A stretch of DNA of 40,922 nucleotides from NCBI GenBank assembly GCA_944324265.1, contig CALUVS010000021.1:1-40922 (forward strand). Reading direction: 5' to 3'. The notes below the pieces were generated by a model. It had not been told where the DNA came from and did no database searches. It saw only the letters and a program-made list of their open reading frames with translations. The stretch is from an uncultured Traorella sp. Its GTDB lineage: Bacteria > Bacillota_I > Bacilli_A > Erysipelotrichales > Erysipelotrichaceae. The translations under genes and the position numbers were made by a program. This document shows, piece after piece, positions 1-40,922 of the stretch; position 1 is the first letter of the stretch, and every line of letters starts with the position of its first letter.

Positions 1-81
1 CTATTTGAAGCATATGGTGAATATCACTATGGCTGCTTCGCTGTATAGTCATCAACGGAATTATTGAAAAGAGCGTTCTAT
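1..81. other. Window edge, unassigned
   Basis: Two plus-strand frames run in from the left edge. One ends at a TAG at 46-48 after 15 residues ending GCFAV; the other ends at a TGA at 64-66 after 21 residues ending SHQRNY. Either could be the C-terminus of a convergent gene whose body lies outside the window. Nothing allows a choice between them. Confidence 0.2.
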
Positions 82-114
82 TTTATAAAAAGCAAACGTA
101 CATCAAGTACGTTT
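82..114 (-). terminator. Terminator of the flavoprotein operon
   Basis: A perfect 8-bp stem (94-101 with 107-114) and a 5-nt loop are followed on the minus strand by a short U-rich run. The hairpin overlaps the stop codon of the DUF1667 gene, so it closes the three-gene operon. Confidence 0.7.
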
Positions 115-471
115 CTTGATACTGACAGATCGGGAAGCAATCAAGTCAGCTCCGCTTTGCGCAATATTTTTCACAATGATATCTTCACGCTTGATCGGTG
201 CAGATACATGAATCTTAGAAATAATCTTCATGACATCCTTCATCTTTTCCTTCGGAATAGCCTGACTTGTCTTCACCGGAAGCAATTGAATGCCGGCATT
301 GGCAATGGCTACTGTCGATGTCAGCATACGTGTCGGATGCGTCAATTCCTTCTGAGCATAAATAGCTCCTCTTGGACATGAATTGCCGCTGACTGTGATT
401 TCATCATTGTTCTGTGTCACATTTAAATGACAAGATAACGGACATACGATACAAATCATTTCTTTATTCAT
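103..471 (-). CDS. DUF1667 cysteine-rich redox-associated protein
   Basis: This 122-residue protein has an N-terminal cysteine cluster, CIVCPLSC followed by NSCPRG, about residues 7-34. The spacing fits a small metal or Fe-S binding head. The rest has no recognised catalytic motif. DUF1667 proteins are habitually encoded beside anaerobic glycerol-3-phosphate-dehydrogenase-like flavoproteins, and here the start overlaps the preceding oxidoreductase gene by 8 bp. A GAGGGAAG ribosome binding site lies inside that gene's end, so translation is probably coupled. It is inferred to be an accessory electron-transfer subunit; its biochemical role is not known to me. Confidence 0.8.
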   Translation of the reverse strand: MNKEMICIVCPLSCHLNVTQNNDEITVSGNSCPRGAIYAQKELTHPTRMLTSTVAIANAGIQLLPVKTSQAIPKEKMKDVMKIISKIHVSAPIKREDIIVKNIAQSGADLIASRSVSIKKRT

Positions 472-1723
472 AGACTTCCCTCATTTCAAAGTGCAATGTC
501 TGCCATTCATTTCGCAGTATTTCTTTTTCCAAATTTATGGTTTCCATTTCTGCCGGAAGTGCATAGCGTTTCTTGATTTCTTTGATGCATTGATCATCCG
601 CCATGATTCTTAAAACACAGTTTTTCATCGGTTTTTTCACACGGAATGAAAACTTGCAGTCAGAACGAATGTTATCGATGCGCAGCCGCTGCGGTACAAC
701 ATAGCTGATATTTTCGCCGGCTTTCACCTTTCTTGGTTCACACTGCACAAATCCTTCCTGCAGATAGTAAGCTACCTGACGCCCTGTTGCCTCTCCTTCC
801 ATGCTGGCATAATCGACAAGATCATGCACCTGCAAAGCATTGCCGCAGGCAAAAAAGCCCGGCAAGGTCATTTCATTGCATTCATTAACAATGACTGAAT
901 GTGTTCTTGCATCCTTTTCTACCGGCAGACGATTCAGACAAGTAATATCCGGAATCAAGCCGATGGAAAGCAGAAGACAATCCACTTCAATTTCTCTTTG
1001 CGTGCCGGCAATCGGCTTCAGATTTTCATCTACTTTGGATAATTCAATTCTTTCAATTCGTTTCTCACCGATAATCTTTGTCACAGTCGTAGATAAATAC
1101 AGCGGAATATCAAAGTCATCCAGGCATTGCACGATATTGCGGTTCAATCCATTGGAATAAGGCTGAATTTCAGCTACGCCCAATACTTCTGCTCCTTCCA
1201 GTGTCATGCGTCTGGCCATGATCAGACCAATATCACCGCTGCCTAATATAAATACTTTTTTGCCGCACAGATAACCATCCATATTCAGATAGCGCTGAGC
1301 ACTGCCAGCGGTAAAAACACCGCTGCAGCGGCTTCCGGGAATCGAAATAGCCCCGCGGTTTCTTTCCATGCATCCGCTGGCCAATACAATGGCATCCGTC
1401 ATTATGTCAATCAATCCATTCTGACTGTTGACAGCCTGAACATGCTTATCCACTCCGATTGAAAGCACTGTTGTGGAAAGCAAGATCTCAATATTATATT
1501 TGCTGAGCTCTTCTATCATCAATTCGGCATATTCCGGCCCGGTGCATTCTTTTTTGAAAATGTGCAGACCAAAGCCATTATGAATGCATTGATTCAGGAT
1601 ACCGCCCAATTCTGCTTCTCTTTCGATAATGCAGATATTCTGTACGCCAAATTTACGTGCTGAAATCGCACAGGAGATGGCAGCGCTTCCGCCGCCGATG
1701 ATACAGCAATCTACATGTTTCAT
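464..1723 (-). CDS. FAD/NAD(P)-dependent oxidoreductase (GlpA/GlpB-like partner)
   Basis: This 419-residue flavoprotein opens with the FAD-binding motif GGGSAAISCAISARK (residues 10-24). A second dinucleotide motif, GSGDIGLIMARRM, lies near residue 162 and should bind NAD(P). A late FACGNALQVHDLVD segment is the usual FAD-contacting strand. The family is a pyridine-nucleotide-disulfide-type oxidoreductase without an obvious redox CxxC. Its start overlaps the stop of the upstream gene in an ATGA and its end overlaps the DUF1667 gene, so the three are one translationally coupled operon. It is inferred to pass electrons between the partner dehydrogenase and a nicotinamide or quinone pool. The natural substrate is not evident. 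Confidence 0.85.
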   Translation of the reverse strand: MKHVDCCIIGGGSAAISCAISARKFGVQNICIIEREAELGGILNQCIHNGFGLHIFKKECTGPEYAELMIEELSKYNIEILLSTTVLSIGVDKHVQAVNSQNGLIDIMTDAIVLASGCMERNRGAISIPGSRCSGVFTAGSAQRYLNMDGYLCGKKVFILGSGDIGLIMARRMTLEGAEVLGVAEIQPYSNGLNRNIVQCLDDFDIPLYLSTTVTKIIGEKRIERIELSKVDENLKPIAGTQREIEVDCLLLSIGLIPDITCLNRLPVEKDARTHSVIVNECNEMTLPGFFACGNALQVHDLVDYASMEGEATGRQVAYYLQEGFVQCEPRKVKAGENISYVVPQRLRIDNIRSDCKFSFRVKKPMKNCVLRIMADDQCIKEIKKRYALPAEMETINLEKEILRNEWQTLHFEMREVYE

Positions 1724-3153
1724 TCATCTTCTCCTTTCTTGGCTAAAAGCACAGGACTGTTTTTCTTGTTATAATCGACTTCCAGCGGAGAAATGCCCAA
1801 GGTTTCCGCCAAGATCTTCACGACCATCGGTTCACAGAAGCCTCCCTGACATTTGCCCATCCCCGGACGCACTCTTTTCTTTACAGCTACCACACTTCTG
1901 GCTCCGCAATTGCGTTTGATGCAGTTGACGATTTCCTGCACACTGATTTGTTCACAGCGGCAGACAATTTCACCATAACGTGGATTATGTTCAATGTACA
2001 TTTTCTTATCTGCATCAGAACATTTGGCTATCTCAATATTTTTCTGACGATGTGAAAAATACAATCGTTTAGAAAAATGAAATTTTGGTTCAATAAAGTT
2101 TTCAAAAACATACTCGGCAATGGCCGGTGCACTGGCTAATCCCGGTGATTCAATACCGGCTACATCAATGAAATCTTTTACGCGGCTTTCTTCAATGATA
2201 AAATCATTACGATCACTTGCCGGACGCAGTCCGCTGAAACTATGAATAACTTCGCCCCAAGGAACATTTTTTACTAAATGACCAACACTTTCACGAATAT
2301 ACTCCAAGCCATTTTTAGTTGTATCCACATTTTCTTTTTCATTGATATTTTCTGCATTCGGTCCTAATAAAATATTGCCATGCACTGTCGGTACTACCAA
2401 TACTCCCTTACCGGCTTCGGTAGGACAAGGATACAGTACATGATTGACAAAATGAGCACAGTCTTTGCTTAAGACAAAATATTCACCTCTGCGCGGCAAT
2501 ATTTCAAAATCACGTGTACCGCAAGCCATTTCATGGACATCATCTGCATGGAGTCCGGCACAATTGATCACCATCTGTGCCCGATATTCTTTCTCTTGTG
2601 TCTTGACCAAAAAGCCATCCTCCATTTTTTCAATAGCAATGACCTCTTGATTCAATTCACATTTGACTTGATTAGCCATTGCTGTTTCAATTGCGGCAAT
2701 AGCTACCTTCCATGGCGTAACAATGGCCGTCTGCGGGCAACGCAGTCCATAAATGACTTCATCAGATAAATTCTTTTCCTGCATCAGTAATTCACTGCGA
2801 TTCAAAATTTCAGTATTGATTCCTCTTTTTTTTGCTCGCTGAGCCAATTTTCTCAGTGTATTTAATTCTTCTTCATTTCTGGCTAAAACCAACGAGCCCA
2901 CCTGCTTATAATCAACCTTTAATTCGCGGCACAAAGAAGCATATAAACGAGCCCCGCGGACATTCATTCTCGCCTTCATTGTGTATTCTTCGGGATCATA
3001 TCCCGCATGAATAATAGCACTATTGGCCATGGTTGTCTCATTGGCAATATCATTTTCTTTATCTAAAAGGGTAACATTGCAGTGAAACTTTGAACATTGA
3101 TATGCAATCAAGGAACCTATGATTCCTCCTCCTATAATCAGAATATCTTCCAT
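1720..3153 (-). CDS. Glycerol-3-phosphate dehydrogenase-like FAD oxidoreductase with [2Fe-2S] domain
   Basis: This 477-residue protein has a DAO-type FAD oxidoreductase fold with an N-terminal GGGIIGSLIAYQCSK motif (residues 8-22). A BFD-like C-terminal domain carries four cysteines at 398, 400, 435 and 440 (CRC, then GKCQGGFC), the pattern of a [2Fe-2S] cluster. This architecture is typical of anaerobic GlpA-like or L-2-hydroxyacid dehydrogenase-like enzymes in fermenting Bacillota. The gene heads a three-gene operon behind its own promoter at 3177-3205. I see no glycerol kinase or facilitator gene nearby, so glycerol-3-phosphate as substrate is an inference from the family. Confidence 0.85.
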   Translation of the reverse strand: MEDILIIGGGIIGSLIAYQCSKFHCNVTLLDKENDIANETTMANSAIIHAGYDPEEYTMKARMNVRGARLYASLCRELKVDYKQVGSLVLARNEEELNTLRKLAQRAKKRGINTEILNRSELLMQEKNLSDEVIYGLRCPQTAIVTPWKVAIAAIETAMANQVKCELNQEVIAIEKMEDGFLVKTQEKEYRAQMVINCAGLHADDVHEMACGTRDFEILPRRGEYFVLSKDCAHFVNHVLYPCPTEAGKGVLVVPTVHGNILLGPNAENINEKENVDTTKNGLEYIRESVGHLVKNVPWGEVIHSFSGLRPASDRNDFIIEESRVKDFIDVAGIESPGLASAPAIAEYVFENFIEPKFHFSKRLYFSHRQKNIEIAKCSDADKKMYIEHNPRYGEIVCRCEQISVQEIVNCIKRNCGARSVVAVKKRVRPGMGKCQGGFCEPMVVKILAETLGISPLEVDYNKKNSPVLLAKKGEDE

Positions 3154-3176
3154 ACTTGCGTCCTCTCTTCTTTATC

Positions 3177-3205
3177 ATTATAAACGGGAAAACAATCAAA
3201 AACAA
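3177..3205 (-). promoter_or_regulatory. Promoter of the flavoprotein operon
   Basis: TTGTTT (3200-3205) and TATAAT (3177-3182) on the minus strand are separated by 17 bp. They lie 24 bp upstream of the first start codon of the operon. Confidence 0.65.
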
Positions 3206-3241
3206 GAAATCGCTTCCAATTTACAGAATTATCCATATTAT

Positions 3242-3270
3242 TTTACAATTTTACTTTTTCTCTATATAAT
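3242..3270 (+). promoter_or_regulatory. Promoter of bcp
   Basis: TTTACA (3242-3247) and a perfect TATAAT (3265-3270) are 17 bp apart. A GAGGAGG ribosome binding site and the peroxiredoxin start follow. The promoter diverges from that of the flavoprotein operon. Confidence 0.75.
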
Positions 3271-3294
3271 GTTAATAAATGAGGAGGTTCATTT

Positions 3295-3762
3295 ATGTTA
3301 CAAATTCATACACCTGCCCCTGACTTTACTTTAAAGGACAGTTTCGGCAATGATGTTGCTTTGCATGATTTCAAAGGAAAAAAAGTGATTTTATATTTCT
3401 ATCCCAAGGATAATACCCCTGGATGCACCAAACAAGCCTGCAGCTATAAAAACCAATATGAAGCTTACAAAAACTTAGACGTCATCGTCATCGGTATTTC
3501 CAAGGATAGTGTTGCTTCTCATAAAAAATTTATGGAAAAATATGAGCTGCCTTTCATACTGCTCTCTGACCCAGAAACGCAAGTCATCCAGCAGTATGAT
3601 GTCTGGCATGAAAAAACAATGGCCGGGCGCAGATACATGGGCGTTGTCCGTTCCACTTATGTCATTGATGAAAACGGCATCATTATTTCTGCCAGAGAAA
3701 AAGTGAACCCTGAAAAGGATCCACTTATTGTTTTAGACTTACTGCAATCAGTTGAAATGTAG
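3295..3762 (+). CDS. bcp: Thioredoxin-dependent peroxiredoxin, BCP type
   Basis: This 155-residue cytosolic peroxiredoxin reduces hydrogen peroxide and organic hydroperoxides at the expense of thioredoxin. The peroxidatic cysteine is Cys44 in the PGCTKQAC motif. A second cysteine at position 49 is the usual resolving residue of the atypical two-Cys BCP class. Length and domain boundaries match the family. It is one of the few plus-strand genes in the window and has its own promoter and a strong GAGGAGG site. Its 3' end overlaps the convergent HD-domain gene by 15 bp, so antisense read-through between the two is possible. Confidence 0.93.
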   Translation: MLQIHTPAPDFTLKDSFGNDVALHDFKGKKVILYFYPKDNTPGCTKQACSYKNQYEAYKNLDVIVIGISKDSVASHKKFMEKYELPFILLSDPETQVIQQYDVWHEKTMAGRRYMGVVRSTYVIDENGIIISAREKVNPEKDPLIVLDLLQSVEM

Positions 3763-4293
3763 ATAAGCCATTAAATAGATAGCATAGCGCAGTGATTTGG
3801 AATAGCGGATATTCATAACCACTGATTCCATTACTTCCAAAGTAGCACAATACTTATCCATCATTGTAATTGCCCAGCTTTCCTTATACTTCGGCAGCTT
3901 GATTGTCAGCGGCCACATGTGCTTGACAATGCCGTCTGCCATCAAAGGAGTAATTTCACAAATAGTCTGGGCATTTTCTAATGCCTTCACAGGATGAACA
4001 GCCGGATGCCAGCCTTCTTCCTTGTTTTCCTCCCAGTTATAGTGAAACAAGTCATGCAATAAAGCTGCACGAGTAGCTTCTTCTACACGCCAGTTCAATT
4101 TACGGCAAATCAAAAATGTATAATAAGCCACATTGATGGAATGCTGAAGACGAGATGTATTGACATGCTGACCAAAATCACCCAGCTGTTTCACAAGCTC
4201 ATTCTCAAGCAAATCTTCCACAAGGGCCATAAATTGTGCTCCTGTTTCGTTATCGTCACTCAGCTCTACATCTGAAAAAATTGCCTTGTGCAT
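3748..4293 (-). CDS. HD-domain protein
   Basis: This 181-residue soluble protein contains an HD metal-dependent phosphohydrolase fold. The H of QHSINVAYY, the HD of LLHDLFHY and a later KHMWPL histidine form the usual metal-binding set. The substrate cannot be read from the sequence; small HD proteins of this kind act on nucleotides or are uncharacterised. The start at 4293 is preferred to an upstream ATG at 4326 because an AAGGGGTG ribosome binding site sits just in front of it and the upstream extension would encode that site. The gene converges on bcp with a 15-bp overlap. Confidence 0.8.
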   Translation of the reverse strand: MHKAIFSDVELSDDNETGAQFMALVEDLLENELVKQLGDFGQHVNTSRLQHSINVAYYTFLICRKLNWRVEEATRAALLHDLFHYNWEENKEEGWHPAVHPVKALENAQTICEITPLMADGIVKHMWPLTIKLPKYKESWAITMMDKYCATLEVMESVVMNIRYSKSLRYAIYLMAYLHFN

Positions 4294-4387
4294 GTTCCCA
4301 CCCCTTTCTCTATCTAATAATAACACGAAAACTTAGAAAAAGTACAACAATTTGTTATAGTAAAAAATGATTTTCTGAATTATAATA

Positions 4388-4954
4388 ATGGATATGGAAA
4401 AAAGAAAACTGAAAATACCTGAATATATCAAACAAATCTTTGTCTGTCTCTCATTGATTGTATTGATATTGATGGGCAATTATTTATATCAAAATTATTT
4501 TTTCAAGGAATTTACGGTTGTCGGAGAAGAAATGGCCCCTTTATTGAATAACGGTGATGTTGTGCGCATATCGTTATACAAAAACGAGACTTTAAAAAGA
4601 GGCCAATTGGTCGCTATGCAGGCAAGAGACGGCACTGAAGACATCTGGGTCCGAAGAGTCATTGCTTTGCCGGGAGATACCGTACAATGCATTGACAATG
4701 TTCTCTATGTCAATGGTGAACCGGTAGATGAAAGCTATTTGGATGAATGGTTTGTGGAAAGAACGATTGAAGAATATGGATATTTTACCAATGACTTCAA
4801 TCAAGTCTATGTAGAGGAAGGTTATTTCTTCTACTTAGGAGATAATCGAATTGAATCAGATCCCAAAGATGCCAGAAGCTTAGGCTATGCGGCAGAAGAG
4901 AGCATCATCGGTGTCGATCTTACATTAATACAAGAAAACAAGGCCCTCGAATAA
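4388..4954 (+). CDS. Signal peptidase I (S26) homologue lacking the catalytic dyad
   Basis: This 188-residue protein has one N-terminal membrane segment (about residues 17-34) and an external S26 domain. Box B, normally SMxPTL, reads EEMAPLL with Glu48 in place of the catalytic serine. Box D, normally VKRxxGLPGD, reads VRRVIALPGD with Arg89 in place of the general-base lysine. Box E (GDNRIESDPKDARSLG) is recognisable. It should therefore not cleave signal peptides; the known parallel is the inactive SpsA of Staphylococcus aureus. No Shine-Dalgarno sequence precedes either ATG (4388 or 4394), and TATAAT lies at 4381-4386. The gene ends inside a bidirectional terminator. Family assignment is firm; any regulatory or chaperone role is speculative. 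Confidence 0.85.
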   Translation: MDMEKRKLKIPEYIKQIFVCLSLIVLILMGNYLYQNYFFKEFTVVGEEMAPLLNNGDVVRISLYKNETLKRGQLVAMQARDGTEDIWVRRVIALPGDTVQCIDNVLYVNGEPVDESYLDEWFVERTIEEYGYFTNDFNQVYVEEGYFFYLGDNRIESDPKDARSLGYAAEESIIGVDLTLIQENKALE

Positions 4955-4968
4955 AGGGCCTTTATTTT
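4940..4968. terminator. Bidirectional terminator between convergent genes
   Basis: An 8-bp perfect stem (4940-4947 with 4955-4962) spans the stop codon of the signal-peptidase homologue. A T-rich run follows on the plus strand and another on the minus strand, so it can serve both that gene and the convergent lipoprotein gene. Confidence 0.8.
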
Positions 4969-5939
4969 GCATTTTCAGCGGACTGTTCAACTGCCTCTAA
5001 ATAACCAGCTACTTTCATCGTTACAGAAGCTGTGATATCTGTATCCAAAGGAATCTTATCTTCACTTAGAGAAAGCTGATTCACTTCTTCTATAGTTTTG
5101 CCGATCATCCATTCTTCCAAAGAAGCAATCTGTTCATACCATTCTTTTTGAATCGCACTGACTTTTTTCATGCCATATTCTTCTTTTAATAATTTTTTGC
5201 TTAATTTGATTTCACTTTGTTCAATGCCGCCGGCTGAATTGAAGCTGGTAGCATTTTGATCAGTATCAATCAAGACACTTTGTATTTTCTTATCTTCACT
5301 GAAGCCTGTCAATGCAAAAGTTGTATTAGACTGAATAGAACCCAGTGATTCGCTGGCTGCTGTTGATTTCAGCTCTGTGATATTAGCAAAGCCATAAGTC
5401 TCCGCTTTTTCCACAGGAACACTTTTGGATATTGCTTTTTCAACTGCTTTGAGATAATCTTTGACATTCATCGTACATCCGCTTTTAACATCTGAGTCAG
5501 CAGGATATCCCATTTCATCCAAAGACAGATTCTTGATTTCATCCATGGTTTTTCCGATCATCCATTCTTCCAGCCAAGCAATCTGTTCATACCATTCTTT
5601 TTGAATGGCACTGGCCTTTTTCATGTCATAATCTTCTTTCAATAATTTCTTAGATGCAATACTTTTATTCTCTTCTACTTGACCATCTTGATGAAAAAAA
5701 CCTTTGTTTTGTGCTGTATCGATACTGACATAAATCACTTGGTCATTTTCATCCAAAACGACACCGGCAATAGTTGTATTGAATTGAATACTGCCGGATT
5801 TTTCTGCAGATGCATTTTCAAATTTCATATTTGTTACTGAAGCACTGCCTGCCTGATGTATAACTTTTGGGGCATTGACCGCCGGGGCAGAACATCCGAA
5901 AAGCAAAATGATAAACAAGTAAATACCAATTTTTCTCAT
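4962..5939 (-). CDS. Lipoprotein with two tandem homologous domains
   Basis: This 325-residue protein starts with a lipoprotein signal peptide (lipobox LLFGC, Cys16) and so should be anchored outside the cell membrane. The mature part is two copies of one domain of about 130 residues, roughly 41-172 and 186-320. Both contain SIQ(F/S)NTT, IDT.QN, KKLLKE(D/E)Y, SAIQKEWYEQIA and LEEWMIGKT. Near identity of the last blocks, also at DNA level (around 5100-5170 and 5540-5610), points to a fairly recent internal duplication. I do not recognise the domain with certainty; the repeated sensor-like motifs resemble membrane-immunogen lipoproteins of Bacillota. It has an AGGAGGAG ribosome binding site and a TATAAT at 5960-5965. 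Confidence 0.75.
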   Translation of the reverse strand: MRKIGIYLFIILLFGCSAPAVNAPKVIHQAGSASVTNMKFENASAEKSGSIQFNTTIAGVVLDENDQVIYVSIDTAQNKGFFHQDGQVEENKSIASKKLLKEDYDMKKASAIQKEWYEQIAWLEEWMIGKTMDEIKNLSLDEMGYPADSDVKSGCTMNVKDYLKAVEKAISKSVPVEKAETYGFANITELKSTAASESLGSIQSNTTFALTGFSEDKKIQSVLIDTDQNATSFNSAGGIEQSEIKLSKKLLKEEYGMKKVSAIQKEWYEQIASLEEWMIGKTIEEVNQLSLSEDKIPLDTDITASVTMKVAGYLEAVEQSAENAK

Positions 5940-6002
5940 AAACTCCTCCTTATCGCTCCATTATAAGATATGCCCATGCAGGAGTTTGGTGAATTCTGTC
6001 GC

Positions 6003-6029
6003 AAAAGAAAAAGCCTCAGATTTGAGGCT
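6003..6029 (-). terminator. Terminator of the anchored surface protein gene
   Basis: A 7-bp GC-rich stem (6012-6018 with 6023-6029) with a 4-nt loop is followed by a run of U residues on the minus strand. The 3' arm contains the stop codon. Confidence 0.8.
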
Positions 6030-6930
6030 CTGTTTCACTTTCATCTGGATTTTCTTCGCTTCCCTGCGGATCATCCGTACTGACGCTTTCATCCGGATCT
6101 TCCGGTTCTTCCGGCTGCTGCGGAATATCCTCGCCTATGAAATCTTCAGTGATTTCTTCATGCACAAGATGATCAAAGCTCAAGCCGACACTGGCAAAGC
6201 TATATCGGCAATCCCAGTCAATGATTCCTGCTTCGCTGAGCGGAACAAAATAAGTTGTTTCAGAATTGATGAATTCATTGTTCTGAACATTTTCAGTTGT
6301 TCCGACATAAATCACTTGATTTGCCAGCTGACCGCGAGTAATGGAAAGACTTGGGACACCGACCGGTGTCAAAGGATGATATGTATACTGGATTGTCAGC
6401 AAAACTCCTTTGCCGTATTCATTTTCCGTTAATTCATGATTCATGGCAACATCAAAAACATAGTCGACCATGACATTGGTCTCAGCATAGATAGGATCTT
6501 CATTCTCCAGCGTCACTTCTAAACGAAACATATTGGAACCAGTTGTAATATCATAGAAATCAATCGGTATCTCATACACAAGATTATGTGTCACATCGGC
6601 AATCAGCGTATCCTTGTTATAAAGTTCTGCCTTTTCGATAATCGAATCATTTTGATTTAGGCTCCAAGACAAAGTAATTGTATTGTTTTCATCATTGAAT
6701 GTTCCTTGGAAATTCTGAATGCTGGCCGGTTTATGCGTCACAACAGGCGTTTCATTCCCTGGTTCTTCATTGGCAGGATCATTGGGATCTTCCAATTTCG
6801 GTATTTCGATAATGGAAGTGCCTTCTTGGGAATCTGCACTCAATATCTGAAAACCTAAAAAGCCTATTACTGCCAAAAGGACAGATAAACTGGAAATAAA
6901 CAATTTATTTTTTTTGATAAACTCAATCAT
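6016..6930 (-). CDS. Membrane-anchored extracellular protein, unknown function
   Basis: This 304-residue protein has a short basic N-terminus and one hydrophobic segment (about residues 10-30). A Pro/Glu/Asp-rich spacer follows (LEDPNDPANEEPGNETP), then a beta-rich region about 70-240. Its segment starting PASIQNFQGTFN and containing TLSWSLNQND is reminiscent of a fibronectin type III or similar Ig-like module. The C-terminal 45 residues are again acidic and proline-rich (PQQPEEPEDPDESVS), with no LPxTG motif. An uncleaved signal anchor presenting the protein on the outer face is the simplest reading. It has its own promoter (6947-6976), an AGGTGA site and its own terminator. No function can be assigned. 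Confidence 0.7.
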   Translation of the reverse strand: MIEFIKKNKLFISSLSVLLAVIGFLGFQILSADSQEGTSIIEIPKLEDPNDPANEEPGNETPVVTHKPASIQNFQGTFNDENNTITLSWSLNQNDSIIEKAELYNKDTLIADVTHNLVYEIPIDFYDITTGSNMFRLEVTLENEDPIYAETNVMVDYVFDVAMNHELTENEYGKGVLLTIQYTYHPLTPVGVPSLSITRGQLANQVIYVGTTENVQNNEFINSETTYFVPLSEAGIIDWDCRYSFASVGLSFDHLVHEEITEDFIGEDIPQQPEEPEDPDESVSTDDPQGSEENPDESETEPQI

Positions 6931-6946
6931 TTTCTCACCTGTCTCT

Positions 6947-6976
6947 ATTATACTTCAAAACAATCCATATTTGCAA
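6947..6976 (-). promoter_or_regulatory. Promoter of the anchored surface protein gene
   Basis: TTGCAA (6971-6976) and TATAAT (6947-6952) on the minus strand have an 18-bp spacer and lie 17 bp upstream of the start codon. Confidence 0.65.
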
Positions 6977-7007
6977 AAGATTCTCTTTGAAATAAGACAG
7001 GTAAGAG

Positions 7008-7748
7008 TTATGCCGTCTGCTGATTCAAATAACGTCCTAAGAAACGGCGCAGTGAATCTGTCTGAGGATTGACAAATAATTGTTCCGGTCTCCCCTCTTC
7101 AACAATCACACCATTTTCCATAAAGACAACTCGATCACTGACATCTTTGGCAAATGCCATTTCGTGTGTTACCACAACCATGGTCAAGCCTTCTTCGGCT
7201 AACTTCTTCATGACATTCAATACTTCATCGACAGTAATCGGATCCAGTGCACTGGTTGGTTCATCAAATAAGATGACCTGACAATCCATGCACAGGGAAC
7301 GAGCAATCGCTACACGTTGTTTCTGCCCTCCGGAAAGCTGAGTAGATGGTTTATCCGCAAACTCATCCATTCCTACTTTCTTTAAATATTTATGAGCAAT
7401 TTCAATTGCTTCATGCTTATTTCTTTTTAATACTTTCACTTGCCCAAGCACACAGTTTTCCAATACAGTCTTATTGTCAAACAGGTTAAAGCTCTGGAAA
7501 ACCATGCCCACTTCACTGCGGTGCTTGTTGATATTGCCTTCATAAATGCTTTTGCCGTTGACATAAATTTCACCGGCATCCGGTACTTCCAATAAGTTGA
7601 TGCAGCGCAGCATGGTACTTTTTCCAGAACCGCTCTGACCGATAATGGTAACAACTTCACCCTTATCCACCACAAAATTAATATCATTCAGTACTTTCTG
7701 TGTACCAAAGCTTTTGGCAAGATGCTTAATTTCAATAACATGTTCCAT
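7008..7748 (-). CDS. Amino acid ABC transporter ATPase (lysine importer, inferred)
   Basis: This 246-residue ATPase of the polar amino acid importer family has every ABC motif: Walker [10 protein letters not shown] (about residues 37-45), signature [12 protein letters not shown], Walker [14 protein letters not shown] and the switch histidine in VVTHEMAFA. It energises the permease encoded immediately upstream, whose stop is 2 bp from this start. The ribosome binding site GGAGGGTGA lies in the permease gene's end. The three-gene operon follows a lysine riboswitch, so lysine is the expected substrate. Confidence 0.92.
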
Positions 7749-7750
7749 GC

Positions 7751-8497
7751 TTATTCACCCTCCGCAACGGTTTGACTTGAGAAATAATTGGATTTTCTGT
7801 GGTTGATCTTCTTTTCCACAATGCCCATCAGCCATGCAGCCAGACTTGTCATGATCAGATACAGCACTAACAACAATGTATAAGTTTCTGTTACTTTCAA
7901 TGTTGTTCCGGCAATTGTTTCTGCCTGGAAGAATAATTCCGGAATCATCATGACAGATAATACACAAGAGTCTTTGATATTGACAATTAATTCATTGACA
8001 ATAGAAGGAATAGAGTTCTTCAAGGCCTGAGGCAATACGATCAAACGCATTGTCTGCCAAGCAGATAAACCGATACTGCGGGCACCTTCACTCTGTCCTT
8101 TGTCAATTCCCATGATACCGGAACGGATGATTTCAGCCATATAAGCACCGGTATTGACAGAAATGATCAGACATCCGGCAGCCAATGCATTCCATCCGGC
8201 TCCCTGAAAATAACCAAACCATAAAAGCATTCCCTGCACCATCATCGGTGTACCGCGGACCACAGTAATATAAATATAAGTAACTATATCAATAATTTTT
8301 TTGATAATTCTAGTCAATGCGGTATCATTGATTTCCATTTGCTTGGAAATAGCACGAAGGCCGCCGATAACTAACCCGATCAATAAACCGCAGGCAGTTC
8401 CCACAAGAGCTAAAACGACTGTGTATCGAATTCCATTCAAAAATAATGTATGGTATCGGACAGCTAAATCAATCATTCTTTGAATAAATTCAATCAT
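7751..8497 (-). CDS. Amino acid ABC transporter permease (lysine importer, inferred)
   Basis: This 248-residue HisM/GlnP-type permease has several membrane segments. The cytoplasmic coupling loop reads [20 protein letters not shown], the EAA motif that docks on the ATPase. It would form a homodimeric channel fed by the lipoprotein encoded upstream. The gene lies 23 bp after the binding-protein gene with an AAGGGGAAG ribosome binding site, and 2 bp before the ATPase gene. One permease gene is present rather than two, common for this family in Bacillota. Confidence 0.92.
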
Positions 8498-8520
8498 ATT
8501 TTTTCTTCTTCCCCTTACTC

Positions 8521-9354
8521 TTATTGTTCAGAAGGCTGACGGCTGGCAGCATCCTTCATCAATTGTTCACGTTCTTCCTGACTGATTGTATCCAATGCAG
8601 CCTGAACAGTTTCAGTTAATTCACTGTCTTTTGCCAGACCGATAGAAACGGCAGTATCACTCAGGTCAATATTGAAGCCCTGACCTTCTTCAAATGTAAC
8701 TAAAGTCAGATCATCCGGATAAGCCGCTACCCAAGCTTCCCCTACCGGTGTTTCTGCAGTAACGCCATCCACAGCACCGCTCATCAATGATGTAATCAGC
8801 AATGGATAACTATCCAATGCCTGAGCATGATTCACTTCCGGAATATCATCAATGACAGTATCATATAAAGTAGCCAATTGTCCCTGAATTGTTGCTCCGC
8901 GGAAATCTTCCAAAGAAGTTGCATCAGCATAAGCTCCATCCTTACGAACAATCATTGTCATTTCAGACTGATAATAAGCATCTGTAAAGTCAATTTCCTG
9001 ACGTCTTTCTTCAGTATCAGTCATACCGGCAATAATTAAATCAATCGTACCGCTTTTAATACTTGGAATCAATGAATCCCATTCCATTTTTACAACTTCC
9101 AATTCCATCCCTAATTCTTCCGCAATAAGCTTAGCAATCTGTACATCATAACCATCGCAATATCCGCCGGCAGCTACCGGTACGTTATATTCATTTGCTT
9201 CTACATCTGTCCAGTTGAATGGTGTATAGTTGCATTCCATTCCTACACGCAATGTATCTGTGTTTTCTTCTGTTTCAGCTGGTGTTGTTTCTCCATTTCC
9301 GCAGCCGCTCAATACTAAAGTCAATGCTAATGCACTCATGAATAATCTTTTCAT
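8521..9354 (-). CDS. Amino acid ABC transporter substrate-binding lipoprotein (lysine, inferred)
   Basis: This 277-residue class 3 extracellular solute-binding protein has lipobox LVLSGC with Cys18 as lipidation site. The family signature follows in VGMECNYTPFNW and GYDVQIAKLIAEELGMELEVV, then MEWDSLIPSIKSGTIDLIIAGM and DFTDAYYQSEM. It captures the amino acid outside the cell and delivers it to the permease. It is first in the operon. An AGGAGG site lies 9 nt before the start, directly after the terminator of the lysine riboswitch, which makes this the gene most directly controlled by it. Confidence 0.92.
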   Translation of the reverse strand: MKRLFMSALALTLVLSGCGNGETTPAETEENTDTLRVGMECNYTPFNWTDVEANEYNVPVAAGGYCDGYDVQIAKLIAEELGMELEVVKMEWDSLIPSIKSGTIDLIIAGMTDTEERRQEIDFTDAYYQSEMTMIVRKDGAYADATSLEDFRGATIQGQLATLYDTVIDDIPEVNHAQALDSYPLLITSLMSGAVDGVTAETPVGEAWVAAYPDDLTLVTFEEGQGFNIDLSDTAVSIGLAKDSELTETVQAALDTISQEEREQLMKDAASRQPSEQ

Positions 9355-9370
9355 CTTTCTTTTCCTCCTG

Positions 9371-9584
9371 TAATAAAAATAAAAGCCGTGCTATTGCACG
9401 ACTGAATTGTCTTTATGTGTCAATAGCTCCTCTACATAAGTAGGAGTGTTATAGGTATTCCCTATAACCCCAAGAATTTACCCTGCCGGATAAAACTTTC
9501 GGCGATGGTTGCCTTTCATTCACTTCATTGTCTGCCGACTCCGTGAATTACTCTTCTGCATCGCTACCTCTATACGGTTTTTAT
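9371..9584 (-). promoter_or_regulatory. Lysine riboswitch (L box) with terminator
   Basis: The leader RNA carries the conserved L-box landmarks in order. AGAGGTAGCG opens P1/P2 near 9574 and AGAGTAA follows. P2 closes with ATCGCCGAAAG, and GGGAATACC forms the loop of a strong P4-like hairpin whose arms are GGTTATAG and CTATAACAC. GAGGAGCTATTG closes P1 near 9420. The aptamer spans about 9420-9576. The expression platform is a terminator: a 7-bp stem (9385-9391 with 9396-9402) and a U-rich tract at 9371-9384. Known L boxes repress lysine synthesis and uptake genes when lysine binds. This one would switch off the ABC importer at high lysine. Confidence 0.88.
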
Positions 9585-9590
9585 GGGTAT

Positions 9591-9619
9591 AGTATAGTCT
9601 TCGTTCATAAGAAAGTCAA
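9591..9619 (-). promoter_or_regulatory. Promoter of the lysine-transport operon
   Basis: TTGACT (9614-9619) and TATACT (9591-9596) on the minus strand have exactly 17 bp between them. Transcription would start near 9584, just in front of the riboswitch P1 helix. Confidence 0.8.
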
Positions 9620-9635
9620 TGCCTTTTTTTAAAAA

Positions 9636-10808
9636 TTATGCATTTATCAGCCATTTTTTCGAAAAAACATCAATCAGCCAAGCTCCTATCGGCGCTGTCA
9701 GCAAGATTGCCGTCACTGCCCCGCACAAAACAATCTCACCGCAGGCCAAGCCTGCACTCAGCGGAATTGCCCCGATAGAAGCCTGCACGGTGGCCTTTGG
9801 AATATACGCCATGATCACAAAGGCTTTCTCTTTGAGATTCAGTTTTGTTTGGAACAGGCATACCAAAACACCCAAGGAGCGCACACACAAAGCTAAGATA
9901 ATCACAGCAATCATGACAGTGCCATAGCTTTGCAGAGCATGAATGTCGGTAACAGCTCCTACTAAGACAAACAGCAAGACTTCTGCCACCTGCCATACAT
10001 GCTGATAAGTATTTTTCAATTGATCCGCTCTTGAAGGAGATAGAAAACGCATCATCATGCCCATTCCCATGACCGCCAATAAGCCGCTGAAACCAATATA
10101 CTCGCTGATTCTTGTTTCCAGTTCCAAAAACAAAAAGGAAACAGACAAAAACAATAAAAATTGATAAACCTCATTCATCGAAATTTTTTCATATACTTGA
10201 TTCAGTACAACAGCTCCTATGCAGCCAAATGCTCCTCCCAATACAATTGAAACAGGAACCTGAATCAAAGAAACTGCTGAGGCATCTCCTCCGCTCAATA
10301 AAGAAAGCATCGAATAAAACACTAAGATGACAAAGACATCATCCACACTGGCCCCAGCCAATACCATCTGCGGAATTCCTTTTTCACAGGCTTTTTTATT
10401 TTCCATCAATTTCAGCATTCGAGGTACAATCACTGCCGGTGATACCGCCCCTAAAACACTGCCCAGAAGCAAAGATTCTGTAAGCGACAATCTCAAAAAG
10501 ATCTGTCCGAGAATCCCCAATGCTAAGATTTCAAATAAGGCCAGCACAAAACACAGCAGCAAAGCTGGACGTCCGATCTTTTTCAATTCAATAAAATCCA
10601 ATGACAAACCTGCTCGGCTCAACACAACAACCAATGCCAATGTTCTCAGCTGTGATCCAATATTTAAGATCGTATCATCCAAAAGCCGAAATTGAGCTAA
10701 TAAGATTCCAGCAATCAGCATGCCCACCAAAGAAGGCAGATGCAGCTTCTCAGCAATCTTTGCAAAAAATAAACCCGCAATAAATATCATCCCTAAACTT
10801 GTCAGCAT
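9636..10808 (-). CDS. Cation:proton antiporter (CPA family) under a fluoride-type riboswitch
   Basis: This 390-residue polytopic protein, mostly hydrophobic with about 11-13 membrane segments, belongs to the monovalent cation:proton antiporter superfamily. GSVLGAVSPAVIVPRML and the acidic ASVDDVFVILVFY correspond to the two discontinuous core helices. The start at 10808 (GGAGGGAAT in front) is chosen over an ATG at 10838, because that ATG lies inside the riboswitch terminator hairpin. Antiporters of this class are among genes known to sit behind fluoride riboswitches, so it probably helps during fluoride stress. Whether it moves sodium, potassium or a fluoride-linked ion is not determinable here. 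Confidence 0.85.
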   Translation of the reverse strand: MLTSLGMIFIAGLFFAKIAEKLHLPSLVGMLIAGILLAQFRLLDDTILNIGSQLRTLALVVVLSRAGLSLDFIELKKIGRPALLLCFVLALFEILALGILGQIFLRLSLTESLLLGSVLGAVSPAVIVPRMLKLMENKKACEKGIPQMVLAGASVDDVFVILVFYSMLSLLSGGDASAVSLIQVPVSIVLGGAFGCIGAVVLNQVYEKISMNEVYQFLLFLSVSFLFLELETRISEYIGFSGLLAVMGMGMMMRFLSPSRADQLKNTYQHVWQVAEVLLFVLVGAVTDIHALQSYGTVMIAVIILALCVRSLGVLVCLFQTKLNLKEKAFVIMAYIPKATVQASIGAIPLSAGLACGEIVLCGAVTAILLTAPIGAWLIDVFSKKWLINA

Positions 10809-10821
10809 ATATTCCCTCCAT

Positions 10822-10918
10822 AAAAAAAGCTGATGCATGCACTTAAAAAAGTACAGAGGTCATCAGCTTGAATCAGCGGTTTAAGTCCATAGACTAAGGA
10901 AGAACTCATTTCCTGCAG
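10822..10918 (-). promoter_or_regulatory. Fluoride (crcB) riboswitch, inferred, with terminator
   Basis: On the minus strand, P1 is AGGAA/TTCCT around the loop ATGAGTTC. An extra small hairpin (stem AGTC/GACT) follows, then AAACCGCTGATTCAAGC and TGATGACCTCT. The order and the AACCGC...GCTGATGaCCTC core match the fluoride riboswitch, and the loop GAG can form the pseudoknot with the distal CTC. The aptamer is about 10851-10918. The terminator stem (10861-10869 with 10827-10835, then seven U) reuses the AGCTGATG of the aptamer, so ligand binding and termination exclude each other. That predicts an ON switch. Rfam was not searched. Confidence 0.8.
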
Positions 10919-10920
10919 TC

Positions 10921-10949
10921 AGTTTAACAAAATTATTTTTCCTTGTCAA
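10921..10949 (-). promoter_or_regulatory. Promoter of the antiporter transcript
   Basis: A perfect TTGACA (10944-10949) and TAAACT (10921-10926) on the minus strand are 17 bp apart. The predicted transcription start coincides with the first base of the riboswitch P1 helix. The -35 box lies inside the 3' end of the upstream acetyltransferase gene. Confidence 0.8.
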
Positions 10950-11403
10950 TTCTTGTTTTGTGGACAATATAGGCCAATTCATTTTGATCAATGATCTCAA
11001 ATCCCATTTTCAAAAACAACGCTAAGCTGGGATTATCCAAAGCAATTTCATCATAACAAACTTCATACTTTTCAAATACCTTTTCTAACAATAAGCTCAA
11101 ACCTAATTTCCCATAACCTTTGTTTCGGTATTTCTCATGAATGATGATGCTGATTTCTGGACCATCCTCATATTTTTCTATATGATATGCCGCTTCTCCG
11201 ATATAAGTATTTTCCTGTTCACTGTATAAATAAGCATAAAACCGATCTTCTTGATTGATCCATCTTTCATACCAGTTCTGCCATTTTTCTTTTGAAAAAT
11301 CAATGGTACCGCCCCATTTTTCATTATAGGCCATCGTTTGTGAATCCGCTAATAAGCTTTGACGGAATGCAAGCTCTTTAAACGCTGGGATTACCAATTT
11401 CAT
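10933..11403 (-). CDS. GNAT family N-acetyltransferase
   Basis: This 156-residue acetyltransferase has the acetyl-CoA pyrophosphate-binding motif A as EKYRNKGYGKLGLSLLLEKV (about residues 90-109). EISIIIH forms the beta-strand before it and ALFLKMGFEII the C-terminal strand. The acceptor cannot be predicted. The first codon overlaps the stop of the upstream sugar O-acetyltransferase gene by 4 bp, so the two are co-translated. The 3' end of this gene holds the promoter for the antiporter. Confidence 0.85.
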   Translation of the reverse strand: MKLVIPAFKELAFRQSLLADSQTMAYNEKWGGTIDFSKEKWQNWYERWINQEDRFYAYLYSEQENTYIGEAAYHIEKYEDGPEISIIIHEKYRNKGYGKLGLSLLLEKVFEKYEVCYDEIALDNPSLALFLKMGFEIIDQNELAYIVHKTRIDKEK

Positions 11404-11972
11404 GAACTCATTTCCTCTTCATTTAAAGGACGCAGAATGCGGCAGGGATTGCCCGCTGCAATGACATTGTCGGGAATATCTTTCGTCACAACGCTGCCGG
11501 CACCGATCACGCTATGTTCACCGATGGTTACACCGGGCAGAATTGTTACATTACCGCCGATCCATACATGATCTTTGATAGTAATTGGTTTTGCACTTTC
11601 TTCTCCATTGGCTCTTTTTGACCAAGAAATAGGATGAAGTGCCGTATAGAAATTTGCATTGGGACCGATAAATACATGATTGCCGATCGTGATCTTCGCA
11701 CAATCCAAAAATACCGCATGACAATTGCAGTAAAAATGATGTCCGATCTGCATATTGCTTCCATAATCACAATGCAGAGGAGCTTCAATGGTAAAATCAT
11801 CTCCGATACATCCCATTAATTCTCGAATCAATGCTTCTCTGCGTACTTGTTCAAAGGGATCACAGGTATTATAAGCCTGTGTCAATTGAAAAGCCTTCTT
11901 TCTTTCAAAGACCAGCTGTTCATCTCCTCCGTTATAATTTTCTCCATTAAGCATCTTTTCTTTTTCATTCAT
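11400..11972 (-). CDS. Maltose/galactoside-type sugar O-acetyltransferase
   Basis: This 190-residue left-handed beta-helix acyltransferase transfers acetyl from acetyl-CoA to sugar hydroxyls. The N-terminal helical cap (MLNGENYNGGDEQL) is followed by hexapeptide repeats such as ITIGNHVFIGPNANF and DHVWIGGNVTILPGVTIG. The catalytic histidine lies in YTALHPIS. It ends with the standard IPDNVIAAGNPCRILRPL. Start 11972 is supported by an AGGAG site; the longer reading from 12005 would run into the ribosomal-protein terminator. It probably forms a short operon with the GNAT downstream. Confidence 0.9.
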   Translation of the reverse strand: MNEKEKMLNGENYNGGDEQLVFERKKAFQLTQAYNTCDPFEQVRREALIRELMGCIGDDFTIEAPLHCDYGSNMQIGHHFYCNCHAVFLDCAKITIGNHVFIGPNANFYTALHPISWSKRANGEESAKPITIKDHVWIGGNVTILPGVTIGEHSVIGAGSVVTKDIPDNVIAAGNPCRILRPLNEEEMSS

Positions 11973-11987
11973 ATGATTTCTCCTAAT

Positions 11988-12014
11988 AAAAAAGGAACAT
12001 ATCATGTATGTTCC
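11988..12014 (-). terminator. Terminator of the infC-rpmI-rplT operon
   Basis: An 8-bp perfect stem (11994-12001 with 12007-12014), a 5-nt loop and six U residues lie 8 bp after the rplT stop codon. Confidence 0.85.
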
Positions 12015-12022
12015 CTGATTTT

Positions 12023-12391
12023 TTATTCAGCAGCTGGTTCTAATGCAGCCTTAGCTTTGTCACAGATAGCTGTGAAGCCCTTTGCATCGTGAATAGCGAT
12101 TTCAGATAACATCTTACGGTTGATTGTAATACCTGCTACTTTTAAACCGTGCATCAATTTAGAGTAGCTCAAACCATTTAAACGAGCACCTGCATTGATA
12201 CGTGCAATCCATAATTTACGCATTTCACGTTTTAATTGTTTTCTGTCTCTATAAGCATAACGCAATGAACGCATTACCTGTTCATTTGCAGTTCTGTATA
12301 ACAAGTGTTTTGAACCAAAGTAACCTTTAGCCAGTTTTAATACTCTTTTTCTTCTGTTGCGAGATACAACTCCGCCTTTAACTCTAGCCAT
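12023..12391 (-). CDS. rplT: 50S ribosomal protein L20
   Basis: This 122-residue basic protein binds 23S rRNA early in large-subunit assembly. It has the canonical opening [23 protein letters not shown] without its first residues' variation, plus [10 protein letters not shown] and [11 protein letters not shown]. The C-terminal [15 protein letters not shown] is slightly extended. It is last in infC-rpmI-rplT, 15 bp after rpmI. In Bacillus, L20 binds the leader of its own operon and represses it; the leader found at 13172-13314 suggests the same loop here. Confidence 0.97.
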
Positions 12392-12406
12392 TCTTATCTC
12401 CTCCTC

Positions 12407-12601
12407 TTACTTCGCTAACATCAGTTTGATGCGTTTGTAATCTGTACTGTGTACTGTTGCAGATTTAGCTAACTGACGTCTTTGTTTTTTAGTTTTTCCG
12501 TGGAAACGGTGAGAAGTATAAGCGTGACTTCTCTTTAATTTACCAGAACCTGTACGTTTTACACGTTTTGCAAGTCCTCTGTGTGATTTCATCTTTGGCA
12601 T
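12407..12601 (-). CDS. rpmI: 50S ribosomal protein L35
   Basis: This 64-residue basic protein has the L35 hallmark [20 protein letters not shown] and the later [15 protein letters not shown]. It is a structural component of the large subunit. It sits 12 bp after infC with an AGGAGG site and 15 bp before rplT, the conserved order in Bacillota. Confidence 0.97.
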
Positions 12602-12613
12602 AATACTTTCCTC

Positions 12614-13159
12614 CTATTTATTTTTCTTCTTAGGTGCCAGTACGCATGTCAGCGTATTCCCTTCCAAGTTAGGTTTCTTTTCCACAGAAGCAATATCTTC
12701 CATTGCTTCCACGAATTGATTCATAATCTTTTTCCCTACTTCGATACGCGTGATAAGTCTTCCTCGAAAACGCATATCAATTTTAACTTTCATGTCTTCT
12801 TCTACCCACTTACGCGCCTGACGCAGCTTTGTTTCAAAGTCATGCGTATCAATAACAGGTGATAAACGAAGTGGTTTTACTTCCGTCACATGTTGTTTTT
12901 TCTTTGCTTCTTTTGATTTTTTCTGCTGCTCGAAACGGTATTTTCCATAGTTCAGGATCTTACATACCGGCGGCTGCGCGTTTGGGGAAACGCATAGTAA
13001 GTCAAGTTCTTGATCGTACGCAATCTCTAATGCTTCCTGACGAGTCTTAATTCCCAGCTGTTCACCTGTTGGTCCAATCAGCAGGACTTCCTTAAAACGA
13101 ATTTTTTCGTTATATAAATCATCATTCACATTATTTGGAATCACTTTTTTGTTAATAAT
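12614..13159 (-). CDS. infC: Translation initiation factor IF-3, probable AUU start
   Basis: IF-3 binds the 30S subunit, blocks premature subunit joining and proofreads the start codon. The N-domain (NNVNDDLYNEKIRFKEVLLI), basic linker (EQQKKSKEAKKK) and C-domain (LRLSPVIDTHDFETKLRQA, MRFRGR) are all present, and the length of about 181 residues is normal. There is no ATG near the expected N-terminus. A GGAGGTG ribosome binding site at 13163-13169 faces ATT codons at 13159-13157 and 13156-13154; a TTG at 13171 would lie inside that site. AUU initiation, as in E. coli infC, lets IF-3 limit its own synthesis. I chose the first ATT; the second is equally possible. Confidence 0.85.
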   Translation of the reverse strand: MINKKVIPNNVNDDLYNEKIRFKEVLLIGPTGEQLGIKTRQEALEIAYDQELDLLCVSPNAQPPVCKILNYGKYRFEQQKKSKEAKKKQHVTEVKPLRLSPVIDTHDFETKLRQARKWVEEDMKVKIDMRFRGRLITRIEVGKKIMNQFVEAMEDIASVEKKPNLEGNTLTCVLAPKKKNK

Positions 13160-13171
13160 CGACACCTCCAA

Positions 13172-13314
13172 TTTTTGGTCTATTTATCATAATAAGAAAA
13201 GTGGGCACACGCAATGCACCCACTTATATTAGCTCCAGTCAGTCGTCGCATAAACCCATGTCCAATGGTCATCGGGTGAGAAGGGGTGCTTCTGCTTTCC
13301 ACGTTATCTTTTAC
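13172..13314 (-). promoter_or_regulatory. infC-rpmI-rplT leader (L20 leader type) with attenuator
   Basis: The leader of about 140 nt before infC contains the conserved-looking stretch AGCACCCCTTCTCACC and GATGACCATTGG, as in L20 leaders of Bacillota. It ends in a strong terminator: a 10-bp stem (13200-13209 with 13215-13224) and a U-rich run. Upstream bases could form alternative pairings. In Bacillus subtilis, L20 binds such a leader and promotes premature termination. Assignment is by pattern and position; no covariance-model search was possible. Confidence 0.75.
13192..13224 (-). terminator. Attenuator hairpin in the infC leader
   Basis: A GC-rich near-perfect stem (13200-13209 with 13215-13224) is followed by TTTTCTTATT on the minus strand. 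It lies before the infC start, so it stops transcription conditionally rather than at operon end. Confidence 0.85.
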
Positions 13315-13320
13315 TTGTTA

Positions 13321-13349
13321 AGTATACCTTATATCCTGACGCATGTCAA
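13321..13349 (-). promoter_or_regulatory. Promoter of infC-rpmI-rplT
   Basis: A perfect TTGACA (13344-13349) and TATACT (13321-13326) are separated by 17 bp on the minus strand. This is the strongest-looking promoter in the window, as expected for a ribosomal-protein operon. Confidence 0.88.
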
Positions 13350-13368
13350 TCAATTTCTTTTAAAATAT

Positions 13369-14433
13369 TTAAGACTTATTCTTTACGACATCAATGACCA
13401 CATATTCACTCTGCTTCTGTGTTCGTATCGGAAATCCCCATCCGCTCACGCCGGACGAATTGATGGCACTCATGGATTCAATGCTTCTGCATCCATAATT
13501 TAATTCATTGATATGAAACAACTCAAAAATATAATACATCGGAAAAAGCTGTCCGGCATGCGTATGTCCGGATAAATGAAGATCTGCTTTCTGTTTCGCT
13601 GCTTCCTGCAGTTCACGGGGCTGATGATCCGCCACAATGATCAAATCTTCTGCATCACAATCATTCAAAAGCTCACTTAATTGTTTGCGGTCTTTCTTTT
13701 TATAATCCATGCGCCCGACAAGACAGACATTTTCATTGATGTCTGCACTTTGATCTGCCAGCACCTGAATGCCGTTATCTTCAATAGTCTTGACCAAATT
13801 GGATAATGTATCTTCTTCTTTCAGAAAATAGCGATTGAGTTCATGATTGCCGAAAGTATAAAATACTTGGGATTCTTGAGTCAAATCACCTAATACATCA
13901 AAAACCTCTTCCTTCTGTTCTTCTGTTGTGTTCTCATCCACAATATCCCCATTCAGTAAAATTACCTCTGCTTCTTCCTTTTCAATGCGATTCACCAATT
14001 CCTGCAATTCAGCTTTATTGGTGGAAGTAGAATAATGCAGATCAGAAAGCATGACAAGAGTCAGATCCTCCATCATCGGCTTCTCTGTTTCAATCTGATA
14101 ATAGCTGCGGACAATATGCTTCATGTTCCAATAGCCATAAAGCATTGTGCCGCTGGAAATAAACAAAGAAATAAGCAACACTTTCTGCAGTGCCTGACGT
14201 GTCAGAATACGATGTTTCATCACAAACTTTAAAAACAGAATGCATAAAAAAGAAAGAATCAAAATATGTACTTCAAACAGAAATACGATACTGTTGAGCC
14301 GAAAGACCGGCAATGCACAGATGAGTGCCAGCAGACGAATCATCTTTTTATTCATATGTGTGGCATTTTTGATCAGCCAGAAAAAACTTTTGTAAAATAA
14401 AATAAACAGTATCAATACAAGCAGCAGCGCCAT
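13369..14433 (-). CDS. Membrane-bound metallophosphoesterase
   Basis: This 354-residue protein has three or four N-terminal membrane segments (about residues 1-120). A calcineurin-like phosphoesterase domain follows, with the five metal-site blocks in order: LSDLHYS, LLNGDIVDE, YTFGNHE, VADHQP and SGHTHAGQLFP. This architecture is that of YaeI/YkuE-type phosphodiesterases, some of which act on lipid-like pyrophosphates. A GAGGTGA site precedes the start. It is transcribed toward infC, whose promoter begins 20 bp beyond its stop; I see no clear terminator between them. The substrate is unknown. Confidence 0.87.
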   Translation of the reverse strand: MALLLVLILFILFYKSFFWLIKNATHMNKKMIRLLALICALPVFRLNSIVFLFEVHILILSFLCILFLKFVMKHRILTRQALQKVLLISLFISSGTMLYGYWNMKHIVRSYYQIETEKPMMEDLTLVMLSDLHYSTSTNKAELQELVNRIEKEEAEVILLNGDIVDENTTEEQKEEVFDVLGDLTQESQVFYTFGNHELNRYFLKEEDTLSNLVKTIEDNGIQVLADQSADINENVCLVGRMDYKKKDRKQLSELLNDCDAEDLIIVADHQPRELQEAAKQKADLHLSGHTHAGQLFPMYYIFELFHINELNYGCRSIESMSAINSSGVSGWGFPIRTQKQSEYVVIDVVKNKS

Positions 14434-14508
14434 GTTTTCACCTCAGAATAAGCATATAATATATTTCTGAAATAAAATTGAACAGATTTCTTAAGTATTT
14501 TTAAACTT

Positions 14509-15567
14509 TTATAAATGAGCCAATGTATAATCACACATGATCTTAGCCATATCTGCAATGATCTGTTCCCCATTCTGATAAGCCGATGCCGTAAAAATGC
14601 CTACCAAGATTGGCTGCGGTGTATCAATAATTGCCATATCATGAGAATAAATGCTGTAAAGGCCCCATTTATGCGCAACCGTAAAATCCGTCACTGAAGA
14701 TTTGATATAACGTCCCGGATAAGCAAATTCCATATCTTCAATAATGGATGCATATGTATCGGCATGAGCATATAAATATTTCATGACTTCTTTCTGCAGA
14801 TTTGCTGTAATCTGATTTTCAATATAGAAAGAAGCATCATACTCCATCGGATAGAAAGAGGCAAACCATTCACGGAAAGGAATATCTGAGTAAGCATCAA
14901 AATTGACAAGCATCATATTGGTCGCAGAATTATCTGAATAACGAATGGCATGATGCATCAAAAATTCCAGCGGAATATAAGATTCAAAGGCATAGAAGTT
15001 ATTCAAATCATTTTCGCTGGGTTCATACAAAGATTCAGAAAAATACATCGGCTGTGTACTTTCTGCTTTTCCTTCATTGATCAGATCCGTATAAGCCATG
15101 ACCAAAGGTACTTTGATCGTACTGGCTCCCAGCATGATCAAATCTCCTTGATAGACTATTTCCTGCTCTGTCACAGTATTGTAATAGAAATAGCTGACCT
15201 CACTGGAATCCAGCAGCACAGCATCCAAATACTCCTGAAGCAGCTCCTCCAATGATTTTGAATAATCCAGATCACCGACTTCATAATAAGCATAATCCTG
15301 GCATACACTTTCACTTTCATCACTGACACAAATCGTCACTGTATCGCCATTGATCTCATAATTGCTTGTCAATGAAGCTTCCATATTCGTTTCATAAAGA
15401 TCTTCCAAATGAGATAAATGAACTTGTGTGATCAATTCTTTTTCTTCAAAAACTACGCTGTCTAATAAATCCATTTTTGCTGATCGATAATCGACTTGTT
15501 CCGTGCTGCTGCAGCCAAAAAGCAGCAAGCACAAAGGCAGTATTCTTTTTATCCTTTTTGTTTTCAT
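14509..15567 (-). CDS. Serine beta-lactamase-fold lipoprotein
   Basis: This 352-residue secreted lipoprotein (lipobox CLLLFGC) has a class-A beta-lactamase-like domain. The nucleophile motif SxxK is ASTIK, the SDN motif is present in RYSDNSATNMML, and KWG in TVAHKWGLYS stands for the KTG triad. I cannot find the ExxLN omega-loop motif carrying Glu166 of true class A enzymes, so beta-lactam hydrolysis is doubtful. A cell-wall related serine hydrolase or penicillin sensor is an alternative. Start 15567 gives a proper signal peptide. It lacks a Shine-Dalgarno sequence, while TATAAT lies at 15574-15579, so the mRNA may be leaderless. Confidence 0.75.
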   Translation of the reverse strand: MKTKRIKRILPLCLLLFGCSSTEQVDYRSAKMDLLDSVVFEEKELITQVHLSHLEDLYETNMEASLTSNYEINGDTVTICVSDESESVCQDYAYYEVGDLDYSKSLEELLQEYLDAVLLDSSEVSYFYYNTVTEQEIVYQGDLIMLGASTIKVPLVMAYTDLINEGKAESTQPMYFSESLYEPSENDLNNFYAFESYIPLEFLMHHAIRYSDNSATNMMLVNFDAYSDIPFREWFASFYPMEYDASFYIENQITANLQKEVMKYLYAHADTYASIIEDMEFAYPGRYIKSSVTDFTVAHKWGLYSIYSHDMAIIDTPQPILVGIFTASAYQNGEQIIADMAKIMCDYTLAHL

Positions 15568-15573
15568 GTTTTT

Positions 15574-15579
15574 ATTATA
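15574..15579 (-). promoter_or_regulatory. -10 box directly before the hydrolase start
   Basis: A perfect TATAAT on the minus strand ends 6 nt before the ATG at 15567, so transcription would begin at or next to the start codon. The -35 region is poor (TGTTCA at 15598-15603, 18-bp spacer). Confidence 0.45.
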
Positions 15580-15613
15580 AACCGAAAAAACTAAAAATGA
15601 ACACCCTAACATG

Positions 15614-15635
15614 AAAAAAGTGCATTACTGCACTT
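15614..15635 (-). terminator. Terminator of rimO
   Basis: A perfect 7-bp stem (15618-15624 with 15629-15635) with a 4-nt loop and six U residues overlaps the rimO stop codon. Confidence 0.8.
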
Positions 15636-16923
15636 CCTCTCCATAACAATCATAAGCTTCACAAGAAGTAATTTTTACCTGTACAAAGCTACCTAATTCA
15701 ATGCTGCGATCACTTGTAAAGACAACAATGCCGTCGACATCATCCGGTGCATTACTTTTGCTTCGGCCGATATATTTATTGGAAAGACCATCTTTTCCTT
15801 CCACCAATACTTCCTGAATGGTATTGATATATTTCTGATTGTTCTGATAAGCAATTTCATTCTGCAAGGTCATCAAAGCATCCAATCTGCGCTGCTTTTC
15901 TTCTTCACTGACTGTCTGTTCCATCTCATATGCCGGTGTATCTTCTTCAATGGAATAAGTAAAGGCCCCCATACGGTCCCATCTTGTTTCCTTGACAAAA
16001 TCCATCAGTTCTTCAAAATCAGCTTCACTTTCCTGCGGGAATCCCACAATAAATGTTGTACGCAGTGTCGGATATTCAAACGTATTTTTGATCTTTTGGA
16101 TCAATTCTTTGACACTCTGTGCATCGCCTCGGCGATTCATCAACTGCAGCATTCTGCTGTTGGCATGCTGCATCGGAATGTCAAAATAAGGCAATACTTT
16201 ATCCAATTGTGCCATACCTTCCACCAATTCATCTGTAATTTCATCCGGATACATGTACAAGATACGAATCCAATGCAAAGATTCAATCGCATTGAGCTTT
16301 TTCAATAAATCCAGCAAAGACAGTTTTCCATACAGATCCAATCCATATTTAGTTGTATCCTGCGCAATGACAACCAATTCTTTGACACCATTTTGGGCCA
16401 ATACCTCTGCTTCAGCTACAATATCCTCCATCGGGAAAGAAACATTGCCGCCGCGAATCAAAGGAATGGCACAGTAAGTGCAGCGATTGGAACATCCTTC
16501 TGCAATTTTGATATATGCTGTCCATGGTTTGGTAGAAGTCAAACGTTCGCTTTTGCCGTACACACTGAAAGGCGTATGCAGTTCTTCTTCCAAGATCTGA
16601 TTTAATTGCGGATATTCACGAATCGCAATAAAGCGATCGACTTCCGGCATTTCTTTGATCAATTCTTCTTTATAGCGCTGTGCCAGACATCCCAGCACAA
16701 TCAATTTTTTGCAGTTGTATTTTTTATATTCCGCCATTTCCAAGATCGTATTGATAGCTTCTTCTTTGGCTGGCTGGATAAATCCGCAGGTATTGATAAA
16801 AATGACTTCCGCTTGATCCGGATGAGCCACCATTTCATGCCCAGCTTCTTTTAACATGCCCATGATTTTCTCACTGTCCACCAAGTTTTTGCTGCATCCC
16901 AGTGATACAAATCCTATTTTCAT
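15625..16923 (-). CDS. rimO: Ribosomal protein S12 methylthiotransferase RimO
   Basis: This 432-residue radical SAM enzyme adds a methylthio group to the conserved aspartate of ribosomal protein S12. The N-terminal cluster domain has cysteines in SLGCSKN, INTCGF and VLGCLAQR. The radical SAM motif is CSNRCTYCAIP. A C-terminal TRAM domain (VLVEGKDGLSNKYIGRS through SFVQVKI) completes the family architecture. RimO rather than MiaB is favoured by the N-terminal KIGFVSLGCSKNLVDSE. A GAGGTGAG site precedes the ATG. An extended -10 element (TG-A-TAGAAT, 16941-16949) lies just upstream. Confidence 0.95.
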   Translation of the reverse strand: MKIGFVSLGCSKNLVDSEKIMGMLKEAGHEMVAHPDQAEVIFINTCGFIQPAKEEAINTILEMAEYKKYNCKKLIVLGCLAQRYKEELIKEMPEVDRFIAIREYPQLNQILEEELHTPFSVYGKSERLTSTKPWTAYIKIAEGCSNRCTYCAIPLIRGGNVSFPMEDIVAEAEVLAQNGVKELVVIAQDTTKYGLDLYGKLSLLDLLKKLNAIESLHWIRILYMYPDEITDELVEGMAQLDKVLPYFDIPMQHANSRMLQLMNRRGDAQSVKELIQKIKNTFEYPTLRTTFIVGFPQESEADFEELMDFVKETRWDRMGAFTYSIEEDTPAYEMEQTVSEEEKQRRLDALMTLQNEIAYQNNQKYINTIQEVLVEGKDGLSNKYIGRSKSNAPDDVDGIVVFTSDRSIELGSFVQVKITSCEAYDCYGEEVQ

Positions 16924-16940
16924 AAACTCACCTCATGAGT

Positions 16941-16949
16941 ATTCTATCA
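16941..16949 (-). promoter_or_regulatory. Extended -10 promoter of rimO
   Basis: TGATAGAAT on the minus strand has the TGn extension of a -10 element and lies 18 nt upstream of the rimO start. No good -35 box is seen. Confidence 0.4.
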
Positions 16950-16958
16950 TAAAATGAA

Positions 16959-17063
16959 TTACTTTTCACGATGAACAAAGCCAAGTCCGATACAAATCAT
17001 CAGCATGATCATCACACCCATGCCCTGACCGATGATCTGCGATTGATTGATGAGTTCGCTCAT
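16959..17063 (-). CDS. 34-residue membrane peptide, OadG-like
   Basis: A 34-codon frame begins MSELINQSQIIG and ends LGFVHREK. GGGGGAGG is placed 9 nt before the ATG, one of the strongest ribosome binding sites in the window. Residues 11-30 (GQGMGVMIMLMICIGLGF core) form one membrane helix, and the basic end would lie in the cytoplasm. The GMGVMIM pattern resembles the N-terminal helix of gamma subunits of sodium-pumping decarboxylases (OadG), where a short hydrophobic segment anchors the complex. No decarboxylase subunits are nearby. It sits between the secreted nucleotidase and rimO. Confidence 0.7.
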   Translation of the reverse strand: MSELINQSQIIGQGMGVMIMLMICIGLGFVHREK

Positions 17064-17111
17064 ATAAGATCCTCCCCCTCTTCTTATATGCGCTTACTGC
17101 AAAAAACCGAC

Positions 17112-17142
17112 AAAAAACTGCAGCTTTTTTCAGCTGCAGTTT
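17112..17142 (-). terminator. Terminator of the 5'-nucleotidase gene
   Basis: An 11-bp stem (17115-17125 with 17132-17142) with a 6-nt loop is followed by a U run on the minus strand. It lies 13 bp after the stop codon and separates this gene from the 34-residue peptide. Confidence 0.88.
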
Positions 17143-17154
17143 CCGTTTTTTGGA

Positions 17155-18873
17155 TTAGCCGCGGATCCAAGCTCCGTCTTCGTTTACCCAGTAGTCAATA
17201 CCATCTGTTGTAATGTATTGGCTTCTCTGCATAACGCCGTCTACAACATAATACCAAACGTCTTTTGTAGAACATACCCATTTCGTACCTGTACCGTATG
17301 TCCATTCACCATCTTCATTCAATTCCCATTTTTCTTCGACAACTTCACTTGTCAAATGAGATACATTTGAATAAGCTTCGATTTGTTCTGGAGTTAATGT
17401 ACGCAGATATTTTGTCAATACTTCATCCAAAGTACCATAAACACCAACTTCAGGAGCTGGACCGAATTCTGTATAGCCGTCACCGCCGGCTGCCATGAAG
17501 TCATTAGTTGCAACGATGTAAGTTGCATCCATGTCCATTGGTTCACCATTGATTGTAATATCAACTACCTGGTGTGTCTGAACACCGTTGACATCAACGA
17601 TCTGAGTCGTTACATCCATGCCTGAGAAGTGAGAGAAGACACCTTCGCCGACTTTCAGACCAAAGTTCAATGTATCTTTGATTTGCTGACCTGTTAATTC
17701 TTTTGAAATCAATGTATTGCCGAATGGCAGCACAGTCAATACCTGTCCGACTGTGATATCGCCTGCAGGAATAGAAGCACGGATACCGCCGCCGTTTGTA
17801 ATAGCAATATCAGCACCAGATTCAGCGATCATAGCATCGCATAACAAGTAACCTAAATTAGAGTGTCCGAAACGAACAACATTTCTTTCCCCAACCAGAT
17901 CCACTGGAGTTGTAGCGATAACTTCATTTTTCAATGGTTCAATATCTGTATTGACGCGGTCAATGATTGCCTGTACTTCTGCGTCAGATTCAACGGCTGC
18001 CAATTCATCTGCGCTGATCAGCTGTGATGTCAGATCAACGATTTCATTATCAGCATCCAGCGTAATCGTTACTTGACCTAAACCGCCTTCAAAATAACCG
18101 CCTGTACTTACGATTTGTGTCTCATGAGTACTGTTGAATTCTTCATAGTCTTCTGTATAACTGTGAGAGTGTCCGTCAATGAGCAGATCCAATCCTTCCA
18201 GCTGATCAGCAACTGTTGTTGCTTTTTCTACTGTTGCATCATCAATACCTAAATGAGCCAATCCGACGATAATGTCACAATCTTGTCTTTCCAAGCGATC
18301 GATTGCCCTTTGAGCATCTCTGACAATGGAATCCAGATCACCGAAGTCCAAGCCTCTTGTAAAATCAGGATGTGCTTTTACTTTTGTTTCTGGTGTAGCT
18401 AAACCAAAGACACCCACTTTGATGCCATTGCGTTCAATCACTGCAGTGTCATCAAAATAAACTGAGTTGTTGCGTTTGACATTGGCAGCCAGAATTGGGA
18501 AGTTCATCATTGCTTCCAATTCTTTTAAGCGTTCATGTCCGAAATTATAATCATGATTGCCTGTTGTCATTGCATCATAGCCGACAGCATTCATCACTTC
18601 GACAATACCGGCTCCTTCAGTCAATGTCGCAAACAGCTGACCATGCAGCGTATCTCCGGCATCAAACAAGAAGGCTGCATCCGAATCATCATTCTTGACA
18701 ATCGCTGCCACCTTAGCAAAATTGTCAACACGTGAATGCGTGTCATTGGTGTGATAGATATTGACTGTCTTTGTTTCTTCATCAGCGGCAAATACATGTC
18801 CGCCAGCCAGAGAGCCAATCACCATCACTGCAGAAAATACAAGTGCAGAAAAACGTTTCAATGTGTGATTCAT
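17155..18873 (-). CDS. Secreted 5'-nucleotidase/cyclic phosphodiesterase with wall-binding-like tail
   Basis: This 572-residue protein has a cleavable signal peptide (about 1-29, ending GGHVFA). The metallophosphatase domain follows with YHTNDTHSRVD, DAGDTLHGQ, GNHDYNFG and GHSHSYTE. The C-terminal 5'-nucleotidase domain follows with NGGGIRASIPAGDITVGQVL and NDFMAAGGDGYTEFG. It would dephosphorylate extracellular nucleotides so that nucleosides can be taken up, which fits the adenosine deaminase elsewhere in the window. The last 60 residues are aromatic-rich (ELNEDGEWTYGTGTKW, then a second DYWVNEDGAWIRG). They resemble cell-wall binding or SH3-like repeats and suggest surface attachment. An AAGGGAG site precedes the start. 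Confidence 0.9.
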   Translation of the reverse strand: MNHTLKRFSALVFSAVMVIGSLAGGHVFAADEETKTVNIYHTNDTHSRVDNFAKVAAIVKNDDSDAAFLFDAGDTLHGQLFATLTEGAGIVEVMNAVGYDAMTTGNHDYNFGHERLKELEAMMNFPILAANVKRNNSVYFDDTAVIERNGIKVGVFGLATPETKVKAHPDFTRGLDFGDLDSIVRDAQRAIDRLERQDCDIIVGLAHLGIDDATVEKATTVADQLEGLDLLIDGHSHSYTEDYEEFNSTHETQIVSTGGYFEGGLGQVTITLDADNEIVDLTSQLISADELAAVESDAEVQAIIDRVNTDIEPLKNEVIATTPVDLVGERNVVRFGHSNLGYLLCDAMIAESGADIAITNGGGIRASIPAGDITVGQVLTVLPFGNTLISKELTGQQIKDTLNFGLKVGEGVFSHFSGMDVTTQIVDVNGVQTHQVVDITINGEPMDMDATYIVATNDFMAAGGDGYTEFGPAPEVGVYGTLDEVLTKYLRTLTPEQIEAYSNVSHLTSEVVEEKWELNEDGEWTYGTGTKWVCSTKDVWYYVVDGVMQRSQYITTDGIDYWVNEDGAWIRG

Positions 18874-19004
18874 ATCTTTTTCTCCCTTCTGAATCCTCTA
18901 TCTTCAGTGTATACGAAATTGTTTACATTTACTAGTGTTTTTATACAAAAAATACAATAAATTTACACTATTTTCAAGCATCGCTCACAAAACGCACAAA
19001 AATG

Positions 19005-19028
19005 AAAAAAGGATGAGAATTTCATCCT
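19005..19028 (-). terminator. Terminator of the membrane protein operon
   Basis: A 7-bp stem (19010-19016 with 19022-19028) with a 5-nt loop is followed by U residues on the minus strand. It overlaps the stop codon of the UPF0104 gene and ends the kinase-methyltransferase-membrane protein operon. Confidence 0.8.
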
Positions 19029-20031
19029 ATTGATTTGCTTTTTTCACTTTTGTTTCACTCACGATCATGACCAAAGCACTCAAGCCCAAAGGCAGAATAT
19101 AAGTGGCAAAACGATATAAAAGAAGCGTCGTTGCAGAAGCAATGCTGCCGCAAATTACTGTAAAGAAAGTCATGTACACAAATTCCAATCCGCCGATGCC
19201 TGCCGGTGAAGGAATGACTCCTGCCATGGCCAAGACCATCGCCATCAAGGAAATGATTACCGCTGTCTGGGAAAAGTTTTCCGGACGGAATAAAATAACC
19301 GGAATAATATACCAGCAAACCATACGCAGCGAATGAATCACAAATAAGGCTGCCAATGTTTTTTTATCATGCAATAGCTTTGATGTTTCTCCTCTGGCTG
19401 TATGAAACATTTCATCAACTTCCTTTAATTTAGCCTGCCATTGTTCCTTTCTGAACAGAAAATGAGCAATCTTCATGATTAGGCCGTGAAAGCGAGCCGA
19501 TAAAGCAAACAGCAGCATCGCACTGATAAAAAGAAATGCTCCTGCACAGCCTAACAGCAGATATTTGAAATAATCACCGAAAGTTGACTGCATCAGATTA
19601 AACTGCGTAAAGAAACCGACAAAGGCCCAAAATACTACAGCAATCTGATAAAAAATATTGTGGATGGTCACCAAGCCGATGCTTTCAGAAGGCGGGATAT
19701 CCTCCCTGTTCAAATAAATCATGTTGCTGGCTACTGTTCCGCTGCCGAAAGTAACAATACGAAAGAAATTGACATAAAAGGCACATAAAGCACCTTTCAG
19801 CCAGCTGAATTTCTTATTGTATCTTCTGGACAAGACCCAAAAAGAAGCACCTTCCATGACAAAATACAAAATTCCCAGCACACATAAAACAAGTACAGTA
19901 GATAAAGGAGTCTGCAGGACCTGTTCCATAATTGAAGGCAGTGAATCCTTCATCAGATATACGGCAATGCCGATCAGAACAGCTAATATGGCTAATTTCC
20001 AAAAAATTTGTCTGAATGATTGTTTCTTCAC
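19027..20031 (-). CDS. LPG-synthase TM / UPF0104 family membrane protein
   Basis: This 334-residue polytopic protein of the lysylphosphatidylglycerol synthase transmembrane superfamily has about eight helices. Conserved elements include GSGTVASNMIYLNREDIP, TIHNIFYQIAVVF and PSPAGIGGLEFVYMTFF. The cytosolic aminoacyl-transfer domain of MprF is absent, so it resembles stand-alone lipid flippase-like members. It begins with GTG (overlapping the methyltransferase stop by 4 bp) with AAGGAAGG in front, so it is co-translated with that gene. The transported lipid is unknown. Confidence 0.85.
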   Translation of the reverse strand: MKKQSFRQIFWKLAILAVLIGIAVYLMKDSLPSIMEQVLQTPLSTVLVLCVLGILYFVMEGASFWVLSRRYNKKFSWLKGALCAFYVNFFRIVTFGSGTVASNMIYLNREDIPPSESIGLVTIHNIFYQIAVVFWAFVGFFTQFNLMQSTFGDYFKYLLLGCAGAFLFISAMLLFALSARFHGLIMKIAHFLFRKEQWQAKLKEVDEMFHTARGETSKLLHDKKTLAALFVIHSLRMVCWYIIPVILFRPENFSQTAVIISLMAMVLAMAGVIPSPAGIGGLEFVYMTFFTVICGSIASATTLLLYRFATYILPLGLSALVMIVSETKVKKANQ

Positions 20032-20759
20032 TTTGTTACCTTCCTTGCCCGTATCAAAAGCATCATCGGACGCCGCAATTCATCTTTCATGCCCGGCCAA
20101 TCCAGCATGGAAGGATCCGGTTCAGGCTCTACTACGCCTTCAATCACAAACCCATTCTGCAATAGAGTCATTAAAAGAGTTGTCAATGTGCGATGTACTT
20201 TTTTCACTTTACAGCCCAAAAAGATAGAATTGCGTTCACCTTCACTGAAATAATGATCCACCGGCCAATATAGGTTCTTGCCGTTTTCATCACAGATCCA
20301 TTCTTCTTTTCCTTGAGCTGTAAAAATCGGATGTTCCAATGAAAAAACAAAAATGCCGCCTTCCTTTAAGCTGGCATGAATCTTTTTCACCAAAGAAGCA
20401 TAATCCAAAACATAATGCATCACCAGTGAACTCAGCACCACATCATAGGTATCGGCTGAATAATCCATTTTTTCAATATCTGCACAGACATAGGCAATGC
20501 TTTCATGCGGATTTCTTTTTCTTGCTTCCTCCAGCATCTTTTCAGAGGCATCAATTCCTAAGACCTCACTGGCTCCTTGACGGATGGCATAAGCACAATG
20601 CCAGCCATAGCCGCATCCCAGATCCAATACCTTTTTGTCTTGAAAATCAGGCATGAGCTTTTGAAAGGCATGCCACTCACCGGCACCCTTCAATCCATCC
20701 ACAGAGCGAGACATCTTACTGTATTCTTCAAAAAATATTTCTTTATCATATTGACTCAT
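20028..20759 (-). CDS. Class I SAM-dependent methyltransferase
   Basis: This 243-residue soluble methyltransferase has a Rossmann core. Motif I is VLDLGCGYGWHC (about residues 45-56), acidic motif II is LGIDASEKMLEEAR, and ADIEKMDYSADTYDVVLSSL gives the central strands. The later FSLEHPIFTAQGKEEWI and ENGKNLYWPVDHYF mark a small-molecule methyltransferase subgroup common in gut Bacillota. The methyl acceptor is unknown. The start overlaps the sugar kinase stop by 4 bp and the end overlaps the membrane protein start. Confidence 0.85.
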   Translation of the reverse strand: MSQYDKEIFFEEYSKMSRSVDGLKGAGEWHAFQKLMPDFQDKKVLDLGCGYGWHCAYAIRQGASEVLGIDASEKMLEEARKRNPHESIAYVCADIEKMDYSADTYDVVLSSLVMHYVLDYASLVKKIHASLKEGGIFVFSLEHPIFTAQGKEEWICDENGKNLYWPVDHYFSEGERNSIFLGCKVKKVHRTLTTLLMTLLQNGFVIEGVVEPEPDPSMLDWPGMKDELRRPMMLLIRARKVTK

Positions 20760-21715
20760 ATATTTCCTCTTTCCGAAATCACTTTCATTACTTCCTGTTT
20801 ATTCGGGATTGCATTCATCGCCCCATAAGCTGTACAGGTCAATGCCCCTGTCACATTAGCGATAGAACACATGTTCTTCCACTGTTCAAAAGAAAAATCG
20901 CGTATCTGACTTTCTGCGATAGACGCCAGCATACAGCCGACAAAAGCATCTCCTGCTCCGGTTGCATCCACCTGAGAAATCTTGATGCTTGGGACAATGC
21001 ACTGCTGACTGCCGACAGTAAGCAATGTCCCTTTTTCACCTAAAGTGATCGCCATCGCTTTTGTTTTCGCTGACTGCAGCTGCTGAACAGCCATTTCCAC
21101 ATTTTCACATCGTGCAATCATGCAGGCTTCTTCTTCACTCATCTTCACAAAATCAGCGGCTTCTATAAATGATAAGCAATCTTTAATAAACGCATCCAAA
21201 TGCTTTTCATCAATCAGTGTATCCCGATAATTGGGATCAAAGGAAATAAACATGTGATGCTTCAAAGCATAATCCTTCAAATAAAAATAGCTTTCTTTCA
21301 GTTTTCCTTCCAGCAAGCCGGTCGCACTGCCGAAATGCAGTAGATCTTCCTTTTCAAGCAAAGAAAGATCAATCTGATGAATATCAAAATCTCCATCACA
21401 GCCTCTTAAAAAATCAAAGCTTCTTTCACCTTTATCATCTACGCCAACCAAAGCCAAGGTCGTTTTGCCGCCAATCAAAGAAAAAGAAGTATCAATCTGA
21501 TATTTTTTTAACGTATCCATCAAAAAGGAAGCAAAATGATCTTCACCGATCTGTCCCATAAAACAGGCCGTCTGATTCATCTTAGCAATGGCACAGGCGA
21601 CATTCGCCGGAGCCCCTCCTGCTTTCTTTTCAAATAAGACACCTTCTTTTAATCCTTTATGATCCGTATTGACCATATCAATCAATAATTCTCCGATACA
21701 AATTACTCGACTCAT
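20756..21715 (-). CDS. PfkB-family sugar kinase (fructokinase-like)
   Basis: This 319-residue ribokinase-family enzyme has the two PfkB signatures: GGAPANVACAIAKM near residue 33 and the catalytic/anion-hole motif DATGAGDAFVGCML. ICIGELLIDMV at the start and FSFDPNYRDTL resemble fructokinases, so phosphorylation of fructose at O6 is the best guess; other sugars or nucleosides are possible. Start 21715, with AGGTGA in front, is preferred over an ATG at 21724. It heads a three-gene operon whose stop/start codons overlap. Confidence 0.85.
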   Translation of the reverse strand: MSRVICIGELLIDMVNTDHKGLKEGVLFEKKAGGAPANVACAIAKMNQTACFMGQIGEDHFASFLMDTLKKYQIDTSFSLIGGKTTLALVGVDDKGERSFDFLRGCDGDFDIHQIDLSLLEKEDLLHFGSATGLLEGKLKESYFYLKDYALKHHMFISFDPNYRDTLIDEKHLDAFIKDCLSFIEAADFVKMSEEEACMIARCENVEMAVQQLQSAKTKAMAITLGEKGTLLTVGSQQCIVPSIKISQVDATGAGDAFVGCMLASIAESQIRDFSFEQWKNMCSIANVTGALTCTAYGAMNAIPNKQEVMKVISERGNI

Positions 21716-21804
21716 CGCAATCACCTATACTTATTATAAACGATTCATATTCTATTGACGAGAATAATTTATTTCATGTTATACTGAATAAGAGGAAGAA
21801 AACC

Positions 21805-22476
21805 ATGAGAAACTTATCCGATCAATTAAATCTCAAGAACATCAGCAATGAGAAACTGTCAGCCTTTGGATTTATCAAAGAAAAAGATCACTATATCTAT
21901 AAAACAAAGCTTCATCAGGATCAATTTGAACTGATCATGATCTTAAACGATTCTTCCTGCACTGTTTCTCTGATCGATACTCAAACAATGGAAGAATATG
22001 ATCTTGTCGATGTAAGATCCTCCCAAGGCGCTTTTGTCGGACAAATCAAAGAAGAATATGAACAAGCCATTCAGTCAATCATAGAAAACTGCACCGATAA
22101 TAAACGCTTTTACACCCAGCAGGCGCAAGCCATCATTCAATATATCCAAGAAACATATCAGGATGAATGTGAATTTTTATGGGAAAAGTTTCCGAATAAT
22201 GCCATCTGGCGTAACAAGCAAAACCGAAAATGGTATGGTGCTTTGTTAACTGTTCATGCCGGCAAGCTTGGTTTAAAGGAAGATAAAACAGTTGAAATCT
22301 TAGATCTGCGCTATCCGAAAGAAACAATTGAAGCTATCATCGATCATCATAATATTTTCCCCGGCTATCATATGAACAAAAAAAGCTGGATCACCCTTCT
22401 TTTGGATCACCAGCTTGATTTTTTGACCATCACTCAATTGATTGACAAAAGCTATCAATTATCATTAAAAAAATAA
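21805..22476 (+). CDS. MmcQ/YjbR family protein
   Basis: This 223-residue protein has a C-terminal MmcQ/YjbR (CyaY-like fold) domain, about 115-220. It is recognised by KFPNNAIWRNKQNRKWYGAL, the EILDLRYP strand and PGYHMNKKSWITLLLD. The N-terminal 100 residues form a separate, unrecognised domain that also occurs in other family members. Earlier work linked the family to DNA binding, but its molecular role is unsettled. It is one of three long plus-strand genes, with a GAGGAAG site and TTATACT-type -10 sequence just upstream. Its 3' end overlaps the convergent acetyltransferase gene by 22 bp. Confidence 0.8.
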   Translation: MRNLSDQLNLKNISNEKLSAFGFIKEKDHYIYKTKLHQDQFELIMILNDSSCTVSLIDTQTMEEYDLVDVRSSQGAFVGQIKEEYEQAIQSIIENCTDNKRFYTQQAQAIIQYIQETYQDECEFLWEKFPNNAIWRNKQNRKWYGALLTVHAGKLGLKEDKTVEILDLRYPKETIEAIIDHHNIFPGYHMNKKSWITLLLDHQLDFLTITQLIDKSYQLSLKK

Positions 22477-22886
22477 GTCATCAAATATTCCTTTTCATTG
22501 ACCTTAGGATCAATTTCTTCGCTTTGAATCTGAAAGCCGTTGTTCAGATAAAACTGCACGGCTTTTTTATTTTGAACATACACATGCAGACTTAACTGTT
22601 TTTTATCTTTTTTGACATATTCCAGCAGCAAAGAGCCGATGCCGTGACTGCGCTGCTTCGCACAGACAAAGATACCTGCAATATAGTTTCCTTCCAAGCC
22701 GATAAATCCTTTGATCTGTTTGTCTTCTTCAAATACATATACTTCCGCTGCCATCAGCTCTTCTTTTAACTGCACAGCATAATTCTGCCAATAATCAGCT
22801 TCAATAAAATCATGTGCTTCACAATTGCCCTGCAGCCAAATATCGACAACTGCATCCAGATCTCTTCGTTCCAGTTTTCTTATCAT
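22455..22886 (-). CDS. GNAT family N-acetyltransferase
   Basis: This 143-residue acetyltransferase has motif A as KQRSHGIGSLLLEYVKKD (about residues 76-93) and C-terminal strand VQFYLNNGFQIQSEE. The VDIWLQGNCEAHDFI opening is like the YhbS/YjaB group that modifies small molecules or protein N-termini. There is no evident ribosome binding site; the start lies 4 bp after the preceding GNAT stop, suggesting translational coupling. The C-terminus converges on the MmcQ/YjbR gene with a 22-bp overlap. Confidence 0.85.
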   Translation of the reverse strand: MIRKLERRDLDAVVDIWLQGNCEAHDFIEADYWQNYAVQLKEELMAAEVYVFEEDKQIKGFIGLEGNYIAGIFVCAKQRSHGIGSLLLEYVKKDKKQLSLHVYVQNKKAVQFYLNNGFQIQSEEIDPKVNEKEYLMTYFFNDN

Positions 22887-22890
22887 ATAT

Positions 22891-23334
22891 TTATGCTTTA
22901 TACTCCATCATCAATAAATATTCTGCAGTTCCTTCTTCTAATTTTCGCATTTCTGTTCTGTGAAAACCATGCTTTTCATAAAAACGGATCGCTCTTGTAT
23001 TCTTTTCCAATACCCAGCAATACAAATATGACTTTTGCTTGGCATGCTTCATCAAAGCAGAACCAATGCCTTGTCCCTGAAAAAAGACATCCACATAACA
23101 TTTCTCTATTTCATGATCACTGAGCTGAATAAAGCCTCTGATAATGCCATCATCATAGACAATGACTCTTTCCAGCATACTGGAGGTATATTGCTGAGCG
23201 ATCGAAATGACCTGCATTTCATGAAATGAATAATGTTCATCCTGAAAAATAGGATAATAATTGACACGGTTATTAAATACAAGTATTTCCGCAATTCTTG
23301 AGACATCCTGAATTTGAGCTTGACGAATAGACAT
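22891..23334 (-). CDS. GNAT family N-acetyltransferase
   Basis: This 147-residue acetyltransferase has motif A DVFFQGQGIGSALMKHAKQK and the terminal AIRFYEKHGFHRTEMRKL. Start 23334 is favoured by AAGGAG 7 nt upstream; a longer reading from 23460 would run through the pyrE terminator. It pairs with the next GNAT in a small operon placed directly after the pyrimidine operon. The acceptor is unknown. Confidence 0.85.
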   Translation of the reverse strand: MSIRQAQIQDVSRIAEILVFNNRVNYYPIFQDEHYSFHEMQVISIAQQYTSSMLERVIVYDDGIIRGFIQLSDHEIEKCYVDVFFQGQGIGSALMKHAKQKSYLYCWVLEKNTRAIRFYEKHGFHRTEMRKLEEGTAEYLLMMEYKA

Positions 23335-23383
23335 AAAATTCTCCTTTTTTATGATTATACCGCAGAAAAATTCTTTGATAAAC

Positions 23384-23406
23384 AAAAAAGAACACGGATG
23401 TGTTCT
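23384..23406 (-). terminator. Terminator of the pyrimidine operon
   Basis: A 7-bp perfect stem (23389-23395 with 23400-23406) with a 4-nt loop and six U residues overlaps the last two bases of the pyrE stop codon. Confidence 0.85.
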
Positions 23407-24079
23407 ATTTTGCTCCATATTGAAGATAGTATTGATCAATAGCTTGTTTGATTTCATCATTGATCAGAACCTGACCATTGATTTCTTTATTATATAAATA
23501 TTCAACCACTTCATTCATATTGACAATGGCATGCGCATCAAAGCCATATTTTTCTTTGATTTCTGCTAATGCACTCTTTTCGCCCTTTCCTTTTTCCATA
23601 CGGTTCAAGGATACGATCAAGCCTTTGATTTCGACATCCGCCTGAGCTTTTAAGATCGGATAAGTTTCTTCGATAGATTTGCCGGAAGTAGTGACATCTT
23701 CAATGATGACGACACGATCCCCATCTTTCAGCTTGCTGCCTAAAAGAATACCGGTATCTCCGTGATCCTTCACTTCTTTTCGATTGGAACAATAACGAAT
23801 ATCTACGCCGTACAATTCAGATAAAGCCATTGTTGTCGCAACTGTCAAAGGAATTCCTTTGTAGGCAGGTCCAAACAAAACATCAAAGTCACAGCCATAG
23901 TTTTCAACAATAGCTTTGGCATAATATTCCCCTAATTTTCTGAGCTGAGTTCCTGTGACATAAGCTCCGGCATTCATGAAGAAAGGAGATTTTCTTCCGC
24001 TTTTCAAAGTAAAATCACCAAATTTCAATACTTGGCTGTCCACCATGAAATCAATAAATTCTTGTTTGTATTTTTCCAT
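23405..24079 (-). CDS. pyrE: Orotate phosphoribosyltransferase
   Basis: This 224-residue enzyme joins orotate and PRPP to orotidine-5'-monophosphate, step five of UMP synthesis. The PRPP-binding motif is VVIIEDVTTSGKSIEE. The N-terminal FTLKSGRKSPFFMNAGAY and FGPAYKGIPL match the family. It is the last gene of the operon, 9 bp after pyrF, with AGAGGTG in front of the ATG and a terminator on its stop codon. Confidence 0.96.
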   Translation of the reverse strand: MEKYKQEFIDFMVDSQVLKFGDFTLKSGRKSPFFMNAGAYVTGTQLRKLGEYYAKAIVENYGCDFDVLFGPAYKGIPLTVATTMALSELYGVDIRYCSNRKEVKDHGDTGILLGSKLKDGDRVVIIEDVTTSGKSIEETYPILKAQADVEIKGLIVSLNRMEKGKGEKSALAEIKEKYGFDAHAIVNMNEVVEYLYNKEINGQVLINDEIKQAIDQYYLQYGAK

Positions 24080-24088
24080 AGCGCACCT

Positions 24089-26434
<2,346 letters not shown>

Positions 26435-26435
26435 C

Positions 26436-29400
26436 TTATACCTCACTCATCGCTACAGCTGAAAAGCTCAATGTTTCCAATACCTTCAAGATCGCATCAG
26501 CCGTATCCAAAGAAGTCAGACAAGAAATACCGTTTTCTGCAGAATAACGGCGGATCAAGAAGCCATCCAAAGTCGTATTTTTATCTGTAGACATTGTATT
26601 GATGACATAGTTGACTTTTCCTTTGATGATCAGATCCAATACATTGAATTCTTCCGCATTCACACGAGCTACCTCTTCTACCGGAATACCGTTTTCTCTT
26701 AAGAATCGGCAAGTACCGCTGGTTGCATAAATGCCATATCCGATATTATCAAAGCGTTTCGCCAAAGATAATACCTCTTGTTTGTCTTTATCCGCAATTG
26801 TCATCAAGACAGAACCATGAGTCGGTACTTTGACACCGCTGGCAATCAATGCTTTATATAAAGCTTTTTCCAATGTCGCATCTTTGCCCATGGCTTCCCC
26901 GGTAGATTTCATTTCTGGCCCTAAGGTTGTATCGACACTTCTCAATTTAGCGAATGAGAAGACTGGAGCTTTGACATAGACATTATTTTTCTCTGGATAA
27001 TATCCTTCTTCATAGCCTTGTTCCTTCAAGCTTTGGCCCATGACACAGTGAGTCGCAATATCGGCCATAGAAATACCTGTAATCTTTGATAAGAACGGAA
27101 TCGTTCTGGAGCTTCTTGGATTTACTTCCAAAACATAAACTGTTTCATTTCTGTCTACAATGAACTGAATGTTGAATAAACCGATGAATTCAAACCCTTT
27201 GCCGATACGCTTTGTATAATCAATGATCGTATCTTTGACTTTCTGGCTCAATGTCTGTGAAGGATATACAGAGATAGAGTCACCGGAGTGAATCCCTGCA
27301 CGTTCAATATGTTCCATGATACCTGGAATAAAGACTTCTTTTCCGTCACAGATTGCATCGATTTCCACTTCTTTTCCGACGATGTATTTATCGACCAGAA
27401 TCGGCGCGTCATGTGAAATTTCTTTCATAGCATTGGCCATATATTTTCTTAAATCTTCATCGCTGTGTACAATTTCCATTGCACGGCCGCCCAATACATA
27501 GCTAGGACGAACCAATACCGGATATTCAATGCGGTTGGCGATATCCAAAGCTTCTTCTACAGTCAATGCAGTTTCTCCTTTTGGCTGAGGAATGTTCAAT
27601 TGGTGAAGCATTGCTTCAAATTCATAGCGGTCTTCAGCCAAATCAATGCTCTTCAGACTTGTACCTAAAATCTTGACACCATGTTCTACCAAGGAATCAG
27701 CTAAGTTGATAGCGGTCTGTCCGCCGAACTGTACAATGACACCCAATGGTTTTTCCAAATCAATGATGTGCATGACATCTTCTGTTGTCAATGGTTCAAA
27801 ATACAATTTATCTGAAATAGAGAAATCGGTAGAGACTGTTTCTGGGTTGTTGTTGATAACGATAGCTTCATAGCCGGCATTTCTTAAGGTCATGACGCAG
27901 TGAACTGTAGCATAGTCAAATTCTACCCCCTGACCGATACGAATTGGTCCGGAACCTAATACGATAACTTTTGGTTTATCAGAAACAATGCTTTCATTTT
28001 CATGCAGGTAAGTAGAATAGAAATATGGTGTGCTGCTTTCAAATTCTGCGGCACAAGTATCCACCATCTTATATACCGGAATAATGCCGTTGGCTTTGCG
28101 CAGATCATAGACTTCTTTGGCACTCATCTGCCAATTTCTGGCAATGTAGCTGTCCGCAAATCCAAATTTTTTCAGTTTCTTTAATGTTGTTAGATTCTTT
28201 GGATTTTCTTTCATTTCCTTTTCCAAAGCAACAATGTGAGCTAATTTATCGATAAAGAAGCGATCAATTTTAGTAAAATCATAGATTTTTTGAGAATCTA
28301 CTCCTTTTCTCAATAATTTCATGATGGCATAAATTCTTTCATCATCACGCTGTTTTACTTTCTGCCACAATTCTTCTTCACTTTCAGGAAGATCCTTGAT
28401 TTCCAAGTGATCAACTTTCATTTCAATGGAACGAATCGCCTTCAATAAGCTTTCTTCGAAGTTTCTTCCTAAAGCCATGACTTCCCCGGTAGCTTTCATC
28501 TGTGTACCTAAACGGCGGTCAGCACTTGGGAATTTATCAAATGGGAAACGAGGCAATTTTGTTACGATATAGTCAATAGTTGGTTCAAAACAAGCATAGC
28601 TGGATTTTGTTACCGGATTGATAATTTCATCCAATGTCAGTCCGACAGCTGTTTTTGCCGCTAATTTGGCAATTGGATAACCGGTGGCCTTGCTGGCCAA
28701 AGCACTGGATCGAGAAACACGCGGATTTACTTCAATGACATAGTATTTGAAGCTGTTTGGATCCAATGCTAACTGTACGTTGCATCCTCCGCAGATCTTC
28801 AAAGCACGAATGATCTTCAAAGCAGAGTTTCTCAGCATCTGGTGTTCACGGTTGCTTAAGGTCTGTGTCGGTGCCACAACGATTGAATCCCCTGTGTGAA
28901 TTCCTACTGGGTCAACGTTTTCCATGTTGCAGACCACAATAGCATTATCCTTATTGTCACGCATTACTTCATATTCGATTTCTTTGAATCCGGCAATGCT
29001 CTTTTCAATCAAGCATTGATTGACTGGAGATAATTTCAGACCATTTTTCGTGATATCACGCAATTCTTCTTCATTTCTGGCAAATCCGCCGCCGGTTCCC
29101 CCTAAAGTAAAGGCTGGACGCACAACCACTGGATATCCGATTTCTTCTGCATAAACCACTGCTTCTTCAACTGTGTAAACAATTGTAGAATCAGGAATAG
29201 GTTCACCGATCTCCATCATCAATTCTTTGAATTTTTCACGGTCTTCTGCTTTTTCAATAGCATCTAATTCTGTCCCTAAAACTTCAACACCATTGGCTTC
29301 CAAAATCCCGGCATTCGCCAATTCCACTACTAAGTTCAGCCCTGTTTGTCCTCCTAAGGTACCTAAGATTGCATCAGGTTTTTCTTTGTGAATAACACGT

Positions 29401-29624
29401 GCCGCAAATTCCAATGTCAATGGTTCAATATATACTTTATCCGCAACAGCTGTATCTGTCATGATTGTTGCCGGATTAGAGTTGATCAATACAACTTCAT
29501 AGCCTTCTTCGCGCAATGACTGGCAGGCTTGAGTTCCGGCATAGTCAAATTCAGCGGCCTGACCGATCACGATAGGTCCTGAACCGATGACCATAATCTT
29601 CTTGATATCTTGTCTTCTTGGCAT
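26436..29624 (-). CDS. carB: Carbamoyl-phosphate synthase, large subunit
   Basis: This 1062-residue synthetase makes carbamoyl phosphate from ammonia, bicarbonate and two ATP. Both homologous halves are intact. The first has [31 protein letters not shown] and [20 protein letters not shown]. The second has [31 protein letters not shown] and [20 protein letters not shown]-terminal allosteric domain completes it, and length is normal for Bacillota. It starts 2 bp after carA. Because CarA has lost its glutaminase triad, this subunit is the site where free ammonia would have to enter. Confidence 0.97.
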
Positions 29625-29625
29625 A

Positions 29626-30705
29626 TTATCTTACCTCCTTGTGTGCTTCAATCATTTGATAAAACTGATCATATAAAGGATGAATATGTTCACTGTCAAT
29701 GCTTTGAGGATGATACTGCACCCCAAATACGGCATATGCTTCATGCTTGATTCCCTGGACTGAATTATCATTCAATGCTTTGTGAGTCATGATCAGTCCG
29801 GTTCCCTTCAAGCTTTCTTCTTCGACTGCATAAGAGTGATTCTGAGCTGTAATTTCACTCTGTCCGCTGGCTAAATCAATCACTGGGTGATTGCTTCCGC
29901 GATGACCGAATTTTAATTTATATGTCTTTGCTCCGCAGGCTTTGGCCAGCAATTGATATCCCATGGAAATCCCGAACATCGGTACTTTTCCTATTAATTT
30001 TTTCAATGTTTCGATTGTTTCACTGACATCATCCGGATTGCCAGGTCCATCACTGATCATGATGCCATCTGGACTCAAAGCCAAAATGTCTTCTGCACTT
30101 GTATTGTAAGGAACAACCACAATATCCAGCTGACGCAGATTTAATTCACGGATGATTCCGTTTTTGCTTCCAAGATCAATCAAAACGACTCGATCGGCAT
30201 GATTCGGAATCTGAAAAGGCTTGTTGATGGAAACCTTTGAAACCTGATCCTTAGATAAATCGGTTTGTTTCAATTGTTCAATGATTGCAGCCACATCGGC
30301 TCCTTTATCTGCCATAATAGCTTTCATTGTTCCGTTTTTGCGAATGATCTTTGTCAGTTCTCGTGTATCAATATTACAGATTCCCGGAATGTTTTTTAAG
30401 GTCATGAATTCATTCAAGCTCATTTCGCTGCGCCAGTTGTGCGGAATTTGGCAGTATTCTCCGACAACTAAACCAAATACTGCAGGATCTACGCTTTCGA
30501 AATCATCACGATTGATGCCGTAGTTTCCGATCATCGGATAAGTCATCATCACGATCTGTCCGTAATAGCTGGCATCCGTCAGTATTTCCTGATATCCCAT
30601 CATCCCTGTGTTGAATACCAGTTCACCCATCTGATACGTATCCGCACCAAATCCTTCACCTTCAAATACATGTCCATCTTCTAAAATAAGCAGTCTTTCT
30701 TTCAT
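29626..30705 (-). CDS. carA: Carbamoyl-phosphate synthase small subunit with degenerate glutaminase site
   Basis: This 359-residue small subunit has the CarA N-terminal domain ([13 protein letters not shown], ITGxx-type [15 protein letters not shown]) and a class I glutamine amidotransferase domain from about residue 180. The nucleophile elbow, normally GICLGHQ, reads GISMGYQ: Ser247 replaces the catalytic cysteine and Tyr250 the adjacent histidine. The distal pair, normally HPE, reads HPQ (His332, Gln334). Nucleophile and acid of the triad are thus both lost while fold residues remain ([11 protein letters not shown]). Mammalian CPS I shows the same Cys-to-Ser loss and uses ammonia. Start 30705 has AAGGAG in front and overlaps the pyrC stop by 4 bp. 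Confidence 0.93.
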
Positions 30706-31973
30706 CCGTTGCTTCTCCTTTCCATCACTATTTTTCCATGAACCATTGTCCATGCAATAACTCCTTCAACCTTACGGCCGTCAAACGGCGTATTTTTTCC
30801 TTTTGAAACAAATGCATTTTTATCAATCACACTTGTTTTTTGTTCCAGCGCAAATAAATCTGCTTCATAGCCGACCGCTATTTTGCCGCGATCGTGAAAG
30901 CCGAAGCGTTTGGCCGGATTGGCAGAGATGATATTCTGAAACTGTTCCAGTGTCAAAATACCTGTTTTGACCAATTCTGTGTATACCAGAGGAATGCTTG
31001 TTTCCAAAGAAACAATGCCGAAGGCACTCTGCGCCATTCCCTTACTTTTATCTTCAATGGTATGCGGTGCATGATCATTGGCCAGTATTTCAATCGTTCC
31101 ATCTTTCAGTCCCTCAATCAAAGCCTTCTGATCTTCCGCACTTCTTAAAGGCGGATTCATCTTGTGGTTTTCATTTTCCACATCCATTTCATTGAGCAGC
31201 AGATGATGAGCTGTCACTTCTCCGCTGACATCCGCTCCTTTATTTTTATATTCCCGCAATAATGCTACGCTTTCTTTGGCTGACATGTGGCAGATATGAT
31301 AGCAAGCATGATATTTTTCTGCCAGCTTGAGATCACGCTCAATTTGTTTATATTCACATTCACTGGGAATTCCGACTAGATTTAACTGGGCAGAGCGAAT
31401 GCCTTCATGAATACAGCTGTTGGGTCTGCGGTATCTCATATCTTCTGTATGAGCGGCCAGCAGAACATCTGCCTGAGCGGCCTGCTTCATCGCTTCTTCC
31501 ATCACAGCATCTTCCTGCACTCCCACACCATCATCACTGAAAGCGGTAATGCCGCATTGCTTCAATGCTTCAAAATCAACCAGTTCTTTTCCCTTTTCAT
31601 TTTTAGTAATGCAGCCATAAGGCACAACTTTGACAACGGCTTCTTTTTCAATCAAAGCCAAATACTCTTTCATCGTTGTGACATTGTCCGGAGACGGAAC
31701 TACATTGGGCATGGCCATGACAGTCGTATAGCCGCCATGAGCTGCCGCCAGCGTTCCGGTATGAATCGTTTCCTTCTGTGTATAGCCCGGTTCTCTGAGA
31801 TGCACATGCACATCAATGCCTCCGCTCATCACTAACATCCCGTGCGCATCTAAAATTTCATCTTCTTTTTCAATCTTATCTTCAATTGCTTGGATCAGAC
31901 CTTCTTCAATCCATATATCTTTGATGACTGTCTGATTGTCCTGCAATATAATTCTGGCATTCTTGATGATCAT
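30702..31973 (-). CDS. pyrC: Dihydroorotase, class I
   Basis: This 423-residue zinc amidohydrolase closes carbamoyl aspartate to dihydroorotate. Metal ligands lie in DVHVHLREPG, AHTEDM, ICHMSAKES and NDHAPHTIEDKSKG; the last block also contains the catalytic aspartate. Length and motifs mark the class I type found with PyrB in Bacillota. It overlaps the pyrB stop and the carA start by 4 bp each. Confidence 0.96.
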   Translation of the reverse strand: MIIKNARIILQDNQTVIKDIWIEEGLIQAIEDKIEKEDEILDAHGMLVMSGGIDVHVHLREPGYTQKETIHTGTLAAAHGGYTTVMAMPNVVPSPDNVTTMKEYLALIEKEAVVKVVPYGCITKNEKGKELVDFEALKQCGITAFSDDGVGVQEDAVMEEAMKQAAQADVLLAAHTEDMRYRRPNSCIHEGIRSAQLNLVGIPSECEYKQIERDLKLAEKYHACYHICHMSAKESVALLREYKNKGADVSGEVTAHHLLLNEMDVENENHKMNPPLRSAEDQKALIEGLKDGTIEILANDHAPHTIEDKSKGMAQSAFGIVSLETSIPLVYTELVKTGILTLEQFQNIISANPAKRFGFHDRGKIAVGYEADLFALEQKTSVIDKNAFVSKGKNTPFDGRKVEGVIAWTMVHGKIVMERRSNG

Positions 31974-32866
31974 AGCTCATCCTCAAACTTTTCTTCAAAG
32001 GCATGCTTCAGCATCGCCTTGCGTACCAATACACCATTGCTCATTTGTTTGAAAATGCGGCTTTTTGGATGTTCCACCAAATCTGAGGCAATCTCGACTC
32101 CGCGATTGACCGGTGCCGGATGCATGATGATGGCATGTTTCTGCATACGATTGACACGTTCATGTGTCAATCCATATTTTTCAAGGTATTCTTCTTTGCT
32201 CATAGCCATTGCCTGTGCATGACGTTCATGCTGGATACGCAGAAGCATCACAACATCTGCCCATTCGATGGCTTCATCTAACGGCATTGTCTCATTAGAA
32301 TCCTCCATGAAAAAGTCCGGACCGCTGAACTTCACGATACCGCCCAAACGTGTGATGGCCTCTTTATTGGAATGTGCCACGCGTGAATGACATACATCCC
32401 CGACAATCACAACCTTGATATTTTCAAATGTATGAAATTCTTGATAGATCGTTAATAGATCCAGCAAGCATTGACTTGGATGATTGCCGCATCCATCCCC
32501 TGCATTCAAAATAGGAATCTGAATATTTTCCAGTTCTTTGAAATATTCATCCTGTGTATGACGAATGACTACCGCTTCATAACCGATAGCTTCAAATGTT
32601 TTCACGGTATCATACAAAGATTCGCCTTTCTGCGTAGAACTGCTTTCTGCACTGAAATCTTCAACCTTGCAGCCCAGCTGGTGCTGAGCACTGGCAAAGG
32701 AATAATGCGTACGCGTACTTGGCTCAAAAAAAAGATTCGCAACTAATCGAGGTCGAGATAATTGCCAATCTTTCTGAGAACAGGAAAACGCTTCTGCATC
32801 ATGTAATAATTTCATAATTTCTTCATTTGATAACTGTGACATTGTAAGAATACTGTTTTTATTCAT
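31970..32866 (-). CDS. pyrB: Aspartate carbamoyltransferase catalytic subunit
   Basis: This 298-residue enzyme joins carbamoyl phosphate and aspartate. The carbamoyl-phosphate site is FEPSTRTHYSF; HPSQCLLDLLTI and HPAPVNRG complete the active site. No regulatory subunit gene (pyrI) follows, as is usual in Gram-positives where control is by PyrR. Start 32866 is set by GGAGGAAACT in front of the ATG. The open frame upstream to 32941 runs through the attenuator and is not coding. Confidence 0.96.
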   Translation of the reverse strand: MNKNSILTMSQLSNEEIMKLLHDAEAFSCSQKDWQLSRPRLVANLFFEPSTRTHYSFASAQHQLGCKVEDFSAESSSTQKGESLYDTVKTFEAIGYEAVVIRHTQDEYFKELENIQIPILNAGDGCGNHPSQCLLDLLTIYQEFHTFENIKVVIVGDVCHSRVAHSNKEAITRLGGIVKFSGPDFFMEDSNETMPLDEAIEWADVVMLLRIQHERHAQAMAMSKEEYLEKYGLTHERVNRMQKHAIIMHPAPVNRGVEIASDLVEHPKSRIFKQMSNGVLVRKAMLKHAFEEKFEDEL

Positions 32867-32883
32867 AGTTTCCTCCATTTCAC

Positions 32884-32980
32884 AAAAAAAGGTCCCTGCG
32901 TACGCAAAAAGACCTTTAATCATCACTGTTCTTTCCTTCATAACCTCTCTGGATTACATTAAAGGACCTTTTTTTGTCAC
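32884..32980 (-). promoter_or_regulatory. PyrR-type attenuator upstream of pyrB
   Basis: On the minus strand, AATCCAGAGAGGTT (32942-32955) matches the PyrR-binding loop consensus. CCTTTAAT (32958-32965) can pair with ATTAAAGG (32913-32920) as antiterminator. The terminator stem (32911-32917 with 32888-32894) shares those bases and ends in seven U residues. As in Bacillus, UMP-bound PyrR would hold the binding loop, free the terminator arm and stop transcription before pyrB. The pyrR gene itself is not in the window. Confidence 0.9.
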
Positions 32981-32984
32981 AACA

Positions 32985-33012
32985 ATAATATCATAATTTT
33001 TTGATTTTTCAA
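32985..33012 (-). promoter_or_regulatory. Promoter of the pyrimidine operon
   Basis: TTGAAA (33007-33012) and TATTAT (32985-32990) on the minus strand have a 16-bp spacer and lie just upstream of the attenuator. Confidence 0.55.
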
Positions 33013-33053
33013 CTCTAAATTCATAACTTTATTCATTGTTCATGCTGGCTGTC

Positions 33054-34076
33054 TTATTTTCCGTCAAGTTCTTTCCGACACTGAGCAATTTTTCTTTTAA
33101 CAGAATTTTTCTTATCATTGCTGGCAAAACTAGCTTCAATGGCATATTCTGCCATATTCAGAATATCTTTAACTTCCAGATGCATCTCCTTCAGCACATG
33201 TTCATATTCATCCGCCAATGTAACATGAGATAAAGTCATATTATCGGTATTGATGGTCGTACGGACATGTCTTTCATACAAAGGCTTCAAAGCATGCTTT
33301 GCATAGCTGGGCTGATTTTTGCAGTGAATGTTGCTTGTCGGACACATTTCCAAAGTCACATTGTTTTCCAATACTTTCTCGATGACCTTTTCATCTTCCA
33401 GACAATGACCGCCATGACCGATGCGCTTGGCCCCAAAATCAATGGCACAAGCCACATGCTCTGCCGGTCCGGATTCTCCTGCATGAATCGTAAAAGGAAT
33501 CCCCATATATGCCGCATGCTCAAAGTAAGGACGATAGTTTTCCATCGGAGTCAATCCTTCCGCTCCAGCCAGATCAATGGCCACTACCCCATTATGCAGA
33601 TATTTTTTGGCAATACGGATTGTTTCCATATTAGCTTCATGATTATCTTTGACATCTGCCGCAATCATCATGCACAAAATGATATTGATCTCAATCTGCG
33701 GAAAACGCACCACTGCATCGCGAACCCCGCTGATCACTGCCCGCAAAGCATCTTCCTGAGTCAAAAATTTCTTAGTATGACTTTGCGGTGCAAAACGAAT
33801 TTCCGCATAATCCACTCCTTGCTTTGCCAATCGCTCCACCAAATTCTCACTGCTTATCTTCAGGGCCTTGAAATCCTGCAGTAAAGTAATAGGCAGATCA
33901 AAGCATTGAAGATACTCATGCAGATGAGTAATATCGGCAGGAGCAATCATTCTTTTTTCAAATTGCTCATAGGTTTCATCTTCAATTAAATTTCTTTCTT
34001 TTGCTAATTCATACGATAATTTGGGATCCAATGATCCATCCAAATGCAAATGCAAATCAATTTGTGGCAATTTCAT
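33054..34076 (-). CDS. add: Adenosine deaminase
   Basis: This 340-residue zinc amidohydrolase converts adenosine to inosine for purine salvage. Metal and catalytic motifs are DLHLHLDGSL at the N-terminus, FTIHAGESGPAEHV, RIGHGGHC and TTINTDNMTLS. The start at 34076 is set by AAGGAG and overlaps the galM end by 20 bp, so the two are co-translated. No convincing terminator separates it from the pyr promoter, so some read-through into the attenuator is possible. Confidence 0.94.
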   Translation of the reverse strand: MKLPQIDLHLHLDGSLDPKLSYELAKERNLIEDETYEQFEKRMIAPADITHLHEYLQCFDLPITLLQDFKALKISSENLVERLAKQGVDYAEIRFAPQSHTKKFLTQEDALRAVISGVRDAVVRFPQIEINIILCMMIAADVKDNHEANMETIRIAKKYLHNGVVAIDLAGAEGLTPMENYRPYFEHAAYMGIPFTIHAGESGPAEHVACAIDFGAKRIGHGGHCLEDEKVIEKVLENNVTLEMCPTSNIHCKNQPSYAKHALKPLYERHVRTTINTDNMTLSHVTLADEYEHVLKEMHLEVKDILNMAEYAIEASFASNDKKNSVKRKIAQCRKELDGK

Positions 34077-35094
34077 ATAATTCTCCTTTTGATTCAAGAT
34101 CATGATCAATTTCAAAACACAAAACAGTTTTCTGATAATATATCTCATCTTTCTTTAAAACAGCAGAATAGCCCTCACGATGAATGGCATCCGGAATCTG
34201 CTGGGCTTCAATAGCAATGCCGGCTCTTTTTTCATATCGTTGATTTTGTTTGCCGCTATTATGATCAAAGCCATTCGCCGTATAGATCTGTACTCCATTC
34301 TGCGTTGTCGTCAGTGTCATTTTTCGTTTGGAAACGGGATCCTTCAAGATTACTTTCCCATTTTCATTCAAAATGAAATGATGATCATAGCCATCCTGCT
34401 GATAAAAAGCCATCTGGTCTGCCAAAATTCTGCTTTCCCTAAAATCAAAAGCACTTTGATCCACCGGACATATTTCACCAGCTAAGCCATGTTCATCTGA
34501 ACGTGCATAAAAATCAGCTTCCATCATCAATTCATGATGATCAACGGTCATTTCATCACTTAGATTAAAATACGCATGATTGGTGATATTGCAAAAAGTA
34601 TCCCCATCACTTTGAGCTTGATATTCGATGATCAGATTACGGCCGGATAAACGGTAAGTGACTGTCAATTCAAGTGCATGCGGATATCCTTCTTCCATAT
34701 CTTCAGATCGAACTGTAAGCACTAAATGATCCTGTTCTATTTTCGCATCAAAAAGCTTGCTGTTAAAGCCGTTGATTCCGCCATGAAGATGATGAGGCGG
34801 ACAATTGCAGGCCAAATGATATTCCTGCCCCTCTAGTTCAAAAGTACCGTAAGCAATCCGATTGGCACATCGTCCGATTGTAGCACCGTGATAAGCATTA
34901 TTTTTATCGGCAATATATTCATCTAAAGTATCAAAACCTAAGATCACATCTTTGTTTTGACTTTCTTTCATGAAAATGGCCTGCAATGCAGCTCCATAAT
35001 CCAATACATTCACTTTTAAAAATTCATTTTCCAATGTATAGCAATGGGCTTTTACCAGCTGCCCATCAAATGGTTGTTTTGTTATGTATGTCAT
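34057..35094 (-). CDS. galM: Aldose 1-epimerase (mutarotase)
   Basis: This 345-residue beta-sandwich enzyme interconverts alpha and beta anomers of hexoses such as galactose. GATIGRCANRI, the catalytic histidine in NITNHAYFNLS and the catalytic glutamate in AGIAIEAQQIPDAIH are present. It begins behind AAAGGAG with an extended -10 promoter upstream. No other galactose genes lie nearby; pairing with add may reflect release of sugars during nucleoside breakdown, which is only a guess. Confidence 0.94.
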   Translation of the reverse strand: MTYITKQPFDGQLVKAHCYTLENEFLKVNVLDYGAALQAIFMKESQNKDVILGFDTLDEYIADKNNAYHGATIGRCANRIAYGTFELEGQEYHLACNCPPHHLHGGINGFNSKLFDAKIEQDHLVLTVRSEDMEEGYPHALELTVTYRLSGRNLIIEYQAQSDGDTFCNITNHAYFNLSDEMTVDHHELMMEADFYARSDEHGLAGEICPVDQSAFDFRESRILADQMAFYQQDGYDHHFILNENGKVILKDPVSKRKMTLTTTQNGVQIYTANGFDHNSGKQNQRYEKRAGIAIEAQQIPDAIHREGYSAVLKKDEIYYQKTVLCFEIDHDLESKGELYEIATN

Positions 35095-35112
35095 GCCTTT
35101 CTCCTTTTATTC

Positions 35113-35121
35113 ATTATAGCA
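35113..35121 (-). promoter_or_regulatory. Extended -10 promoter of galM-add
   Basis: TGCTATAAT on the minus strand is a perfect -10 box with a TGn extension, 18 nt before the galM start. It follows the bsh terminator, so galM-add form a separate transcription unit. Confidence 0.65.
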
Positions 35122-35143
35122 TGAATTTCACTGGCGCTGGATA

Positions 35144-35174
35144 CAAAAAACAGCGATGTGCTGTTTGATCGCTG
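35144..35174 (-). terminator. Terminator of bsh
   Basis: A 7-bp stem (35151-35157 with 35168-35174) with a 10-nt loop and six U residues on the minus strand lies about 45 bp after the bsh stop codon. Confidence 0.8.
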
Positions 35175-35217
35175 AATTGAATATCGAAAGAAAAATCACC
35201 ATCACTCTCTTCATAGG

Positions 35218-36192
35218 CTATTGGACATAGCAAAACTGCTGTTCATGAATCAAAGAATAACGAATCATCGATGAACCTTCTAACTCTTCCTTTGCCATCG
35301 AGATTACTGTGATCTGATTATTCCCATAAGTTTTATAGTAATACATTCCTTTCGATAAATTGATGCAGCAGGAATATATCGTTACATCCGGATGACCTTG
35401 AGGAGTAAGAACACTTCCCTTTACCATAGCTACACCATCCAGCATATGAAAAAACTGTGATACATTGGCCTCTTCGTTTTTCTCTGACACTGCATTATTC
35501 AGAAGAAAGGCTGCCTTCACAAAACGAGAAGCACTTGAAAAATCACCCGGCAATCCGATAGCTCCCATGCCCTGAGCATAAGGCTCTAAATTTAATTGTT
35601 CACTGAATTCATTCTGTGCATTTTTGGCTGATAAATGCTGATAATTATTCATATTCCATCGATGATATTCATACGGCGGATTATTCGTTAAGACACCTAT
35701 TTTATCTTCATATATATGCAAACCATCGTTTGTAGATTCCACGATCAGATTTTCATGTTCATCACTGAGCACCCAATGCAGAGGAGCCAGCGGCAGCCTT
35801 TCACTGAATGGCAGATTTACCAAATTCATCTTTGATAAAAGCTTCTTTGCTTCCATAACATCAGCACATTGTCCAATAATCCATGGAATCAATTCAAAAG
35901 GAGCAATGTTATCCTTATCTTTCACTGCCTCATGATAAACAGCATTGTCCGGAAAATTCAGTCCTGCCATTGCCAATCCCTTTTCATTGGCAGCTTCATA
36001 ATACAAAGGAACACCCTCCGCAACAGCTGCCATCCCGATAAAAGCATAATGAGAATCAAGTTTTTCTTTCATATGAAAAGACAGCGGCATTTTTTGAGGT
36101 GTAATGACCACTTCTTCCTGATATGAATATTCTAGATCCAAATTTCTTCCAAAATAACTATTGCCGTTTCGGTAAACAAGACTTGTACACAT
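35218..36192 (-). CDS. bsh: Bile salt hydrolase / choloylglycine hydrolase
   Basis: This 324-residue Ntn-hydrolase removes glycine or taurine from conjugated bile acids. Active-site residues are all present: Cys2 as nucleophile (MCTSLVYRNG), Arg and Asp in YFGRNLDLEY, Asn in VLTNNPPYEYHR and Arg in SSASRFVKAAF. Two ATGs lie in frame (36198 and 36192). The second is chosen because Met removal must expose Cys2 and it is properly spaced from AAGGGAAG. No signal peptide, so cytosolic. Penicillin V acylase is the sister family; the internal sequence favours BSH. It follows an unknown gene by 19 bp. Confidence 0.9.
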   Translation of the reverse strand: MCTSLVYRNGNSYFGRNLDLEYSYQEEVVITPQKMPLSFHMKEKLDSHYAFIGMAAVAEGVPLYYEAANEKGLAMAGLNFPDNAVYHEAVKDKDNIAPFELIPWIIGQCADVMEAKKLLSKMNLVNLPFSERLPLAPLHWVLSDEHENLIVESTNDGLHIYEDKIGVLTNNPPYEYHRWNMNNYQHLSAKNAQNEFSEQLNLEPYAQGMGAIGLPGDFSSASRFVKAAFLLNNAVSEKNEEANVSQFFHMLDGVAMVKGSVLTPQGHPDVTIYSCCINLSKGMYYYKTYGNNQITVISMAKEELEGSSMIRYSLIHEQQFCYVQ

Positions 36193-36211
36193 TTTCATCT
36201 TCCCTTCATAC

Positions 36212-36934
36212 TTAGTATGAACGATAAGAATGAATTCGATTGATATTTTTTCCTTTTATGAATTTTTCATAGAGAAAGTAGACATCAAAAAAATCTAAAT
36301 CCTGATTTTGATGTTTCTTTAACCATTCCTTCAATTCAAAGCGATCAAACATCATCGTAAAGCCTGTCTGAAAGCATATTCCTTCAAACTCGATGATCCG
36401 CCATAAAAAATATTTATCCGGCAATGGCAGAAAACTTAATCTTTCATCAATGATTTCAATTTCTTTTCCATTGAGAAGATTTCTGATTTTGATTCTTCCT
36501 TCTTCACGATTATTTTCGATGATTTCAAACATTCCTAGATAACTCTCCTGCATCGCCTTTGCAAAGGCAATATTTTGTTCACTGCGTACTTTATGAGCAT
36601 CAAGGAAATAAGAGCTCATATCATAAATGAACCCATTAGGATAAAGAATACTATCAAAATAATAAAGACTATCCAAACGATCATCTAAATCAAAACGCTC
36701 TAAATGATATAAAAATGAGCGTATTTTCTCCGTTTGTTCGTTTATGCTCCTCTGTATTTGAATTTCCGGATGTTCATGATAAAAATCAATCATTTTCTGA
36801 CCTAACGTTTGATGCAGCTGACGGATCTTTCTGTATTTTTTGATATGAGGCAGCATCCCCAATCGATATGTGTGCATATTCAGCAGCATTTGTTCAATTT
36901 CACGATTTGCTTTTAATGGTTTCTTTTCTTTCAT
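36212..36934 (-). CDS. Conserved protein of unknown function
   Basis: This 240-residue soluble protein is rich in Tyr, Phe and charged residues, without a signal peptide or clear membrane segment. The N-terminal 90 residues look helical (ANREIEQMLLNMHTYRLG). The middle (QESYLGMFEIIENNREEG to LWRIIEFEGICFQTG) resembles the beta-barrel-like region of some uncharacterised SEC-C-associated proteins, but no SEC-C cysteine motif is present. Start 36934 has GAGGAAATT in front; a frame from 37006 would include the pepF terminator. It is co-oriented with bsh, 19 bp upstream of it, and probably co-transcribed. Confidence 0.7.
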   Translation of the reverse strand: MKEKKPLKANREIEQMLLNMHTYRLGMLPHIKKYRKIRQLHQTLGQKMIDFYHEHPEIQIQRSINEQTEKIRSFLYHLERFDLDDRLDSLYYFDSILYPNGFIYDMSSYFLDAHKVRSEQNIAFAKAMQESYLGMFEIIENNREEGRIKIRNLLNGKEIEIIDERLSFLPLPDKYFLWRIIEFEGICFQTGFTMMFDRFELKEWLKKHQNQDLDFFDVYFLYEKFIKGKNINRIHSYRSY

Positions 36935-36992
36935 AATTTCCTCTTTATTTTGTGATTGTTTTTTTCCGTACTGAATGCATCCCAGTTCTGAC

Positions 36993-37041
36993 AAAAAAAT
37001 CTCCAAAATATCTACTCATATAATAGTATCTTTTTGGAGAT
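36993..37041 (-). terminator. Terminator of pepF
   Basis: A long imperfect stem (outer arms 36999-37004 with 37036-37041, extending inward with one bulge) is followed by seven U residues on the minus strand. It lies about 27 bp after the oligopeptidase stop codon. Confidence 0.75.
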
Positions 37042-37067
37042 ATTTACATAGTTTTTATAAACTTTAT

Positions 37068-38762
37068 TTATAGAGCCGTGTCGTCAACACTTTCCAAATA
37101 AGCTTTGGCAGAATCCATGCATTCCTGCAATCCGCCATCCATAAATGGTGATTTTAAGTGAGAGGCTTCAAGCAGCTGCAAGAATGATTTTGTACCGCCC
37201 AATTTGCATAATGTCAGATAATCAGACCAAGCCTGCGGATCTTTTTTCTGTGTGCGTTCCCAGAACTGCAGAGCACATACCTGAGCCAATGTATAGTCAA
37301 TGTAATAGAACGGACTTGTAAAGATATGTCCCTGACGGAACCAATATCCTCCTCTTTCCAAGAAATCACAATCATCATAATTCTTATATGGAAGATACAT
37401 TTTTTCCAATCGGCGCCATTCTGCTTTTCTTTCATCTGGTGTCAGATCTGGATGATTATACACAATGTGCTGGAAATGATCGACTGCAATGCCATAAGGA
37501 ATAAACTTCACAGCAGAACTTAAATGCAGATAATGATATTTCTCTGTATCTTTTCCAAAGAATTCCTTTGACCATGGCCAAGTAATAAATTCCATGCTCA
37601 TGGAATGAATCTCACAAGACTCATAAGTCGGAAATTCAATTTCCGGAATACCGGCTTCTCTTGACTGATACACCTGGAAGGCGTGTCCGGCCTCATGTGT
37701 GAGCACGTCGACGTCACCGCTTGTTCCATTGAAGTTGGAGAAGATAAATGGAGCTTCATAATCCTGAATATACGTGCAGTAGCCGCCGCTGGCCTTATTC
37801 GGCTTGCTGACAAGATCCAGCAAATGATTATTGACCATCAGATCAAAGAACTGTCCTGTTTCATCACTCAATTCATGGTACATTTTCTGAGCCTTGGCTA
37901 CTAATTGTTCCGGTGTGCCGATAGGAGCAGGATTGCCTGATTCAAATTCACAATTCAGATCATAGAAATGCAGCTGATCCAATCCCAAACGAATGCGCTG
38001 CTTTTCACTGAGTTCATTCGCTAAAGGCACAACATCCTTCAATACCTGACGGCGATAATTATCCACCATCGCTTCATTGTAATCAAAGCGATTCATACGG
38101 ACATATCCCAATTCAGTATAGTTCTTAAAGCCAAGCTTTTTGGCCATTTTATCCCGCACGTGCACCAAATCATCATAAATGCGGTCAAATTCTTTTTCAT
38201 GTTCTTCAAAATACTGCACATGTGCATAAGAAGCTCTTCTGCGCAGATCACGATCCTTGGACTGTGTCAAAGCAGATAAACCGGCTAAATTATAAGTCTT
38301 GCCGTCAAATTCAATTTTCGCAGAAGCAATCAATTTCTGATATTCACTGGCCAGTTTATTTTCCAACTGCAGATCCTCCATGATCACTTCATCAAAGCAT
38401 TTCAATTCATTTTCAATCAATTGGAAAAAAGTAGATGGAATCCGTTCTTCCAATTGTTTTCTTAAAGGTGATTCTAAGATTGTTCGATAAAACTGATTAT
38501 TGCATTGCTGGTAATATGGACCATTTTCATCCCAATAATCATTTTCTTTAACATAGAACTCATCACTTGTATCAATCGTATAACGCAGAGAAGCCAAGGC
38601 CATCATGGATGACAGATGACCGCGGAATTGATTGATTTCCTTAAATAAGACCATGAATTCGTCAGCATCCTGACAAGCTTTCATCTTTTCCTCATACAAG
38701 GCATATTGCTTCTGAACCTCACTCAGTTCAGGACGTTCATATTTAAATTCTTCAAATTTCAT
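37068..38762 (-). CDS. pepF: M3-family oligoendopeptidase
   Basis: This 564-residue cytosolic zinc metallopeptidase cleaves short peptides. The zinc-binding HExxH is in DVLTHEAGHAFQVYQS, and the third ligand Glu lies in the downstream FPTYESCEIHSMSMEFI. The C-terminal GHIFTSPFYYIDYTLAQVCA is typical of the M3 oligoendopeptidase F subgroup. Length is normal. The ATG follows TGGAGGATC, and a strong terminator closes the gene, so it is a single-gene unit. Confidence 0.93.
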   Translation of the reverse strand: MKFEEFKYERPELSEVQKQYALYEEKMKACQDADEFMVLFKEINQFRGHLSSMMALASLRYTIDTSDEFYVKENDYWDENGPYYQQCNNQFYRTILESPLRKQLEERIPSTFFQLIENELKCFDEVIMEDLQLENKLASEYQKLIASAKIEFDGKTYNLAGLSALTQSKDRDLRRRASYAHVQYFEEHEKEFDRIYDDLVHVRDKMAKKLGFKNYTELGYVRMNRFDYNEAMVDNYRRQVLKDVVPLANELSEKQRIRLGLDQLHFYDLNCEFESGNPAPIGTPEQLVAKAQKMYHELSDETGQFFDLMVNNHLLDLVSKPNKASGGYCTYIQDYEAPFIFSNFNGTSGDVDVLTHEAGHAFQVYQSREAGIPEIEFPTYESCEIHSMSMEFITWPWSKEFFGKDTEKYHYLHLSSAVKFIPYGIAVDHFQHIVYNHPDLTPDERKAEWRRLEKMYLPYKNYDDCDFLERGGYWFRQGHIFTSPFYYIDYTLAQVCALQFWERTQKKDPQAWSDYLTLCKLGGTKSFLQLLEASHLKSPFMDGGLQECMDSAKAYLESVDDTAL

Positions 38763-38846
38763 AAGCTAGATCCTCCATGTCCTTATTGTACGCTAAATCC
38801 CATAAAACTACAATTCACTTGAAACAAAGCTCTGTATATTTCTGAA

Positions 38847-39416
38847 CTACTCTCTTTTGTCGTGATGAAAGGTCACACTGCATTCAATCATCTTATTATA
38901 ATTTCCTTCTTCATCCTTCCCAAACACCTGCCACAAAGGCATTGTTTGTTCATCAATTATTTCCGCAGGCTCCTCCAAAAGCCAAACAGAACTAATAAAA
39001 TGATATTCATCATCAAAAATCGGAAGATCCGGCGTATGAGATATTTTGGATGAAGTCCCCTCGGTCATATAAATCACTTCAGCGGTATTTGCATAAAACC
39101 GAAAACCAATCCGCTGCAGATCATATTCTTTTTTAATATCAAAAGTTTGTTTGGCTAATGTATCATTTTCTTCTTCTGAAACAACCGCCGAAGAAAGTGT
39201 AAATGACTGAATTTCATCATTCACCTGAAAATCAAAAAAGCTCATTTCATCTCCCAATACCCGCAGCATTTTCTCTGTTTCATATTCAAAATCCGTTGGC
39301 TGAATCATAGAAACTATATTTTCTTCGATGATTTCTTCATTTGTCTGCGGAACAGAGGAAGTACAAGCACTACTCATACAAAGGAATAACAACGATAAGA
39401 CAAGTCGTTTTTTCAT
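38847..39416 (-). CDS. Lipoprotein of unknown function
   Basis: This 189-residue protein has a lipobox SSAC (Cys18 or 19) after a short basic, hydrophobic signal. The mature part is acidic and mainly beta, with segments EMSFFDFQVNDEIQSFTLSS and FRFYANTAEVIYMTEG. No enzyme motif is seen, and I do not recognise the family. AGGAGGAG precedes the start. It lies 22 bp after the XRE-TPR regulator gene and is probably co-transcribed with it, so it could be part of the same response. Confidence 0.7.
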   Translation of the reverse strand: MKKRLVLSLLFLCMSSACTSSVPQTNEEIIEENIVSMIQPTDFEYETEKMLRVLGDEMSFFDFQVNDEIQSFTLSSAVVSEEENDTLAKQTFDIKKEYDLQRIGFRFYANTAEVIYMTEGTSSKISHTPDLPIFDDEYHFISSVWLLEEPAEIIDEQTMPLWQVFGKDEEGNYNKMIECSVTFHHDKRE

Positions 39417-39438
39417 ATAAAGCTCCTCCTAATTATTT

Positions 39439-40665
39439 TTATGAGTCATAAATAAATGCCAGTATTTCTTTTTCTTTTTCAATAAACATATATTTGTTTT
39501 TGACATCATTGATCTGGTCATACAAAGAAAGAATAATTTCTGTATAGAAAAACAATCGTTCATAATCTTTTTCTTTTGCATAATAATCATAGATCTTATT
39601 TGCTTTTTCAATGACTTTGGCTGAAGAAATAAATTGTTTCTTGCTGATCAGCTGCCAAAATTCCAATTCTATTTTTAAGGAACCTTTCAATTCCAATTCT
39701 TTTGCAATCAGAAGCCAATAACGGAATTTCTCTAAATCATGAATGTAATAATATACATACAAATAATATAAGATAGTATCTTCATTGTTTTCTTCCAATG
39801 CAGATGCCAGATCTAAAGCCTGCAGTGCTTTTGTATAATTCCCATCAAAAATACTGTAGATTGCAATTTCTCGATAAATACGTGCAATTTCTGCAGGCGG
39901 AAGATTCATAGAAAGTGCACTGCAGACACATTTCTCATACAATTCAACCGCATAAGCATAGCGATGCTCGCAGGCACAGATATGAGCCTGATGCAGATTG
40001 CATTCATGAACACGCAGAAAAGCTCCATATTCAATAAAAGTACGTTTGGCTTTTTCAATCAACGAACTGGCTTCCAACAGCTGATATTCATCAATCCATA
40101 TAAATATCAGCTGATATTGTGCAATACTCTGTATTTTCTCATCCAAGCTGTTTGCAATCACCTGCATAAGCAATTCCTTTGCCTGTACCAAATTCTTTCT
40201 TTCATATAAGCTTTTCGCTTTATATATCTGATAAATATGATAAGCTCTTCTATCAAAATCAATGTTTTTCAGATTCCGATCATCCAATACCTTTTCATTG
40301 GCATTCATTACCTCAAAAGCATATTTCATCACAAAGGTCAAATAATGATATTTGGAATCCAATGCATTTTCATACAAATAATTCACTTGATCCGCTAATT
40401 CTGTAATATTTAAATTACCATAAAACATCTTTGAATAAAAAGACTCAAAAAGATCTGAAATCTCTTGATCCTTCAATGTATCATCAAACAAATTAACCCC
40501 TAATACTTGTTCTAATTTTTCTTTATATTCCTGTTTCGGAACTGCCTGTCCTTTTTCGATTTCAGATATTCTTTGAAATGGAATACCTGTAATTTCAGAA
40601 AGTGTTTTTAATGTATATCCTTTCTGCTTTCTTATAATACGAAATTGTTTATAAATCTGATCCAT
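39439..40665 (-). CDS. XRE-type regulator with TPR-like C-terminal domain
   Basis: This 408-residue protein has an N-terminal HTH of the XRE/Cro type, residues 5-62 (FRIIRKQKGYTLKTLSEITG, then FQRISEIEKGQ). About 330 residues of helical repeats rich in Tyr, Leu and Ala follow. Segments such as QYQLIFIWIDEYQLLEASSL and REIAIYSIFDGNYTKALQAL show the TPR spacing. HTH plus TPR is the architecture of peptide-sensing RRNPP regulators (Rgg, PlcR, PrgX). Its own ribosome binding site is weak (AGGG). The start lies inside a 28-codon frame with a strong site, so translation is probably coupled to that peptide gene. Confidence 0.82.
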   Translation of the reverse strand: MDQIYKQFRIIRKQKGYTLKTLSEITGIPFQRISEIEKGQAVPKQEYKEKLEQVLGVNLFDDTLKDQEISDLFESFYSKMFYGNLNITELADQVNYLYENALDSKYHYLTFVMKYAFEVMNANEKVLDDRNLKNIDFDRRAYHIYQIYKAKSLYERKNLVQAKELLMQVIANSLDEKIQSIAQYQLIFIWIDEYQLLEASSLIEKAKRTFIEYGAFLRVHECNLHQAHICACEHRYAYAVELYEKCVCSALSMNLPPAEIARIYREIAIYSIFDGNYTKALQALDLASALEENNEDTILYYLYVYYYIHDLEKFRYWLLIAKELELKGSLKIELEFWQLISKKQFISSAKVIEKANKIYDYYAKEKDYERLFFYTEIILSLYDQINDVKNKYMFIEKEKEILAFIYDS

Positions 40666-40735
40666 ATCCCTGTAACTTTAAAAACCCCTGACAGAACAAA
40701 CTAAGTATAAAGAAAAACATCATCACCCTATTCAT
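40649..40735 (-). CDS. 28-residue hydrophobic peptide overlapping the XRE-TPR regulator
   Basis: A 28-codon frame starts at 40735 and stops at 40649-40651. AGGAGG (40745-40750) is placed 9 nt before the ATG. The product has one arginine near the start, a strongly hydrophobic core MMFFFILSLFC and a more polar tail QGFLKLQGYGSDL. This is the layout of exported pro-peptides read by RRNPP regulators. It overlaps the regulator's first 17 bases in another frame. Alternatives are a leader peptide that only couples translation, or a small membrane peptide. No homologue was searched. Confidence 0.55.
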   Translation of the reverse strand: MNRVMMFFFILSLFCQGFLKLQGYGSDL

Positions 40736-40834
40736 ATATTCAGCCCTCCTAAAATATACTTCTATGATCATCCCTAAAAATTAAACCATCAATAATAATA
40801 TTCTGTTTTATTTTATTCCTTTTTTCTTACTATA

Positions 40835-40872
40835 TTTTAACTATATCCTTAACTTTTAACGATTTGTATAAC
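40835..40872 (-). repeat. 19-bp tandem direct repeat, candidate operator
   Basis: Two adjacent 19-bp units on the minus strand (40854-40872 and 40835-40853) share the frame GTTA-N8-GTTAAAA and match at 14 of 19 positions. They lie about 100 bp upstream of the peptide gene. The paired GTTA boxes, 12 bp apart, suggest a site for a dimeric regulator, possibly the XRE-TPR protein itself. No promoter could be placed firmly between repeat and gene. Confidence 0.45.
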
Positions 40873-40922
40873 TATAGTCCCTTTGTCGCTGCTCTGGATG
40901 TCGAATCAATGTATTTCTCATC
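40872..40922 (-). other. Right edge, possible C-terminal fragment
   Basis: A minus-strand frame enters from the right edge and ends at a TAG (40872-40874) after 16 residues ending SRAATKGL. It could be the end of an upstream gene. A second frame in the same stretch is equally open, so the assignment is weak. Confidence 0.2.

Follow-up and report, generated by a model that had tools for sequence, protein, structure and literature searches.

Near one end of a contig from an uncultured Traorella sp., a frame of only 28 codons runs into the start of a gene for an XRE-TPR regulator. This locus raises the question of whether the short frame is a gene and, if it is, whether its product may serve as the propeptide of a signal sensed by the regulator, as in RRNPP systems. 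A sequence-only reading had proposed such a module, comprising a peptide gene with a perfect AGGAGG, an overlapping HTH-TPR regulator with a weak ribosome binding site, a tandem operator upstream and a lipoprotein gene downstream. We analyzed the whole contig (G000:C21; 40,922 nt, hereafter the window), and the positions of its relevant features are collected in Table 1.

Table 1. Features of the peptide-regulator locus in the window.
Feature	Position	Strand	Basis or remark
28-aa peptide gene	40649..40735	-	ATG at 40735, stop 40649-40651; C60-like position and tail
Peptide hydrophobic leader, residues 1-15 (MNRVMMFFFILSLFC)	40691..40735	-	Hydropathy
Peptide C-terminal tail KLQGYGSDL, candidate mature signal	40652..40678	-	Aligns with C60 tail DPQGIDHEKPGL
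Shine-Dalgarno sequence (perfect AGGAGG) of the peptide gene	40745..40750	-	9 nt before ATG
XRE-TPR (RRNPP-type) regulator, 408 aa	39439..40665	-	Pfam, profile, predicted fold
Regulator HTH domain (HTH_3), residues 9-59	40489..40641	-	Pfam match, E 2.9e-10
Regulator TPR superhelix, residues 64-407	39445..40476	-	Predicted structure; Z 26 vs Rap-peptide complex
Putative lipoprotein gene, 189 aa	38847..39416	-	22 nt past regulator stop
Presumed promoter region, from IS end to peptide	40736..40846	-	111 bp
Insertion-sequence (IS) end, runs off contig end	40847..40922	.	Repeated at C81, C14 and C13 edges

The peptide frame (product MNRVMMFFFILSLFCQGFLKLQGYGSDL) and its Shine-Dalgarno (SD) sequence are present as described; the frame overlaps the regulator ORF by 17 nt, and the regulator start possesses a weak SD of its own (ACAGGGAT-ATG). 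The downstream lipoprotein gene was likewise found; its ORF begins MKKRLVLSLLFLCMSSACTSS... and has its own AGGAGG. Sites in which AGGAGG is followed after 5-10 nt by ATG occur eight times in the window, and the other seven all begin long, genuine-looking ORFs, while a third-order Markov model predicts 0.57 such ORFs of 20-60 aa for the whole window, both strands included. We infer from these two observations that the frame is translated. The leader of its product reaches a hydropathy of 2.8 over 11 residues (2.1-3.3 among the leaders of the family described below); judged by hydropathy, a short ORF with an export-type signal thus adjoins the regulator. No curated families matching the peptide were found.

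The earlier assignment of the regulator to the RRNPP type is well supported. Pfam reports HTH_3 and TPR matches, and a profile built from 24 homologues matches NprR (positions 74-401, E 8e-15) and also Rap105. The best structural matches of the AlphaFold2 model (pLDDT 91.6 over the whole protein, pTM 0.86) are Rap-peptide complexes (Z 25-26), NprR (Z 23-24) and AimR (Z 19-22). Since other TPR proteins, e.g. LGN, come next at Z about 21, the fold by itself does not prove function; the full-length coverage and the HTH domain lend extra weight to the assignment. The protein thus combines an N-terminal HTH with a C-terminal TPR region of the Rap/NprR/PlcR/AimR fold. Position 266 is Asn in 20 of the 24 homologues and Glu in the window regulator, and position 269, commonly Trp, is Ile. 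By analogy with known RRNPP receptors, the conserved Asn at 266 may be a peptide contact.

Seven copies of the regulator are encoded in the genome, three of them (in the window, on C60 and on C24) with a seemingly intact HTH and frame. The copy on C7 contains an in-frame stop, and three others (one on C63 and two on C77, one of which runs off its contig) match only from about position 126 on. The window regulator groups with that of C60 as its sister (support 1.0); the two share 46% identity, with dN of 0.46 and dS of 1.54, a comparison that averages over their entire divergence.

A search with the regulator produced matches in 89 of 311 Erysipelotrichales genomes, some of the weaker ones covering the HTH only. 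In about 30 related systems of this order, a homologous regulator is preceded by a short ORF that has an SD and encodes a hydrophobic leader; these ORFs generally lie at -20 to +45 bp from the regulator start, usually abutting or overlapping it. Peptides of the full form are about 52-66 aa long and consist of a hydrophobic leader, a Cys/His-rich core and a tail of 11-14 residues. The core, of the type CTHxHxExCG...CTHxC (CTHVHTEECGxxGxNCTHxC-like), occurs in most family peptides. Full forms are encoded on C60 and C24 and in Traorella massiliensis, another Traorella, Dielma fastidiosa (four pairs) and other Erysipelotrichales; the named hosts came from peptide alignment, and a scan of named genomes with the window regulator alone gave no matches. 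Nearly all core-bearing peptides detected are followed directly by a homologous regulator (that of L067 was recognized only with a wider profile). Some more distant homologues are preceded, at the same place, by peptides with other, mostly Cys-containing cores (L101/L154/L165; L164; L191/L202; L200/L205), and distant homologues mostly have no leader-peptide ORF, either upstream or downstream. Loci L175, L151 and L168 pass the leader filter or nearly do so, yet are unlike the family in appearance and were set aside.

Several individual loci deserve mention. Two homologous regulators, only one of them with a leader peptide gene, stand side by side in L114:3400-6062 (convergent) and L111:2714-5361 (tandem). 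In L112:2672-4721 (G177), an inserted ORF resembling an IS200/IS605-type transposase interrupts the regulator. A large ORF of Acetivibrio ethanolgignens (L058:3174-7055), apparently a surface protein, contains a tandem CxHxHxxxCG motif near its N-terminus, resembling a multiplied peptide core.

How does the window peptide compare with this family? The nearest paralogue, on C60, encodes a 55-aa peptide, which has the full leader-core-tail form and a predicted structure (pLDDT 72) comprising a leader helix, two short strands and a disordered tail. The two share the SD, the leader, the tail and near-identical DNA around the stop codon (TTATAAACAAT), and the window peptide is shorter by some 25 core codons. 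The core C-x-H-x-H-x3-C-G...C-x-H is thus absent, but the window pair retains the leader, the tail, the overlap, the position and a homologous receptor. Sequences this short can be aligned in more than one way, so the core may have been scrambled or replaced instead of cleanly deleted.

Tails vary across the family; besides KLQGYGSDL, VDPQGIDHEKPGL is a further example. Of 29 peptides, 15 contain a pattern [VI]xP[LYFKAQ] located 10-15 residues from the end; when the last 16 residues are shuffled, the mean is 0.42 and the maximum 4 in 2000 trials. The pattern also occurs where the core is of another kind (L101, L154, L200, L205). Because the expression was chosen after viewing the tails, and because the peptides are relatives of one another, we regard the pattern as support and not as proof. 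The window tail does not match it.

In several relatives, a palindrome is found 68-85 bp ahead of the start of the peptide gene: AAATTCACGTGAATTT in L098, TTCACGTGAA in L093, TTCCTAAGGAA on C60, TTGTGACGTAACA and TGTATCGAAACA/TGTATCGATACA in Dielma, TGGGACGTCCCA in L100 and TTCAGCCGAAAA in L101. L100 has no clear peptide, and its palindrome lies further upstream of the regulator. Each palindrome reappears after the regulator, often at the stop codon, suggesting that each regulator controls the operon of its own peptide as well as the following operon. An automated search for shared operators returned none at many loci, partly owing to short downstream sequence. After five of the regulator copies of the window's genome (L002, L003, L005, L006 and L007) there is a similar promoter-like stretch with an SD (e.g. 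AACAAGGAGGATAAACC), preceding ORFs that are very short or odd (e.g. MNK, MDID).

In the presumed promoter region of the window, neither a palindromic operator nor, at the scan threshold, a sigma-70 match on the same strand was found. The C60 promoter contains TTTTCCTAAGGAAAA; the C60 operator matches the window only at chance level. The 19-bp tandem operator reported by the sequence-only reading was rejected. Its two units agree at 12 of their 19 positions, and most of the upstream unit falls within the IS end; a repeat search detected no direct repeat there, TRF gave no more than a weak period-11 array, and in 11% of cases shuffled versions of the region are just as self-similar (at any period of 15-24). 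The IS end itself, occupying the last 76 bases of the contig, terminates at the same base (...AGTTAAGG) in C81, C14 and C13, where it coincides with contig edges and the DNA beyond differs.

Downstream of the regulator, the lipoprotein gene is likely part of the same transcript and a candidate target. As a conserved partner it was rejected, one weak relative having been found among 41 genomes searched. Two genes past the regulator lies a gene for an oligoendopeptidase F-like (M3-family) protein (37068-38762); it was not retained as a functional partner, its upstream neighbours being different in other members of the genus. A peptide-import system is plausible, as the genome contains four matches to PF08352, candidates for OppD/F-type ATPases, although this domain is common and does not indicate the substrate. 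Downstream of the C24 pair (L093:2607-5608) lie genes for a large membrane-type protein, an ABC ATPase and a 109-aa protein of secreted appearance, possibly a bacteriocin-type locus. In NCBIfam, this ATPase best matches the lactococcin-972 export subfamily, scoring 233 bits where the cut-off is 255, so bacteriocin-type targets are possible for the family.

Taken together, these observations suggest that the locus is probably a member of a seemingly undescribed, Erysipelotrichales-specific branch of RRNPP systems with the propeptide upstream, and that the window copy is derived, core-less and possibly decaying. The window peptide itself is likely a propeptide. The proposal of a cognate upstream propeptide translationally coupled to its receptor gains support from relatives, which have an exported-looking peptide gene at the same place, and from the tail and overlap that align with those of C60. 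We hypothesize that the strong SD drives synthesis of the 28-aa propeptide, and that ribosomes completing it would then feed the overlapping, weakly initiated regulator start. The hydrophobic leader would export the peptide, and the C-terminal tail (about KLQGYGSDL) would be released and re-imported by an Opp permease. By binding in the TPR groove, the tail could alter the control that the regulator exerts on its own operon, including the lipoprotein gene. The usual propeptide of the family would add a Cys/His hairpin core between leader and tail, which the window copy is without. The missing core, the missing operator and the Asn-to-Glu replacement together suggest that the window copy may be rewired or decaying. 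A more specific form of this hypothesis, which we put forward tentatively as possible rather than probable, holds that in the undescribed branch the structured Cys/His core may gate release or export (e.g. by redox state or metal), that translation is coupled, and that the window represents a natural deletion of the core.

The window pair could instead be a decaying relic, incapable of signaling even if translated, its core deleted, its operator lost and an IS nearby. Loss of the core between a leader and a tail that still align with C60 would fit such decay, as would the absent operator, the N266E and W269I replacements, the IS end at a distance of 111 bp and the broken or HTH-less state of sister copies. 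However, neither frame is disrupted, the peptide gene has a perfect SD, the regulator model folds confidently and, against C60, dN is much lower than dS, albeit as an average over the whole divergence; on balance we consider a dead locus unlikely, though it is the alternative to be taken most seriously.

More doubtful is the possibility that the upstream peptides are secreted effectors, bacteriocin-like or metal-binding Cys/His peptides controlled by the regulator without being its ligands. The Cys/His core with its predicted hairpin, the C24 ABC ATPase falling just under the cut-off of the lactococcin-972 export subfamily and the recurrence of the motif in tandem in a large surface-like protein all point in this direction. 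Nevertheless, the peptide immediately adjoins a receptor of RRNPP fold throughout the family, the tail pattern persists where the core differs, and the window peptide retains a leader and a tail with no core, and we regard an effector role as improbable. Still less credit can be given to a regulatory leader ORF, in which the act of translation would matter (through coupling or attenuation) and the encoded sequence would not: the strong SD and the overlap with a weakly initiated regulator agree with it, but relatives preserve amino-acid features (leader, core and tail) and not just an ORF. Finally, a chance ORF, to which the shortness of the frame and its lack of a database family might hint, is very hard to reconcile with a perfect and correctly spaced SD, with an expectation of 0.57 such ORFs for the entire window and with a place, leader and stop that are the same as in the C60 peptide.

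If the locus indeed belongs to an RRNPP branch of its own, its position among described systems is of interest. To our knowledge, neither NprX nor any other known RRNPP propeptide has a Cys/His core. NprR of Bacillus, the best natural full-length match of the TPR profile, shares the combination of HTH and TPR. Rap proteins of Bacillus and its phages, which lack an HTH, have the closest predicted TPR fold and an adjacent exported propeptide. AimR resembles the window regulator in HTH and TPR fold and in its adjacent propeptide, but AimR-AimP is phage-encoded with the peptide downstream, while a phage or plasmid origin of the window family was rejected, no relative being present in the scanned viral contigs or plasmids. 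Also close are the class-I Cys/His propeptide pairs identified in this analysis in Traorella, Dielma and other Erysipelotrichales, having a homologous regulator, the same peptide place, a leader and a variable tail; they differ from the window in the core CTHxHxExCGxxGxNCTHxC and the palindromic operator, both absent here.

The layout was previously said to differ from the familiar downstream or divergent ones. This holds in relation to NprR-NprX, PlcR-PapR and AimR-AimP, where the propeptide is downstream; in the window, a lipoprotein gene follows the regulator, and the peptide lies upstream and overlaps it. NprX-type and phr genes are located downstream of their receptors according to the text of PMC9765709 (mBio 2022), but the same text already states that RRNPP propeptides sit immediately upstream or downstream of the receptor, so an upstream position as such is not new. 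Erysipelotrichaceae do not appear in the main text of PMC9765709 or of PMC10075063 (RRNPP_detector), whose supplements may list some pairs. Our search of the literature found nothing linking RRNPP systems with Erysipelotrichaceae or Dielma.

Should the proposed branch be real, it would provide tractable peptide-receptor pairs in gut bacteria, with readable operators and candidate targets that include a bacteriocin-type export locus. It would also add a propeptide architecture with a Cys/His core. The core-less pair of the window would then be a natural experiment on the importance of this core, showing which parts of the system are dispensable.
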